A stretch of DNA of 58,105 nt from Bacteroidaceae bacterium (GTDB lineage Bacteria; Bacteroidota; Bacteroidia; Bacteroidales; Bacteroidaceae). The translations under genes were made by a program, and so were the position numbers. The stretch spans positions 1 through 58,105 of the forward strand of contig JAFYMP010000020.1 in NCBI GenBank assembly GCA_017556585.1, given 5' to 3'. A model generated the notes under the pieces. That model did no database searches and was not told the DNA's origin. It saw only the letters and a program-made list of their open reading frames with translations. Positions 1-58,105 of the stretch are shown here, piece by piece. Each line of letters opens with the position of its first letter. Position 1 is the stretch's first letter.

Positions 1-1077
1 ATCAATAACTGCCGATACACGTGTAGCTCGACGGTTCAAATCTTCACGAATGGCAGATTCCATCAGTGCCATGTCGTTAAGAGCGTCAAATTTGGTGTAA
101 CCTATACGATCTACAAACATCTTTATAGATTCCGGTGTGTAACCTCTGCGACGGTAACCGCAGATAGTTGGCATACGTGGATCATCCCAACCGGAAACCA
201 TACCCTCCTGTACCAATGCCAATAGGTTACGCTTACTTAAGAGAGTGTAGTTAAGGTTTAGTTTGTTGAATTCAGTCTGACGTGGGCGGTTGTCATCCAA
301 ATCTTCTCCTTTCTTAAGCCAATCAATGAATAGATCATATAGTGGACGATGAGGTACAAATTCAAGTGTACACAATGAGTGTGTAACTCCTTCAAAATAG
401 TCGCTCTGTCCGTGTGCAAAATCGTACATAGGATACGCTTTCCAAGTGGTTCCTGTACGATGATGAGGAGTCTTAACTATACGATATATGATAGGGTCTC
501 TGAATAGCATATTGTTGTGAGCCATATCTATTTTGGCACGCAATACCATAGAACCCTCTTCTAATTCACCACTGTTCATCTTATTGAAAAGTTCCAGGCT
601 CTCTTCAACAGGGCGATCTCTGTAAGGACTGTTAATACCCGGTTGAGTAGGGGTACCCTTCTGTGATAGAATGGCCTCTTGATTCTGTTCGTCAATGTAG
701 GCTTTACCTTCTTTTATAAGGTCTATGGCAAAATCCCACAATTGCTGGAAATAGTCGGAAGCGTAGAATTCGTTTTCCCATTTGAATCCCAGCCATTCAA
801 TATCTTCTTTTATGGCATCAACGTATTCTGTATCTTCTTTTGTAGGATTGGTATCATCAAAGCGCAGATTACAGATACCACCATGTTTTTCTGCCATACC
901 AAAGTCCATGCAGATAGCTTTTGCATGACCAATGTGCAGGTAACCATTTGGTTCAGGCGGGAAACGTGTTTGAACTCGTCCACCATTCTTACCCTCTGCA
1001 AGATCTTTTTCTACCATCTCTTCAATGAAGTTCAAGCTCTTCTTTTCGCTTACTTCCTTTGCACTATTTTCTATCAT
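1..1077 (-). CDS. glnS: Glutaminyl-tRNA synthetase, N-terminal 359 residues (cut by window edge)
   Basis: Charges tRNA-Gln with glutamine in the cytoplasm. The frame is open from an ATG at 1075-1077 to the left edge, so the anticodon-binding C-terminus is missing (family members are about 550-580 aa). The class I HIGH signature appears as [15 protein letters not shown] near residue 40. The KMSKS-equivalent loop appears as LLSKRN, followed by GWDDPRMPT, which is typical of GlnRS rather than non-discriminating GluRS. The start is supported by a TAnnTTTG promoter about 37 bases upstream, which overlaps the stop codon of the preceding glycosyltransferase gene on the same strand. Having a GlnRS means this organism need not rely on tRNA-dependent amidation for Gln. 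Identity is near certain. Confidence 0.96.
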
Positions 1078-1113
1078 ATCGATTGATTATATTTCGTTCT
1101 AATTTTAAAAGCG

Positions 1114-1121
1114 CAAAGTTA
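1114..1121 (-). promoter_or_regulatory. Bacteroidota -7 box for glnS
   Basis: TAACTTTG on the minus strand matches the Bacteroidota sigma consensus TAnnTTTG exactly. It overlaps the TAA stop codon of the glycosyltransferase gene and would give a leader of about 30 bases before glnS. No clear -33 TTTG is visible. Confidence 0.6.
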
Positions 1122-2015
1122 CTGATTTTTGTGTAAAAAATGAATAATGGAGAGTTTGTAAAATGAAAATAGTGTAAGGTTAGGGTGATGACCCTGTAAA
1201 TTCTTAATTATCAGCTTGCCAAAAATCTTATCTACAACTGTAATAGTCCAATCCAAATGCCACTTTTTAATACGTCTGTACTGTTTAAGCAGCGTGGATC
1301 CGTTGTTAATGTCTTCTTTGTGATTATACAGATTGTGGATAGATTGTCTGGTCTTTTCCAAAAAGATACTGTTTTCCTCTATTCCTATGTGTATAAGTGG
1401 ATTATTTATATGTATAATACTTACGTTCTTCTCTTTTAATGCCAATCCGAACAGGACATCTTCATAGCCATATCCTACAAAAGTTTCGCAGAACCTTATT
1501 TGCATAAAGATATCTCTGTCTATCAGAAAAGAGAAAGGAGTGAATTGGCTGTAAGGTTCTTTGTTACGAATCTCTGCCAATCGTTTTTTGTCTGCCCTTT
1601 TTTCGTATTTGTATCGCAACTCAACACAAGGGTAGGGCTGACTGTCCGGATGACGCAACCCTCCACAGACTACACTATATTGTTCTGCTTTGTCTATGTA
1701 TCGTCTTATGAATTTGTCGTTTTCAACTGCAGCATCGCAATCTAAAAACAGTAGCTTTTGATATTGGGATTTATCTGCAAGCAGATTTCTAATGGCTGCT
1801 CTGCCAATATTCTTTTCTAACTGGATAAAAGAACAGTTTGTGAGTTTTTCTACTGCGTTTTTGCAGGCATTGGCTTTGAAACGGTCCGGCGAACAGTCGT
1901 CGGCAACAATAATTTCGTACTCTATTCCTAAAGACGAACATTGTGATTGTAAACTGTTTACAAGCAGTTCGCAATCCCAATTGTAGGTGGGTATGAGTAT
2001 TGATAATGATGCCAT
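1119..2015 (-). CDS. Family 2 glycosyltransferase
   Basis: A 298-residue GT-A fold glycosyltransferase that probably transfers a sugar from a nucleotide-sugar donor to a surface glycan or lipid acceptor. The N-terminus SILIPTYNWD is the usual GT2 opening. The nucleotide-binding acid pair is in IVADDCSPD (about residues 36-43), and the metal-binding DxD appears as FLDCDAA (D92, D94). No membrane segment is evident, so it is likely a soluble or peripheral enzyme. It stands alone rather than in a polysaccharide cluster, upstream of glnS on the same strand. A -7 box lies about 17 bases before the ATG. Donor and acceptor cannot be told from sequence. Confidence 0.85.
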   Translation of the reverse strand: MASLSILIPTYNWDCELLVNSLQSQCSSLGIEYEIIVADDCSPDRFKANACKNAVEKLTNCSFIQLEKNIGRAAIRNLLADKSQYQKLLFLDCDAAVENDKFIRRYIDKAEQYSVVCGGLRHPDSQPYPCVELRYKYEKRADKKRLAEIRNKEPYSQFTPFSFLIDRDIFMQIRFCETFVGYGYEDVLFGLALKEKNVSIIHINNPLIHIGIEENSIFLEKTRQSIHNLYNHKEDINNGSTLLKQYRRIKKWHLDWTITVVDKIFGKLIIKNLQGHHPNLTLFSFYKLSIIHFLHKNQ

Positions 2016-2031
2016 TGAAAATATATTTCGT

Positions 2032-2039
2032 CAAAAGTA
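2032..2039 (-). promoter_or_regulatory. -7 box for the glycosyltransferase gene
   Basis: TACTTTTG on the minus strand, an exact TAnnTTTG match. It gives a very short leader (about 10-12 bases). It sits back to back with the rarA promoter. Confidence 0.5.
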
Positions 2040-2060
2040 GTAAAAACGCTTCAAATAGAG

Positions 2061-2068
2061 TAATTTTG
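2061..2068 (+). promoter_or_regulatory. -7 box for rarA
   Basis: TAATTTTG, an exact TAnnTTTG match 24 bases before the rarA ATG. It forms a divergent promoter pair with the box at 2032-2039. Confidence 0.55.
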
Positions 2069-2092
2069 CAGAAAGATAAATAAACAGAAGAT

Positions 2093-3361
2093 ATGCAACC
2101 TTTGGCAGAAAGAATGAGACCAAGATCGCTTGATGACTACGTAGGTCAGAAACATCTGGTTGGAAACGGAGCAGTTCTACGCAGAATGATTGAATCCGGC
2201 AGGTTATCTTCGTTTATTTTATGGGGACCTCCAGGTACGGGCAAAACAACATTGGCTCAGATAGTTGCATCGCAACTTGATATTCCCTTTCATACACTCA
2301 GCGCAGTAACAGCCGGAGTAAAAGATGTACGTGATGTAATTGAATTGGCACGTAGCAATCGTATGTTTAATACCAACGGCAGTCCTATTCTGTTTATAGA
2401 TGAAATTCATCGTTTCAATAAAGCGCAGCAGGACTCATTGTTGGGTGCGGTAGAACGTGGCGATATTACTCTGATAGGTGCTACTACAGAGAATCCTTCG
2501 TTTGAAGTGATACGCCCTCTGCTCTCAAGAATGCAGGTCTATGTACTCAATTCCTTAGAAAAGGAAGATCTGTTACAACTTATGGAACGTGCTATTGCAA
2601 CTGATATATATCTTAAGCAACGTAATATAGAACTGAAGGAGACTACTGCTTTGATGCGTTTTTCAGGTGGCGATGCCAGAAAACTGCTGAATATGCTGGA
2701 ACTGGTGGTAGAATCGGAGGGTGGCGATAATGTAATAATTACCGATGAAATGGTCAATTTACGTCTGCATCAGAACCCTTTGGCATACGACAAAGATGGA
2801 GAGATGCATTACGATATAATATCGGCATTTATCAAGTCAATTCGTGGCAGCGATCCGGATGGCGCTCTCTATTGGTTGGCCAGAATGGTGGAGGGTGGCG
2901 AAGATCCTGCTTTCATAGCTCGCCGTCTAATAATTTCTGCTTCGGAAGATATTGGATTGGCTAATCCAAATGCTTTGTTGCTTGCAAATGCAGCATTTGA
3001 TTCTGTGATGAAGATTGGTTGGCCGGAAGGTAGAATTCCGTTAGCAGAGGCTACAGTCTATTTAGCTACAAGCCCAAAGAGTAATTCAGCCTATATGGGT
3101 ATAAATGATGCATTGGAAAAGGTTCGTTCAACGGGAAATTTGCCGGTCCCTCTGCATCTGCGTAACGCACCGACCAAACTGATGAAACAGTTGGGCTATA
3201 GCGATGGTTATAAGTATGCGCACAGTTACGAAGGTAATTTTGTGGAACAGCAATTTTTACCCGATGAAATAGAAGGAACACGTTTTTGGACACCTCAGCA
3301 TAATGCTTCGGAAGATAGGTTAAAAGAGAGAATGGAGCAGATATGGAAACGTAAGTATTGA
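2093..3361 (+). CDS. rarA: Replication-associated recombination protein A (RarA/MgsA AAA+ ATPase)
   Basis: A 422-residue homolog of the clamp-loader-like AAA+ ATPases RarA/Mgs1/WRNIP1, which act at stalled replication forks. Walker A is GPPGTGKT (residues 45-52) and Walker B is ILFIDEIH (about 99-106). The sensor region reads GATTENPSFEV, and the C-terminal half carries the tetramerisation region with SDPDGALYWLARM. The N-terminus LAERMRPRSLDDYVGQ is the family signature, and full length is present. It has its own promoter and is followed convergently by the DUF5103 gene with only 3 bases between stop codons. Confidence 0.95.
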   Translation: MQPLAERMRPRSLDDYVGQKHLVGNGAVLRRMIESGRLSSFILWGPPGTGKTTLAQIVASQLDIPFHTLSAVTAGVKDVRDVIELARSNRMFNTNGSPILFIDEIHRFNKAQQDSLLGAVERGDITLIGATTENPSFEVIRPLLSRMQVYVLNSLEKEDLLQLMERAIATDIYLKQRNIELKETTALMRFSGGDARKLLNMLELVVESEGGDNVIITDEMVNLRLHQNPLAYDKDGEMHYDIISAFIKSIRGSDPDGALYWLARMVEGGEDPAFIARRLIISASEDIGLANPNALLLANAAFDSVMKIGWPEGRIPLAEATVYLATSPKSNSAYMGINDALEKVRSTGNLPVPLHLRNAPTKLMKQLGYSDGYKYAHSYEGNFVEQQFLPDEIEGTRFWTPQHNASEDRLKERMEQIWKRKY

Positions 3362-3364
3362 ATA

Positions 3365-4612
3365 CTAATTGTTTGCAATTCCCACTAATCTGTTATATCT
3401 GGAACCTGTTTCTCTGTAATATACAAGTACCATATATTCATTCTTGGTTTCGTAACAATCGCCTTCTGTTTTTGCGGTCAAAGAACTATTGGTGTCATTA
3501 TCTACAAGAATATATTGATAATTGTATGCGCCCTGTTTAAGCAGGGTAGTAATGGTGTATGCCTTTTTATTGTCATCATATTCCATCTTCCAATTGTCTG
3601 TAACGGCATTTCCGGAAAAATCTCCTCTTAGATAAATCTCACCACTATATTGTTTGTTCATAGAAAGAGTGAAGTCTATGTACAGATAATCCGATTCAAT
3701 GTCGCTGTTGTTTGAATTGTGGTTGCGAATAAGATAACGCCCGTTGTTGTCGTGGTCGTATCTGTATGCAATGTGCTGATTGTCTGTAAATAATGTTGCG
3801 TGGTAATATGGGTTTTGGAAAACTATTCTATCTACATTTTGTGTATAATCGTACATATCTATTATTTCAAAACGTCTGTACTCATTTCCGGCGTCAAAAA
3901 TCAGTTCCTTGCAGTGTAAATACTCCATTTTACCGTTAGATTTGTAGGTTGGAGCAAAACCACTCACTGCATTGTTGATGTTTCTGTTCATAATTACAAA
4001 TGGTATAATCTCTTTAGCCTGATTAATAACACGCAGTTTGGAATGATTAATGGTGAATGATACCTGTTGATGTGTACTGTTTACATCTATGTCTGTGTTT
4101 GAACTTACAGTAATTCCTATTGTTGCTAATTCTTCTGTTACAGCAAATTTTGTGTCGGCAACTGTATTGCCATCTTCATCTTTAATCTCCAGAATGTAGT
4201 TTCCGGATAGTTTTAGCGAAGTGTCGTCGTTTGGAATACAAAAGGTGTAGTGGGTGTATTCAAATGTGGTGTTTATGGAGTTTTCGTAATCGTCTATAGG
4301 CATATCGTTAAAACCCTCTATATAATCTGATTCATATAAATCAGATGGCTCCCAGTTTGAATCACAGTGTGTAATGTGATAGGTAAATCTGTTGTAATTA
4401 TGAGACATCTCATCGAATGATATGGTTAAAATATCATCGCTGTTCAGTTTTAAAATAGGGGATAATAACCAATCGTCATTAACTATTGTACGAACGGTTT
4501 TTATGTTGTTGCTATACGAATTTGACCATTGCGCAAAACTCTGCAACGGCCACAAAAATGTGACACATATTATGATAATGTATCCGAATATTCTGTCTTT
4601 ATGGTTCGTCAT
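3365..4612 (-). CDS. DUF5103 / type IX secretion plug-like protein
   Basis: A 415-residue exported protein: a hydrophobic signal segment (about residues 10-27, ending in QSFAQ) is followed by a beta-rich, Asn/Asp/Tyr-rich ectodomain. It resembles the DUF5103 family, whose flavobacterial member plugs the type IX secretion (T9SS) translocon. Recognisable stretches are the N-terminal part around the DSNWEPSDL motif, a central strand-rich part, and a C-terminal part with GAYNYQYILVD. Family assignment is from pattern recall, and the T9SS role is an inference. Other exported proteins in the window carry C-terminal tails compatible with outer-surface sorting. The -7 box lies only 4 bases before the ATG, so the transcript may be leaderless. 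Confidence 0.75.
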   Translation of the reverse strand: MTNHKDRIFGYIIIICVTFLWPLQSFAQWSNSYSNNIKTVRTIVNDDWLLSPILKLNSDDILTISFDEMSHNYNRFTYHITHCDSNWEPSDLYESDYIEGFNDMPIDDYENSINTTFEYTHYTFCIPNDDTSLKLSGNYILEIKDEDGNTVADTKFAVTEELATIGITVSSNTDIDVNSTHQQVSFTINHSKLRVINQAKEIIPFVIMNRNINNAVSGFAPTYKSNGKMEYLHCKELIFDAGNEYRRFEIIDMYDYTQNVDRIVFQNPYYHATLFTDNQHIAYRYDHDNNGRYLIRNHNSNNSDIESDYLYIDFTLSMNKQYSGEIYLRGDFSGNAVTDNWKMEYDDNKKAYTITTLLKQGAYNYQYILVDNDTNSSLTAKTEGDCYETKNEYMVLVYYRETGSRYNRLVGIANN

Positions 4613-4616
4613 AGTA

Positions 4617-4624
4617 CAAAAGTA
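4617..4624 (-). promoter_or_regulatory. -7 box immediately before the DUF5103 start
   Basis: TACTTTTG on the minus strand. Only four bases separate it from the ATG at 4612, so the transcription start would fall at or inside the start codon. Confidence 0.5.
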
Positions 4625-4669
4625 ATAAAATTATTAAGGTAAGGAGTATGTAACCAAGTAAAAAAAGAG

Positions 4670-4677
4670 TAATTTTG
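4670..4677 (+). promoter_or_regulatory. -7 box for proS
   Basis: TAATTTTG, 22 bases before the proS ATG. It sits in the same sequence context (GAG-TAATTTTG-CA) as the rarA promoter. Confidence 0.55.
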
Positions 4678-4699
4678 CATTCTGAAAATTTAGAGAGAT

Positions 4700-6181
4700 A
4701 TGGCAAAAGAACTTAAAGATCTTACCAAAAGAAGTGAAAACTATTCACAATGGTATAACGAATTGGTAGTGAAAGCCGATTTGGCAGAGCAGGCTCCGGT
4801 ACGCGGTTGCATGGTAATAAAGCCTTACGGTTACGCTATTTGGGAGAAGATTCAGCGTGTACTTGACGATAAATTCAAGGAAACAGGTCATCAGAATGCA
4901 TATTTCCCCTTACTTATACCAAAATCATATCTTAGCCGCGAAGCAGAACACGTAGAGGGTTTTGCAAAAGAGTGTGCGGTAGTAACACACTATCGTCTAA
5001 AGAATGCAGAAGATGGTTCGGGTGTTATTGTAGATCCGGCAGCTAAACTGGAAGAGGAACTGATAATCCGTCCTACTTCAGAAACAATTATCTGGAGTAC
5101 TTATAAGAATTGGATTAAATCATATCGTGATCTGCCTATTTTGTGTAACCAGTGGGCTAATGTAATGCGTTGGGAAATGCGCCCTCGTCTTTTCTTGCGT
5201 ACAGCAGAATTCCTGTGGCAGGAAGGTCATACAGCACATGCTACAAGAGAAGAGGCAGAAGCAGAGGCAAAGAAGATGCAGAAAGTTTATGCAGATTTTG
5301 CAGAACAGTATATGGCGGTTCCTGTAGTTAAGGGTGTTAAATCTGAGACAGAACGTTTTGCCGGTGCTCTTGATACCTATACAATTGAATCTATGACTCA
5401 GGATGGCAAGGCACTTCAGTGTGGTACTTCTCACTTCCTGGGACAGAACTTTGCAAAGGCATTTGATGTTCAGTTTGTGAATAAAGAAAACAATCTGGAA
5501 TATGTGTGGGCTACATCATGGGGTGTGTCAACCAGACTTATGGGTGCGCTTATTATGGCCCATTCAGACGATAACGGTTTGGTGCTTCCTCCTAAATTGG
5601 CTCCAATTCAGGTTGTGATTGTTCCTATCTATAAGAAAGACGAAGAACTGCAGCAGATTGATGCTCGTGTAGCAACATTGGTAGAAAAATTACGTGCTCG
5701 CGGCATTAGCGTTAAATATGACAACGCCGATAATAAGCGTCCGGGCTTTAAGTTTGCCGATTACGAAGTTAAGGGTATTCCTGTTCGCGTGGTTATGGGT
5801 TATCGTGATTACGAAAATGGAACCGTAGAGATAATGCGTAGAGATACTTTGGAAAAAGAGACTTTACCATTTGAAGGTATAGATGAAAAGATTGAAAAGC
5901 TGTTGGATGAAATTCAGCAGAATATCTTCCAAAAAGCTTTGAACTACAGAAAGGAGAGAACCTTTGAAGTTGATACATATCAAGAGTTTAAGGAGAAGAT
6001 AGAGGCAGGTTGCTTTGTATTGGCTCATTGGGATGGCACTGCAGAAACAGAAGCTAAGATTAAAGAAGAGACAAAAGCTACTATACGTTGTCTGCCTTTG
6101 GATTATGAATCAGGTCCTGGTCAGTGTGTATATACAGGTAAACCTTCTGCAGGCAGAGTGCTCTTTGCAAGATCATATTGA
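4700..6181 (+). CDS. proS: Prolyl-tRNA synthetase, short (ProS type 3) form
   Basis: A 493-residue class II aminoacyl-tRNA synthetase charging tRNA-Pro. Its length and lack of an inserted editing domain place it in the archaeal/eukaryotic-like type. Class II motif 2 is seen as [22 protein letters not shown]. The Pro-site segments RPTSETI and the QCGTSH region follow. The anticodon-binding domain starts near residue 290 ([10 protein letters not shown]), and the C-terminal extension ends in LFARSY as in that group. The ATG is preceded by a TAnnTTTG box. It converges with the large tamB-like gene, and a 13-bp hairpin lies between them. Confidence 0.95.
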
Positions 6182-6216
6182 TAACATACAATATAATTAT
6201 ATTAAGGTTTTTATTG

Positions 6217-6245
6217 CGAGGTCGGTTTCTTAGAAATCGGCCTCG
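6217..6245. terminator. Bidirectional hairpin between proS and tamB
   Basis: A 13-bp stem (6217-6229 with 6233-6245, two wobble pairs) closes a three-base loop at 6230-6232. The loop is exactly the tamB stop codon read on the minus strand. No strong U-tract follows on either strand, so intrinsic termination is plausible but not certain. Confidence 0.55.
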
Positions 6246-9200
6246 TAAACTATACCAACACCTTGTGTGGTGAGAGATGTCTTGGAGAAATACTTGTCGT
6301 TGTTCTTGTTGTATCCTCTTAAACTTATTCTTGGTTTCTTGAAGAGTAACCATTCTACTTCAAAATCGCTAATTAAGTTTGAAGTGTTGGTTATTGCATT
6401 TTCTCTGTATCCAAAATTACCGTTCAGTAGAAGCCTGTTATTTAACAGGTGGGCTTCCATTATTCCTTCAAACTCTTTATCTGTCAGGTTTGCCGGGTCA
6501 TTATTTAAGTAGCTGCCCGCAGTAACATTACCTGAAAGAGTAAAGTTGTTGTTGTTTATAACTTGCGACAATAGATTGTTTATCTGTGTATTTACAGTAT
6601 TGTTAAAGAATGATTCCATAGCACTTGGCGATGTGGAAACATTTGTGTTGGCATAATCGTATGAATAGAATCTACCCATAGTAAGCAGATACATAAACTG
6701 CAGGTTGGTCTGTTCTTCTGTACTTGTAGAACTCTTGATAGCCTCTTTTTCCTCTTGTGAACCCTGTGGCAACTCTATGTTGAATGCCAATGAAGGTGAA
6801 GTAACAGTACCTGAAATGTCCATTAAACAATTCACTCTTACGTTGTTATCGGACGATAGATTGACATCAAGATCACTTAATGATGCAGAGTTAACAGTAT
6901 GGATAGTATGGAGATTGAGTTCTGCCGTGGATGGATGTCCGTTGAAAGTAACGTAACTATCGTTACTATCGGAGAATTTGAAATCTTTTCTAATCAGATT
7001 CTCTAAAGAGAAATTACACAATCCGTTAGTAACATTATATCTACCCAAAAGAGAAACACCCTGTTTGTTGCTATAGTCAGCTCTGATTCGTCCGCTTCCT
7101 CTTACTGTTCCATTAAGTGGATCCATTAAAAGTTCTATCTCCGCATCATCGGTACAATCTATATTGAAACTTAGCTGAACATCGGTATTGACCTCTTTTG
7201 TTCTTTTTTTGCTTCTCTTTTTTTCTGTAATATCATCTTCTTTTATCTCTATTGCTACAGAATTTGCATCAACAATTTTCAGGAAACTGTTGTCTGCTAC
7301 AGGGCCGGCAGAGAGGTTGTAGCCAAATGTTGTTCCCGGTGCAGTAGTTGCGTCTGCTTTTACAATAAGCCCTTTGCTGTTTGATGTTGTTAAGTTTATT
7401 GAGCCGGTAGCAAATACATTGGCAAATAGATCTGTCGATTCAGTTTTGGGTACATTAAGAACTTGCATATTTGTGATATACGCGTCCAGATTTACAGCAA
7501 AGTCAATCAGGTCTGTATGGTCTATGTTACACATCAGCAGACCTTTGTTGCCTCTTTCGTCATAAAATTCAACATCGCGGAATATCATTTTGCCAGGCTG
7601 GAAGGTCAGAGTGTCATGCCTGATAATAAAACGTGTGTTTAATACACTCTGGTCTAAAACACCATCTTCCAGTATGGCTGTACCTTCAAGATCGAGAGTC
7701 TGTAAACCACCAAATAATCTTATATTGCCAATGGCTTTACCGTTAACCTCTCTGAATATGTTTTTGGTGAAAGTGTTTAGAAAATAGAGATCTGTACGAT
7801 TGGCATCGATGTTAATGTCAATAAATCTGTTTTTAGGAGAATAGTATCCTTCAAACAGAGTAGTGGCCTTGTCTTCGTCATTCATCAGTGCGTTTATATC
7901 AATGCACTCCAATTCCTGATTCCAGATACCTTCTATCTCTAAATGTCCTCCGTAAGATCCCATATAGGAGAAATTGTCGGCTGCCAAATTGCCAAAGAAT
8001 GCAGGTGTCTCCAAAAGTGAAATTGCATGAATGTCGGCCGATGCAATTCCCTTAAATGAAACGTCACCTACATTAAACATATTGAATGTATTTTCTAAAT
8101 CGATATTGTCAAAAGATATGTGTAAGCTATCCGTAGGTATGGATGATATTAATCCATCTGCCGATATGGATTGATCTTTGTTAGCTAATTTAAAGTTGTC
8201 AATGCTGATTTTTCCTGAATCTGTTGCAATATAGAATTGAGATAGATTCCAATCCACATTATTTAAAGTAAGTCCCGTTCCTGACAATTGATGACGGCTT
8301 TTAATCCAGTCGTTTTGTCTGTTGAATTCTTCAAAGATGGTTAATGCAGATGTATTTATGTTCAGTTCATCTTTGTTGACACTATTCCATTGAACGTTTG
8401 TTTTAATACTATCGTTTGCTGCCGATAGTGACACAATGATATTATTACCCGGATTAAATCCTGCGCTATAGTTGCCTGCCAAATTGATATTGGTCTTACC
8501 ATTGTCTGAATCTAAAATTATATTACCGTTCCTTATGTAGTTGTCGTTTACGGAAACATCCGGAATGAGGGCAGTTACATTTGCTGTGTTGCTGTTTCCA
8601 TTTACACTGTATTGTATACTGGCAGCCTCTCCTAATTCTAAAGGTATGTGTAAAACGTTTTCATAGAAATTGGTAGGTGGTAATTGTATGTCAACCACAA
8701 AACGATCTGTAGAATTATGAATGGTGTTTAACCCTAATTTGCTCTTTAGCAGCCATTCGCTAAGTGTAGGAAGAGTCTTGTCTAAAACCATTACAAATGA
8801 ATTAGGAAGTGTGGATAATTTATAATCTCCAACTATATCTATATTTGCAATGTTGCTCTTTAGGAATACATCGCGACGGTTGTATCCGTTTTCTTCTATT
8901 GTAAGTAATATTTGTTCGTTTGTCTTGAATTCACCTTCCAAATCGCAATATGAAAGACTGTCAATGGTTAGTTTTCCGCGTAAATCATCAATAGTGTTGC
9001 CAATACTATTTGCCACTATATTTGCGGAAACTATCATACTGTCTCTGGAGCTGAGATTTAAATTGGTTAAATTTATCTCTTTTAAGTTGAGGCTGATAGC
9101 CGTGTATGTGTCAGTAGCATCGGGTAAAACTTTAGCTTCTGCTAAAATATTGGCATTACTATCGTTATATGCGATGCTTGTTCTTATGGTATCGTTCAAT

Positions 9201-10621
9201 AATGAACCATCTACTGAAATGTTGTTGTAAACGTAATTATTGAAAGTTAAACTGCTTATGTTGCCGGAAAATGCTCCTTTTAAATATGGGCTTAATAAAT
9301 TTCCATCAGCATTCATTTGCAGTGAGCATCTTCCCAATTTGTTGTTGCTCAATAATCTTCCCAATTCAATATTGGAACCCAAAACAGAAACGTTTTGCTT
9401 TTCGTTGTTGCTTTTTATGGATAATTTAGCATTTCCTGCACTTGATGCTATTTCTGCAACCGCATTCAGTTTGTCAATGTTGCCATCCAGAGAGATAAGT
9501 GTTTCTGATTCTCCAATGTTGGCAAGAATGCCGGGTATGGCTACCCCAAAACCTGATAGTTGCTCTGTGAGCGTGGTGTGAAGTTCTGCGCTGGTTTTGC
9601 CAAAAATTACACCTTTATCAATACTAAAGTCGCTTATGGAATATGGTGCTGTTCCGTCGTTATTGTTTACAACGGAAGCGGTTATGCCAATGTCGAAACT
9701 CTTGTCTTCCGATACTATGTCAAATTGATTTATGTTGTAAATCTTTTCGTTACCTTCTGCCGCCAACGCAATGGATACGGAGTTGTCAATTGTTTCTGCT
9801 TGTGGAAGCAATGCGGAGAAATCGGATCCTTTTACGGATGAAAACATTCCAATATTCCATACAAATCCTGATGGTGTATTAAAGGCTTCAAATCTATTGA
9901 TGTTGATTTTACTGTTGTTTGCAGATACTATCAGGTTGTTAACTAATACGTTGTCTCTTCCGGCCCTTATGGCGCCGTTTATATTTGTAATAGATAAGCC
10001 TGAATGATCTGATACCGCTAGTTTGCGTAATCTTGCATTAATAGAATCTGTTGACAGATACTTAAGTGATATTGTGGTAGTTATCTTGTCTAATAAGATA
10101 TGCGAACTGTTGAAAGAGTTAGGTGTCTCTTCCTGGTCAATAACGTTGTATTTAAATTTGCCGTTTTTAATGTAAACAGAATTTGCCCTTAATATTAGGT
10201 TGTTCTCTTTTTTTTCCGGTACAGCCGATGAAACATGTACTAAAGTGGAACCTAAATTAGTGGCAGAACCCAAATCTTGCCTGTAAATGTTTACGTATGG
10301 ATTTATAAGGCTTATTCTGGTTATATCCATTTTTTTCTTCAGCAGAGGTAAAATTCTAAACTGAACAACAGCTTTTGATGCTGAAATCAGTGTGTCGCCC
10401 AGATAGTCATATATTAACAAGTCATTAATAGAGATGCCGCAAGGGTGGGCCAGTTCTATGTTACTTGTAAATACTTCTGTGCCTAATGTCTCTGCCAATA
10501 TAGTACCTGCATAGCCTGCCACGTCCTGCTGTAGCTTTTTGCTGTTTAGCAGAAGATGGCTGCCCATGATTGCGGCAATAACTGCAATCAAAAGAATATG
10601 TATGGCTTTGCCGGTTTTCAT
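6230..10621 (-). CDS. tamB: TamB-like translocation/assembly module protein (DUF490)
   Basis: A 1463-residue envelope protein with one N-terminal membrane anchor (about residues 8-26) and a long periplasmic beta-rich region. The C-terminal TamB/DUF490 domain is recognisable near VRGSGRIRADYSN, TSPSLAFNIELPQG and the end GNFGYRENAIT...GVGIVYEADF, where the ellipsis marks skipped residues. TamB family proteins bridge the inner and outer membranes and are linked to outer-membrane protein assembly and phospholipid transfer. Bacteroidota members often lack an adjacent TamA, as here. It is monocistronic, with its own promoter at 10643-10674. Its stop codon forms the loop of a hairpin. Confidence 0.88.
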   Translation of the reverse strand: MKTGKAIHILLIAVIAAIMGSHLLLNSKKLQQDVAGYAGTILAETLGTEVFTSNIELAHPCGISINDLLIYDYLGDTLISASKAVVQFRILPLLKKKMDITRISLINPYVNIYRQDLGSATNLGSTLVHVSSAVPEKKENNLILRANSVYIKNGKFKYNVIDQEETPNSFNSSHILLDKITTTISLKYLSTDSINARLRKLAVSDHSGLSITNINGAIRAGRDNVLVNNLIVSANNSKININRFEAFNTPSGFVWNIGMFSSVKGSDFSALLPQAETIDNSVSIALAAEGNEKIYNINQFDIVSEDKSFDIGITASVVNNNDGTAPYSISDFSIDKGVIFGKTSAELHTTLTEQLSGFGVAIPGILANIGESETLISLDGNIDKLNAVAEIASSAGNAKLSIKSNNEKQNVSVLGSNIELGRLLSNNKLGRCSLQMNADGNLLSPYLKGAFSGNISSLTFNNYVYNNISVDGSLLNDTIRTSIAYNDSNANILAEAKVLPDATDTYTAISLNLKEINLTNLNLSSRDSMIVSANIVANSIGNTIDDLRGKLTIDSLSYCDLEGEFKTNEQILLTIEENGYNRRDVFLKSNIANIDIVGDYKLSTLPNSFVMVLDKTLPTLSEWLLKSKLGLNTIHNSTDRFVVDIQLPPTNFYENVLHIPLELGEAASIQYSVNGNSNTANVTALIPDVSVNDNYIRNGNIILDSDNGKTNINLAGNYSAGFNPGNNIIVSLSAANDSIKTNVQWNSVNKDELNINTSALTIFEEFNRQNDWIKSRHQLSGTGLTLNNVDWNLSQFYIATDSGKISIDNFKLANKDQSISADGLISSIPTDSLHISFDNIDLENTFNMFNVGDVSFKGIASADIHAISLLETPAFFGNLAADNFSYMGSYGGHLEIEGIWNQELECIDINALMNDEDKATTLFEGYYSPKNRFIDINIDANRTDLYFLNTFTKNIFREVNGKAIGNIRLFGGLQTLDLEGTAILEDGVLDQSVLNTRFIIRHDTLTFQPGKMIFRDVEFYDERGNKGLLMCNIDHTDLIDFAVNLDAYITNMQVLNVPKTESTDLFANVFATGSINLTTSNSKGLIVKADATTAPGTTFGYNLSAGPVADNSFLKIVDANSVAIEIKEDDITEKKRSKKRTKEVNTDVQLSFNIDCTDDAEIELLMDPLNGTVRGSGRIRADYSNKQGVSLLGRYNVTNGLCNFSLENLIRKDFKFSDSNDSYVTFNGHPSTAELNLHTIHTVNSASLSDLDVNLSSDNNVRVNCLMDISGTVTSPSLAFNIELPQGSQEEKEAIKSSTSTEEQTNLQFMYLLTMGRFYSYDYANTNVSTSPSAMESFFNNTVNTQINNLLSQVINNNNFTLSGNVTAGSYLNNDPANLTDKEFEGIMEAHLLNNRLLLNGNFGYRENAITNTSNLISDFEVEWLLFKKPRISLRGYNKNNDKYFSKTSLTTQGVGIVYEADF

Positions 10622-10642
10622 AACTCAAAATATTTCAACTTG

Positions 10643-10674
10643 CAAAGTTACATTTTGAAAAACAAAACCGCCAA
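10643..10674 (-). promoter_or_regulatory. Promoter of the tamB-like gene
   Basis: On the minus strand a -33 TTG (10672-10674) and a -7 TAACTTTG (10643-10650) are separated by 21 bases. This is the expected Bacteroidota arrangement. The leader would be about 16 bases. Confidence 0.6.
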
Positions 10675-10753
10675 TAATAACATCCTTTTTTTTTAATAAT
10701 GTGATTGTTGATAACAAACCTACATTTTTATTCACAAATTAGTAGATATTTAA

Positions 10754-10761
10754 TATCTTTG
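10754..10761 (+). promoter_or_regulatory. -7 box for the nqr operon
   Basis: TATCTTTG, an exact TAnnTTTG match. Transcription would start near 10767, leaving a leader of about 43 bases before nqrA. The -33 element is not evident. Confidence 0.6.
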
Positions 10762-10809
10762 CACCCAATTTTGATAAAGTGTGTTTTATAAATATATTCA
10801 ACAAACAAA

Positions 10810-12168
10810 ATGGCAGAAATCATTAGATTGCGAAAGGGCTTGGACATTAAGTTGTTGGGTACTCCTGCTGAAACAGTAAACGAACTTAAAATTGGCGGTA
10901 CAGTAGCACTGTGCCCTGATAATTTTACAGGCGTTACTCCAAAAGTAGTAGTAAAAGAACAACAAACTGTTAAAGCCGGCGAGGCGCTGTTTGTGGACAA
11001 GAATCATCCGGAGGTGAAGTTTGTATCGCCTGTAAGTGGTGAAGTTGTTGCAGTGAACAGAGGTGCCCGTAGAAAAGTGTTGAGCATTGTGGTAAAACCG
11101 AATGCAGAACAGCAGTTTGTGGAGTTTGGTAAGAAGAGTGTACAATCTCTTTCTTGTGAAGAAGTTAAGGCAGCCTTGATAGAATCGGGCTTGTTTGCGT
11201 TCTTCCGCCAACGTCCATACGACGTGATTGCTTCTCCTGAAGATGCTCCACGTGGTATTTTCGTATCAGCATTCGATTCAAAACCTTTGGCTCCGAATTT
11301 TGAACTGATACTTAAGGGTAATGAACTTGATTTCCAGACAGGTTTGAGCGCAATTGCAAAAATTGCTCCTACATCGCTTGGAATCAGTGCAGATCAAACT
11401 TCAACAGCATTGTTGCAGGCAAAGAACGTTGATGTTTATGCTTTCAAAGGTGCTCATCCTGCAGGAAACGTAGGTGTTCAGATTAACCACATCAAGCCGG
11501 TAAACAAGGGTGAAGTGGTTTGGACTATCGATCCTGAAGCAGTTATCTTTATTGGCCGTCTGTTTAATCTGGGTCATATCGATATGACCAGAATCATAAC
11601 AGTAGCCGGTGAGAAGATTGAAAAACCTTCTTACATGAAAGTGGTTCTTGGTAGTCAGATTTCTGACATCCTGAAAGGTAATTTGAAAGATGGTAATGTA
11701 CGAGTTATCAACGGTAACGTTTTGACAGGCAACAAAGCATCTGTAGAAGATTATTTGAATGCATTTGCAAATACTGTTACAGCTATACCTGAAGGTGATG
11801 ATGTTAATGAATTTATGGGTTGGATTATGCCTCGTTTCAAAGAGTACAGTGTGAGCCGTACATTCTTTGCATGGTTGGCAAATATCTTCTGCTCAAAGAA
11901 ACAGTTTAGCATTGATGCCAGAATTAAGGGTGGCGAACGTCATATGATAATGTCTGGTGAATACGATAAAGTATTCCCAATGGATATCTATCCAGAGTAC
12001 CTTATCAAGGCAATTATAACCGGCAATATCGATAAGATGGAAGCATACGGAATTTATGAAGTTGCTCCGGAAGATTTTGCTCTTTGTGAGTTTGTTGATT
12101 CCTCAAAATTAGAACTTCAGAGAATAGTTCGTGAGGGCTTGGATAACCTTCGTGCCGAAATGGCCTAA
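10810..12168 (+). CDS. nqrA: Na+-translocating NADH:quinone reductase subunit A
   Basis: Subunit A (452 aa) is the cytoplasmic, membrane-associated subunit implicated in quinone binding in the sodium-pumping respiratory complex Na+-NQR. The opening IRLRKGLDIKLLG and the barrel-sandwich-like segment VKFVSPVSGEVVAV (about residues 72-85) are characteristic. GAHPAGNVGVQINHI and FIGRLFNLGHIDMTR are strongly conserved family stretches. There are no membrane helices, as expected. It is the first gene of nqrABCDEF, 14 bases ahead of nqrB. Length is normal (Vibrio NqrA is about 446 aa). Confidence 0.97.
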   Translation: MAEIIRLRKGLDIKLLGTPAETVNELKIGGTVALCPDNFTGVTPKVVVKEQQTVKAGEALFVDKNHPEVKFVSPVSGEVVAVNRGARRKVLSIVVKPNAEQQFVEFGKKSVQSLSCEEVKAALIESGLFAFFRQRPYDVIASPEDAPRGIFVSAFDSKPLAPNFELILKGNELDFQTGLSAIAKIAPTSLGISADQTSTALLQAKNVDVYAFKGAHPAGNVGVQINHIKPVNKGEVVWTIDPEAVIFIGRLFNLGHIDMTRIITVAGEKIEKPSYMKVVLGSQISDILKGNLKDGNVRVINGNVLTGNKASVEDYLNAFANTVTAIPEGDDVNEFMGWIMPRFKEYSVSRTFFAWLANIFCSKKQFSIDARIKGGERHMIMSGEYDKVFPMDIYPEYLIKAIITGNIDKMEAYGIYEVAPEDFALCEFVDSSKLELQRIVREGLDNLRAEMA

Positions 12169-12182
12169 AATGATAGAGATTT

Positions 12183-13346
12183 ATGAGTTTGAAAAATTAT
12201 ATAGATCGCATCAAGCCGAATTTTGAAGAGGGTGGCAAGCTACAGGCCTTCCGTTCGGTTTTTGAAGGATTTGAAACATTCCTTTTTGTTCCGAATGCAA
12301 CATCTAAAAATGGTGTAAACATTCACGACGCAATAGATAGCAAACGTATTATGATTATGGTTGTTATAGCTTTGTGTCCTGCGCTGTTATTCGGTATGTA
12401 CAATGTAGGTTACCAGCACTTCCTGGCAGCCGGTCTTGAAATGAATTTCTGGCCAATGTTCTTCTATGGCTTCTTGGCAGTTCTGCCACGTCTCATAGTA
12501 TCTTATGTAGTTGGTCTTACTATTGAATTCGTAGTTGCACAGTGGAAACATGAAGAGATACAAGAGGGCTTCTTGGTATCAGGTTTTATCATTCCATTGA
12601 TTGTTCCTGCTACATGTCCATTGTGGATTCTTGCTATCGCAGTTGCTTTTGCAGTAATCTTTGCAAAAGAGATTTTTGGCGGTACCGGTATGAACTTCCT
12701 TAACGTAGCTCTTATTGCTCGTGCATTTATCTTCTTTGCATATCCTTCTGTTATTTCAGGTGATGCAGTATGGGTTGTTGATCACGCAATTTGCGGTTTG
12801 GGTGCAAATCTGCCTGATGGCTTTACAGCTGCTACTGCATTGGGACAGGCTGCTACTGCAACAACAACAGTAGGTTTCGACTGGAATATGGTTTGGGGCT
12901 TTATCCCGGGTTCAGTAGGTGAAACAAGCGTAGTAGCTATTGCTTTGGGTGCTGCACTTCTTCTCTATACAGGAATTGCAAGTTGGAAGACAATGCTGTC
13001 AGTATTTGTAGGTGGTATTCTTACAGTTCTTCTGTTTAATAACTTTGGTCCTGATACAGCTATCGCTAATATGCCTTGGTATGAACACTTGGTATTGGGC
13101 GGTTTTGCTTTTGGTGCTGTGTTTATGGCAACAGATCCTGTTACATCTGCAAGAACAGAGATTGGTAAATACATCTATGGTTTGTTGATAGGTGCTGTGG
13201 CAATACTTATCCGTGTATTGAACCCAGGTTATCCGGAAGGTATGATGTTGGCAATATTGCTGATGAACTGCTTTGCTCCGCTTATTGACTACTGTGTAGT
13301 TCAGGTTAATGTGAACAAACGCGCTAAACGATTAACTAATAAATAA
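12183..13346 (+). CDS. nqrB: Na+-NQR subunit B (membrane, FMN and riboflavin)
   Basis: A 387-residue integral membrane subunit with about ten hydrophobic helices. In this family it carries covalent FMN and the final riboflavin, and forms much of the sodium path. The N-terminal cytoplasmic stretch (residues 1-55) contains FLFVPNATSKNGVNIHD. The flavinylation Thr is expected in PDGFTAATALGQA (T218 by position), and the helix with FAKEIFGGTGMNFLNVAL is a family hallmark. It ends 5 bases before nqrC. Confidence 0.96.
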   Translation: MSLKNYIDRIKPNFEEGGKLQAFRSVFEGFETFLFVPNATSKNGVNIHDAIDSKRIMIMVVIALCPALLFGMYNVGYQHFLAAGLEMNFWPMFFYGFLAVLPRLIVSYVVGLTIEFVVAQWKHEEIQEGFLVSGFIIPLIVPATCPLWILAIAVAFAVIFAKEIFGGTGMNFLNVALIARAFIFFAYPSVISGDAVWVVDHAICGLGANLPDGFTAATALGQAATATTTVGFDWNMVWGFIPGSVGETSVVAIALGAALLLYTGIASWKTMLSVFVGGILTVLLFNNFGPDTAIANMPWYEHLVLGGFAFGAVFMATDPVTSARTEIGKYIYGLLIGAVAILIRVLNPGYPEGMMLAILLMNCFAPLIDYCVVQVNVNKRAKRLTNK

Positions 13347-13351
13347 GGTAT

Positions 13352-14152
13352 ATGGCTACAAAAGAATTTAAGTGTAAGGTTTGTGGCTATGTCCACAAAG
13401 GCGATAAGGCTCCTGATATATGTCCTGTATGTAAGGCCGGTGCTTCTGAATTTGAAGCTGTAAAGAAGGGTTTGGATACTAACAGCAACATATATACAGT
13501 AGTTTATGCAGCTGTAATGGTTGTTATTGTTGCTTTCCTTTTGGTGTTCGTATCTGATTCGCTGAAAGAACGTCAACAAGCAAACATCATTCAGGATACA
13601 TATAAGCAGATACTTTATTCATTGAACATTCGTGAAATGGGTAATGTAGCTGAAACTTATAAGTCAACAATTGAAGGTGATTATCTGATGAATGCTGATG
13701 GTTCATTGAAACAGCTTTCTAATGATGAGTTCTGCACAAAATATAAGAGCGAATTCAAATCAGGCAGATTGCACATCTTCAAGGCTAATGTTGATGGTGC
13801 TGTAAAGTATATAATTCCTGTAAACGGATTAGGTTTGTGGGGTGAAATTTGGGGTTATGTTGCTCTGAATGAAGACCGCAATACTATTTATGGTACATAT
13901 TTTTCACACGCTTCAGAAACTCCTGGTTTGGGTGGTGAAGTAGGTACACAGTATTTCCAGGAACGCTTTATTGGCAAACAGATTTTACAGAATGGCAATG
14001 TGAATTTGTCAGTTGTAAAGTTTGGCCAGGCTAAAGATGGTGTTTATGAAGTAGATGGTTTGACTGGTGCTACAATTACATCTAAAGGTGTTAACTCAAT
14101 GCTTAACGATGTGCTTAGTGCATACAAACCTTTTTTTAATGGTAACAACTAA
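13352..14152 (+). CDS. nqrC: Na+-NQR subunit C with an N-terminal rubredoxin-like domain
   Basis: A 266-residue fusion. Residues 1-38 form a compact rubredoxin-type zinc ribbon or iron knuckle: C8-x2-C11 ... C24-x2-C27, within CKVCGYVHKGDKAPDICPVC, closely like the C-terminal rubredoxin domain of rubrerythrins. From about residue 41 (LDTNSNIYT) a normal NqrC begins: one membrane helix (about 47-67), then the periplasmic FMN domain with the covalent-flavin motif DGLTGATITSKG (Thr at about 241). In known NqrC the N-terminus is cytoplasmic, so the added metal site should face the cytoplasm near NqrF and NqrD/E. The ATG at 13352 is 5 bases after nqrB and no good alternative start precedes DTNSN, so the fusion is real at the sequence level. 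A redox role for it is inferred. Confidence 0.95.
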   Translation: MATKEFKCKVCGYVHKGDKAPDICPVCKAGASEFEAVKKGLDTNSNIYTVVYAAVMVVIVAFLLVFVSDSLKERQQANIIQDTYKQILYSLNIREMGNVAETYKSTIEGDYLMNADGSLKQLSNDEFCTKYKSEFKSGRLHIFKANVDGAVKYIIPVNGLGLWGEIWGYVALNEDRNTIYGTYFSHASETPGLGGEVGTQYFQERFIGKQILQNGNVNLSVVKFGQAKDGVYEVDGLTGATITSKGVNSMLNDVLSAYKPFFNGNN

Positions 14153-14169
14153 TTTTGGGAGTAACTATT

Positions 14170-14790
14170 ATGGCAAATAAGAATAAAGAGATATTCGGTC
14201 AGCCCGTATGGGTAAACAACCCTGTAGTTGTGCAGATTTTGGGCATCTGTTCTGCTCTTGCAGTAACAGCTCAGTTAAAACCTGCAATTGTAATGGGTCT
14301 GTCTGTAACAGTTATAGTAGCGCTTGCTAACGTGGTTGTGTCACTGTTAAGAAAGACTATTCCTAACCGTATTAGAATTATCGTACAGTTGGTAGTAGTA
14401 GCTGCTCTTGTTACAATAGTAAGTGAAGTGTTAAAGGCATTTGCATACGATGTTAGTGTTCAGTTGTCTGTATATATCGGTCTTATCATTACAAACTGTA
14501 TTCTTATGGGACGTTTGGAAGCTTTTGCTATGCAGAATGGTCCAAAAGAATCACTGCTTGATGGTATAGGTAACGGTTTGGGTTATGCTGCAATACTTAT
14601 CATAGTTGCATTTGTTCGTGAATTGTTAGGTAGCGGTACTCTGTTTGGATTCCAGGTAATACCACAATGGTGTTATGAACACGGATATTTGAACAACGGT
14701 ATGATGCTTATGTCACCAATGGCTCTTATTTTGGTGGGTTGCATTATTTGGGTACACAGAGCTCAGTTTAAAGATTTACAAGAAAAATAA
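14170..14790 (+). CDS. nqrD: Na+-NQR subunit D
   Basis: A 206-residue integral membrane subunit with six predicted helices. With NqrE it holds the membrane-embedded iron-sulfur centre between the cytoplasmic and periplasmic flavins. Cysteines are present in the two half-helix regions GICSAL and TNCILMGR, where ligands are expected. The start is taken at the ATG at 14170 (MANKNKEIFG); the frame also opens from a TTG at 14155, but the family begins here. It ends 19 bases before nqrE. Confidence 0.95.
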   Translation: MANKNKEIFGQPVWVNNPVVVQILGICSALAVTAQLKPAIVMGLSVTVIVALANVVVSLLRKTIPNRIRIIVQLVVVAALVTIVSEVLKAFAYDVSVQLSVYIGLIITNCILMGRLEAFAMQNGPKESLLDGIGNGLGYAAILIIVAFVRELLGSGTLFGFQVIPQWCYEHGYLNNGMMLMSPMALILVGCIIWVHRAQFKDLQEK

Positions 14791-14809
14791 TTAAAGGCGG
14801 AAATTAATT

Positions 14810-15436
14810 ATGGAACACTTTTTTAGTTTGTTTATAAGGTCGATTTTCGTCGACAATATGATTTTTGCATTCTTCCTGGGTATGTGTTCATACCTGGCAG
14901 TATCAAAGAATGTAAAGACTGCGTTGGGACTTGGTGTTGCTGTTATCTTTGTACAGCTTATAACACTTCCTGTTAACTATCTGCTCCAGACAAAGGTTCT
15001 TGGGCCAAATTGTCTTGTGGAAGGTGTAGATCTATCGTTCTTGAGTTTTATTCTCTTTATAGCTGTCATAGCAGGTATAGTACAGTTGGTTGAAATGGTG
15101 GTAGAAAAGTTCTCTCCATCACTTTACGCTTCACTGGGTATCTTCTTGCCACTTATAGCTGTAAACTGTGCAATTATGGGTGGATCTCTGTTTATGCAAC
15201 AGCGTGTAGAGATGGATCCTGCATCAACACAGGCTATTGCTTGCTTTGGCGATTCTATTGCATTTGCATTGGGCTCAGGTATTGGTTGGATGCTTGCAAT
15301 AGTATGTCTTGCTGCTATTCGTGAGAAACTTGAATATAGTGATGTTCCCGGTCCTTTGAAAGGCGTAGGTATAACATTTATAACAGTAGGTCTTATGTCA
15401 ATGGCATTTATGTGCTTCTCAGGACTTGCATTATAA
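14810..15436 (+). CDS. nqrE: Na+-NQR subunit E
   Basis: A 208-residue membrane subunit homologous to NqrD and RnfA, arranged in inverted topology to NqrD. The opening [19 protein letters not shown], the [11 protein letters not shown] segment and [13 protein letters not shown] are diagnostic. The Cys residues in the last two supply the partner ligands for the intramembrane iron-sulfur centre. Length is normal. nqrF follows after 15 bases. Confidence 0.96.
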
Positions 15437-15451
15437 TAAGGAGGAAATATT

Positions 15452-16720
15452 ATGAGTTTATATTTATCAACAATAGCAGTATTTTTAATCGTAATTCTGT
15501 TGTTAGTAGTTATCCTGTTGGTAGCTAAAAATTATTTGGTATCATCGGGTAAAGTAAAGGTTACGATTAATGGAGAGAAAGAGATTGAGGTGAATTCAGG
15601 AGCAAGTCTTCTGTCAACTCTTTCAGAGAACGGAATATTCCTTCCTTCAGCTTGTGGTGGTAAGGGATCTTGCGGTCAGTGCAAATGTCAGGTACCTGAA
15701 GGCGGTGGTGAAATATTAGATTCTGAAAAGGGTCATTTTACACGTAAACAGATAAAGGACAATTGGCGCTTAGGTTGTCAGTGTAAGATTAAGGGTGATA
15801 TCTCTATCAAAGTACCTGAAAGCGTAATGGGTGTAAAAGAGTGGGAGTGTACCGTTATATCAAACAAGAACGTGGCTACATTTATCAAAGAGTTTATTGT
15901 TGCTCTTCCTGAAGGTGAGCACATGGACTTCTTGCCGGGTAGCTATGCTCAGATTAAGATTCCTGCATACACAATGGATTACGATAAGGATATCGACAAG
16001 GATTTGATTGGCGAAGAATATTTGCCGGCATGGAAGAACTTTGGTCTGTTCAACTTAAAGTGTAAGAACGAAGAAGAGACTATCCGTGCATATTCAATGG
16101 CTAACTATCCTGCAGAAGGTGACCGTATTATGCTTACTGTTCGTATTGCAACTCCTCCGTTCAAACCAAAAGAACAGGGTGGTGGCTTTATGGATGTAAT
16201 GCCTGGTATTGCATCATCTTATATCTTTACTTTGAAACCGGGTGATAAGGTTACAATGAGTGGTCCTTATGGTGATTTCCATCCTATCTTCGATTCTAAG
16301 AAGGAGATGATTTGGGTAGGTGGTGGTGCCGGTATGGCTCCTTTGCGTGCTCAGATTATGCACCTGACCAAGACACTACACACTACAGACAGAAAGATGT
16401 CTTACTTCTATGGTGCACGTGCCTTGAACGAAGTATTCTATTTGGAAGACTTCCTGCAGATAGAAAAGGATTTCCCGAACTTTACCTTCAATCTGGCTCT
16501 TGACCGTCCGGATCCTGCAGCAGATGCAGCAGGTGTAAAATATACCGCAGGTTTTGTTCATAATGTTATGTATGAAACATATCTTAAGGATCATGAAGCT
16601 CCTGAAGATATTGAATACTACATGTGTGGACCTGGTCCTATGTCAAAGGCGGTTACAGGTATGCTGTATAACCTTGGCGTAGAAGATAAGTCAATAATGT
16701 ACGACAACTTTGGTGGATAA
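15452..16720 (+). CDS. nqrF: Na+-NQR subunit F (NADH dehydrogenase, FAD and 2Fe-2S)
   Basis: The electron-entry subunit (422 aa). An N-terminal membrane anchor (about residues 5-27) is followed by a plant-type ferredoxin domain with ligands C68, C74, C77 and a fourth Cys near 109 (RLGCQ). The FAD-binding domain has RAYSMANYP, and the NADH-binding domain has GGGAGMAPLRAQIMH and YYMCGPGPMSKAV. It oxidises NADH in the cytoplasm and passes electrons to the NqrD/E centre. It is the last gene of the operon and is followed by a strong terminator. Confidence 0.97.
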   Translation: MSLYLSTIAVFLIVILLLVVILLVAKNYLVSSGKVKVTINGEKEIEVNSGASLLSTLSENGIFLPSACGGKGSCGQCKCQVPEGGGEILDSEKGHFTRKQIKDNWRLGCQCKIKGDISIKVPESVMGVKEWECTVISNKNVATFIKEFIVALPEGEHMDFLPGSYAQIKIPAYTMDYDKDIDKDLIGEEYLPAWKNFGLFNLKCKNEEETIRAYSMANYPAEGDRIMLTVRIATPPFKPKEQGGGFMDVMPGIASSYIFTLKPGDKVTMSGPYGDFHPIFDSKKEMIWVGGGAGMAPLRAQIMHLTKTLHTTDRKMSYFYGARALNEVFYLEDFLQIEKDFPNFTFNLALDRPDPAADAAGVKYTAGFVHNVMYETYLKDHEAPEDIEYYMCGPGPMSKAVTGMLYNLGVEDKSIMYDNFGG

Positions 16721-16742
16721 ACATAGTTGTTTGCTTAATAAT

Positions 16743-16785
16743 AAGGATGGGGTACTGCCGAGACAGTATCCCATCCTTTGATTTT
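16743..16785 (+). terminator. Intrinsic terminator of the nqr operon
   Basis: A 15-bp stem (16743-16757 with 16764-16778, one wobble) closes a six-base loop and is followed by TGATTTT. It begins 22 bases after the nqrF stop. Confidence 0.85.
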
Positions 16786-16857
16786 GTACCTGTTGAAAAC
16801 TTATTTGAATGTCCTTGTTTCTGTCTTTTTGTTAGTCTTTTGGATGGGAATTGGGGT

Positions 16858-16963
16858 TAATTTTGCGTTTTGATAGATTTTTGGCATAAATAATGACAAA
16901 GTGTAAAAGTTTTACTAATGTTAGATTGCAAAATATTTTTATATGGATGAATTTTTTGTCATT
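16858..16963 (+). other. Intergenic region upstream of serC with a possible second promoter and inverted repeat
   Basis: The stretch 16786-17002 has no gene. It holds TAATTTTG at 16858-16865, a perfect -7 box that would give a leader of nearly 190 bases. A 9-base inverted repeat (16892-16900 with 16955-16963) encloses a small palindrome at 16903-16915 and is followed by a T-rich run. The repeat could be an attenuator-like structure, but it is AT-rich and may be chance. Confidence 0.3.
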
Positions 16964-16979
16964 TTTTATTCAAAAATAG

Positions 16980-17010
16980 TTGTTTTCATGGAAATAAGGA
17001 TATACCTTTG
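16980..17010 (+). promoter_or_regulatory. Promoter of the serC operon
   Basis: A -33 TTG (16980-16982), a 20-base spacer and a -7 TACCTTTG (17003-17010) form a good Bacteroidota promoter about 44 bases before the serC ATG. Confidence 0.7.
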
Positions 17011-17054
17011 CACCGTCAAAACGAAATAATAATTTAAAATCAAAATATAGAGTT

Positions 17055-18119
17055 ATGAAGCATAATTTTTGCGCAGGACCGGCAGTCCTACCTCAAGAGG
17101 TGATAGAGAAATCAGCTAAAGCAGTTTACGATTTTGCAGGAACAGGTATTTCTCTCTTGTCTATCAGTCATCGTTCAAAGGAATTTAAGCCAATCGTTGA
17201 CGAAGCGGAAGCTCTTATCAAAGAGATTCTTGACGTTCCGGAAGGTTATTCAGTTCTTTTCCTTGCAGGTGGTGCCAGTATGGAATTTTGCAGAGTTCCT
17301 TATAACTTCCTGAACAAAAAAGCAGCTTATTTGAATACAGGTGTATGGGCAAAGAAGGCTTTAAAAGAGGCTAAGGCATTTGGTGAAGTTGTAGAGGTTG
17401 CTTCATCTGCTGATAAAAATTATACATATATCCCTAAGGATTTTGAAATTCCTGCAGATGCAGATTATTTCCACTTTACAACAAACAACACTATCTATGG
17501 TACACAGATTCGCAAGGATTTGGACAGCCCTGTACAGTTGATAGCAGATATGTCTTCAGATATCTTCTCACGTCCTATCGATGTAAGCAAGTATAACTGT
17601 ATCTACGGTGGTGCTCAGAAAAATCTGGCACCTTCAGGTATGGCTTTCGTTATTGTAAAGAACGATGCTCTTGGTAAAGTTGAAAGACCTATTCCTACTA
17701 TATTGAACTATCAGACTCATATTGATAATGGTTCTATGTTCAATACTCCTCCTACATTCACTATCTATTCAGCTATGGAGTCACTCCGTTGGTTGAAAGA
17801 GAATGGTGGTGTAAAAGAGATGGCAGTTCGTGCAGAGCAGCGTGCAGCTAAACTTTATGGCGAAATAGATCGTAATAAACTGTTTGTTGGTACTGCAGTA
17901 GAAGAAGATCGTTCTTATATGAATATCTGCTGGGTTATGGCAGAAGAGTATAAAGAACTTGAAGAAGATTTCATGAAGTTCGCTCAGGCACAGGGTATGG
18001 TGGGAATTAAGGGTCACCGTTCAGTAGGTGGCTTCCGCGCATCTTGCTACAACGCACTTCCTATGGAAAGTGTTGATGCATTGATAGCTTGTATGAAAGA
18101 ATATGAAGCAAAACATTAA
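17055..18119 (+). CDS. serC: Phosphoserine aminotransferase
   Basis: A 354-residue class V PLP-dependent aminotransferase that converts 3-phosphohydroxypyruvate and glutamate to phosphoserine, the second step of serine synthesis. The N-terminus [14 protein letters not shown] and SHRSKEF are family signatures. The PLP lysine lies in [12 protein letters not shown], and the C-terminal phosphate-binding stretch is [16 protein letters not shown]. Length is typical (about 360). serA follows after 18 bases, so the two should be cotranscribed. Confidence 0.97.
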
Positions 18120-18137
18120 TCAATAAATACTACAGAT

Positions 18138-19058
18138 ATGAAAGTATTACTTGCTACAACAAAACCGTTTGCAAAAATTGCAGTAGATGGAATCCGTCAG
18201 GTAATTGAAGATGCGGGATTTGAATTGGCGCTTCTTGAAAAATATACAGAGAAGTCTGCACTTTTAGAAGCAGTTGCAGATGCCGATGCAATAATTATTC
18301 GCAGTGATATTATTGATGCAGAGGTGTTTGATGCAGCAAAACAACTGAAAATAGTTGTACGTGCAGGTGCCGGCTACGATAATGTAGATTTAGCTGCAGC
18401 TACAGCTCATGGAGTATGTGTAATGAATACACCCGGCCAGAATGCAAACGCAGTAGCAGAATTGGTGTTTGGTTTGATGGTCTTTGCAGTTCGTAACTTC
18501 TATAATGGTACATCAGGTACAGAACTGATGGGTAAGAAGTTAGGTATTCATGCTTTTGGTAATGTAGGCCGTAATGTGGCTCGTATAGCAAAAGGCTTTG
18601 GAATGGAAGTTTGCGCATACGATGCTTATTGCCCTAAAGAGGTGATTGAGCAAGCTGGAGTTCAGGCTATGGATTCAGTAGAACAGATGTATAAAGAGTG
18701 TCAGTTTATCTCTTTGCATCTTCCTGCAACAGATGAAACCCGTGGTTCAATCAATGCAGAACTTATTGGTATGATGCCAAAGAATGCAGTTGTTGTAAAT
18801 TCAGCACGTAAGGAGATTATCAATGAAGAAGAACTCATTGCTCTTATGCAGGAACGTGCAGATATCAAGTTTGTGACTGATATTCAGCCTTCAAATGCTG
18901 CAAAATTTGAAGAACTGTTTGCTGACAGATATTTCTCAACACCTAAAAAGATGGGTGCTCAGACAGCAGAGGCAAATATCAATGCAGGTATAGCAGCAGC
19001 AAATCAGATTGTTGGATTCATCAAGGATGGATGCACAAAATTCATGGTAAACAGATAA
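18138..19058 (+). CDS. serA: D-3-phosphoglycerate dehydrogenase, short ACT-less form with Lys at the catalytic His position
   Basis: A 306-residue 2-hydroxyacid dehydrogenase catalysing the first step of serine synthesis. The substrate-side Arg is in VRAGAGYDNVD, and the dinucleotide loop is GIHAFGNVGRNVA (about residues 136-148). There is no C-terminal ACT domain, so serine feedback through ACT is not expected. At the usual catalytic His (TPHxGxxT in most SerA) this protein reads TPKKMGAQT, with Lys at about residue 270. This matches my recollection of the lysine-type PGDH of Bacteroidota and Entamoeba. Cotranscribed with serC. Confidence 0.93.
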   Translation: MKVLLATTKPFAKIAVDGIRQVIEDAGFELALLEKYTEKSALLEAVADADAIIIRSDIIDAEVFDAAKQLKIVVRAGAGYDNVDLAAATAHGVCVMNTPGQNANAVAELVFGLMVFAVRNFYNGTSGTELMGKKLGIHAFGNVGRNVARIAKGFGMEVCAYDAYCPKEVIEQAGVQAMDSVEQMYKECQFISLHLPATDETRGSINAELIGMMPKNAVVVNSARKEIINEEELIALMQERADIKFVTDIQPSNAAKFEELFADRYFSTPKKMGAQTAEANINAGIAAANQIVGFIKDGCTKFMVNR

Positions 19059-19076
19059 ACAGGTAGAATAGGAAAA

Positions 19077-19110
19077 CTCCCGTTGGCGGTTTGAACTCCG
19101 TTTGCGGGAG
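19077..19110 (+). other. Intercistronic hairpin between serA and the DUF1015 gene
   Basis: A stem of 13 positions (19077-19089 with 19098-19110) has one T-T mismatch and some wobble pairs around an 8-base loop. It is followed by CTTTCATTT, a weak U-tract. It ends 22 bases before the DUF1015 ATG. It could be a partial terminator or an mRNA-stability element that tunes the third gene. Confidence 0.5.
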
Positions 19111-19132
19111 CTTTCATTTAAATAGAGACAGT

Positions 19133-20380
19133 ATGGCAATAGTAAAACCATTCAAGGGGGTACGTCCTCCAAAAGCATTAGTAGAGAACGTTCAGAGCCG
19201 TCCATACGATGTATTGAACTCTGAAGAGGCACGTATTGAAGCAGGTGATAATGAGATGTCACTTTATCATATCATCAAGCCGGAGATTGATTTTCCTGCA
19301 GGAACTGAAGATCATGATCCAAAAGTTTATGATAAGGCTGTGGAAAACTTTGCAAAGTTCCAGCAGCAGGGCTGGCTGGTACAGGATGCAAAGGAACAGT
19401 ACTATATCTACGCTCAGACAATGAACGGCAAGACTCAGTATGGTCTTGTAGTAGGTGCATACGTAGAAGATTATCTGAATGGCAATATCAAGAAACATGA
19501 ACTTACCCGTCCTGATAAGGAAGAGGATAGAATGAAGCATGTTCGTATAAACAATGCAAATATAGAACCTGTATTCTTTGCTTATCCTGATAATGCCGCA
19601 TTGGATGCTATTGTTGCAAAATATATAACATCAGCTCCGGAATATGATTTCACAGCAAAAGATGATGGCTTCCGTCATCAGCTCTGGATAATAGATAATG
19701 ATGCAGATATAGCTGCCGTTACAGAGGCATTTTCTGCCATTCCATCGCTATATATTGCAGATGGTCACCATCGTTCTGCAGCAGCAGCTCTGGTAGGCGC
19801 AGAAAAAGCAAAGCAGAATCCGGACCACAAAGGTGATGAAGAGTACAACTACTTTATGGCAGTATGTTTCCCTGCAAGTCAGCTGACAATCATTGATTAC
19901 AACCGCGTGGTTAAAGACCTGAACGGAATGACATCGCAGGAATTTTTAGATGCTCTGACAAAGAACTTCAATGTTGTTAAAAAGGGTGCTGATATATACA
20001 AACCTGCTGCACTGCATGAATTCTCTCTCTATCTGGATGGAGAATGGTATCAGCTGAATGCAAAAGAGGGTACATACGACGATTCAGACCCAATAGGTGT
20101 ACTCGATGTTACAATATCTTCGAACCTTATCTTGGATGAATTGCTGGGTATAAAGGATTTACGTCGCGATAAGAGAGTTGATTTTGTGGGCGGAATTCGT
20201 GGACTCGGTGAACTAAAGAAGAGAGTTGACAGTGGCGAAATGAAAGCTGCTTTGGCTTTATATCCGGTTTCTATGAAACAACTTATGGATATTGCTGATA
20301 GCGGTAATATTATGCCTCCAAAGACAACCTGGTTTGAACCAAAGCTACGTTCAGGATTGGTAATACATAAATTGGCCTGA
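19133..20380 (+). CDS. DUF1015 family protein linked to serine biosynthesis
   Basis: A 414-residue cytoplasmic protein of the DUF1015 family, start chosen at the ATG opening MAIVKPFKGVRPP. Family stretches include SRPYDVLNSEEAR near the N-terminus, YIADGHHRSAAA (His-rich, about residues 204-215) and a C-terminal VGGIRGLGELKKRVDSG. The conserved GHHR motif suggests a metal- or phosphate-binding active site. No reaction is known to me. Being third in serC-serA-DUF1015 suggests a role in serine or phosphoserine metabolism, perhaps supplying a missing phosphatase or kinase step. That is inference. Confidence 0.85.
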   Translation: MAIVKPFKGVRPPKALVENVQSRPYDVLNSEEARIEAGDNEMSLYHIIKPEIDFPAGTEDHDPKVYDKAVENFAKFQQQGWLVQDAKEQYYIYAQTMNGKTQYGLVVGAYVEDYLNGNIKKHELTRPDKEEDRMKHVRINNANIEPVFFAYPDNAALDAIVAKYITSAPEYDFTAKDDGFRHQLWIIDNDADIAAVTEAFSAIPSLYIADGHHRSAAAALVGAEKAKQNPDHKGDEEYNYFMAVCFPASQLTIIDYNRVVKDLNGMTSQEFLDALTKNFNVVKKGADIYKPAALHEFSLYLDGEWYQLNAKEGTYDDSDPIGVLDVTISSNLILDELLGIKDLRRDKRVDFVGGIRGLGELKKRVDSGEMKAALALYPVSMKQLMDIADSGNIMPPKTTWFEPKLRSGLVIHKLA

Positions 20381-20412
20381 TATCTATTAGATTTGATTAA
20401 GACTTTTATATG

Positions 20413-20447
20413 GTGGCGATTGCAATAATGTAATCGCCGCTTTTTTT
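20413..20447 (+). terminator. Intrinsic terminator after serC-serA-DUF1015
   Basis: A 12-bp stem (20413-20424 with 20429-20440, two wobbles) with loop ATAA, followed by seven T residues. Confidence 0.88.
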
Positions 20448-20464
20448 ATTATTGTTGTTCCAAA

Positions 20465-20496
20465 TTTGTAGGTTTGAATAATATGTGGTATTTTTG
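20465..20496 (+). promoter_or_regulatory. Promoter of the yigZ-GH2-GH67 cluster
   Basis: A -33 TTTG (20465-20468), a 20-base spacer and a -7 TATTTTTG (20489-20496). This is a full-consensus Bacteroidota promoter, 25 bases before the yigZ ATG. Confidence 0.75.
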
Positions 20497-20521
20497 AAAA
20501 TTATTGTAACATTGGTTAACT

Positions 20522-21196
20522 ATGGAGTGTATGGAAGAAGGTATTCTTGATTCATATCTAACAGTAAATGGAACTGCTGAGGGCGAATATTCCGAAAAAC
20601 GGAGTAAGTTCTATGCATTCTCTTTTCATGTAGAGAATACCGAACAGATAAAGAGCATAGTTACCGATGTTCAAAAGAAATACTACGATGCGCGTCACGT
20701 ATGTTATGCCTATATGTTAGGACCTGAAAGGTTGGAATGGAGAGTAAACGATAATGGAGAACCATCGGGTACTGCCGGTAAACCTATATTAGGACAGATA
20801 AACAGTAGGGGACTAACAGATGTACTTGTGGCGGTAGTAAGGTATTTTGGGGGTGTAAAGCTTGGTACAAGCGGATTGATAGAGGCATACAGACAGGCAA
20901 CTGTAGAGGTGCTAAATAATGCTGAAATAGTTACCAGATATGTAGAAAAGAATATTACAATATTTTTTGACTATCCGGTAATGAATGAAGTTATGAAACT
21001 TGTCAAGGAGTATAGCCCTGCTGTTGTGTTACAGGAATACGATTCGTATTTGCCACCTGAAGGGATAAACAGAACTCAGAATTTTGATTGCAAGATTGTA
21101 TTGCGCAGCAGATTGACTACAATATCGGCCATAACAGCCGCATTAGATAAGATTCTGGAACCACAGGTAGTTCCAAATCTGGCTTACGAACAATGA
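20522..21196 (+). CDS. yigZ: YigZ/IMPACT family protein (UPF0029)
   Basis: A 224-residue cytoplasmic protein of the YigZ family, related to the eukaryotic translation regulator IMPACT. The N-terminal UPF0029 domain contains YSEKRSKFYAF, DARHVCYAYML, NDNGEPSGTAGKPIL and VRYFGGVKLGTSGLI, all diagnostic. A C-terminal ferredoxin-like DUF1949 domain follows from about residue 140. The molecular function is unsettled; ribosome or nucleic-acid binding has been proposed. The stop TGA is directly followed by the ATG of the GH2 gene with no gap, so a housekeeping gene heads a glycan-degradation cluster. Confidence 0.92.
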   Translation: MECMEEGILDSYLTVNGTAEGEYSEKRSKFYAFSFHVENTEQIKSIVTDVQKKYYDARHVCYAYMLGPERLEWRVNDNGEPSGTAGKPILGQINSRGLTDVLVAVVRYFGGVKLGTSGLIEAYRQATVEVLNNAEIVTRYVEKNITIFFDYPVMNEVMKLVKEYSPAVVLQEYDSYLPPEGINRTQNFDCKIVLRSRLTTISAITAALDKILEPQVVPNLAYEQ

Positions 21197-23602
21197 ATGA
21201 GAGTTGGTATGTATATGAGAAGAACTTTGCTATTTATTTCCTGTTGTTTGCTTACTGCTTTTCAAGTGGTGCAAGCACAAAGAATCAGAGAAAATTTTGA
21301 CTTTGATTGGCAGTTTCATCTTGGTGAATGTGTTGAAGCTGTGAATCCGAATTACGTACCTACACAATGGGAATGGGAGAAAGTGCAATTACCCCATGAT
21401 TGGAGTATTTATCTGCCTTTTGAAGTCTCTGCGGGAGGTTCCAGCGGATATTTGCCAGGTGGAATAGGACTATATAGAAAAGAGTTCTATGTTCCATCAT
21501 CATACAAAGGCAAAAGAATATCAATTGTATTTGACGGTATATATCATAAGGCTACTATCTATATAAACGGTAATAAAGTAGGTTATCACAGATATGGTTA
21601 TACAAGTTTTGAATATGACCTTACTGATTATATGGAATTTGGCAAAAATAATGTAATATTTGTACATGTAGATCATGCCGAGGAATCACGCTGGTACACC
21701 GGTTCTGGAATTTATCGTCATGCGTGGTTGCAGATAACAGACCCTATACATGTAGCAACATGGGGTACATACATAACCACTCCTGAAATTTCGGAAGAGA
21801 GTGCCAATGTGAATATTGTAACCAGCATTGTGAACTCTACAGATACAGATAAACAACTTAAGGTAGTTCAGACATTGGTTGGAAAAGATGGTAAATCCCT
21901 GAAAATAGATGGAAAAAAGGTGTCGGTAGAGGGCGCTGTATTGGTGGCAGCAAATGATACTGCAGATTTTGCCCAGCAATTTTCAATCTCATCTCCGGAG
22001 TTATGGTCTATAGACAATCCACATCTTTACTCTGTACAGACCACTATAAAGAGCGGAAGCCGCACGTTGGATAGTTACACCACAGATTTTGGTGTACGTT
22101 ACTTTGAATTTAATAATAACACGGGTTTCTGGCTAAATGGAGAAAACATTAAGTTGAAGGGTGTATGTCTGCATCAGGATGCCGGTAGTTTTGGCGCCGG
22201 TGTACCTGATAGAAGTTATGAACGTCGTCTTCAAATTTTAAAAGAGTTTGGGGTTAATGCCATTCGTTGCAGTCATAATCCTCCATCGCCTGAATTTTTG
22301 CAGATGTGTGATACTTTGGGATTCGTGGTTATGGACGAAGCCTTTGATAAATGGGATTCCGGATATTATGCAGAATTTTATCACACCAGTTGGAAGCAGG
22401 ATATAAAGGATATGATTGTTCGTGATAGAAATCATCCGTCTATTGTAATGTGGAGTATTGGCAATGAAGTGCAGGAGGCGTTTGATAATTCGGTAGGTCC
22501 TCAGCGTGCAAAGATAATGCAGGATTATGTACACGAACTGGAACCATCACGCCCGGTATGTCTGGCAGGTCAGCAGGGATTTACCGATGAATTTGGCAGT
22601 GTAACTGATATTATGGGCTATAACTATTTGGAAAACAGATTGATTGCAGACCACAAACGTTTTCCGGAAAGAGTGATGATAGTAACAGAAGCATTCCCAT
22701 TCTATAGCGGAATGCTTCAGAATGATGTCAGAGACTATGTTGATTACGCACCTTGGAACTTTGTTAAGGATAATGATTTTATAGCAGGTTCATTCCTGTG
22801 GGCAGGAGTAGATTATATAGGTGAAGCTTCGGCTTGGCCAAGTAAGGGTTGGAGTAGCTGTCCGTTTGACATGTGTATGTTTGAGAAACCGGAAGCTGCA
22901 TATCTGCGTTCTGTTTGGAATGATGAACCATTTATGCGTATAATGGTGCGCGATAATTCATACGATATTCCGGCAGGTAAGGATCACTGGCAGTATCCAC
23001 CTATGGCCGATAATTGGATGCTACCTTATACAGATGAACGTTGTGTAGAGGTTAGAACAGTTACAAACTGTGATTCAGTTAAACTGTTTGGACCACATTG
23101 GGACGGCAGTATGAAAGACTTTGGATTCCGTAAAACAGCCGATTATGACAATAATACAATAATATGGAATCAGCCTTACAGAAAGGACAGAATAGTTTAT
23201 GCTATAGCATATAAAGATGGCGTAGAGGTGTGCAGAGATACTCTTCAAGCGCATACCGAGGCCGTTAAAGTAGTTTTAGAACCCGATGTTACCAGAATCA
23301 AGGCAGATGGCCAGGATTTGAGTCATATCAAATTGACACTTTATGATGAAAATGGAATAGAAGCGCAAACGGATAATAGAAGAGTAACTGTAAAAGTAAC
23401 AGGCGAAGGCGTATTCCGTTGTTTAGACACTGGAGATTTGCGTCGTGAAGGCTCTTTTGCCGGCAATAGTATTAAGACCTATTTTGGTAAAGCGTTAATA
23501 GTAGTACAATCTACTCGTAAGGTGGGAGAGATGCAAGTAGAGGTAGAAGTGGAAGGTTTTGATAAACCATTTATTCTGCCCATTTATACTGAACAATTAT
23601 AA
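21197..23602 (+). CDS. Secreted glycoside hydrolase family 2 enzyme (beta-galactosidase/glucuronidase-like)
   Basis: An 801-residue exported GH2 enzyme. Signal peptide about residues 7-27 (RRTLLFISCCLL ... VQAQ); the functional start may be the Met at codon 5 or 7. Domains in order: sugar-binding jelly roll (about 28-185), Ig-like (about 187-303), TIM barrel (about 306-600) and C-terminal Ig-like domains including a DUF4982-type segment. Acid/base E424 is in SIGNEVQ, and the nucleophile E498 is in IVTEAFP. The substrate cannot be read from sequence. The adjacent GH67 suggests a role on side chains of xylan or a related hemicellulose. Confidence 0.9.
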   Translation: MRVGMYMRRTLLFISCCLLTAFQVVQAQRIRENFDFDWQFHLGECVEAVNPNYVPTQWEWEKVQLPHDWSIYLPFEVSAGGSSGYLPGGIGLYRKEFYVPSSYKGKRISIVFDGIYHKATIYINGNKVGYHRYGYTSFEYDLTDYMEFGKNNVIFVHVDHAEESRWYTGSGIYRHAWLQITDPIHVATWGTYITTPEISEESANVNIVTSIVNSTDTDKQLKVVQTLVGKDGKSLKIDGKKVSVEGAVLVAANDTADFAQQFSISSPELWSIDNPHLYSVQTTIKSGSRTLDSYTTDFGVRYFEFNNNTGFWLNGENIKLKGVCLHQDAGSFGAGVPDRSYERRLQILKEFGVNAIRCSHNPPSPEFLQMCDTLGFVVMDEAFDKWDSGYYAEFYHTSWKQDIKDMIVRDRNHPSIVMWSIGNEVQEAFDNSVGPQRAKIMQDYVHELEPSRPVCLAGQQGFTDEFGSVTDIMGYNYLENRLIADHKRFPERVMIVTEAFPFYSGMLQNDVRDYVDYAPWNFVKDNDFIAGSFLWAGVDYIGEASAWPSKGWSSCPFDMCMFEKPEAAYLRSVWNDEPFMRIMVRDNSYDIPAGKDHWQYPPMADNWMLPYTDERCVEVRTVTNCDSVKLFGPHWDGSMKDFGFRKTADYDNNTIIWNQPYRKDRIVYAIAYKDGVEVCRDTLQAHTEAVKVVLEPDVTRIKADGQDLSHIKLTLYDENGIEAQTDNRRVTVKVTGEGVFRCLDTGDLRREGSFAGNSIKTYFGKALIVVQSTRKVGEMQVEVEVEGFDKPFILPIYTEQL

Positions 23603-23613
23603 TTCTTATAAAT

Positions 23614-25701
23614 ATGATGAAAACTTTTAGAACATCTTTGCTTTCGATAGCTTTCTTAGGACTGCTGTCGTGTAACGCAAATCAGACCGTACCAACCAAT
23701 ACTGACGGTCACAATTTGTGGTTTAATTCGTTAGGAGAAGAACAAACTCTGTCACCAACAAAAACCACTATGGCAATATTGCAGAATGAAATTAACAACA
23801 ACTGGAAAGGTAAACAGGTTGTTAATGTAAAACTGCTGGGTCAAAGAAATGAAGAACTTGGCAATGAGGGTTTCGTAATTGATTACAATGCAGATTCAGT
23901 TGTTATTTTTGCCAATACTCAGGTAGCTGCACTTTATGGAACATACGATCTGATTCGTATGCAGGAGAGCGGTCAGTTGGGTAAAAAAGCATTTTCAAAA
24001 ACAGAACTTCCGGCATTCCATAATCGTATATTGAACCATTGGGACAATCCTAATGGTACAATAGAGCGTGGTTATGCAGGTAAATCACTATGGAAATGGG
24101 ATGAACTGCCTAATAAAATATCTCCGGTTTATGAAGAGTATGCTCGTGCAAATGCATCAATTGGTATTAATGGAACTGTTCTGAACAATGTAAATGCAAA
24201 TCCTGTAATGCTTACACCTGAATATCTTCAGAAAGTAAAGGTGCTGGCAGACATTTTCCGTCCATACGGATTGAAAGTATATCTCTCTTTGAACTTTGCA
24301 TCGCCAAAACATTTGGCCAATCTGAAGACATCCGATCCTCTTGACAAGGATGTTATTCAGTGGTGGAATGATAAGGTAAAAGAAATTTATTCAATTATTC
24401 CCGATTTTGGTGGATTCCTGGTTAAGGCAAATTCAGAAGGACAGTCTGGCCCTCAGGATTATGGCAGAACACATGCTGATGGCGCAAATATGATAGCAGA
24501 TGCTGTAGCTCCATACGGTGGTATAGTAATGTGGCGTGCATTTGTATATGATGCTCAGTCACCTGACCGTGCAAAACAGGCTTGCGAAGAGTTTGTTAGA
24601 TTTGATGGACAGTTCCGTGATAATGTGATTATACAGATTAAGAACGGACCTATTGATTTCCAACCTCGTGAACCATTTAGCCCATTATTTGGTCAGTTGG
24701 AGAATACAAACGTAATGGCAGAATTCCAGATTACCCAGGAATATCTTGGCTTCTCAAACCATCTTGTATATCTGCACCCAATGTGGAAAGAGTGTTTAGA
24801 TTCAGATACCTATCAGAAGGGAGAAGGTTCAACCGTTTCAGAGATTACAAAGGGTGTAACACATAGCCGTCCAATTAATGCTATTGCCGGTGTAACCAAT
24901 ATTGGTGACAGTATCAACTGGTGCGGACATCATTTTGCACAGTCAAACTGGTATGCATACGGACGTATGGCTTGGAATCCTGAATTGTCATCGGAACAGA
25001 TTGCAGATGAATGGATAAAGCAGACTTTCAGCAGTGAAAAGAAGTTTATAGAGCCTGTTAAAGAGATGATGCTGATGTCACGTGAAACTAATGTTAAGTA
25101 TGAAATGCCTCTTGGTTTACATCATATATTCTCAGGTCAGGGACATTATGGTCCGGGACCTTGGGAAGGTGCTTCACGTCCAGACTGGTCACCTCTTTAC
25201 TATCACAAGGCAGCAAAAGACGGTATCGGTTTTGATAGAACAATGAATGGTAGTGCGGCTGTAGAACAGTATCATGAACCATTGAAATCTCTCTATAACA
25301 ATGTTGAGACCTGTCCGGAAAATTTGATTTTATGGTTCCATCATCTGCCTTGGGATTATAAGATGAAGAGCGGAAGAACATTGTGGGATGAACTCTGCTA
25401 CACATATCAGGAGGGTATTGACGAAGCTGCATCTTTCATAAAGGTATGGGAATCTGTAGAAAAGTATGTAGATAGTCAGCGCTACGAAAATATTCACAGA
25501 AAGATAGTACGTCAGGCAAAGGATGCAATCTGGTGGAGAGATGCTTGTATGCTCTATTTCCAGACATTCTCAGGTATGGAAATACCGGAAGATTGTACAG
25601 CGCCTCAACATACACTGGAAGAGTTAAGACGTGTACGATTGGGTATTTCAAACTATGAAACTCCTGCTTTGGAAAAGTTACCTGCATACGAACTTAAGTA
25701 A
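23614..25701 (+). CDS. GH67 alpha-glucuronidase, lipoprotein
   Basis: A 695-residue enzyme releasing (4-O-methyl-)D-glucuronic acid from the non-reducing end of xylo-oligosaccharides. A lipoprotein signal with lipobox LLSC (C20) anchors it to a membrane, most likely facing the periplasm. The GH67 signature FLVKANSEGQSGPQDYGRTH is present. The expected acid E275 and bases D348 and E376 have the same spacing (73 and 28) as I recall for E292, D365 and E393 of the Cellvibrio enzyme. It lies 11 bases after GH2 and 9 bases before the first UroD-like gene, so the four genes look like one transcript. Confidence 0.94.
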   Translation: MMKTFRTSLLSIAFLGLLSCNANQTVPTNTDGHNLWFNSLGEEQTLSPTKTTMAILQNEINNNWKGKQVVNVKLLGQRNEELGNEGFVIDYNADSVVIFANTQVAALYGTYDLIRMQESGQLGKKAFSKTELPAFHNRILNHWDNPNGTIERGYAGKSLWKWDELPNKISPVYEEYARANASIGINGTVLNNVNANPVMLTPEYLQKVKVLADIFRPYGLKVYLSLNFASPKHLANLKTSDPLDKDVIQWWNDKVKEIYSIIPDFGGFLVKANSEGQSGPQDYGRTHADGANMIADAVAPYGGIVMWRAFVYDAQSPDRAKQACEEFVRFDGQFRDNVIIQIKNGPIDFQPREPFSPLFGQLENTNVMAEFQITQEYLGFSNHLVYLHPMWKECLDSDTYQKGEGSTVSEITKGVTHSRPINAIAGVTNIGDSINWCGHHFAQSNWYAYGRMAWNPELSSEQIADEWIKQTFSSEKKFIEPVKEMMLMSRETNVKYEMPLGLHHIFSGQGHYGPGPWEGASRPDWSPLYYHKAAKDGIGFDRTMNGSAAVEQYHEPLKSLYNNVETCPENLILWFHHLPWDYKMKSGRTLWDELCYTYQEGIDEAASFIKVWESVEKYVDSQRYENIHRKIVRQAKDAIWWRDACMLYFQTFSGMEIPEDCTAPQHTLEELRRVRLGISNYETPALEKLPAYELK

Positions 25702-25710
25702 ATAGCTTAT

Positions 25711-26691
25711 ATGAATAAGACAATAAGCAAAATACTTACTACAGATAGAATTCCGGTGATGCCTATCATGACTCATCCCGGTATAGAACTGATAGGTAAG
25801 AAAGTTATAGATGCTGTAAAAGATGGTCAGACTCACTATGAGGCTGTAATGGCTCTCAGAAAGCGTTTTCCACAATCGGTGGCATCTACAACAATTATGG
25901 ATCTTTCTATGGAGGCCGAAGCATTCGGTGCAAATATTGTCTTTGACGATAACGAAGTACCTACAGTGTCGGGTAGAATGTTAGAATCGGCAGCCGATGT
26001 AGAGGCTTTGCAGATACCATCATTGGATACAAAGCGTGTACCTGAGTATCTTAAAGCAAACAGATTGGCAACAGCAGAACTTGATGTGCCTCTGTTTGGC
26101 GGATGTATAGGACCATTCTCATTGGCAGGTCGTCTGTACGACATGACTGAACTGATGATGGCTATGTACATAGAACCGGATACTGCAAATCTGCTTCTGG
26201 ATAAGTGTACACAGTTTATACTGGAGTACTGTAAACAGATAAAAGCCAGTGGCAGTGCAGGTGTTGTTATGGCAGAACCTGCGGCAGGACTCTTGTCTAA
26301 CGATGATTGTCAGGCATACTCATCGCGTTTTGTAAAGACTATTGTTGATGCCGTTCAAGACGATAATTTTGTAGTTATGCTACACAACTGTGGAAATACA
26401 GGACAGTGTACAAAGGCAATGATAGAAACAGGAGCGGCAGCACTGCATTTCGGTAATGCAATAGATATGGCTCAGGTGCTTGAAGAGGTTCCTGCCGATA
26501 TAGCCGTGAGCGGAAATATCAATCCTGTTGAGATAATGAAGTTTGGTACTCCGCAGCAAGTAGAAGATGTAGCAAAGCAACTTATCAAACTGGCAGATAA
26601 GCATAATAACTTTATTCTATCTACAGGTTGCGATGTTCCACCTGAAACTCCATTTGAGAATATAGAATCACTATTTAATGCAACAATTTAA
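25711..26691 (+). CDS. UroD-superfamily methyltransferase-like protein (MtaA/CmuA type) with intact zinc motif
   Basis: A 326-residue TIM-barrel protein of the uroporphyrinogen decarboxylase superfamily. It does not look like a HemE: it has the zinc-thiolate motif of methylcobamide-dependent methyltransferases, H225-x-C227 in LHNCGN plus C307 in STGCDVPPETP. The N-terminal PVMPIMTHPGIELIG and GCIGPFSLAG fit the MtaA/MtbA/CmuA branch. Such enzymes move methyl groups between a corrinoid protein and a thiol or other acceptor. Coming straight after an alpha-glucuronidase, it may act on the 4-O-methyl group of methylglucuronate. No corrinoid protein gene is in the window. Confidence 0.82.
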   Translation: MNKTISKILTTDRIPVMPIMTHPGIELIGKKVIDAVKDGQTHYEAVMALRKRFPQSVASTTIMDLSMEAEAFGANIVFDDNEVPTVSGRMLESAADVEALQIPSLDTKRVPEYLKANRLATAELDVPLFGGCIGPFSLAGRLYDMTELMMAMYIEPDTANLLLDKCTQFILEYCKQIKASGSAGVVMAEPAAGLLSNDDCQAYSSRFVKTIVDAVQDDNFVVMLHNCGNTGQCTKAMIETGAAALHFGNAIDMAQVLEEVPADIAVSGNINPVEIMKFGTPQQVEDVAKQLIKLADKHNNFILSTGCDVPPETPFENIESLFNATI

Positions 26692-26703
26692 AACAGAAAT
26701 AAT

Positions 26704-27765
26704 ATGAATGCAGAACAAATTAAACTTTTGGAAGAGACAATCGACCATAAGAACAGTAAGATTCCTGTAGCACTTATTGCTGACAGCCCCTGGATACCCG
26801 GTTATTGCGGACATACATTTATGGATTATTATGCTCGTAATGATGTTTGGATGGCTGATAACCGTAAAATTCGTAAAGATTTCCCCGAAGCTGCTTTTGT
26901 TCCGGGTTGGTGGGTAGAATATGGTATGGTGGCAGAACCAAGCGGTTTTGGATGCCCTACATGTTATTTTGACGATAATCTGCCACATCTGCATCCTCTG
27001 ACAGAAGATTTGGATAAAGCAGAAGAGATATTCAAGAACTTACAGATTCCGGATCCAAAGATTGATGGTATAATGCCGTTCCTGCTTAATCAGCAGCGTC
27101 TGTATCAGCCACAATTAGAGGCAGATGGTGATGAGGTATATATGGTATGTGCCCGTGGACCGTTTACCGTTGCATCTCATATCTTTACAGTAACTCAGCT
27201 TCTGATGCTGATGATGATAAATCCGGAAGCAGCAGATGTATTATTGCAGAAAACCACCAAGATTGTAAAACTTTGGTTGGAAGCTCAGTTGGAAAATGTA
27301 AAGACAGCAAAAGCAATTATGGTGTTGGACGATGTTTGTGGTTATTTCAGCCCTGATGATTTCACTACACTATGTATGCCATATATGAAGGAGATATTCT
27401 CTTCATTCCCTGAACTACGTCACTACTTCCACAATGACTTTACTTCAAATTCTTGCTATCCTCATTTGCAGGAGATGGGTGTAGATGTATTTAACTTTAC
27501 CCATACCCAGGATATTGTTGAGAGTCGTAAGATGGCAGGCGATAAGGTTGTGCTAATGGGTAATGTACCTCCAATGCTACTTGTTAACGATACTCCTGAA
27601 ACTGTATATAACACTACAAAAGATATTGTTACAAGATATATTGCAGCCAATGCTAGTCACCACGGTTTGATGTTGAGTACCGGTGGTGGTTTGCCAATGG
27701 GTGCAAAACAGGAAAATATAGATGCCTTAATTGCAGCAGTAACCGATATAAACGCTACTCTGTAG
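26704..27765 (+). CDS. UroD-superfamily protein with lost zinc cysteines
   Basis: A 353-residue paralog-like partner of the preceding gene, 12 bases downstream. The same fold is recognisable (CARGPFTVASHIF, VLMGNVPP, LMLSTGGGLPMG). The zinc-site Cys residues are replaced: H243-x-D245 stands where HxC is expected, and Gly (about 328) where the second Cys is expected. An extra Cys cluster is present in FGCPTC (residues 84-87). It may bind the methoxylated substrate, acting as the first methyltransferase, or form a heterodimer with the zinc-containing one. It lacks the features of a heme-pathway decarboxylase. Function is not established. Confidence 0.78.
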   Translation: MNAEQIKLLEETIDHKNSKIPVALIADSPWIPGYCGHTFMDYYARNDVWMADNRKIRKDFPEAAFVPGWWVEYGMVAEPSGFGCPTCYFDDNLPHLHPLTEDLDKAEEIFKNLQIPDPKIDGIMPFLLNQQRLYQPQLEADGDEVYMVCARGPFTVASHIFTVTQLLMLMMINPEAADVLLQKTTKIVKLWLEAQLENVKTAKAIMVLDDVCGYFSPDDFTTLCMPYMKEIFSSFPELRHYFHNDFTSNSCYPHLQEMGVDVFNFTHTQDIVESRKMAGDKVVLMGNVPPMLLVNDTPETVYNTTKDIVTRYIAANASHHGLMLSTGGGLPMGAKQENIDALIAAVTDINATL

Positions 27766-27790
27766 CATTTATATTAATCCTTGTTTATAG

Positions 27791-27818
27791 GGCTTCCTCC
27801 GGAAGCGCGCTTCGCGCC
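27791..27818 (+). terminator. GC-rich hairpins after the UroD-like genes
   Basis: Two adjacent small palindromes, GCTTCC-TCC-GGAAGC and GGCGCG-AAGC-GCGC type (reading either strand), lie 25-50 bases after the plus-strand stop. They are followed by an A-rich stretch rather than T, so the termination role is uncertain. Confidence 0.35.
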
Positions 27819-27830
27819 AATTAAAAACAA

Positions 27831-27864
27831 AAGAGGGTTCGTCTCGTCAGAGATGAACCCTCTT
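27831..27864 (-). terminator. Intrinsic terminator of the GH10 xylanase gene
   Basis: A 14-bp stem (27831-27844 with 27851-27864, one wobble) with a six-base loop. On the minus strand it is followed by TTGTTTTTAATT, so it terminates the leftward xylanase transcript. Confidence 0.82.
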
Positions 27865-27882
27865 AAAGTTATGTTAGTTTGG

Positions 27883-30213
27883 TTATTTAACTACTTTCTT
27901 GCCATTGACAATGTAAATTCCTTTAGGTAGGTCAGAAACCTTAGTGCCTTCCGGCATGCGTATTCCTGTCAATGTATAGATAACTGCAGGCTCCATACTG
28001 TTGTCGGTAACAGTTTCGTTGTCTTCAATAGCATCAATTCCTGTTACTACACCTCCTAAACCTCTTACAATACCGGCATATACATGTTTGCGATAATAGT
28101 CCAGAGTCCATATTCCAACAGGAGTGTCTGCACGCCAGCCACTATTTGAAGGAGAATCTGTAGGACACCAGAAACAGATACCTGCCTGCTGTTCAGGTGG
28201 AACTATCTCCAGATACTTTTTAATAATCCATTCATAGAAATCGGCCATCTTATGGTGCATGGCTTCAGTCATTTGTGCTGTAGGTACGCTGTTGCCATTT
28301 GCATCTACCACACCCATGTCCAGTTCACTTACGCGAACCAGTTTACCTGTCTTGGCCATAAGAGTAAACATATTCACAATTGCGTTCTCTTTACTCTTCT
28401 GAGTGTTGGCATTCATATAGTAGGAGATATGCATCTGTGTCCCTATACCATCTACATAAGTTACACCATCAGCTTCCCATTTCTTTATCCAGTTAATTAG
28501 AGATTTTAGCTTTTTATTGTTGTCCCAATCACTTTCCAGATTGTAGTCATTGATAAAGAGCTTAATATCTTTCGGCCCATATTTTCTTGCCAGGCGGATT
28601 GCACTGCGTACATATTCCAGATCGCCCATGTGGTCTTGCCAGAAGAAATCATTGCCCGAACCATTATCGTGCTGCAATGTGTAGTTTCCACTACCGTCAT
28701 CACCACCACCGGAGATGGCTTCGTTTACAACATCCCATGATTTTACTTTGCCATTACAAGCCTGCATCATTCCCTTTATCCACTTGTCCATAGCCCAAAC
28801 AAGTGTGTCGTGCTTTACTTGTGCCGATAATGGGGTGCTTTGTGGTAATTGAATATAGAATGGTTCCTCTTCTACTGCAGGAGCTACTACACTGCCACCG
28901 GCCTTTTTCATCTTGAAACTACCCAGTTCTGTTCCATCTATAGAACCGTTTTTAATCTTCTCTATACCACCTACCTTGAAACTTATATCATCAAAATAAT
29001 ATACGTTGGCTTCTGCCAGTTCGCTAAGATTAAAGGCAATTGATTTACCAGATTCTGCAAGTGTACCGCTTACTTGAATAGTTTTCCATTCGGTAGTAAA
29101 CTGAACATCGCCTATTGCCTGATAGTGAACATAACTGCCTGGAGTATTGTGTATCTGAGTAGATGCCTTTGCATTTTTGTCTGCGCGTACTTTTGCAGTA
29201 AACACAAACTTAGAACCTTTGTTGAAGTTTGTAGAACTTACTATCCAGAACTGATTGTCCCATACTTCAGCTGTTCTGGCTGTTGTTTCAACCTTTAGAT
29301 AACGTAGTGGTTCATTTATTATCAAAGCTCCTACAGGTTCTTCTACTTTGATGCTCTTTATGTAGAGGTCTCCCACATAATCGCCACACTGTAAGAGTAG
29401 AAAATCGCCTCCTGTGGAATTTTTGTATAAGAGTTCTATATCTTTCCATTCGGTTGTGAAGGTAGTAGTAAGATTTACACCTCCACCCCAATCGCCAAGT
29501 TTTGTGTAGAGTTTACCCTGTGTACTTCCTTTAGCAGTTATGGTAACTTTATATGTTTTACCTTTTTCCAATGGAATTCCACCTAATGCAACAAACTGTA
29601 CTTCCCATGATTTGTTCTCTTTAGTGGTCTTTAAGTGCAGACCATTTGTGGAAGAGTAGTCAATTGAGAATCCATATTGTGTTTTGTCGGCAGTCCATCC
29701 CACACTCTGGTCTGTACAGAAATCTTTTGATTTAACCTCTACATACACAGTGGTATCGGGGTTTTCAAACGGTTCGGCAGGAATGTCTTTGATTAGACTG
29801 TTTAACCATCCGTTTGCTTGCTGCGCATGCCATGCCAAAGTATGACCATAAACAGCTAATCCTGCCTGTGTGGCTGCATTGACATAGTTCTTTACCTGTG
29901 TAAAGTCCATAGTTCCATCATTCCTGACACAACTGGACATCTTCATGGCATTGCCTGCTACAGTTTCAGTAAAGTTGTCGTTTGTAAATCCTTTTACTGT
30001 AGCATTATTAAGGTAATTGCTCACTGTAGTACCTGTACCTAACTTAAAGTTAGGGTACTTTTCGTAATCAATGTAATCCTTAAGTGGAGCATAATCTTTC
30101 AAATAACCATAATTGGCTTCATCTTTAGGATTACCAATTTCATAATTCTTCTGTGCAAAAGCTGTAAGTGCAGTGAACAGAATCATTGTTGATAGAATGA
30201 TTTTCTTATGCAT
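27883..30213 (-). CDS. Secreted GH10 endo-1,4-beta-xylanase with carbohydrate-binding modules inserted in the catalytic domain
   Basis: A 776-residue exported xylanase. Signal peptide residues 1-20 (ends TAFAQ). The GH10 barrel starts at about 45 and reaches YGHTLAWHAQ (122-131), then is interrupted by about 300 residues. The insert contains two jelly-roll CBM4/22-like modules (about 155-292 and 300-415). The barrel resumes near 465 with acid/base E498 (WDVVNEA) and nucleophile E630 (VSELDMG). This split arrangement is known from Prevotella and Bacteroides xylanases. The C-terminus IYTLTGIRM ... GIYIVNGKKVVK is a secretion or sorting tail. It converges with the GH67 cluster and has its own promoter. 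Confidence 0.94.
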   Translation of the reverse strand: MHKKIILSTMILFTALTAFAQKNYEIGNPKDEANYGYLKDYAPLKDYIDYEKYPNFKLGTGTTVSNYLNNATVKGFTNDNFTETVAGNAMKMSSCVRNDGTMDFTQVKNYVNAATQAGLAVYGHTLAWHAQQANGWLNSLIKDIPAEPFENPDTTVYVEVKSKDFCTDQSVGWTADKTQYGFSIDYSSTNGLHLKTTKENKSWEVQFVALGGIPLEKGKTYKVTITAKGSTQGKLYTKLGDWGGGVNLTTTFTTEWKDIELLYKNSTGGDFLLLQCGDYVGDLYIKSIKVEEPVGALIINEPLRYLKVETTARTAEVWDNQFWIVSSTNFNKGSKFVFTAKVRADKNAKASTQIHNTPGSYVHYQAIGDVQFTTEWKTIQVSGTLAESGKSIAFNLSELAEANVYYFDDISFKVGGIEKIKNGSIDGTELGSFKMKKAGGSVVAPAVEEEPFYIQLPQSTPLSAQVKHDTLVWAMDKWIKGMMQACNGKVKSWDVVNEAISGGGDDGSGNYTLQHDNGSGNDFFWQDHMGDLEYVRSAIRLARKYGPKDIKLFINDYNLESDWDNNKKLKSLINWIKKWEADGVTYVDGIGTQMHISYYMNANTQKSKENAIVNMFTLMAKTGKLVRVSELDMGVVDANGNSVPTAQMTEAMHHKMADFYEWIIKKYLEIVPPEQQAGICFWCPTDSPSNSGWRADTPVGIWTLDYYRKHVYAGIVRGLGGVVTGIDAIEDNETVTDNSMEPAVIYTLTGIRMPEGTKVSDLPKGIYIVNGKKVVK

Positions 30214-30251
30214 AATTGCTATACTTATGTAGTTAATTGGTCAGTTCTCTA

Positions 30252-30259
30252 CAAAAGTA
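30252..30259 (-). promoter_or_regulatory. -7 box for the GH10 xylanase
   Basis: TACTTTTG on the minus strand, 38 bases before the ATG. No clear -33 element. Confidence 0.5.
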
Positions 30260-30276
30260 AGCAAAAAAGTTATAGG

Positions 30277-30927
30277 CTATGAAAATTTTGTGCCTTTTCT
30301 ATACCATTTTATGTAGCCGTAAACAGATGCAAGTAGATAGAATACGTAGAGTAGGATAGTGCTGAAATGCAGACCACGTTTGCAATAGATATATATTGAG
30401 ATCAGATTTACAATAAACCAGATACCCCAAACCTCTATTATTTTTTGTGCCAAAACCCAGGTACCTACAATATTCAACATAGTGGTAACAGCATCAAGTG
30501 CCGGTACAGGAGAATCGGTAAGGTATTCAAGAATCAGATATATTACAGCCCAAATGGCTAAGCTGACAATAGCGGTTTTTGCAAATAGGGGTAGGGTAAA
30601 GTGAGTGTAGGTAATTTGCTCACTTTCATCTTTTTGTACTTCGTCTTTATTTGAATGTTTATACCATTTGTAGAAACCGTAAATGCAAAGTATAATGTTG
30701 AAACAGCAGAATGCCATATCGGCATATATCTTAGAATTGAAATAGACACATGCATAGATAATAGAACTTAATGCGCTGACTATCCACATTGATGCTTTCT
30801 GCCTGAATTCAAGAATCAGATAGACAAAACTAAGTATCAACCCAATTATTTGAATGGCACCCCAGATGTCCATTCCGGAAAACTGGGATACCATATAATC
30901 TTTTATGCTTTGCATTAGCTGTTCCAT
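30277..30927 (-). CDS. pnuT: PnuT-type thiamine transporter (PnuC family)
   Basis: A 216-residue inner-membrane protein with about seven hydrophobic helices. It belongs to the PnuC family of facilitators that trap vitamin precursors by phosphorylation after uptake. Family motifs include SMWIVSALSSIIYA, WGIWFIVNLISIYIYC and the C-terminal YGYIKWYRKG. It is read as PnuT (thiamine) rather than PnuC (nicotinamide riboside) because it lies 6 bases after a TonB receptor gene preceded by a TPP riboswitch. In related Bacteroidota a thiamine pyrophosphokinase gene often completes this operon; none follows here. Confidence 0.88.
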   Translation of the reverse strand: MEQLMQSIKDYMVSQFSGMDIWGAIQIIGLILSFVYLILEFRQKASMWIVSALSSIIYACVYFNSKIYADMAFCCFNIILCIYGFYKWYKHSNKDEVQKDESEQITYTHFTLPLFAKTAIVSLAIWAVIYLILEYLTDSPVPALDAVTTMLNIVGTWVLAQKIIEVWGIWFIVNLISIYIYCKRGLHFSTILLYVFYLLASVYGYIKWYRKGTKFS

Positions 30928-30933
30928 TTACAA

Positions 30934-33177
30934 TCAGAACTTAAGAGTTAATGTTGTAAGCAGGCTTGTTGGTGCCTGAACAAACAGACCGTCCTCTACA
31001 TAACGGTTGTTCGCTGTGTAGCCATAACTTTCTGATACTGCTGTATAAACCCATCCGTTAGAAGAATACTGTTCGTTGAACAGATTGTTAATCTGTAAGT
31101 TAAGCTTTGCTTCCTTGAAGTATAGCGGATGGAATGTGTAACTGATATTGAAATCTGTTACGCAGTATGGATTAAGTGAACGTTCTTTACAAGATGAATT
31201 GTCCAGATATTGTCTGCCAACATAGTTTGTAGTAATAGAGGCATTGAAACCTTTTAGGAACGATGCTGATAACCTACTATAAGCAGTAATACCGGGCGAT
31301 AGAGCTATATCTGTTTCATTGTAATGTATCTGTAGTGGATTACCCTCCCAATTATCTACATATTCTGTGAAGTTTACAATCTTGTTTTGGCTGAATGTGG
31401 CATTACCATTCCAAACAATGTGGTCAAACAGTGTTGCACCTGCCTCAATTTCAATACCTCTTCTGTATGAATCTTTTACGTTTTCTGTAAGTGCTTCGCC
31501 TATATCACTCAACTGACCTGTTGCTATAAGCTGGTTCTTGTAATCCATATAGTATAGGTTAAAGCCTGCAAACCAATTATCGCCTTTGTACCTGTATCCA
31601 AGTTCATAGTCGTACAGTGTTTCTGCTTTTGGCATAAGCGAGCCACCATTGTCTGTGTAGTTGTTTCTGGTGGGTTCGCGCTCTATTTTTGCAACAGAGA
31701 AATAACTGTTTCCCCAATCGGCTGAATAGCTGATACCTGCTTTCGGGTTGAAGAAATGGAATGTTTCATCTATGTTAAGTAACTGGTTGTGGTATTTGCC
31801 ATTACCATCTTTAATGAATACATCGTTATTGCCGCTAATCAGGTAGTTTACATAGCGGTATTGTGCATCGGCAAAAAGATGCAGATTATCTCCAATATGA
31901 TATACACCTTTCAGATAGATGTTAGCATCGTTCTTTTTGGCATTGCTGTCATAGTAGTGAGCATTACCTATATTTATCTTACTGCTGTCTGCAGAATTGA
32001 TGATGCTTTCAAATTCTCCCCAATGGTCGCCGTCAAAATACTGAAAACCACCTCCCATTGTAAGATCTAACCTGTCTGATTTACGGGTTACGTTAAAAAT
32101 ACCACCTAAGGAGTTGTTTTTTAGCCATTTCTGTCTGTTTGCATCACCCTCTATGCCGGCATAATTGTTCAGACCAAATTTCTTTGCCAGATTACTATTG
32201 TCTTTCATATCTTCATAGTAACCTATGCCGTATGTGTAGAATAGGGTAGCTTGTGCGTCCCATAAATCATTTATGTTCTTAATGAACGAAAGATGAGTGT
32301 GGTTCTGAAGATAGTTGTCGGTAGTTGGACGGAAATGTATTCTATCTTTATGATCATAGAATACTCCTAAACTGTTGTAGGTGCGTTTGCCGGCTTCAAT
32401 AGAATCGGAAGGAACACCATTCCATGCCTGACCTGTATGTTCAAAGCTTCCAAAGTTCTTAAGCTTGATAAGATAGTCGTTACCATACCATGATGCGGAT
32501 GTAAAGTATGAACCTAAATGAGATTTTGTTCTATCTATATAACCGTCAGAATTTGTTACAGAAAAACGTCCGTCAAGTACCAAATGGTTAAACAGAAGTC
32601 CGCTACTTGCCTTAATAGTGCCATTGTAAGTGTTGTAGCTACCCATAGTTCCCTCTGCATCTATATGTGGTGTAAGAGATGGTTTTTCTGATACCATATT
32701 AACTGTAGCACCAAAAGCACCAGTTCCATTGGTTGATGTTCCTGCTCCTCTCTGAACCTGAATACTTTCCAATGAACCTGAATAAGAGTTCATGTTTGCC
32801 CAGAACACAGCGTGATCTTCCGGACTGTTCAATGGAACTCCATCCATTGTTATGTTTATTCTGGTGTCGTTTGTACCACGTATTTTGAAATATACTGCAC
32901 CAATACCCAGACCATTGTCTGATGTAGCTACTACACCGGGAATGGATTGTAGAAGATATGGAAGTTCTTTTGAACCTGTTGCACTATTGTTTAGAGATGT
33001 CTTATCAATAGTTGATTGTGTTATCGGAGTCTCTTCCGATGCAATTGATGCAGATACCACTATTTCATCAAGTGTGATATCTCTATCTGCATCAGAATTG
33101 TTGTTTGTTGCCCAAACCTGATTGCCGGCAACACAGCATAGTCCTGTGAGGACAGAAAATAAAAATACCCTGTTCAT
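30934..33177 (-). CDS. TonB-dependent outer-membrane receptor, probably for thiamine or its phosphates
   Basis: A 747-residue TonB-dependent transporter. Signal peptide about residues 1-23. The plug domain (about 45-165) has the TonB-box-like LDEIVVSAS and IRGTNDTRINITMDGVPLN. The 22-strand barrel follows, ending in TTLTLKF with a terminal Phe. It carries ligand across the outer membrane using energy from TonB-ExbBD. The substrate is inferred from the upstream TPP riboswitch and downstream pnuT. It lacks the long N-terminal extension of SusC-type glycan receptors and has no SusD partner. Confidence 0.92.
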   Translation of the reverse strand: MNRVFLFSVLTGLCCVAGNQVWATNNNSDADRDITLDEIVVSASIASEETPITQSTIDKTSLNNSATGSKELPYLLQSIPGVVATSDNGLGIGAVYFKIRGTNDTRINITMDGVPLNSPEDHAVFWANMNSYSGSLESIQVQRGAGTSTNGTGAFGATVNMVSEKPSLTPHIDAEGTMGSYNTYNGTIKASSGLLFNHLVLDGRFSVTNSDGYIDRTKSHLGSYFTSASWYGNDYLIKLKNFGSFEHTGQAWNGVPSDSIEAGKRTYNSLGVFYDHKDRIHFRPTTDNYLQNHTHLSFIKNINDLWDAQATLFYTYGIGYYEDMKDNSNLAKKFGLNNYAGIEGDANRQKWLKNNSLGGIFNVTRKSDRLDLTMGGGFQYFDGDHWGEFESIINSADSSKINIGNAHYYDSNAKKNDANIYLKGVYHIGDNLHLFADAQYRYVNYLISGNNDVFIKDGNGKYHNQLLNIDETFHFFNPKAGISYSADWGNSYFSVAKIEREPTRNNYTDNGGSLMPKAETLYDYELGYRYKGDNWFAGFNLYYMDYKNQLIATGQLSDIGEALTENVKDSYRRGIEIEAGATLFDHIVWNGNATFSQNKIVNFTEYVDNWEGNPLQIHYNETDIALSPGITAYSRLSASFLKGFNASITTNYVGRQYLDNSSCKERSLNPYCVTDFNISYTFHPLYFKEAKLNLQINNLFNEQYSSNGWVYTAVSESYGYTANNRYVEDGLFVQAPTSLLTTLTLKF

Positions 33178-33235
33178 CTTAGTTTTAATTTTTAATATTA
33201 AACTAATGAAAAGGGTAAGACTACAGTTCGAACTC

Positions 33236-33312
33236 CACTCCCTACGTCGGTACTAACCGAATCAGGTTCCTAGGGTATAATCTCAGCCTCATTAAAAGAG
33301 GCACCCCCTTTC
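33236..33312 (-). promoter_or_regulatory. TPP riboswitch (THI element)
   Basis: Reading the minus strand, the conserved THI blocks are in order: GGGGGTGCC, then GAGGCTGAGA, then ACCCT, then GAACCTGATTCGGTTAGTACC, then GACGTAGGGA. These are the pyrimidine- and pyrophosphate-binding halves of the aptamer. It lies between a -7 box at 33322-33329 and the receptor ATG at 33177. The region after the aptamer holds a 10-base palindrome (33225-33234), probably part of the expression platform. It should repress thiamine uptake when TPP is plentiful. Confidence 0.95.
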
Positions 33313-33321
33313 ATTCGCCGG

Positions 33322-33329
33322 CAAAGTTA
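33322..33329 (-). promoter_or_regulatory. -7 box for the thiamine uptake operon
   Basis: TAACTTTG on the minus strand. Transcription would start close to 33316, just before the TPP aptamer. Confidence 0.65.
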
Positions 33330-33370
33330 TATACCATTTTTTGAAATTCAGCTATGTTTGATGAAAAAAA

Positions 33371-35254
33371 TTAAGATTTTTCGCTCAATTCGAGCCAACG
33401 AAGGGTAATTTCGTCTGTTCTATCTATAATTTCGCCTATTCTTGCTGAGTGCTGTTGCAGTTTATCAAAAGGTAGAGTTCCACTGTTAAGTAGTTCCTCC
33501 AAATTCATCTTTTCTTCTTCTAATTTAGACAATTCTGCTTCAATAGCTTCCATTTCGCGCTTCTCTTTATAGGTGAGTTTGTCGCTCTTTTTAGTTGGAT
33601 TATTGTCTGTTTTGGCAAACTTCTGACTGTTTTTGTTGCGCTCCTCTTCCTGCTTCTTTTTCTCTTCAATCTCTTTCAGACGTTTCCATTCTATAAAGTC
33701 ACTATAAGATGAAGGGAATTGCGTAACTACACCGTTGCCTTCAAATACCAGCAGATGATCTACCGTTTTATCCATAAAGTAGCGGTCATGTGATATTATG
33801 ATTACGCAACCTTTGAACGAAGCCAAGTACTCCTCAAGAACCTGTAATGTGTGAATGTCCAAATCGTTGGTAGGTTCGTCAAGTATCAAGAAATTAGGAC
33901 TTTGCATAAGTATGGAACATAAATAGAGTCTGCGCTTTTCGCCACCACTTAACTTATATACATACTTGTGCTGTGTAGCAGGAGAAAAGAGAAATTTCTG
34001 TAAAAACTGGCCGGCCGACATCTTTCTGCCATCATCTAAATCTACGTGTTCCGCTATGTCGGTAATTACATCTATAACCTTTTCGTTTTCGTTAAACCTA
34101 AGTCCTTCCTGTGAATAATAGCCTATCTTTAATGTAGTTCCACGTTCTATTATACCACCGTCCTGTGGTTCTATTCCCAGTAGCATCTTAATAAAGGTGG
34201 ATTTGCCAACTCCGTTAGCTCCTACAATGCCCAACTTTTCCATTTTGGTAAAGATGTAACTGAAATCCTTCAGAATAACTTTATCTCCAAACTTCTTGGA
34301 AAGATGTTCAATTTCAAAAATCTTTTTGCCAATGTACGATGCTTTTACATCCAGAACAACATTGTTTTCTACACGTTTGTGGCTTAAACGCTCTTCAAGT
34401 TCGTAGAACGATTCCTTTCTGTAACGCGCCTTTGTACCTCTGGCGCAAGGCATTCTTCGCATCCAGTCTATCTCTGTTCTGTAAAGGTTCAAATCGCTTT
34501 CGCGTTGTGAAGCCTCAGCATCCAGACGCTCTTGACGTTTTTCTATATAGTAACTGTAACTGCCGGAATATGAATAGGCTCTTCTATCATCAATCTCTAT
34601 AATTCTGTTACAAACCCTGTCTAACATATAGCGGTCGTGTGTTACAAGCAGAAGTGTTATGTTACTACTGCATAACCAATCTTCCAGCCATTCGGTAATC
34701 TCTACATCAAGATGGTTGGTAGGTTCGTCCAATATTAGCAGATTGGGGTTTGAAATGAGTGCGCTTGCCAATGCCACTCTTTTTATTTCACCGCCCGACA
34801 GATTATCTACCTTACGGTTAAATTCGGTGATATTAAGCTGTGTAAGAATCTGTTTTGCCCTTGTTTCATGATTCCATGCATCGTTGCTGTCCATTAACGC
34901 AATAGCCTTTTCTATACGATGCTGATCTCCTGCAGCCATTGCAGATTCATATTCTGATATGATTTGCAGAACAGGTGAACCATTGCTGAAACAGGCTTCC
35001 AGTATGGTTGTACCCGGAGCAAAAACAGGAGTCTGTTCAAGATAAGAAACGGTAATATCACGGCGGAAAATTATGTTTCCATCATTATAGTCTTCTTTAC
35101 CGGCAATAATGTTAAGTAAGGTAGATTTGCCTATACCGTTTCTGGCTATAATACCTACTTTTTCGCCTTCTGCAACATTTATGGTGAGTTTGTCAAACAG
35201 AACTATATCACCAATTCTTTTGGTCAGATTGTCAATCTGTATATAACTCTCCAT
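33371..35254 (-). CDS. ABC-F family ATPase (Uup-like)
   Basis: A 627-residue soluble protein with two ABC ATPase domains and no membrane segment, as in the ABC-F translation factors. Domain 1 (about residues 5-220) has Walker A RNGIGKST, signature LSGGE and LILDEPTNHLD. Domain 2 (about 315-525) has Walker A ANGVGKST, LSGGEKR and LILDEPTNDLD. A charged C-terminal coiled-coil tail (about 535-620, rich in K/E) is typical of Uup, which acts on ribosome stalling and transposon excision phenotypes. It starts inside the end of the yihY-like gene, overlapping by 23 bases, so the two are translationally linked. Confidence 0.92.
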   Translation of the reverse strand: MESYIQIDNLTKRIGDIVLFDKLTINVAEGEKVGIIARNGIGKSTLLNIIAGKEDYNDGNIIFRRDITVSYLEQTPVFAPGTTILEACFSNGSPVLQIISEYESAMAAGDQHRIEKAIALMDSNDAWNHETRAKQILTQLNITEFNRKVDNLSGGEIKRVALASALISNPNLLILDEPTNHLDVEITEWLEDWLCSSNITLLLVTHDRYMLDRVCNRIIEIDDRRAYSYSGSYSYYIEKRQERLDAEASQRESDLNLYRTEIDWMRRMPCARGTKARYRKESFYELEERLSHKRVENNVVLDVKASYIGKKIFEIEHLSKKFGDKVILKDFSYIFTKMEKLGIVGANGVGKSTFIKMLLGIEPQDGGIIERGTTLKIGYYSQEGLRFNENEKVIDVITDIAEHVDLDDGRKMSAGQFLQKFLFSPATQHKYVYKLSGGEKRRLYLCSILMQSPNFLILDEPTNDLDIHTLQVLEEYLASFKGCVIIISHDRYFMDKTVDHLLVFEGNGVVTQFPSSYSDFIEWKRLKEIEEKKKQEEERNKNSQKFAKTDNNPTKKSDKLTYKEKREMEAIEAELSKLEEEKMNLEELLNSGTLPFDKLQQHSARIGEIIDRTDEITLRWLELSEKS

Positions 35255-36203
35255 ATTCGTCTTCTAATTCTTGTTTTTTGTGTGGGCGATATGTCTCAAC
35301 ATTCTGGAATGCGTATGAAAGTTCTACCCCAAACAGCACTATAAACCAGGAAATATTCAGCCACATCATCAGGAATGGTATAGCTGCCAATGCACCGAAT
35401 ACACCATTCAAACGGTTAAAGAAAATCTGTGTTTCCAAATATATCCATTGGAACAGACAGAAAAAGATAGCTGTTATCAGGGCTGCTTGAAAAGCACGGA
35501 ATATCTTTACCTTTGTGCCGGGAATAAATTTGTACATCATGGTAAGTACCAATACGATAATACCATACGATGCCAGCCAAGTCATACCTTCTGATATATT
35601 TTCCCAATATGGAGTATCTAAAATAGCACTCATCAAACCATTTCCGTGTGAAAAGAGCAACGTTGTGGATAAAAACATCAGTATAACAAAAGGTAATAAT
35701 ATCACAATTGCAAAATATGCACTTATACGTTTCCAGAATTTGCGTGATACCTTAACTTCCCAAATGTAGTTGAAAGCTTTCTCTACCTGAATCATCAGCC
35801 AAAACACCAACCATATAAAACTGGCAGCACTTATTATTCCAAATGCTCCCTGTTCCATAATGCCTATTATATTGTTGGCATACATAAGAATCTGTTTGAT
35901 AATTGCTTCTTGTCCGGAAAAGTTGAGAAGAAGAAGTTCTTCAAGTTTATCGCCTATGCCAAATCCGCTTGTTATGGCAAAAGCCACAGCCACACAGGGG
36001 ATAAGTGCCATAGTGGTAAAGTATGCCAATGCAACTGCGCGGTAGTTCACTTTTTGGTTTCTGAAAGTAGATAAGGTCATAATAAGCACCTTGAGATATT
36101 GGGCTGCTCGCGCTCTGTTTTTACCAAACAGCGTAGTGTCTAATTCCCAAATACCGTTTCTTACAAACTCTATAACTCTCTTAATCGGACCTTTTATTCC
36201 CAT
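35232..36203 (-). CDS. YihY/BrkB family inner-membrane protein
   Basis: A 323-residue integral membrane protein with about six hydrophobic segments. The family motifs are NYRAVALAYFTTMALIPCVA, FNYIWEV ... RKFWKRI and NGVFGALAAIPFLMMWLNI. The family was once called ribonuclease BN in error; its true role is unknown, though transport or envelope functions are suspected. The charged C-terminus overlaps the ABC-F gene by 23 bases. A -7 box (36221-36228) shows it is transcribed separately from the upstream aro operon. Confidence 0.9.
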   Translation of the reverse strand: MGIKGPIKRVIEFVRNGIWELDTTLFGKNRARAAQYLKVLIMTLSTFRNQKVNYRAVALAYFTTMALIPCVAVAFAITSGFGIGDKLEELLLLNFSGQEAIIKQILMYANNIIGIMEQGAFGIISAASFIWLVFWLMIQVEKAFNYIWEVKVSRKFWKRISAYFAIVILLPFVILMFLSTTLLFSHGNGLMSAILDTPYWENISEGMTWLASYGIIVLVLTMMYKFIPGTKVKIFRAFQAALITAIFFCLFQWIYLETQIFFNRLNGVFGALAAIPFLMMWLNISWFIVLFGVELSYAFQNVETYRPHKKQELEDEYGELYTD

Positions 36204-36220
36204 ATATGTAACTTTATTGA

Positions 36221-36228
36221 CAAAGGTA
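36221..36228 (-). promoter_or_regulatory. -7 box for yihY-uup
   Basis: TACCTTTG on the minus strand, 17 bases before the yihY ATG and just after a run of T residues that follows aroQ. Confidence 0.55.
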
Positions 36229-36241
36229 CAACTTTTTTTGC

Positions 36242-36664
36242 TTATAAGAAGAAATCAAGTGCTTCGGTGTAACCTTCAAACCCTTTACCGCAGATAGTTT
36301 TAGCGGCGTAGAGAGAAATATATGAGAACTTTCTAAACTCTTCGCGACTGTTAATGTTGCTCAGGTGTACCTCTACAGTGGGCAGACCAACAGCTTTCAA
36401 TGCATCAAGGATAGCTACACTGGTATGTGTATAAGCTGCCGGATTAATTATAATTCCATCAAAATGGTTGTATGCTTCTTGAATTTTGTCAACTATACAA
36501 CCTTCATGATTGGACTGATATATCTCAACTTCAAGTCCCTTTAATACAGCTGCTTTATTGATACATTCCACCAAATCTGCGTATGTACTTTTGCCGTAAA
36601 TGTCAGGCTCTCTAATGCCTAAAAAATTCAGATTAGGACCATTTATAACCAATATCTTTTTCAT
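36242..36664 (-). CDS. aroQ: Type II 3-dehydroquinate dehydratase
   Basis: A 140-residue cytoplasmic enzyme of the shikimate pathway, converting 3-dehydroquinate to 3-dehydroshikimate. The family opening ILVINGPNLNFLGIREPDIYG holds the catalytic Arg and Tyr (about R18 and Y23). The His of EVHLSNINSREEFR and the NPAAYTHTSVA segment complete the active site. Length is typical. Its ATG overlaps the stop of the acyl-ACP thioesterase gene by 4 bases. It is the last gene of the aro operon. Confidence 0.96.
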   Translation of the reverse strand: MKKILVINGPNLNFLGIREPDIYGKSTYADLVECINKAAVLKGLEVEIYQSNHEGCIVDKIQEAYNHFDGIIINPAAYTHTSVAILDALKAVGLPTVEVHLSNINSREEFRKFSYISLYAAKTICGKGFEGYTEALDFFL

Positions 36665-37443
36665 TGTCTGATTTCAAGATTATCGTTTAACATATTTGTT
36701 ACGGCTTCCGGTTTGTCTGCATATCTTATTGTAGCCAGACAAGATACTCTTTCGCCTGCCGTAACAATACGGAAGTTCCACAAATCCGGCTCTTCTGTGG
36801 CATAAACAGTACATTCCATACTTTCTCCTATGAAAGATTCCTGCTTGAACCAAATACCCAATTCCGTTACTGTATGCGATTCCTGATACTCTGTGGGCAG
36901 TGCGGCAAGGCAAGCATACAGATAGGTCATGTTTGTAACGTGATGATTAAAATCTGCATCACTCTTATTTGTAATGTGCGTATGGTTGTATGCAACCTCT
37001 TTTGATACAGGTTGTTTGTGTCTGTGAGTACCAAACACCATTTCATCTGCAACTTCTATGTTGTTCAGCAGAGTGTTGGCTCTTATAGGGGTGCGCTTTG
37101 CTATATCCAATATAGCCCAGGTACTGTCACCGTATGCAACCACATTGTTTTTGTGCCAAATTCTGTATTCGGCATACACTTTTACAGCTGGAGCTTCAGG
37201 AACCCATAGTTCTACACGTACCGTTTCGCCCCAAAATGGTTGAACAGGCAGCATGTGAAACGTAAAATCGGAAATAATCCACATTTTATCCTCCCTTCTT
37301 AAATCAAAAGCCGCACAATGATGTTTTGCCATATATGAAGCAAAACAATCTTGAAATATGGCTGCAATGCCCGCCGGAGAGAGTCTGAAATCTTCGTCCA
37401 TAGTGGCATTCATTACGCAGTAGTTCTTATTACAATATTTCAT
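36661..37443 (-). CDS. Acyl-ACP thioesterase
   Basis: A 260-residue double hot-dog protein of the acyl-ACP thioesterase family (plant FatA/FatB relatives), which releases free fatty acids from acyl carrier protein. The N-terminal hot dog runs from about residue 5 to 140 (with DFTFHMLPVQPFWGETV). The second contains the active-site motif DADFNHHVTNMTYL (D-x-N-x-H). It is embedded between aroA (one base between genes) and aroQ (4-base overlap), an unexpected place for a lipid enzyme, so its expression would follow that of the aromatic operon. Confidence 0.88.
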   Translation of the reverse strand: MKYCNKNYCVMNATMDEDFRLSPAGIAAIFQDCFASYMAKHHCAAFDLRREDKMWIISDFTFHMLPVQPFWGETVRVELWVPEAPAVKVYAEYRIWHKNNVVAYGDSTWAILDIAKRTPIRANTLLNNIEVADEMVFGTHRHKQPVSKEVAYNHTHITNKSDADFNHHVTNMTYLYACLAALPTEYQESHTVTELGIWFKQESFIGESMECTVYATEEPDLWNFRIVTAGERVSCLATIRYADKPEAVTNMLNDNLEIRQ

Positions 37444-37444
37444 T

Positions 37445-38716
37445 TTAGTGGAATTTGCCGCCTAAGTTAATATAATCTTTGCAAAAATCGGGATACGATT
37501 TATCAATACATTTCATATTGTCTATTTTTGTGTTGCCGTGGGCCACTGTAGCCATAATGGCTGCCGATGCTGCAATTCTGTGGTCTGCGGCCGAACATAC
37601 ACTTCCGCCAACAGGCATGCCGGGATATATGGTAAGCGAATTTTCTGTGGCACAACTCTTTATTCCGAATGCTTGTAGCATACGCATAGTAGTCTCTACG
37701 CGGTCGCTCTCTTTCAAACGCAGTCTGCCTATACCGGTAAAGGTAGATGGAGAATTTGCCATAGCAGCAGCAACAGAGAGTATAGGGACAGCGTCGGGTA
37801 TATTGGAACAATCCGTTTCAATACCTTTTAGTTTAGAGGGATACGCAATAGTATAACCGTTTTCGGTCTCTATTCTGGCACCCATAGCGCGTAAAACATC
37901 CACCACCTTTTTGTCGCCCTGAACGGAGTGGTGGTAATCTATACCATTACATTCTATAGGTTCTTTACCTATGCAACCAGCCACTAACCAGAATGATGCA
38001 CTTGACCAATCACCTTCTGCAAAAAGTTCCGATGGAGTGGCGAATTTTTGACCTTCAGGAATAAAATAACCGTAATCTGTAGATTCTACCTCTATGCCGA
38101 AAAGCTTAAGCACACTTATAGTTAAATCAATATATGGTGTGCTTTCGCGTCTGCCTGTCACAATAATTCTGCACTCCTGTTCAGTTACCGGCAGTGCCAT
38201 AAGCAGCCCGGATATGAATTGCGATGAGACTCCGCCATCTATGGTGTATGTGCCACCCGGCAACAGACCTTTGCAGAGTAGGGGAAGAGTACCATTGGCA
38301 CTTAGATCTATTCCGTGTGCAGTCATCTCTTCATACAGAGGTGATAACGGACGCTCCGGCAGTCTGCCTTCGCCACTAAATTCGCAGTATGCTCCAAGTG
38401 CAGCTGCAACCGGAAGCATAAAACGCAAGGTAGAGCCGCTTTCGCCGCAATTCAGTTTGTGCAGAGTGTTGCCAATGTCGTTTCTGCTGAGTGGCTGAAC
38501 AGTTATATAGCTTTCTGTAATTTCTATCTCTGCCCCCAATGCCTTCAGACAGTTTGCGGTGGCTGTAATATCGTTACCGGCACCTTTGCAATCTATGCGA
38601 ACCTGCTTGTTGCCCAATGCAGCACATATCATCATTCTATGTACCACCGATTTTGACGATGGAATGGTGATTTTACCTTTTAAAACGTGCGGAACAAGTG
38701 TCTGTTCGGTCATCAT
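37445..38716 (-). CDS. aroA: EPSP synthase (3-phosphoshikimate 1-carboxyvinyltransferase)
   Basis: A 423-residue two-domain enzyme joining PEP to shikimate-3-phosphate. Seen motifs: IPSSKSVVHRMMICAALG at the N-terminus (the usual S-K-S-x-x-x-R), LNCGESGSTLRFMLP (the LxxGNAGTAxR equivalent, here CGESGST), GGVSSQFISGLLMALP, and RLRLKESDRVE near residue 335. The GESGST form at the PEP site differs from the classical GNAGT of glyphosate-sensitive class I enzymes and is usual in Bacteroidota. It overlaps pheA by 4 bases. Confidence 0.95.
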   Translation of the reverse strand: MMTEQTLVPHVLKGKITIPSSKSVVHRMMICAALGNKQVRIDCKGAGNDITATANCLKALGAEIEITESYITVQPLSRNDIGNTLHKLNCGESGSTLRFMLPVAAALGAYCEFSGEGRLPERPLSPLYEEMTAHGIDLSANGTLPLLCKGLLPGGTYTIDGGVSSQFISGLLMALPVTEQECRIIVTGRRESTPYIDLTISVLKLFGIEVESTDYGYFIPEGQKFATPSELFAEGDWSSASFWLVAGCIGKEPIECNGIDYHHSVQGDKKVVDVLRAMGARIETENGYTIAYPSKLKGIETDCSNIPDAVPILSVAAAMANSPSTFTGIGRLRLKESDRVETTMRMLQAFGIKSCATENSLTIYPGMPVGGSVCSAADHRIAASAAIMATVAHGNTKIDNMKCIDKSYPDFCKDYINLGGKFH

Positions 38717-39855
38717 ATAATTTCAATGTAAGTGCCAAAGTATTTGAACTGTTCTTCGCAGTGATCAAGTTCGCTTATCAAAGATGCAAACTTGTCGTTA
38801 TAAATAGATAACTCTATGTCGAAATAGAACATAAATTCAAAATCTCTGTTTGGTATAGGACGGCTTTCCAGTTTTACTAAGTTGGCTCCAATGGCACTGA
38901 AACGTGACAGTACACTGAACAGTTTGCCCGGTTTGTTTGGAATAACCATCATAATACTTGTTCTGTCTGCACCAGGATAGATTTTCAGATCTTTTGTAAT
39001 GCAGATAAAACGGGTATGGTTGCTGTCATAGTTCTGAATACCATCTGCAAGAACAGACATATTGTAGAGTTCTGCACAACTTCTGGACGATATAGATGCC
39101 ATAGTACCTGTGGTATCTTTTGAAACCATGGATGCTGCAATTGCAGTGTTTTCGCAAGGAATAACCTGAACATCTTTCAGATTATCAAGGAAATGTGAGC
39201 ACTGACGTATTGCCTGTGGATGAGAATAGATGGTCTTTACATTTTCTAACTTCATACCTTTTGTACCCAAAAGCAGATGGTCTATTCTTACTCTTGTACT
39301 GCGAACTATATGAACATCATATTTTACCAGCAGATCGTAAATCTCGTTAACCGAACCGGCGCTGGAGTTTTCAATAGGCAGAATACCATATTGACAGAAT
39401 CCTTCAGAAACCATTTTCAGCACACCTTCAAAAGTTTTTGCCCACATAATCTCCGGTACTTCGAACAGACGTTCTGCTGCAGCCTGTGAATATGCACCTT
39501 CTCTTCCCTGACAAGCCACCATGGCACGTGCCGGGAATGCTTCCGGTTGTGCGTGGATAATGCTTTCCAACTCTTTATACAGCGGAGAATCTTTCTCTTT
39601 GTGCATAGATTCGTATGCCTTACTTATATCGAATATGGAACGATACAATGAACGCCCGAATTCCTCCATGTGTGGTGGCAGAGCCTTTGAAATACGGGTT
39701 AGAACCTGTCTTTCACGTGCAGCATTGTTTATAGGTTCGTTATTGCTTCTTTTAAGTTCGCCAATCTTATTGACAATATTCATTCTCTCCTGGAACAACT
39801 TGCAGATATTGTTATCCACGTTGTCAATCTCTTCTCTCAATTTGTCAAGTTCCAT
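38713..39855 (-). CDS. pheA: Bifunctional chorismate mutase-prephenate dehydratase (P-protein)
   Basis: A 380-residue three-part enzyme for phenylalanine synthesis. Residues 1-85 are an AroQ-class chorismate mutase (LREEIDNVDNNICKLFQERM ... KIGELK). Residues about 105-280 are prephenate dehydratase (ACQGREGAYSQAA, ILPIENSSAGSV, and the catalytic NHTRFICI). Residues about 295-380 form an ACT domain with the Phe-binding ESRPIP motif, so Phe feedback is expected. This layout matches the proteobacterial P-protein. It sits between aroB (3-base gap) and aroA (4-base overlap). Confidence 0.95.
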   Translation of the reverse strand: MELDKLREEIDNVDNNICKLFQERMNIVNKIGELKRSNNEPINNAARERQVLTRISKALPPHMEEFGRSLYRSIFDISKAYESMHKEKDSPLYKELESIIHAQPEAFPARAMVACQGREGAYSQAAAERLFEVPEIMWAKTFEGVLKMVSEGFCQYGILPIENSSAGSVNEIYDLLVKYDVHIVRSTRVRIDHLLLGTKGMKLENVKTIYSHPQAIRQCSHFLDNLKDVQVIPCENTAIAASMVSKDTTGTMASISSRSCAELYNMSVLADGIQNYDSNHTRFICITKDLKIYPGADRTSIMMVIPNKPGKLFSVLSRFSAIGANLVKLESRPIPNRDFEFMFYFDIELSIYNDKFASLISELDHCEEQFKYFGTYIEII

Positions 39856-39858
39856 ATC

Positions 39859-40914
39859 TTAAAGTTTTATTCTGTTCAGTAAATTGTAAAATTCTTCCGT
39901 TGAAATGGTGTGTAATACACATTTTCCTATAGATTCGGGTAATACAACGGTAATGTTATTTTTGTCTCTCTTTTTGTCAGATAAAGCCACCTTATAGATT
40001 TCTGTGGCAGAGTAGGGGCAATATGTATCAAAACCGTACATTTCAACGATGTTTTTTATAGGTTCTACCACATCTGCATACCCACACTCTTTACCCAATT
40101 TTGCGGCAATAACCATACCTTTTGCCACAGCTTCTCCATGTGTAATGGTAAAGTTGCTCAGTAGCTCTATGCTATGACCAATGGTGTGGCCAAAATTCAG
40201 TAGCTGACGTTCTCCCTTGTCAAATTCATCTGCAGCCACAACATCTCTTTTAATCTCTATACATCTGGAGATAATCTGTTCCAAAAGAGCACTATCCTTT
40301 TTTAATAGCTTGTTGTATAGATCTTTATCAAGTATAATACCGTACTTTATAACCTCTGCAAAACCATCGCGCATAATGTTTGCAGGCAGAGTGTTCAGAG
40401 TGCTGATATCGCAAAATACCAAAGCCGGTTGATGAAAAGCTCCTATCAGATTTTTGCCGGCAGATATATCTACAGCTGTCTTTCCCCCCACAGAACTATC
40501 TACTGCAGCAAGCAGGGTGGTAGGAACCTGTATGTATTTTATTCCGCGCAGATAGATAGCCGATGCAAATCCTGCCATATCACCTATAACACCGCCTCCA
40601 AGTGCCAGAACCATATCGGAACGGGTAATCTGTTCGCTTGCCATAAAGTTTATGAATGATAGAACAGAATCCATGTTTTTGCTGCTTTCACCATTTGGAA
40701 TGGTATGTTTAATGCAACGGAAACCATTAGCTTTTAGTGACTTTATAACTGTATCGGCATATAGAGCATCTACAATATCATCGGTAAGAATGGCTATACT
40801 GCATCTGTCAAACAAATTAGACATTACATTACCCAATTCTGGCAACATACCGTTGCAAACCATAACATTGTACTGATGTGATGCATTCACCTTTATTATG
40901 TTGTATCTATCCAT
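39859..40914 (-). CDS. aroB: 3-Dehydroquinate synthase
   Basis: A 351-residue NAD- and metal-dependent enzyme making 3-dehydroquinate from DAHP. The nucleotide-binding GGGVIGDMAGFASAIYLRG, the PTTLLAAVDSSVGGKTAVD segment and the metal-binding stretch GFAEVIKYGII and LNFGHTIGHSIE (zinc His residues) are all intact. Length is typical. It follows tyrA by 4 bases and precedes pheA by 3 bases in the attenuator-controlled operon. Confidence 0.97.
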   Translation of the reverse strand: MDRYNIIKVNASHQYNVMVCNGMLPELGNVMSNLFDRCSIAILTDDIVDALYADTVIKSLKANGFRCIKHTIPNGESSKNMDSVLSFINFMASEQITRSDMVLALGGGVIGDMAGFASAIYLRGIKYIQVPTTLLAAVDSSVGGKTAVDISAGKNLIGAFHQPALVFCDISTLNTLPANIMRDGFAEVIKYGIILDKDLYNKLLKKDSALLEQIISRCIEIKRDVVAADEFDKGERQLLNFGHTIGHSIELLSNFTITHGEAVAKGMVIAAKLGKECGYADVVEPIKNIVEMYGFDTYCPYSATEIYKVALSDKKRDKNNITVVLPESIGKCVLHTISTEEFYNLLNRIKL

Positions 40915-40918
40915 ATCT

Positions 40919-41755
40919 CTATTTCTCTGATAGTTCTTTTGCTATTCGTCCGTCACGTAACAGATTGCAAAGATATTCATTGTTTTCGTCATTTAAGGCT
41001 TTTGCATACTCTTTCAGATTATCAATCAGCAGATTGATCTCTTTTAGCAAATTATCTTTGTTCTCTAAAAACAGTTCGGTCCACATATTTTCATTTAACC
41101 AAGCCACGCGCGTAAGATCTCTAAAACTGCCGGCGCTGTAACCTTTGTGTTCCTGTGCACTTGGACTTTTTATAAATGCATTAGAGACTACATGAGGCAG
41201 TTGCGATGTATATGCTATCATACGGTCGTGGTCATCAGCCGTGGTAAATACCACCTTTTTGAATCCCATTGGTCTGATAGCCTGCTTGATTTTGTCATAT
41301 AGGTTTATATCATCAAATTCAGGTGGTACAATAATCATAGAAGCATTATTGAACATAGTAGCCTTTGAATTCTTGAATCCTGACAGATGATTTCCAGCCA
41401 TTGGATGACCGCCAACGTATGTAAAGCTATACTCTTTAGCCAGTTTGAAACCAATAGAGGTAATGCCGCTTTTAGTGCCGCAATCATCAATTACCAGACC
41501 ATCTTTTGGAAAGTGGGCTGCATTCAGTTGCAAATATTCAATGGCAGCCTTTGGGGTGATGGCAATATGTATAACGCTGCACTGTTTCAGGCTGCTTGCA
41601 GTAAGTTCAGCATCAACAGTTCCGGATATAATGGCGTAGCTTGTAATGGATAGATTGCTGTCATAAGCCAGCACCTTCCATCCGGCAGCTTTATATGCCT
41701 TGGCAATAGAACCACCTATTAAACCTAATCCTATAACTCCAACTATCTGTTTCAT
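40919..41755 (-). CDS. tyrA: Prephenate dehydrogenase
   Basis: A 278-residue NAD(P)-dependent enzyme of tyrosine synthesis. The Rossmann motif VIGLGLIGGSIAKAYK is at residues about 6-21. The active-site stretch GGHPMAGNHLSGF carries the catalytic His, and SQLPHVVSNAF follows. It has neither a chorismate mutase fusion nor a C-terminal ACT domain. The gene lies 2 bases after aroF and 4 before aroB, consistent with tight cotranslation. Confidence 0.95.
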   Translation of the reverse strand: MKQIVGVIGLGLIGGSIAKAYKAAGWKVLAYDSNLSITSYAIISGTVDAELTASSLKQCSVIHIAITPKAAIEYLQLNAAHFPKDGLVIDDCGTKSGITSIGFKLAKEYSFTYVGGHPMAGNHLSGFKNSKATMFNNASMIIVPPEFDDINLYDKIKQAIRPMGFKKVVFTTADDHDRMIAYTSQLPHVVSNAFIKSPSAQEHKGYSAGSFRDLTRVAWLNENMWTELFLENKDNLLKEINLLIDNLKEYAKALNDENNEYLCNLLRDGRIAKELSEK

Positions 41756-41757
41756 AT

Positions 41758-42768
41758 TCAGAACAGTTTTCTTATTTCACTCACTTTTGCCGATACAGTA
41801 CTGAACTGTGAAGGAGTTAGTGACTGTGCGCCATCGCAAAGTGCGTGTTCAGGGTCGTTGTGAACCTCTATTATCAGACCATCGGCACCTGCAGCTGTTG
41901 CAGCCATAGACATAGATTCTACCAGTGAACGTTTGCCTGTAGCATGGCTTGGATCTACTATTATAGGCAGATGTGAAAGCTCTTTTACCATAGGAATAGC
42001 AGCCAGGTCAAGAACATTGCGTGTGTATGGGTCGTAACTGCGTATGCCACGTTCGCACAGAATAATGTTTTCATTACCTTCTGACATAATATATTCGGCA
42101 CTCATAAGCCACTCTTTAAGTGTACTGGAGAGACCGCGTTTAAGCAGAATGGGCTTTCTTAGTTTACCCAATTCTTTCAGCAGTTCAAAGTTTTGCATAT
42201 TTCTGGCACCCACCTGAATAAGATCTACATCTTCAAACATATCTAAGTGGCTGGCACTCATTATTTCGGTTACTATAGGTAATCCTGTAGCCTCTCTTGC
42301 CTTTCTCAATAAATCCAGACCTTCGCCACGCAGTCCCTGAAAATCGTAAGGCGAAGTGCGCGGTTTGAACGCTCCACCTCGCAGCAGGGTAGCACCGGCT
42401 GCTTTTACATCTTGCGCTATACCTATAATCTGTGCTTCCGATTCTACTGAACAGGGACCGGCTATTATAGCAAAATTACCTCCACCTATCTTTACAGTAT
42501 TTTCTCCGCTGCCAATTTCTACCACTGTGTCTGTAGGGTGGAAACGGCGGTTTGCACATTTAAACGGATCGCTTATACGGGTAACGTGGTCTATAATTTC
42601 CAAACCGTTAAGCAGGTCTATATCTATTCTGCTGGTATCGCCAATAAGTCCTATAATGGTCTGATACTGTCCTTCTGAAAGATGAATGCCTACACCTTGA
42701 GCTTCCAACCACTTAATCAAACTATTCTTCTGGAGTTCCGATACTCCGCTTTTAAGTACTGCTATCAT
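41758..42768 (-). CDS. aroF: DAHP synthase, type I-beta with N-terminal regulatory domain
   Basis: A 336-residue first enzyme of the shikimate pathway (PEP + erythrose-4-phosphate). The N-terminal ferredoxin-like domain (about residues 1-70) is the allosteric module that, in the Thermotoga homolog, binds Tyr and Phe. The catalytic barrel has [39 protein letters not shown] and [14 protein letters not shown]. It is the first structural gene of the aro operon. Its ATG lies 28 bases after the U-tract of the leader terminator, so both transcription (attenuation) and enzyme activity appear set by Phe/Tyr. Confidence 0.96.
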
Positions 42769-42794
42769 ATCTGTTGTTGTTTAGTTTATTCGTA

Positions 42795-42826
42795 CAAAAA
42801 AGCCCGAATCTTTCAGACCCGGGCTT
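42795..42826 (-). terminator. Leader terminator (attenuator) before aroF
   Basis: On the minus strand a 12-bp stem (42826-42815 with 42811-42800, two wobbles) with a GAA loop is followed by six T residues (42801-42796). It lies between the leader peptide and aroF, so readthrough is needed for operon expression. Its 5' arm can pair instead with the last codons of the leader peptide. Confidence 0.88.
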
Positions 42827-42863
42827 CAATTTGCTATATCATTTATACACATACAACAATACG

Positions 42864-42923
42864 TTACCCGGCGAAACGTCTGGTAAAGTAAAAATAAAAG
42901 AAGTATGCGCTATTGTTGTTCAT
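42864..42923 (-). CDS. Aromatic leader peptide, 19 aa
   Basis: A short reading frame from the ATG at 42923 to the TAA at 42864-42866, encoding MNNNSAYFFYFYFTRRFAG. Codons 7-13 are all Tyr or Phe (three Tyr, four Phe), and codon 17 is Phe. It begins within about 10 bases of the -7 box, so it is the first thing translated on the aro transcript. Codons 15-19 (42881-42867) are complementary to the 5' arm of the downstream terminator. A ribosome finishing the peptide would cover them and let the terminator form. Stalling at Tyr/Phe codons would free them to act as antiterminator. Confidence 0.88.
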   Translation of the reverse strand: MNNNSAYFFYFYFTRRFAG

Positions 42924-42931
42924 ATCGACGG

Positions 42932-42939
42932 CAAAAGTA
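42932..42939 (-). promoter_or_regulatory. -7 box of the aro operon
   Basis: TACTTTTG on the minus strand. The transcription start is expected near 42926, giving almost no untranslated leader before the leader-peptide ATG. Confidence 0.65.
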
Positions 42940-43058
42940 AATCACATTCAGTTTAGTTGTTATCGCTTTCCACCTTTTTTCTTCTAAATTAAACAAATTT
43001 TAACACTCTGTCGCAAGTTCTGAATATTCATACAAAAACTATGTGTTGTCATTTTTAC

Positions 43059-43066
43059 TAACTTTG
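43059..43066 (+). promoter_or_regulatory. -7 box for the MATE transporter
   Basis: TAACTTTG followed by CACC, 31 bases before the ATG. It diverges from the aro promoter 120 bases away. Confidence 0.55.
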
Positions 43067-43097
43067 CACCCCGAAAAAAACAGAGCTACTTATTTAG

Positions 43098-44435
43098 ATG
43101 AGATACGGTACACTTTCCAGACAACTAAGCAGATTGGCAGGTCCAATACTGGTGGAGACATTTCTTATTATGGCGTTGGGTGCGGTAGATACTTTTATGC
43201 TAAGCCGTCATTCAGATAATAGTGTTGCAGCAGTAGGTTTGGTTAACCAACTTGTAAACTTGGTCTTTATAATTTTTGAAGTAATCTCTTTAGGTACATC
43301 TATTTTATGTTCGCAATATATTGGTGCTAAACTACATAAGAGAGTAATACAGGTAGTTGGTATATCTATTGTGTTCAACTTTTTTAGTGGTTTGCTGTTT
43401 AGTGCATTGCTCTATTTTAAAGCCGACTGGTTGCTTGGAATTATGGGAGTTCGTCCAGATATTATGCCGGAAGCTATGGCTTATATGCGCATAGTTGGAG
43501 CCTTTGCATTTTTACAGGCTGTATCGCTTGCTATATCTGCGGCTTTGCGCAGTGCAGATAAAGCCAAATACCCAATGATGGTGTCGGGTGTGGTGAATTT
43601 GCTCAATGTAGTGGGAAATTATGCACTCATTTTTGGTAAGTTTGGACTGCCTGCACTTGGTGTTCGCGGTGCTGCTATATCTACTGTAATATGTCGTGGT
43701 GTTGCTCTTTTACTCCTGTTTATAATATTGTTCAAAAAACATATTCCAAAGTTTCCAAAAGAATTTTTTAACCCTTTTCCTTGGTATGAATTAAAGAAAT
43801 TGCTAAAGATTGGTATTCCATCGGCAGGCGAACAGATGTCTTACAGCTTTTCTCAGGTGGTTATTACCTATTTTATTAATATGCTTGGCAATGAAGCTCT
43901 TGCTACACGAACATACTGCCAGAACATTGTTATGTTTACCTATATGCTATCCATAGCTTTAGCACAAGGCGGTGCTATTCAAATAGGTCATTTGGTAGGT
44001 ATGAAGAAGACTCATGCAGCATATACTTTAGGAAAGCGTGTTCTGCGTATTTCTGTGTTTACCACTGTTGCTTTATCGCTTGTTACTGCTGTACTTGGAA
44101 AGCCCATCTTTAATATGCTGACAGATAATCCGGAAATTATAGCTATGGGAACTGCTGTGCTGTGGGCAGATGTTTTGGTAGAAAATGGTCGCGCCATAAA
44201 TCTGTTCAGTGTAAATGCACTGCGTAGTTCAGGAGATATTTATTTTCCTGTTACCATAGGCATAATTTTCTGCTGGACGGTTTCTGTAGGTTGCAGTTAC
44301 CTGTTTGGTGTAGCATTGGGTGGTGGACTGGTAGCTTTGTGGTGCGCTCTGTTCTTGGACGAAAACATACGTGGTATAATCTTTATACATCGCTGGAAAA
44401 GCAAACGCTGGGCCACAAAAGGATTCGTTAAATAG
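43098..44435 (+). CDS. MATE family multidrug/Na+ antiporter
   Basis: A 445-residue inner-membrane protein with twelve hydrophobic segments in two homologous halves, as in MATE exporters that expel cationic compounds in exchange for Na+ or H+. Family features: the N-terminal LAGPILVETFLIMALGAVDTFML, NLVFIIFEVISLGTSIL, and the second-half repeat IGIPSAGEQMSYSFSQVV with GNEALATRTYCQNI. Length is typical. It stands alone. Substrate unknown; the organism's sodium pump (nqr operon) could supply a Na+ gradient for it. Confidence 0.9.
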   Translation: MRYGTLSRQLSRLAGPILVETFLIMALGAVDTFMLSRHSDNSVAAVGLVNQLVNLVFIIFEVISLGTSILCSQYIGAKLHKRVIQVVGISIVFNFFSGLLFSALLYFKADWLLGIMGVRPDIMPEAMAYMRIVGAFAFLQAVSLAISAALRSADKAKYPMMVSGVVNLLNVVGNYALIFGKFGLPALGVRGAAISTVICRGVALLLLFIILFKKHIPKFPKEFFNPFPWYELKKLLKIGIPSAGEQMSYSFSQVVITYFINMLGNEALATRTYCQNIVMFTYMLSIALAQGGAIQIGHLVGMKKTHAAYTLGKRVLRISVFTTVALSLVTAVLGKPIFNMLTDNPEIIAMGTAVLWADVLVENGRAINLFSVNALRSSGDIYFPVTIGIIFCWTVSVGCSYLFGVALGGGLVALWCALFLDENIRGIIFIHRWKSKRWATKGFVK

Positions 44436-44474
44436 AATCTATGTCTCTATATTCTGGTGTTCGTATATTGTAAG

Positions 44475-44505
44475 AAAAAAGTGTGCCGACGAATCGACAC
44501 ACTTT
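44475..44505 (-). terminator. Intrinsic terminator of the GH43 operon (UUCG loop)
   Basis: On the minus strand a 12-bp stem with a UUCG tetraloop is followed by six T residues (44480-44475). One pair is G-U on the minus-strand RNA but a C-A mismatch on the plus-strand RNA, which assigns it to the leftward transcript. Confidence 0.85.
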
Positions 44506-44533
44506 CCAATGATATGTAGTTGTTGTTAGTGAA

Positions 44534-45997
44534 TTATCTCTGTCTGAAATTCCACTTTGAATTGTCGCTGTTCATGTCGAACTTATCGAGAGTTGCAAAG
44601 CTGTCACCTGCTGAATAGAGAACAAGCTCTTCATTGCAACCAGGAACCTTCTTAGGCATGATACGGAATGTACCGTCTGTCAACTGATCAATTCTCCAGA
44701 GCTGTTCGTCAGCACCTGTAAATTCAGGAACTGTAGTAACTTCCTTAGCAGCTGTAGCAGCAAGAGCTCTGTCTGTACCAGCAATAACAATCTTGTAGTA
44801 AGGGCCACCTAAGTAACCACCAGCTTCAGGAACAGCTGTGATAGTCCACTTCTGGTGAGGACGGAACATGTAGTCACCGATTCTGATGTCGATGTTACCT
44901 TCTGGCCATGTGCCGATAACGTCAGACAACTTCTGCTCTTCTATGATAACTGGAGCCTGAGTTGCGCCACGAGCGCCACCAAAGCCACCGAAACCACGCA
45001 TACCACCCTGCATACGTACAAAGTCAACAGCAAGTTCAAGAGCATAACCTCTTCTTTCTGATTCAATCATATATGTACCTTCAAAGAAAGGTTCACCTGC
45101 TACAGGCCAGCCGTTCTTCCATAACAATGGACGGATAGCAAGTACGCTACGACCACCACGGTCAAAGTCAGCTTCAAAGTGGCAAGACATCTTCTGAACG
45201 CCTTCGCATACTTCGTATAGACCAAAGTGACCTGCACCTGTCATTCTGTAACCGGCTGCAAGAACCATCTTACCGCCACCTTTCAACATATCTCTACCTA
45301 CATTGTCAATAAATGGACCTGTAGGCTGTTTTGAACGACCTACTACGATGTTATAAGTTGAGTTTACACCGTCGCAGCAAGTACCGTGTGTACCAAGCAG
45401 ATAGTAATAACCATCACGATAGATCATTGTAGTAGCTTCGCAGTCGATAGCGATATCAATGTCTCTGCAACCTTCCATACGAGCACCTGTTGCAGGGTCA
45501 AGTTCTATAACGCGGATAAAACCAAAGTATGTACCGTATGTACACCACAGACGGCCGTCAGGACCCATCAACAGACCAGCGTCAATAGCATCGCAGTCTT
45601 CGTCGTTGAGTGATGCTGCTACCTGGATAGGTTCTGTATATTCAAAATCAGGTGAGTTAGGATCGAGAGTCTTGTTCCACATTGTAACAACTGTACCACG
45701 GTGTCCACCGCCAAGACCACCACCGGTAGTACTGTAAGCTACCAAGTAACGATCACCAATTTTAATAGCATCAGGAGCTGCACCGCCACCAGGACGAACT
45801 GCACCACCATTCCAGGTCCAACCGTCTTCTGAAATAAGACCGCCACCACCTGTGCCGAATGTATAATACTTACCATCGCACTCCATAATGGTCGAAGGGT
45901 CGTGAATGTATGGTTCACCAACCTGTGCGTCTGCTTTCTGAGCGAAAGAGAGAGCTAAGAGGGCGCTCAAACCCATTACAATATTTCTTGATTTCAT
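44534..45997 (-). CDS. Secreted GH43 arabinanase-like enzyme with ricin-type C-terminal domain
   Basis: A 487-residue exported protein. Signal peptide residues 1-24 (ends KADAQ). A five-bladed GH43 propeller follows (about 27-325), with base D33 (HDPS), a pKa-modulating Asp near 139 (DAIDAG) and acid E187 (CEATTMIY). The end of blade 5, LAIRPLLWKNGWP, is typical of endo-1,5-arabinanases. A Gly/Arg linker (about 329-345) joins a ricin-like beta-trefoil domain (about 355-487, with DEQLWRI and KWNFRQR) that could bind sugars. Active-site loops are unusually Gly-rich. Clean, uniform codon choice suggests high expression. It is 11 bases after the lipoprotein gene. Substrate is likely arabinan or arabinosylated xylan. 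Confidence 0.85.
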   Translation of the reverse strand: MKSRNIVMGLSALLALSFAQKADAQVGEPYIHDPSTIMECDGKYYTFGTGGGGLISEDGWTWNGGAVRPGGGAAPDAIKIGDRYLVAYSTTGGGLGGGHRGTVVTMWNKTLDPNSPDFEYTEPIQVAASLNDEDCDAIDAGLLMGPDGRLWCTYGTYFGFIRVIELDPATGARMEGCRDIDIAIDCEATTMIYRDGYYYLLGTHGTCCDGVNSTYNIVVGRSKQPTGPFIDNVGRDMLKGGGKMVLAAGYRMTGAGHFGLYEVCEGVQKMSCHFEADFDRGGRSVLAIRPLLWKNGWPVAGEPFFEGTYMIESERRGYALELAVDFVRMQGGMRGFGGFGGARGATQAPVIIEEQKLSDVIGTWPEGNIDIRIGDYMFRPHQKWTITAVPEAGGYLGGPYYKIVIAGTDRALAATAAKEVTTVPEFTGADEQLWRIDQLTDGTFRIMPKKVPGCNEELVLYSAGDSFATLDKFDMNSDNSKWNFRQR

Positions 45998-46008
45998 AGC
46001 TTTACAAA

Positions 46009-46737
46009 TTAATTAAGTACGATGTTTAAATCCTTTAAAATCTCGTTGTTTGAGTCGTAGAAACGAACGCAGAAGTCGCTCATACCAGGACCATTGATAA
46101 CGGCACCTCTAAGAACGTTCTTACCTTTTTTAAGAGTAAGACGCTGTGAAATACCATCGTCAGCAACCATACGTCTGTCGCCTGAAAGAATCATAGCCTC
46201 TTCGCCATTCAACCACCACATTGAAGCAGAGTTTGATCCAACTGCCAAACGAACGTCTTTCATCTCTTCCTCACATTCAATGATAGTTACAGCCCAGAAA
46301 ATAACGCCGTACTTCTGTTTGTCAAGACCTGTAGCAAAACGGAACAACTTAACGTTGAACATGTTGCTTTCAATCTGATGCCATTTAAGTTCCTGATTAC
46401 CAACTTTTACGACGTCGCCATCGTTAGGAATAACGCTGAACTGATTTGGGAAATACTCTGTTTCAACAAATGCATTTCTGATATAGCTATCAGTAAATAC
46501 TGTGTTGGAACGGTTAGCTTTTTCAATTGGCTCCAATACGCTCCATCTTCTGATGAAACCCTCTTCGTCAGGAGTCATAGCTTTTGTAGTAGCTGGTGTG
46601 AAATACTTAGCGAATACGATAGTGGTATCGCTGTAAACAGGGGCTTTACCTGTGCCACCCTTTGGTGCGCAACCCTGTAAGCCAATAAGCATTACAAGAG
46701 ATGCAACGATAAGTGTAAATTTTTTGCTCTTGTTCAT
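46009..46737 (-). CDS. Lipoprotein with a sugar-binding-like jelly-roll domain
   Basis: A 242-residue exported lipoprotein (lipobox LQGC, C23). The C-terminal half (about residues 140-240; VRLAVGSNSASMWWLNGEEA, KKGKNVLRGAVINGPG, CVRFYD) resembles the jelly-roll module seen in GH2 sugar-binding domains and beside some acetylxylan esterases, where a bound NGEEV-type loop is typical. The N-terminal half has WSVLEPIEKANRSNTVF. No catalytic motif is seen, so a glycan-binding or presentation role alongside the GH43 11 bases downstream is a guess. Upstream at 46792-46799 is TATCTTCG, a one-mismatch -7 box giving a leader of about 50 bases. Confidence 0.65.
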   Translation of the reverse strand: MNKSKKFTLIVASLVMLIGLQGCAPKGGTGKAPVYSDTTIVFAKYFTPATTKAMTPDEEGFIRRWSVLEPIEKANRSNTVFTDSYIRNAFVETEYFPNQFSVIPNDGDVVKVGNQELKWHQIESNMFNVKLFRFATGLDKQKYGVIFWAVTIIECEEEMKDVRLAVGSNSASMWWLNGEEAMILSGDRRMVADDGISQRLTLKKGKNVLRGAVINGPGMSDFCVRFYDSNNEILKDLNIVLN

Positions 46738-46848
46738 ATTAGAACATTTGTTAGTTAATTAATTTATTGTGATAAATATTTTTTCCAATTGCGAAGATAG
46801 CAACAATAATTAATATAACCTTAACTCATAAAAGTTAAATTTTAAAAA

Positions 46849-47640
46849 TTATGGTTTTATGCCATATCTTGGTATGGTTACTTTAGTAGTACCCATATAA
46901 TAAGGTGCAATATCGTATTCGTTGTAATAAAAGTCTATACTGTCATTTCTTATAATGTAATTATCCGGTATGTATAGTTCTACATCGCTAAAATATCCGG
47001 CATTATGAATCTGATCGTAAGAAGATACTCCGGCTTTTGCCATCAATGCCTTTTCTATTGCAGGTAGAACAAATGATTCGTAACCTGCAGAATAGATCTC
47101 TTCCAAATCTACCAAATGACCGTCGTGTGCAGAAATATTATAACAACTTATAGGCGAAGATCCGTGTGCTCCACCTTCATATACATACAGGTCTAAAATA
47201 AGATTTATGATGTCAGCATCTTCTTCCATGCTGATCTCTGAATTCAGTAGATATTCGTGATTGAACATAGATGTTCCAAAAGAACCCTTTTCCTCTTTTA
47301 AAAATTCTAATGTTTCTGCTATAAAACTGTTATAGTCTTTTGTCTGTCTTGCTACAAATTCCGGTATAATTGAATCTGCTTTTGTAGAGTGGGGTATATC
47401 AAAATAATCAGTGTAGATACTATTAAAACTATCGTTGAAATCTTGATTTTTTGTAGTTGCTATAGGTATGGAAATGTTTAAAGTGTAACTTACGCTATCA
47501 GTGGAATCTATCTTGTAAAAGATGGTGTCTGTATAGTCTTCATACTGAAAATGGAGATCTACAGAATTTTTTACACTGCAAGACATGACTCCAAATAGAG
47601 CCATTGCAATACTTGTTAGCTTTAGAATGTTTTTTATCAT
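46849..47640 (-). CDS. DUF3298/RsiV-like lipoprotein
   Basis: A 263-residue lipoprotein (lipobox GVMSC, C21) with a DUF4163/DUF3298-type ectodomain. Recognised features are YEGGAHGSSP (about residues 152-161), the GHLVDLEEIY segment and YNEYDIAPYYMGTTKVTIP near the C-terminus, as in RsiV and PdaC relatives. In RsiV this domain binds lysozyme; here there is no cytoplasmic anti-sigma part, so a lysozyme- or peptidoglycan-binding surface role is only a possibility. A weak -7 box (TATCTTTA at 47681-47688) precedes it. It is monocistronic. Confidence 0.75.
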   Translation of the reverse strand: MIKNILKLTSIAMALFGVMSCSVKNSVDLHFQYEDYTDTIFYKIDSTDSVSYTLNISIPIATTKNQDFNDSFNSIYTDYFDIPHSTKADSIIPEFVARQTKDYNSFIAETLEFLKEEKGSFGTSMFNHEYLLNSEISMEEDADIINLILDLYVYEGGAHGSSPISCYNISAHDGHLVDLEEIYSAGYESFVLPAIEKALMAKAGVSSYDQIHNAGYFSDVELYIPDNYIIRNDSIDFYYNEYDIAPYYMGTTKVTIPRYGIKP

Positions 47641-47723
47641 ATTCTATATGTCTTTTTTGTTGTTATTTGTTTTATCCTTGTAAAGATAGGCAATTACAAA
47701 ATAAGATTCTCTATTGTAATGCT

Positions 47724-47853
47724 AAAAAAAACAAATCGACCCTGCGGGGATGCTGAGCCGATTCGGTTTAATAGTCCTATTATAAATAATCGTGCGGATA
47801 AACCGGTTTCACAACAGGTGGTCTCCTATTTCTTTGTTTGCACTGCAAAGATA
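47724..47853 (-). ncRNA. Candidate small RNA C (about 117 nt)
   Basis: On the minus strand an exact -7 box TATCTTTG (47846-47853) starts a unit that ends in a terminator hairpin. The stem is 47763-47755 with 47742-47734 and the loop is 12 bases, followed by eight T residues (47731-47724). Two stem pairs are G-U in the minus-strand RNA but A-C mismatches in the plus-strand RNA, so only the leftward transcript folds fully. An internal 7-bp helix (CGGTTTA with TAAACCG) adds structure. No convincing protein frame. I do not recognise the family. Confidence 0.55.
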
Positions 47854-47973
47854 CTACCTGTTTGCCTTTGTTTATGTTCAAAAAACATCCGATTTTGTAT
47901 AAAAACGTTTAAAAATGCACTTTTTATAGCTTTTTTTTTTGTGATTTGCCGGAAAATCCGAGGTGCTACCCCA

Positions 47974-48078
47974 TAAAAGCAGAGTTGCAGAACTTCGCAG
48001 TTCCGCAACCCTTAAAATAAAATCTAATACCATGAAAAACACACATACAAAAGTATATCTAATATTTTACCTGTGCAA
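47974..48078 (-). ncRNA. Candidate small RNA B (about 68 nt)
   Basis: On the minus strand a -33 TTG (48076-48078), a 20-base spacer and a -7 TACTTTTG (48048-48055) precede a short unit. It ends in a 13-bp hairpin with a GCGA tetraloop (48011-47999 with 47994-47982) and a TTTT run. As in unit C, two pairs are G-U only on the minus-strand RNA. All three minus frames stay open for 26 codons or more through the hairpin, so a small peptide cannot be ruled out, but none is recognisable. Confidence 0.5.
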
Positions 48079-48111
48079 GCGATTGAGAGGTTTTTTTAAT
48101 AAATAATGGAT

Positions 48112-48259
48112 AAAAAAGCGGAGAAGCAGGGCTTCACAGCTCTACTTCTCCTAATTGTTCTTATTAACATAACACAAAAAACATCGCTACTAACCGATGA
48201 TTTATCATTTTCAGAAATTTATCTTACAAAAGTATGACATATTTATGATTACTGCCAAA
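48112..48259 (-). ncRNA. Candidate small RNA A (about 110 nt)
   Basis: On the minus strand a -33 TTTG (48256-48259), a 21-base spacer and a -7 TACTTTTG (48227-48234) form a full-consensus promoter. The transcript would contain a small hairpin (CATCG with CGATG). It ends in a 14-position stem with one mismatch (48151-48138 with 48133-48120), then six T residues (48117-48112). A 14-codon frame (MINHRLVAMFFVLC) lies inside but has no clear support. The nearest downstream gene on this strand is nearly 500 bases away, so this is not an ordinary leader. Confidence 0.5.
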
Positions 48260-48327
48260 TAATCTTGACAAAAAATGTATGTGAATAGATTTTTGCAACA
48301 AAAGTTCTTTCCATTTTTAGTGCTTTT

Positions 48328-48359
48328 TTTGTTTATTGACTCTAAATGCTATAATTTCG
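48328..48359 (+). promoter_or_regulatory. Promoter of the RluA-flavin reductase pair
   Basis: A -33 TTTG (48328-48331), a 20-base spacer and TAATTTCG (48352-48359), which has one mismatch to TAnnTTTG. It lies 18 bases before the ATG at 48378. Confidence 0.6.
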
Positions 48360-48377
48360 CAAAAAAAAATATCAGTT

Positions 48378-49301
48378 ATGGCCAGGAATAATCCAAATAG
48401 GAATAGAAGACGTCTGGAAAAAGATAATATTAAGAGTTTTCCGGTGACAAAAGAGACTACTCTGTTGCCATTTTTGATGGAGAAACTTGTTTCTCTTTCA
48501 AGAACAGAGATTAAAGCTCTTCTTAAGTATAAACATATAGCGGTAAAAAAGAAACCGGTTACTCAATTTGATATGCCCCTTTTGCCGGGTGATATTGTTG
48601 ATGTAAATTTTGGACGTTCGTTTTATCTCTTTTCTCATCCTCAGATTAAGATTCTTTATGAAGATGAATGGCTTATTGTCATAGAAAAAGCATCGGGACT
48701 GCTTTCTGTTGCAAATGAAACAACAAGAGAGAAAACAGCACATTATATATTAACTGAATATCTTCGCAGAGATAATCCTGATGCCGAACTATTTGTTTGT
48801 CACAGATTGGATCAGTTTACATCGGGTGTGCTTATCTTTTCAAAAAATGAGCAACTAAAGGATGAGATGCGTGAAAATTGGGACTTTTATGTGAAAGAGA
48901 GAAAATATATATGTGTGACTGAGAAAGTTCCTGAAAAGCCTGAAGATGATATAACCAGTTATCTGGTGGAAAAAAATAATCTTCAAGTACAATCTACTTC
49001 CGATGCTAAACGTGGCAAAATGGCCGTAACACATTATAGGGTAATTCAGTCAAAGGGTAGATATGCATTGGTGGATGTAGAGATTTTTACAGGAAAGAAG
49101 AATCAGATTCGCGTACACATGTCCGATATAGGTGCTCCTATAGCCGGAGATATGAAGTATGGTGCAGAAACAAGTCCTGCACGCCGATTGATGTTGCATA
49201 ATTACAGATTATCTTTTATTCATCCTATTAAAGGCGAACTGATGCGTTTTTCTCTGCCTACACCTTATTCATTTAAACAACTTACAAGTCCTGAACTATG
49301 A
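48378..49301 (+). CDS. RluA-family 23S rRNA/tRNA pseudouridine synthase
   Basis: A 307-residue cytoplasmic enzyme that isomerises uridine in structured RNA. Start taken at the ATG opening MARNNPNRNRRRLEKDN; the frame runs 14 codons further upstream, but the promoter at 48352-48359 makes that impossible. A basic N-terminal tail and an S4 domain (about residues 40-80) precede the catalytic domain with CHRLDQFTSGVLIF, containing the essential Asp. IRVHMSDIGAPIAGDMKYG completes the family pattern. Target site unknown. Its stop overlaps the next ATG by 4 bases. Confidence 0.93.
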   Translation: MARNNPNRNRRRLEKDNIKSFPVTKETTLLPFLMEKLVSLSRTEIKALLKYKHIAVKKKPVTQFDMPLLPGDIVDVNFGRSFYLFSHPQIKILYEDEWLIVIEKASGLLSVANETTREKTAHYILTEYLRRDNPDAELFVCHRLDQFTSGVLIFSKNEQLKDEMRENWDFYVKERKYICVTEKVPEKPEDDITSYLVEKNNLQVQSTSDAKRGKMAVTHYRVIQSKGRYALVDVEIFTGKKNQIRVHMSDIGAPIAGDMKYGAETSPARRLMLHNYRLSFIHPIKGELMRFSLPTPYSFKQLTSPEL

Positions 49302-49882
49302 AACAGAATTTTAAACCGGGTACAATGATATATCCGCTACCTGCGGTTTTGGTTAGTTGTGGAGCTACTCCGGAAGAGTATAATGTTCTTACGGTATCGT
49401 GGACAGGAACTATTTGTAGTAATCCGCCTATGTGCTATGTCTCTATACGTCCGGAACGTCATTCGTATGATATAATTAAGCGAACCGGTGCATTCGTAAT
49501 AAATCTGACTAATAGAGATCTGGAATTTGCCACTGATTTTTGTGGCGTAAAGTCGGGCAGGGATTGCAATAAGTTTGAAATGGCAAATCTAACTCCGCAA
49601 AAGGCTGAATTTGTAGATGCACCCATTATTTTGGAATCGCCTGTCTCTATAGAGTGTAAGGTGGTGGAAGTTAAGCCTTTAGGTTCTCACGATATGTTTA
49701 TAGCAGAGGTGGTTAATGTGGTGGTAGAAGATTCATATCTGCAAGAAAATGGTCAGTTGGATATGGCTGCCATGAATCTGTTGGCATATAACCATGGTCA
49801 ATATTTTGACGTTACTAACCCAAGAGGTTTCTTTGGTTGGTCTATACGCAAGAAAAAGAAATTGAAACGCGATATAAAATAG
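49298..49882 (+). CDS. Flavin reductase family protein (FMN-binding split barrel)
   Basis: A 194-residue flavoprotein of the flavin reductase-like family, probably binding FMN and reducing it or other acceptors with NAD(P)H. The flavin-binding core is seen in YNVLTVSWTGTICSNPPMCYVSIRPERHSY and TGAFVINLT (residues about 28-72), and NHGQYFDV near the C-terminus is usual. The basic end (RKKKKLKRD) is unremarkable. It is translationally coupled to the pseudouridine synthase by an ATGA overlap. Substrate not determinable. Confidence 0.88.
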   Translation: MKQNFKPGTMIYPLPAVLVSCGATPEEYNVLTVSWTGTICSNPPMCYVSIRPERHSYDIIKRTGAFVINLTNRDLEFATDFCGVKSGRDCNKFEMANLTPQKAEFVDAPIILESPVSIECKVVEVKPLGSHDMFIAEVVNVVVEDSYLQENGQLDMAAMNLLAYNHGQYFDVTNPRGFFGWSIRKKKKLKRDIK

Positions 49883-49896
49883 ATTGTACGTGAAAA

Positions 49897-49931
49897 ATAA
49901 GAGGTTGTATTTTGATGATACAACCTCTTAT
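49897..49931. terminator. Bidirectional terminator between the flavin reductase and S9 peptidase genes
   Basis: A perfect 14-bp stem (49897-49910 with 49918-49931) with a 7-base loop. It has GCTTTTATT on the plus side and TTTTT on the minus side, serving both converging genes. Confidence 0.85.
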
Positions 49932-49938
49932 GCTTTTA

Positions 49939-52053
49939 TTATAGCCACTTTTCTAACCAACCAAAGAATCTGCGCTGCCACATTATGCTGTTTTGTGGCT
50001 TGGTTACCCAATGGTTTTCGTCCGGGAAGAGTAACAGTTCTGCAGGAACTCCGTGTAGCTTTGCTGCATTGAAAGCTGCTACTGCCTGAGAATAGAGAAT
50101 TCTGTAATCTTTTTCACCATGTATGCAGAGAATAGGGGTATCCCATTTATCTACAAATAGGTGTGGAGAGTTCGCGTAAGTTCTTGCTGTCTTATCGTTT
50201 TTCTCCCAATATGCACCACCAAAATCCCAATTAGGGAACCACATCTCTTCTGTTTCCAGATACTGCTGTTCAGTGTTGAAAATACCATCGTGTGCTATAA
50301 AGGCTTTGAATCGGCCTTCGTGGTGTCCTGCCATCCAATATACGGAGTAACCGCCAAAGCTTGCACCAACACAACCCAAACGCTCTTTATCTACAAATGA
50401 TTCTTTGCTAACTTCGTCTATGGCTGTAAGAAGGTCTTGCATACACTGTCCGCCGTAATCGCCGCTGATAGCTTCGTTCCACTCCTGACCAAAACCCGGG
50501 AGACCGCGTCTGTTTGGCGCTACAACTATGTAACCCTGCGATGCCATTATATTGAAATTCCAACGGTAGCTCCAGAATTGAGATACCATGCTTTGAGGAC
50601 CACCTTGACAATATAATAAGGTGGGGTATTTCTTAGATGGATCAAAGTGTGGAGGGTAGATAACCCAAGTGAGCATATCCTTTCCATCGGTAGTTTTAAT
50701 CCAACGTTCTTCTATCTTAATTTTGCCTAATTGATTGAAAATATGGTCGTTTTCGTGTGAAAGGCGTTCTGCTAATCCGCGTTTGTAATCTACTGAATAG
50801 ATTTCTGTAGCATTAGCAATAGATTGTCTGGTAGCAATTATTCTGCTAAAATCTCCCCAACTTATAGAACTATAATCACATAAGTCTGAATGTATGGTTT
50901 GGATTTTACCCTCTAAGTTGGTTTTGTATATAGACATTCTGGCATGCCATGAGCCTATGAAATACAATTCGTTAGATTCGTCGTTCCATATATAACTATC
51001 TACATTGCTGTCAAAATCTTCGCTTACAGACCATTTCTTTTTGGTTGCTAAATCCATTACATATAAGCGGTTACGATCGCTTTCATAACCATCGCGTTCC
51101 ATGCTCTGCCAAGCAATGTATTTACCATCCGGGCTATATTGCGGATTGATATCATAACCCATGTTTCTATCTGAATCGCCATCTATTTTACAGATGTTTT
51201 TTGTTTCTCCTGATATGATGGTGTATAGGTAGATATCGGAATCGGTGCTTTTGGTCTGTTCTACACCGGTCTTTTTTCTGCTTGTGTATGCTATGGTCTT
51301 TGAATCGGGGCTCCAAGCAAACTGTTCTACACCACCAAATGGTAGCATTGGGCTTTCGTATGGTTCTCCGTTCAGTAAATCTAATGTGGTCTCAGATACT
51401 TTTTTGCCATCGAAAGCTGCTATGAATGGGTGGGGAATAGATGTTACCCATCTGTCCCAATGACGATACATTAAATCTTCTGCTACCATACCTGTTGCTT
51501 TAGGCAGATCTTCGTATTGCTGCTCTTTTACTAAAGGGTTTGGTATGCTCATTATCATAAGTACCTGACTTTCATCTGGTGAAAACAGGAAACCTTCTAC
51601 ATCTTTTTCTGCAAAAGATAGCTGTTCCTTGTGTTTGCCCTTGGTGTCCATAGCCCAAATCTGTTCTTTGCCGCTACGATTGCTGATGTATGCAATACGT
51701 CCATCAGATAACCATGCCGGACTATGTTCGTTATAGTGCGATTTGGTAAGTTGTTTGTTATCTGTTCCGTCTATATTCATTAGACAGATAACTGTATGGC
51801 CTTTGTTTTCTGCTACATCATAGTAAGTTACCTGGTATGCTATCTTGCTTTTATCGGGCGAAACAGATACGCTGCCTATGCGTCCCATTGCCCATAGCGC
51901 TTCCGGAGTAAGAGTTCCATCTGCTAACTCTATTTGGTTCTTTCCTATCACGTTGTTTTTTTCACTTGATTTAACTTCGTACCTTGTAACCATAGCTGCG
52001 GTTGCTAAAAGAATAATCAGTATTATTGCTTTAACTTGTCTTTTGTTATACAT
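49939..52053 (-). CDS. S9 family dipeptidyl/acylaminoacyl peptidase (DPP5-like)
   Basis: A 704-residue exported serine peptidase. A signal-like hydrophobic stretch (about residues 8-23) is followed by a beta-propeller built of WD40-like TolB repeats (SVSPDKSKIAYQV, AWLSDGRIAYIS, QYSPDGKYIAWQS). An alpha/beta-hydrolase domain starts near residue 440. The catalytic triad is Ser in GASFGGYS, Asp in HGEKDYRI and His in ENHWVTK. It resembles periplasmic DPP5 of Porphyromonas, which frees dipeptides for uptake. A one-mismatch -7 box (TAACTTCG, 52079-52086 on the minus strand) lies 26 bases upstream. Confidence 0.9.
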   Translation of the reverse strand: MYNKRQVKAIILIILLATAAMVTRYEVKSSEKNNVIGKNQIELADGTLTPEALWAMGRIGSVSVSPDKSKIAYQVTYYDVAENKGHTVICLMNIDGTDNKQLTKSHYNEHSPAWLSDGRIAYISNRSGKEQIWAMDTKGKHKEQLSFAEKDVEGFLFSPDESQVLMIMSIPNPLVKEQQYEDLPKATGMVAEDLMYRHWDRWVTSIPHPFIAAFDGKKVSETTLDLLNGEPYESPMLPFGGVEQFAWSPDSKTIAYTSRKKTGVEQTKSTDSDIYLYTIISGETKNICKIDGDSDRNMGYDINPQYSPDGKYIAWQSMERDGYESDRNRLYVMDLATKKKWSVSEDFDSNVDSYIWNDESNELYFIGSWHARMSIYKTNLEGKIQTIHSDLCDYSSISWGDFSRIIATRQSIANATEIYSVDYKRGLAERLSHENDHIFNQLGKIKIEERWIKTTDGKDMLTWVIYPPHFDPSKKYPTLLYCQGGPQSMVSQFWSYRWNFNIMASQGYIVVAPNRRGLPGFGQEWNEAISGDYGGQCMQDLLTAIDEVSKESFVDKERLGCVGASFGGYSVYWMAGHHEGRFKAFIAHDGIFNTEQQYLETEEMWFPNWDFGGAYWEKNDKTARTYANSPHLFVDKWDTPILCIHGEKDYRILYSQAVAAFNAAKLHGVPAELLLFPDENHWVTKPQNSIMWQRRFFGWLEKWL

Positions 52054-52107
52054 AATTGATTTTTGTTTGAAACGGCTGCGAAGTTATGTTTTTTTCTGCT
52101 AAAATAC

Positions 52108-52115
52108 TACCTTTG
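52108..52115 (+). promoter_or_regulatory. -7 box for dsbD
   Basis: TACCTTTG, 25 bases before the ATG. It is divergent with the S9 peptidase promoter. Confidence 0.55.
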
Positions 52116-52139
52116 CATAATAATTAAATAATAATAAAT

Positions 52140-54047
52140 ATGATGATGTTGATTTTATGGCTTATGTTGGCTGTGCCTTTTGGATTAGGTACTAGTCAAC
52201 CTGTTAAGACCGATGTGAAAAAAGAACTGAATGCCGATACTCTTACTATATCTTTCAATCTTTCCATAGCGAATGGTTGGCATGTATATTCAACTAATTT
52301 AGAGGGTAAGGGACCTACTCAGGCTGAAATGGTTCTGGATTCCATTTCCGGAGCGGTGGCTATAGGCGGTTTGCAGTTTGAAGGAGAGGAACAAGAGAAG
52401 TTTGATAATCTGTTTGATATGCAGGTTAGATACTTCTCTAATAATGTGCGTTTTGTTCAACGTTATTTGGTAGAAGATAACTATTATATAGAAGGTGCAT
52501 TGCAGTATGGCGCTTGTGATGATGAAAGTTGTCTGCCTCCGCAAAAGTGTGAGTTCTTATATACAGAAGGTGGTGCGGCAGATTTGTCGGTATCTGAGAA
52601 CGACAAGAAGGATTCTGCTTCATTGTTGGATTCTCCACTGTGGAAACCTGTAGATTTTTCAAAATTTGAAGATGCCACTGCCAATGCTCCAAAAGGTCTT
52701 TGGGGTATCTTCCTGGCTGGTATGTTGGGTGGATTGTTGGCTATCTTTACTCCTTGCGTATGGCCAATTATCCCAATGACGGTCAGCATGTTTATTAAAC
52801 GTGCAGGTTCAAGAAAGGAGAGCATAAGAGATGCTATTGTGTATGGTCTCTCTATTATTGTGATCTATGTTGGATTGGGACTGCTCATAACATTGCTGTT
52901 TGGTGCAAGCGCACTTAATGCATTGGCTACCCATGCCATTCCAAACCTGATTTTCTTTGTGCTGTTGGTGGTATTTGCACTATCGTTCTTTGGACTGTTT
53001 GAAATTACATTACCATCGTCATGGAGCACTATGATGAGCAGTAAATCGCGTAGTGGAGCAGGATTGGCTTCAATATTCTTTATGGCATTTACACTCTGTC
53101 TGGTCTCTTTCTCTTGTACCGGACCTATTATAGGATTCCTTTTAGTGGAAGCTGTCTCCGGCGAAGGAATGCTTATGCCTATGATGGGAATGCTTGGTTT
53201 TGCTGTGGCTTTGGCATTGCCATTCTCACTATTTGCTATGTTCCCAAATTGGCTGAAATCTGCTCCAAAATCGGGCGATTGGATGGATAAACTGAAGGTT
53301 GTTTTAGGTTTTATAGAATTGGCATTTGCCTTGAAGTTCCTCTCTGTGGCAGATATGGCATACGGTTGGGGTATCTTATCGCGTAATACATTTATAGTAT
53401 TGTGGATTATTCTTTCATTGCTTCTTGGTCTGTACCTGCTTGGATTACTAAAGTTCAAGAAGAGGGAAGAGGGTGAAGAGCGTGTTAAACCTGCAAAGTT
53501 GGAGATTGCGTTGGCTATTCTTTGCTTTGGTTTTGCCATCTATCTGGTGCCGGGCTTAAAGGGAGAACCATTAAAGGCTATAAGTGCTTTTGCTCCGCCT
53601 ATGACTACTCAGAAAAATGCAAATGCAGAGAAGATGTTGGAAGCTCAGTTTACCAATTATGAAGAGGGATTGGCATACGCAAAAAAAGTAGGAAAACCTG
53701 TTCTGCTTGATTTTACAGGATTTGGTTGTGTTAACTGCCGTAAAATGGAGGCTGTAGTATGGGTAGATAGTCGTGTGAAGCAAAAGATTGAAGAAGATTT
53801 TGTTTTGGTGTCGCTCTATGTTGATGATAAGACTCCGTTGGACCGTACAATTGTAATGGAAGAGGGTGGCAAGACAACGAAAGTTCGTACTATAGGCGAT
53901 AAATGGAGCCTTCTGGAACGATATAAGTTTGGTGCTAATGCTCAGCCTTTCTATGTTATTTTGGACAGCGAAGGCAATTTGCTTTCAGGTTCTTACACTT
54001 TTGAACCTGATGTAGATAAGTTCCTTGATTTCCTGAATTACAATTGA
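52140..54047 (+). CDS. dsbD: Thiol:disulfide interchange protein DsbD
   Basis: A 635-residue inner-membrane electron conduit that carries reducing power from cytoplasmic thioredoxin to the periplasm. The N-terminal periplasmic domain (about residues 20-145) has the Cys pair in YGACDDESCLPPQ. The central domain has about eight helices, with the redox Cys in FTPCVWPIIPM and SFSCTGPIIG. The C-terminal thioredoxin-like domain (about 500-635) has the GFGCVNCRKME active site (CxxC as CVNC). All three modules are intact. The start could be any of the first three Met codons (MMM). Confidence 0.94.
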   Translation: MMMLILWLMLAVPFGLGTSQPVKTDVKKELNADTLTISFNLSIANGWHVYSTNLEGKGPTQAEMVLDSISGAVAIGGLQFEGEEQEKFDNLFDMQVRYFSNNVRFVQRYLVEDNYYIEGALQYGACDDESCLPPQKCEFLYTEGGAADLSVSENDKKDSASLLDSPLWKPVDFSKFEDATANAPKGLWGIFLAGMLGGLLAIFTPCVWPIIPMTVSMFIKRAGSRKESIRDAIVYGLSIIVIYVGLGLLITLLFGASALNALATHAIPNLIFFVLLVVFALSFFGLFEITLPSSWSTMMSSKSRSGAGLASIFFMAFTLCLVSFSCTGPIIGFLLVEAVSGEGMLMPMMGMLGFAVALALPFSLFAMFPNWLKSAPKSGDWMDKLKVVLGFIELAFALKFLSVADMAYGWGILSRNTFIVLWIILSLLLGLYLLGLLKFKKREEGEERVKPAKLEIALAILCFGFAIYLVPGLKGEPLKAISAFAPPMTTQKNANAEKMLEAQFTNYEEGLAYAKKVGKPVLLDFTGFGCVNCRKMEAVVWVDSRVKQKIEEDFVLVSLYVDDKTPLDRTIVMEEGGKTTKVRTIGDKWSLLERYKFGANAQPFYVILDSEGNLLSGSYTFEPDVDKFLDFLNYN

Positions 54048-54066
54048 TGATTTTTGTTGTTCTACA

Positions 54067-54097
54067 TTTGAAAGTGTAGTTTAAATAAGTAACTTTG
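54067..54097 (+). promoter_or_regulatory. Promoter of the truncated Bro-N gene
   Basis: A -33 TTTG (54067-54070), a 19-base spacer and a -7 TAACTTTG (54090-54097), full consensus, 25 bases before the ATG. Confidence 0.7.
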
Positions 54098-54122
54098 CGT
54101 TGTTAACAAAAATAAATCCGCC

Positions 54123-54488
54123 ATGACACAGCATAATGCTATTAAATTATTTGAAGAAAAAAGAGTCCGTGCTATATGGGATGACAAAGAAGAAAAATGG
54201 TATTTTTCAATTTCAGATGTGGTGGCAGTTTTGACAGATAGTGTCAATCCTGCTGATTATTTGAAAAAAATGAGAAAACGTGATCCATTGCTAGCGCAAG
54301 GATGGGGACAATTTGTCACCCCCCTTTTAGTATCTACTGCTGGTGGTATGCAGAAGGTTAATTTTGCTGATACTGAAGCAATGTTACGTATTATTCAATC
54401 AATACCATCTCCTAAAGCTGAACCATTTAAATTGTGGATTGCTAGAGTGGCATCAGAGCGACTTGAACAAATACAAAAGATAGTTTGA
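54123..54488 (+). CDS. Bro-N/antirepressor domain protein, truncated
   Basis: A 121-residue protein consisting essentially of a Bro-N (phage antirepressor, KilA-like) DNA-binding domain: IKLFEEKRVRAIWDDKEEKWYFS, VVAVLTDSVNPADYLKKMRKRD and SPKAEPFKLWIARV. Bacteroidota relatives usually continue for another 130-170 residues after SERLEQI, including an alpha-helical region. Here the frame stops at QIQKIV, so it looks like the N-terminal remnant of a longer gene. A consensus promoter and intact frame suggest it is still expressed. A phage or mobile-element origin is inferred. It sits between two housekeeping envelope genes. Confidence 0.8.
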   Translation: MTQHNAIKLFEEKRVRAIWDDKEEKWYFSISDVVAVLTDSVNPADYLKKMRKRDPLLAQGWGQFVTPLLVSTAGGMQKVNFADTEAMLRIIQSIPSPKAEPFKLWIARVASERLEQIQKIV

Positions 54489-54496
54489 TGTTGAAT

Positions 54497-54530
54497 AAAA
54501 GTGAGGAGAACATGTAATGCCCTCCTCACT
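54497..54530. terminator. Hairpin between the Bro-N gene and yidC
   Basis: A 9-bp stem (54500-54508 with 54522-54530). On the minus strand it is followed by TTTTATTC, so it probably ends the yidC transcript. It can also serve the Bro-N gene. Confidence 0.6.
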
Positions 54531-54547
54531 GCTATAAATAGTTTTTG

Positions 54548-56431
54548 TTATTTTCTGTTGTTCTTTTGTTGCTGCTGCAAAAGACGTTCTTGTTCTTTCT
54601 GCATAGCTTCTAAACGGGCCATCATGTTATTGCCTTGCTTACGTCTGGTTGGATCGTTTTTGCTGGCTTCATAGTTAGCTTCAAGCTTTGCAAGGAGTTT
54701 CTTTTCGTCTGTTGTTCTGCGCAGATAAATCATAATACCAATGCTGAACAATGATGATATAAAGTAGTAATAGTTCAAACCTGATGAATAGTTGTTGAAA
54801 CTAAAGAAGAATACTACTGGCATAATATACATCATCCATTTCATCATCTTCATAGACTGTTCCTGTTCCGGTGACATGCTCTGCTGCTGTTGCTGTTTCA
54901 TTGAGAATACAGTGTTGATAATGTTACACAAACAGAACAATACGCAGAATATGCTCAGGTGATTACCTATCAAAGGAATATTGTTTGTCCAGCTGATTAA
55001 ATCGTCAAAACCGGTAAGGTCTTCTGCCCAAAGGAAACTCTGCTGTCTCAGTTCAATAGCATTAGGAACAAAGAAGAAGAACGCCATAAAGAAAGGCATC
55101 TGAATAAGCGATGGAATACAACCACCCATAGGACTTACACCATATTTACTATATACAGCCATAGTCTCCTGTTGTTTCTTCATTGCATCCTCAGGTTTTG
55201 GGTACTTCATATTCACTTCATCAATATATGGCTTCAATGCGCGCATTTTTGCCGATGAAATGTAAGATTTGTATGTGAATGGATATACAACAATCTTAAG
55301 TATTATAGTCATAATAAGGATAACCAAACCCATGCTTAATCCCCAATTGGAAAGTAGATTGAACAGTGGAATGATAAGGAAACGGTTAAATTCCCTTACT
55401 ATAGGCCAACCTAAATCCATAACATTGTGCAGACGAGCTTTCTTGTCACCAACTACCAAACTGTTGCTTTCTCTTAAGATTTTGTAATCGTTAGGACCAA
55501 AGTAGAACTGAAGTTGAGTGGCTTCCTGACCGTTAGGGTCAAAATTAACTTTGGTTTTTGCCATCATCTTCTTTAAGTAACCTTTACCTTTAGCGTATGG
55601 TGAAGCAGATAGTTTTGTGTTTTCTGCAAACACCTGGTCTGAAATCATTACGCAAGAAAAGAATTGGTTTTTGAAGGCAATCCAATCCAATGGTTCTTCA
55701 ATCTCTTCGCTGCGTGTAGATTTTGTTACAGTGATATACTTTCCTTTTCTTTTGTCGTTACGTTTATAGGTAAGAGTAGTGTAGCGCTGCTCAAATTCAA
55801 ATCCTTTTTCCTGTTGACGCAAGTTCTGAATCCAATCTATTGATAAATTGTTTAGGTTTGTGGAGAAGAAGTTAGACATACCATTTGCCTGAATGGTGAG
55901 ATTAAGCATATAGCTCTCAGGATTCAAAGCATAGATAAAATCCAAATATCCATAACCATTTGTATTTAAACGCATGGTTACTGAATTGGCACTTTTATTT
56001 ACCGGTGTAAAGTACAGTTCTTTTGTGGAAATATTCTGATTCTTGCCGTCAATCTTAATGTTAAGGCTTATTTCGTCCTGGTTGAATAATACTATGTCTG
56101 AACCCTGTTGGTCTTTATAGTTGAATAACTTGACACTGCAAGGTACACCACCTTTAGTTGCCAAGGTTACCTCCACAAGTTCATTAGACAATGTAACCTG
56201 TTGGTTTTCACCATTCATTGCAGGAAACAATGCGGAAAGAGAATCTGCAGTAGGTACTACGGCGTATGTAGCTTCTTGAATGCTGTCTTTTTCTACCTGT
56301 TTCTGTACAAGTTCTTTCTCGTATTTAGCCTGTTGAGGCGCTTTGTTTTTCTTGTTGTTACCCATTAGTAAGGTCATAACTATAAGCAAAAGACCTACTA
56401 ACACCAATCCAAAATAACTTCTTTTATCCAC
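54548..56431 (-). CDS. yidC: Membrane protein insertase YidC
   Basis: A 627-residue inner-membrane insertase working with or without SecYEG. An N-terminal helix (about residues 6-24) anchors a large periplasmic beta-sandwich domain (about 60-340). Five C-terminal helices include the hydrophilic-groove region (MRALKPYIDEVNMKYPKPED, PMGGCIPSLIQMPFFMAF, and the last helices with FFFSFNNYSSGLNYYYF). The extended charged and Gln-rich tail after about residue 570 (LLQQQQKNN) is common in Bacteroidota. A -7 box (TACCTTTG, 56475-56482) starts its own transcript. Confidence 0.96.
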   Translation of the reverse strand: MDKRSYFGLVLVGLLLIVMTLLMGNNKKNKAPQQAKYEKELVQKQVEKDSIQEATYAVVPTADSLSALFPAMNGENQQVTLSNELVEVTLATKGGVPCSVKLFNYKDQQGSDIVLFNQDEISLNIKIDGKNQNISTKELYFTPVNKSANSVTMRLNTNGYGYLDFIYALNPESYMLNLTIQANGMSNFFSTNLNNLSIDWIQNLRQQEKGFEFEQRYTTLTYKRNDKRKGKYITVTKSTRSEEIEEPLDWIAFKNQFFSCVMISDQVFAENTKLSASPYAKGKGYLKKMMAKTKVNFDPNGQEATQLQFYFGPNDYKILRESNSLVVGDKKARLHNVMDLGWPIVREFNRFLIIPLFNLLSNWGLSMGLVILIMTIILKIVVYPFTYKSYISSAKMRALKPYIDEVNMKYPKPEDAMKKQQETMAVYSKYGVSPMGGCIPSLIQMPFFMAFFFFVPNAIELRQQSFLWAEDLTGFDDLISWTNNIPLIGNHLSIFCVLFCLCNIINTVFSMKQQQQQSMSPEQEQSMKMMKWMMYIMPVVFFFSFNNYSSGLNYYYFISSLFSIGIMIYLRRTTDEKKLLAKLEANYEASKNDPTRRKQGNNMMARLEAMQKEQERLLQQQQKNNRK

Positions 56432-56474
56432 TGTTATCTAATTAAAAATGTTTACCCTTGTAAATTTAGAAATG

Positions 56475-56482
56475 CAAAGGTA
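56475..56482 (-). promoter_or_regulatory. -7 box for yidC
   Basis: TACCTTTG on the minus strand, 43 bases before the yidC ATG, just downstream of the terminator of the preceding gene. Confidence 0.6.
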
Positions 56483-56502
56483 AACATAATTCACTGAAAA
56501 GT

Positions 56503-56543
56503 GATGTTCCAAGAACTAAAAATGTTTTAGCCCTTGGAACATC
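56503..56543 (-). terminator. Terminator of the surface-protein gene
   Basis: An 11-bp outer stem (56503-56513 with 56533-56543) is extended by a 6-bp inner stem after a two-by-two internal loop. TTTT follows on the minus strand. It separates the surface-protein gene from yidC. Confidence 0.7.
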
Positions 56544-56620
56544 GTGTAAAAAACGGCTCTTATATAGTAGCTTTGAAAACTACTGTAACTCTAATAGATG
56601 TAGAATAATCAATATAATCT

Positions 56621-58105
56621 CTATTCAACTCTTATGCCGGTCGATGTGTACTTGGTTCCGTTTGGAAGGATGATATATAGTTGACCATCTTCAAGAACCT
56701 TCCTAACAGATGACTGCTCATAAGAATCTGAAATACTATCATTATCCGGAACTATCTGTTCAATACCTGTGTCAATGATTGCACCAATGGTAATGGTCTT
56801 TGTTGCAGTCAGGTTAGTACCATCAAGCGTAGTAGCTTTTACTGTTACTTTACCACCTTCATTAGGTGTAGTGGCCATAAGTATACCATCGTATGATATG
56901 GTAGCCAAATCATGACCCTTAACAATCTCCCACTTAACTTGTTTGTAAGAAGCATTGATAGGCATTATTTCAGCGTATAGAGCCAATGCACTATTGGTAG
57001 CATTGGTTTCGTATGAACCATTAGCTGAAAGGATGTTAATACTCTTTGCATGGATTGTTGAAGCAGTATTGTTGCTGTTTACAACATTTGAACGTCCGCT
57101 TACAGCTGTGCCTGCCTTGGTCATTTTGCGTGCTGCACGTGCATTTTCGGCTATTACATATTCAATAGCGTAGTAAGGTGCATTACTGTCTGGAGAGTAG
57201 TCTGTAAATGACAGAGTACCGCTATTAACTGATGCAATTACATCCATGTTATCTGCAGATGTGCCTCGTAGTATATTATATGATACAACGTTTGCACCAA
57301 CATAACTATTCCAAATAAGGTTCCAGATGTTATTGTTTATACCCTGGTTGATAGTTAGGTGAGATGTCTGGTGCGTGTCGCTTAGAGGCATTTCAACACC
57401 ATTCATCAGCGGTTGGATGACATAACGTTCTGACTTAGTCGCTGCATTCGATGATTTGTCTGTATATTGACCATCGTAAATGCTTGCTGTGCCAATCTCT
57501 ACAAACTGATTGTATCTGTTAGTCTCTTTCAGTATGCGAACCTGGCTGAACCATACCTCTGATGGTACTTCCCACTTGATAACGTTGTTTCCATTTGAAT
57601 CTGCTGTTACTACCGATATATTTGGCCTTGCGTCTTTACCAACTATTGAGACTTCAAACTCTATAACAGATTCGCAACCGCTCTCATTTTCAATAAATGC
57701 CACCAATATGTAATTTTCTATTTCTTTGTCTTTGTTGTCTTTATGGAAAGTGAGTGTCCCGTTATGCTCACTTACTATTGAGTGGTAATTACTTATAGGA
57801 GCGTATGTACCATTGTTTAACTTAAAATGCCAACTTACATTCATACCAATCGGAATGTTTACAGTTAATGGTATGTTTTCTATTACAATAGTTGGGAAAT
57901 CAATCGATGTTTCGTTTTTGTCAACATAAATCATTCGGGTGTAGGTCTCATCATTGACAGTTAACGTAACCTGTTTTGTTCCCGGTGTATTCCAATAGAT
58001 TCTATAAGGACCAAATCCTGAACCTGATAGTATATTTCCACCATCAAAATTCCATTCAGGTGTTGCATTGGTGGATTCTCCCATATAGGTAAACAATGCA
58101 TTCTC
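56621..58105 (-). CDS. Large surface protein with PKD, Fn3-like and Big-type domains (N-terminus beyond the window)
   Basis: The frame is open from the right edge, so only the last 494 residues are present. The first visible module is PKD-like (TPEWNFDGG ... YRIYWNTPGTKQVTLTV), followed by a second Ig-like module and two Fn3-like modules (ISVVTADSNGN to about ENARAARK). A Big-type Ig domain then contains YEIM-like strands with WEIVKGHDLATIS and GKVTVKATTLDGT. The C-terminus KVLEDGQLYIILPNGTKYTSTGIRVE is a Prevotella-style outer-surface tail. It is probably an adhesin or a large secreted enzyme; no catalytic domain is visible in this part. Confidence 0.8.
   Translation of the reverse strand, partial: ENALFTYMGESTNATPEWNFDGGNILSGSGFGPYRIYWNTPGTKQVTLTVNDETYTRMIYVDKNETSIDFPTIVIENIPLTVNIPIGMNVSWHFKLNNGTYAPISNYHSIVSEHNGTLTFHKDNKDKEIENYILVAFIENESGCESVIEFEVSIVGKDARPNISVVTADSNGNNVIKWEVPSEVWFSQVRILKETNRYNQFVEIGTASIYDGQYTDKSSNAATKSERYVIQPLMNGVEMPLSDTHQTSHLTINQGINNNIWNLIWNSYVGANVVSYNILRGTSADNMDVIASVNSGTLSFTDYSPDSNAPYYAIEYVIAENARAARKMTKAGTAVSGRSNVVNSNNTASTIHAKSINILSANGSYETNATNSALALYAEIMPINASYKQVKWEIVKGHDLATISYDGILMATTPNEGGKVTVKATTLDGTNLTATKTITIGAIIDTGIEQIVPDNDSISDSYEQSSVRKVLEDGQLYIILPNGTKYTSTGIRVE

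Follow-up and report, generated by a model that had tools for sequence, protein, structure and literature searches.

The DNA ahead of the aromatic amino acid operon aroF-tyrA-aroB-pheA-aroA in a gut bacterium of the Bacteroidaceae (GenBank contig JAFYMP010000020.1; the whole analysed stretch of 58,105 nucleotides is called the window here) holds a short frame rich in tyrosine and phenylalanine codons, followed by a terminator. This raises the question of whether transcription of the operon is set by the ribosome that would translate the frame, as an earlier note on the window had proposed. Our analysis indicates that the region is very probably a classical ribosome-mediated transcription attenuator, which would sense charged tRNA-Tyr and tRNA-Phe and control these genes.

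The aroF leader and its operon

The features of the locus are collected in Table 1. The -7 box is of the TAnnTTTG type, the consensus quoted for Bacteroidota sigma-A in PMC9723704, and the leader frame runs on the minus strand from the ATG at 42923-42921 through 19 codons to the TAA at 42866-42864. Box, frame and the Tyr or Phe at each codon from 7 to 13 are seen in the sequence just as the earlier note described them. The leader is the sole short ATG frame of the window with at least seven consecutive aromatic codons, and 40 Markov resamples of the window gave one such frame in total. The fold of the 128-nt leader was better than that of all 200 of 200 dinucleotide shuffles (z = -3.06).

The six-T tract (42801-42796) was confirmed, but in the fold of the window leader the terminator stem comprises 13 bp including G-U pairs, not the 12 bp first described, and 27 nt rather than 28 separate the tract from the aroF ATG at 42768. 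AGAC (42881-42878) and CCGGG (42871-42867) pair with CCCGGGTCT around a six-base bulge (duplex -13.3 kcal/mol), so the nine-base antiterminator of the earlier note holds in the window. It was rejected as a general feature, because GUC, the partner of the AGAC half, is confined to 2 of the 23 leaders of the genus, those of the window and of the almost identical L084; the other 21 keep the GCCGGG:CCCGG core alone. While this antiterminator and the terminator stand, a third helix had been overlooked, namely the protector formed by segments A and C, which was found by folding, RNAalifold and a permutation test. Segment B lies inside the frame or just past the stop, depending on the species, and the inner hairpin occupies part of it; three of the five pairs of this hairpin are invariant, so that covariation says little there.

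Table 1. Features of the leader and the aromatic operon in the window
Feature	Position	Strand	Basis
-7 box TACTTTTG	42932..42939	-	sequence; Bacteroidota sigma-A type TAnnTTTG
Leader peptide MNNNSAYFFYFYFTRRFAG and stop codon	42864..42923	-	sequence; genus conservation
Control codons 7-13, Tyr Phe Phe Tyr Phe Tyr Phe	42885..42905	-	sequence; genus conservation
Segment A (GCGCAUAC), 5' arm of protector helix, at head of control codons	42903..42910	-	MFE fold; RNAalifold; A:C permutation test
Inner hairpin UUACC (42886-42882) : GGUAA (42868-42864)	42864..42886	-	MFE fold; RNAalifold
AGAC, additional antiterminator pairing limited to the window lineage	42878..42881	-	GUC partner in 2 of 23 genus leaders
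Segment B core GCCGGG, 5' arm of antiterminator, last leader codons	42867..42872	-	duplex, permutation and covariation tests
Segment C (GUAUGUGU), 3' arm of protector helix	42847..42854	-	MFE fold; RNAalifold; A:C permutation test
Segment D, 5' arm of terminator and 3' arm of antiterminator	42815..42827	-	fold; duplex; three-way covariation
Segment E (3' arm of terminator) and U tract	42796..42811	-	fold; duplex
aroF, DAHP synthase with ferredoxin-like domain	41758..42768	-	Pfam DAHP_synth_1, DAHP_snth_FXD
tyrA, prephenate dehydrogenase	40919..41755	-	Pfam PDH_N, PDH_C
aroB, 3-dehydroquinate synthase	39859..40914	-	Pfam DHQ_synthase
pheA, chorismate mutase-prephenate dehydratase	38713..39855	-	Pfam CM_2, PDT
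aroA, EPSP synthase	37445..38716	-	Pfam EPSP_synthase
aroQ, type II dehydroquinase	36242..36664	-	Pfam DHquinase_II

Pfam agrees that the operon includes tyrA, pheA and a DAHP synthase, as had been claimed. That the sensed amino acids would be made by the regulated genes fits the window operon and the downstream genes of 9 of 10 relatives assigned with Pfam. The upstream neighbour (43098-44435, plus strand) is divergent from aroF; since the terminator stands between the promoter and aroF, it must serve the aroF operon and cannot be the terminator of another gene.

An acyl-ACP thioesterase-like gene (36661-37443, Pfam Acyl-ACP_TE) lies inside the operon between aroA and aroQ, and Rfam places a TPP riboswitch at 33222-33318 on the minus strand of the window (67 bits). 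The aroF type of the window also occurs in three further genera belonging to the family (56 of 399 genomes). Of its next best relatives, 71 of the best 80 matches are titled Clostridia or other Bacillota (about 61-69% identity), and the other DAHP-like genes of its own genome are 32% identical to it. Judged from these sequence relationships, aroF is likely to have been transferred horizontally.

Conservation in the genus and covariation of the helices

The window type of aroF, at an identity of at least 79%, is held by 22 of 37 genomes of the genus in 24 copies. When the upstream regions were compared, as the earlier note had advised, the frame and its aromatic codons were found to be kept at 23 of the 24 copies and also in distant pheA leaders. 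Codons 7 to 13 are aromatic in 160 of 161 cells of the 23 genus leaders, with Tyr, Phe and Trp interchanging, which argues that the class is kept rather than the residue; random single substitutions stay aromatic in 8 of 36 cases. A Trp codon is found in 19 of the 23 leaders and none in the window. The stop falls after 19 codons in 16 leaders and after 16 codons, before CCGGG, in the other 7; because CCGGG is kept while the stop moves, the RNA beyond the run is conserved independently of the reading frame.

The exception (L113 / L004, G012:C117) is a 90% identical aroF copy whose leader has been replaced by unrelated insertion-like sequence, with only the terminator end left; L113 belongs to a 100%-identity-neighbour genome that has this copy in addition. 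Upstream of aroF in sister genera (L115-L124), a promoter and a 5' UTR were found but an aromatic leader in none of 10 loci (the three-aromatic frames of L116, L118, L119 and L120 were judged by eye to be without run, B or terminator), which indicates that the leader is dispensable for the aroF operon. In another genome of the genus itself (G022), the chorismate mutase-prephenate dehydratase gene at locus L227 is of another type, and the Tyr-rich frame that precedes it, MFDARYYRYYYYRCFENGRS, differs from the aroF leader.

RNAalifold on the 23 genus leaders recovered an outer helix (GCAUAC:GUAUGC), the inner UUACC:GGUAA hairpin and the terminator. The pairs are mostly invariant or changed on one side, and with both sides changed in only 2 of 25 pairs, the genus alone gives weak structural evidence. 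Covariation was therefore assessed in 65 non-redundant leaders, taken from a total of 103 found in the genus and beyond it (L254 was excluded for a mis-set frame; the 103 retain L204 with a wrong frame, and L193 and L257 with starts a few codons late). A hairpin with a T tract is present in 103 of the 103 leaders analysed.

Cognate B:D duplexes averaged -14.5 kcal/mol and non-cognate ones -10.9 kcal/mol in the 65 leaders, and 0 of 5000 permutations were as good as the observed sum; the pairs are picked by energy in each sequence, so the permutations are the sole control, and relatedness is not wholly removed by them. Permutation within taxonomic sets gave 0 of 5000, and a strict set of 10 leaders gave 4 of 5000. 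The duplex was better than that of the leader's own shuffled region by more than 2 SD in 60 of 65 leaders, whereas only 27 of 65 ranked individually in the best tenth of non-cognates, because most leaders share the CGGGA/UCCCG core. For the protector helix, again 0 of 5000 permutations matched the cognate A:C pairing.

In the three-way test, D could be anchored in 62 leaders and not in the remaining three. There were 70 cells in which B, D and E all differ from the commonest letters with pairing retained; L145 provides an example (GAGCAGGA:UCCUGCUC), and L260 follows the same three-way logic with unrelated sequence. The compensatory change that the earlier note asked for was thus found in both alternative helices, and covariation backs a mutually exclusive antiterminator that shares an arm with the terminator.

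Ribosome position and rival explanations

With Tyr and Phe plentiful, the ribosome would pass codons 7-13, reach the stop codon and cover B, upon which D would pair with E and RNA polymerase would halt at the U tract. With Tyr or Phe scarce, it would stall on the run, covering A and freeing B, and the free B would pair with D before E is made, letting transcription continue into aroF. Helix A:C would act as a protector that encloses B when no ribosome keeps it open.

We modelled the masking with a ribosome footprint of 28 nt and the RNA cut before E. In this folding model of the window, the predicted probability of B:D is 1.00 when the ribosome stalls at codons 7-10; it drops to 0.62-0.70 when the stall is at codons 11-13, and to 0.00 for a ribosome at the stop. 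Among the 65 leaders, the stalled state exceeds the stop state by at least 0.3 in 41, no contrast is predicted in 24, and the order is reversed in 0. The 24 non-discriminating leaders have mostly long frames that extend past B; in these, the ribosome would have to move off B while still translating, or be released fast. For the window without a ribosome, the equilibrium probability of B:D before E is 0.99, from which it follows that the protector helix loses on thermodynamic grounds; for a leader that is not translated, read-through is predicted. When the full-length window leader was folded, the terminator won in every masked state, so that once E is present the choice is settled and the switch must be kinetic. 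Classical attenuators also choose their fold kinetically. The leader conservation, the compensatory helices and the masking model of the window all fit the claim of classical ribosome-mediated attenuation.

If the leader ribosome instead altered access to the aroF start, by control of translation or through Rho-dependent termination, no intrinsic terminator would be involved. Such a scheme could draw on the rare use of Shine-Dalgarno sites in Bacteroidota, described for F. psychrophilum in a part of PMC9723704, by which coupling might differ from that in E. coli. Yet a U tract follows the hairpin in the window and in the inspected leaders, D:E covaries with B:D, and the 25-41 nt between U tract and aroF across the genus put the aroF start outside the switch, so we consider this explanation highly unlikely. 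The strong conservation of the frame in the genus would also suit a conserved small protein with an ordinary terminator behind its frame, the aromatic run serving the peptide, for example in membrane insertion. However, the C-terminus is not conserved as protein, for the leaders differ in where they stop and in the frame that covers B, which itself is kept as RNA; Tyr, Phe and Trp interchange; and the pairing tests need a role for the RNA, which leaves the small protein a very slim chance.

It is barely conceivable that the element is a T-box, a riboswitch or a protein-binding attenuator that contains the frame by chance: the layout of terminator and antiterminator is, as generally known, common to such elements, but the sensing part here is a translated-looking aromatic run. 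At Rfam gathering thresholds only the TPP riboswitch, elsewhere in the window, was found, and a T-box, riboswitch or other Rfam element at the leader was rejected; with E up to 1, the leaders L001 and L088 had no match to any Rfam model. Attenuation by the translating ribosome remains the preferred explanation.

The window resembles the pheA and trp attenuators of E. coli in its amino-acid-rich leader, the arm shared by terminator and antiterminator, and the aromatic genes downstream; it differs in the place of the antiterminator arm B, which lies within the final codons of the frame or directly behind its stop. In E. coli trp the protector uses the same strand, whereas A:C here encloses B. 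The Rfam Phe_leader model (RF01859, gathering 55 bits) matched neither the window nor, at E up to 1, L001 and L088, and four pheA leaders scored 30.7-34.5 bits, below gathering. The kind of system is known, and this family is absent from the Rfam release searched.

Relatives across the phylum and the promoter-to-AUG gap

On a wider scale, the leader may be one of a phylum-wide and largely uncatalogued set of leader-peptide attenuators for Phe/Tyr, His, Trp and, locally, Asn, some of them in tandem. Translation of the aro and his leaders of the genus would start almost at the first transcribed base, timing the ribosome right behind RNA polymerase, and the element could be captured by a new operon, as here before a DAHP synthase that, outside the family, is most closely related to clostridial ones. 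We regard this wider reading as evenly poised between right and wrong; if true, it needs tight coupling of transcription and translation despite the scarce use of Shine-Dalgarno sites. Attenuation of this kind depends on a leading ribosome that keeps up with RNA polymerase, and a signature of it across Bacteroidota, a dominant phylum of the human gut, would make coupling there testable with ordinary reporters. It would also help to tell from sequence which of the aromatic, histidine and tryptophan operons of gut commensals respond to amino acid supply, and would offer a candidate new family for Rfam.

A covariance model of the 23 genus leaders (R1) was searched against 399 genomes of the family and strongly matched 20 genus genomes, along with 31 weak places. 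Among the 30 weak places inspected (all but G247:C22:270086), 24 are aromatic leaders and six are false positives (L147, L152 and L171-L174). A prephenate dehydratase-like gene follows 23 of the 24 leaders. The remaining leader, L151, stands with its terminator ahead of a non-aromatic, porin-like gene.

A second model built from these 24 leaders (R2) matched 110 of 393 genomes of the order, in 66 of 207 genera, and 31 of 316 genomes in a sample of the phylum; as the search filters lose weak matches, the R1 and R2 rates are lower bounds. The 30 order loci listed all have an aromatic leader, followed by pheA in 23, an aminotransferase in 5 and the contig end in 2, while ten further weaker or double regions comprised 8 aromatic leaders, 1 Asn leader and 1 false positive (L276). 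The inspected order set consists of these 30 loci and the ten extra regions, and that of the phylum leaves out G822; of the 27 phylum loci inspected, 26 are aromatic leaders and one, L259, is a false positive; DAHP synthase genes follow five of the 26. Downstream genes were assigned with Pfam in a sample of ten (PDT, DAHP synthase, prephenate dehydrogenase, aminotransferase) and otherwise named by eye from their N-termini. By the covariance models, the same architecture recurs across Bacteroidota before pheA, DAHP synthase, aminotransferase or tyrA. The pheA leaders translate B as VKRE or VRAG, or have it beyond a stop.

Two full units of aromatic leader and terminator stand in tandem before pheA in L269, L270 and L271 (one genus) and in L272 (another family). 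In L269 and L272 the second unit has no TAnnTTTG box within 90 nt upstream, and the B:D duplexes of L269 are stronger within units (-17.8 and -15.6 kcal/mol) than crosswise (-11.5 and -11.4 kcal/mol).

Leaders for other amino acids were observed as well. Upstream of hisG (L309-L338), short frames with at least three consecutive His codons occur in 26 of 30 loci, and an Asn-run control in the same regions gave 0 of 30; the window's own genome (L319) has the His leader MNSIVAKYHHHHTCG there. L278 carries the Asn-rich leader MTAINNNNLNNNALNNNPFRSTEVIMCKL and a terminator before asparagine synthetase A (Pfam AsnA), and L308 carries MRLNRNNSINNNSNNNLSYYYYCIVF before asnA. An Asn-run frame precedes asnA in 2 of 30 loci, one of them (L292) weak. 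Frames with an Ile/Leu/Val run were found before ilvD in 1 of 28 loci, and Thr/Ile-run leaders before homoserine dehydrogenase in 0 of 15 genus regions.

Bacteroid-trp RNA (RF01692, gathering 49 bits), listed in a part of Weinberg et al. 2010 (PMC2864571), is likewise from Bacteroidota and has a Trp-run leader (FWWW) before trpB-like genes in the six loci viewed, but differs from the window leader in amino acid, operon and sequence. The model matched 6 of 61 genomes, 4 above the cut-off, and had no match in the window or the rest of its genome; L263-L268 are such Trp leaders, with FWWW or YWWW before trpB-like genes.

For F. psychrophilum, a part of the transcriptome study speaks of strong clues of leader-peptide attenuation upstream of amino acid operons, and of conserved structured 5' elements without Rfam matches at pheA and hisG in Flavobacteriaceae (PMC9723704); unlike the analysis of the present family, its section on these elements gives no alignment, covariation or reach beyond Flavobacteriaceae. 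Short frames reminiscent of leader peptides are mentioned in a passage of PMC7366714. According to parts of it, the broad attenuator survey that Naville and Gautheret published in 2010 (PMC2965389) knew of leader-peptide systems only from Proteobacteria and Actinobacteria, and adds Firmicutes; its main text has no word beginning with Bacteroid. In the open-licence literature we found neither experimental proof of such attenuation in Bacteroidota nor any paper that describes the aromatic element as a family spanning the phylum. The earlier remark that attenuation is little known in Bacteroidota is accurate for print, but hints exist (PMC9723704, PMC7366714, RF01692), and the device occurs widely across the phylum. 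A putative Phe-Tyr-Phe leader at aroF of C. glutamicum is noted in a part of PMC4046766. The C. glutamicum leaders are from Actinobacteria, and their likeness to the window is by description only. The ilvB leader peptide of that species is reportedly made without a ribosome binding site, going by the title of a paper.

The near absence of a 5' leader before the ATG, which the earlier note called unusual, reflects a real short gap: the -7 box and the AUG are 8 nt apart in 21 of 23 genus leaders (9 in L100 and 39 in L085). With such a gap the 5' UTR can hardly exceed 8 nt, and the window transcript would begin a few bases from the leader AUG. Gaps of 8 nt are rare in the background: they follow 1 of 50 boxes across the redundant set of genus loci and 0 of 16 boxes in the window. 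About 3.7% of 5' UTRs are shorter than 10 nt in B. thetaiotaomicron, according to a part of PMC7366714. The pheA leaders of other genera have gaps of 19-40 (24 of 24), and none of the three genus Trp leaders has 8 nt (20-34). Of the genus His leaders, which are unrelated in sequence, 15 have an ATG frame; the gap is 8 in 12 of these, or in 13 when L329 is read from an ATG further upstream, whereas the own genome's His leader has 20. The fixed 8-nt spacing offers a natural test of near-leaderless initiation. L085, the lone genus leader with a long 5' UTR, has a hairpin (GGTGCCTGAA...TTCAGGCACC) between box and AUG.
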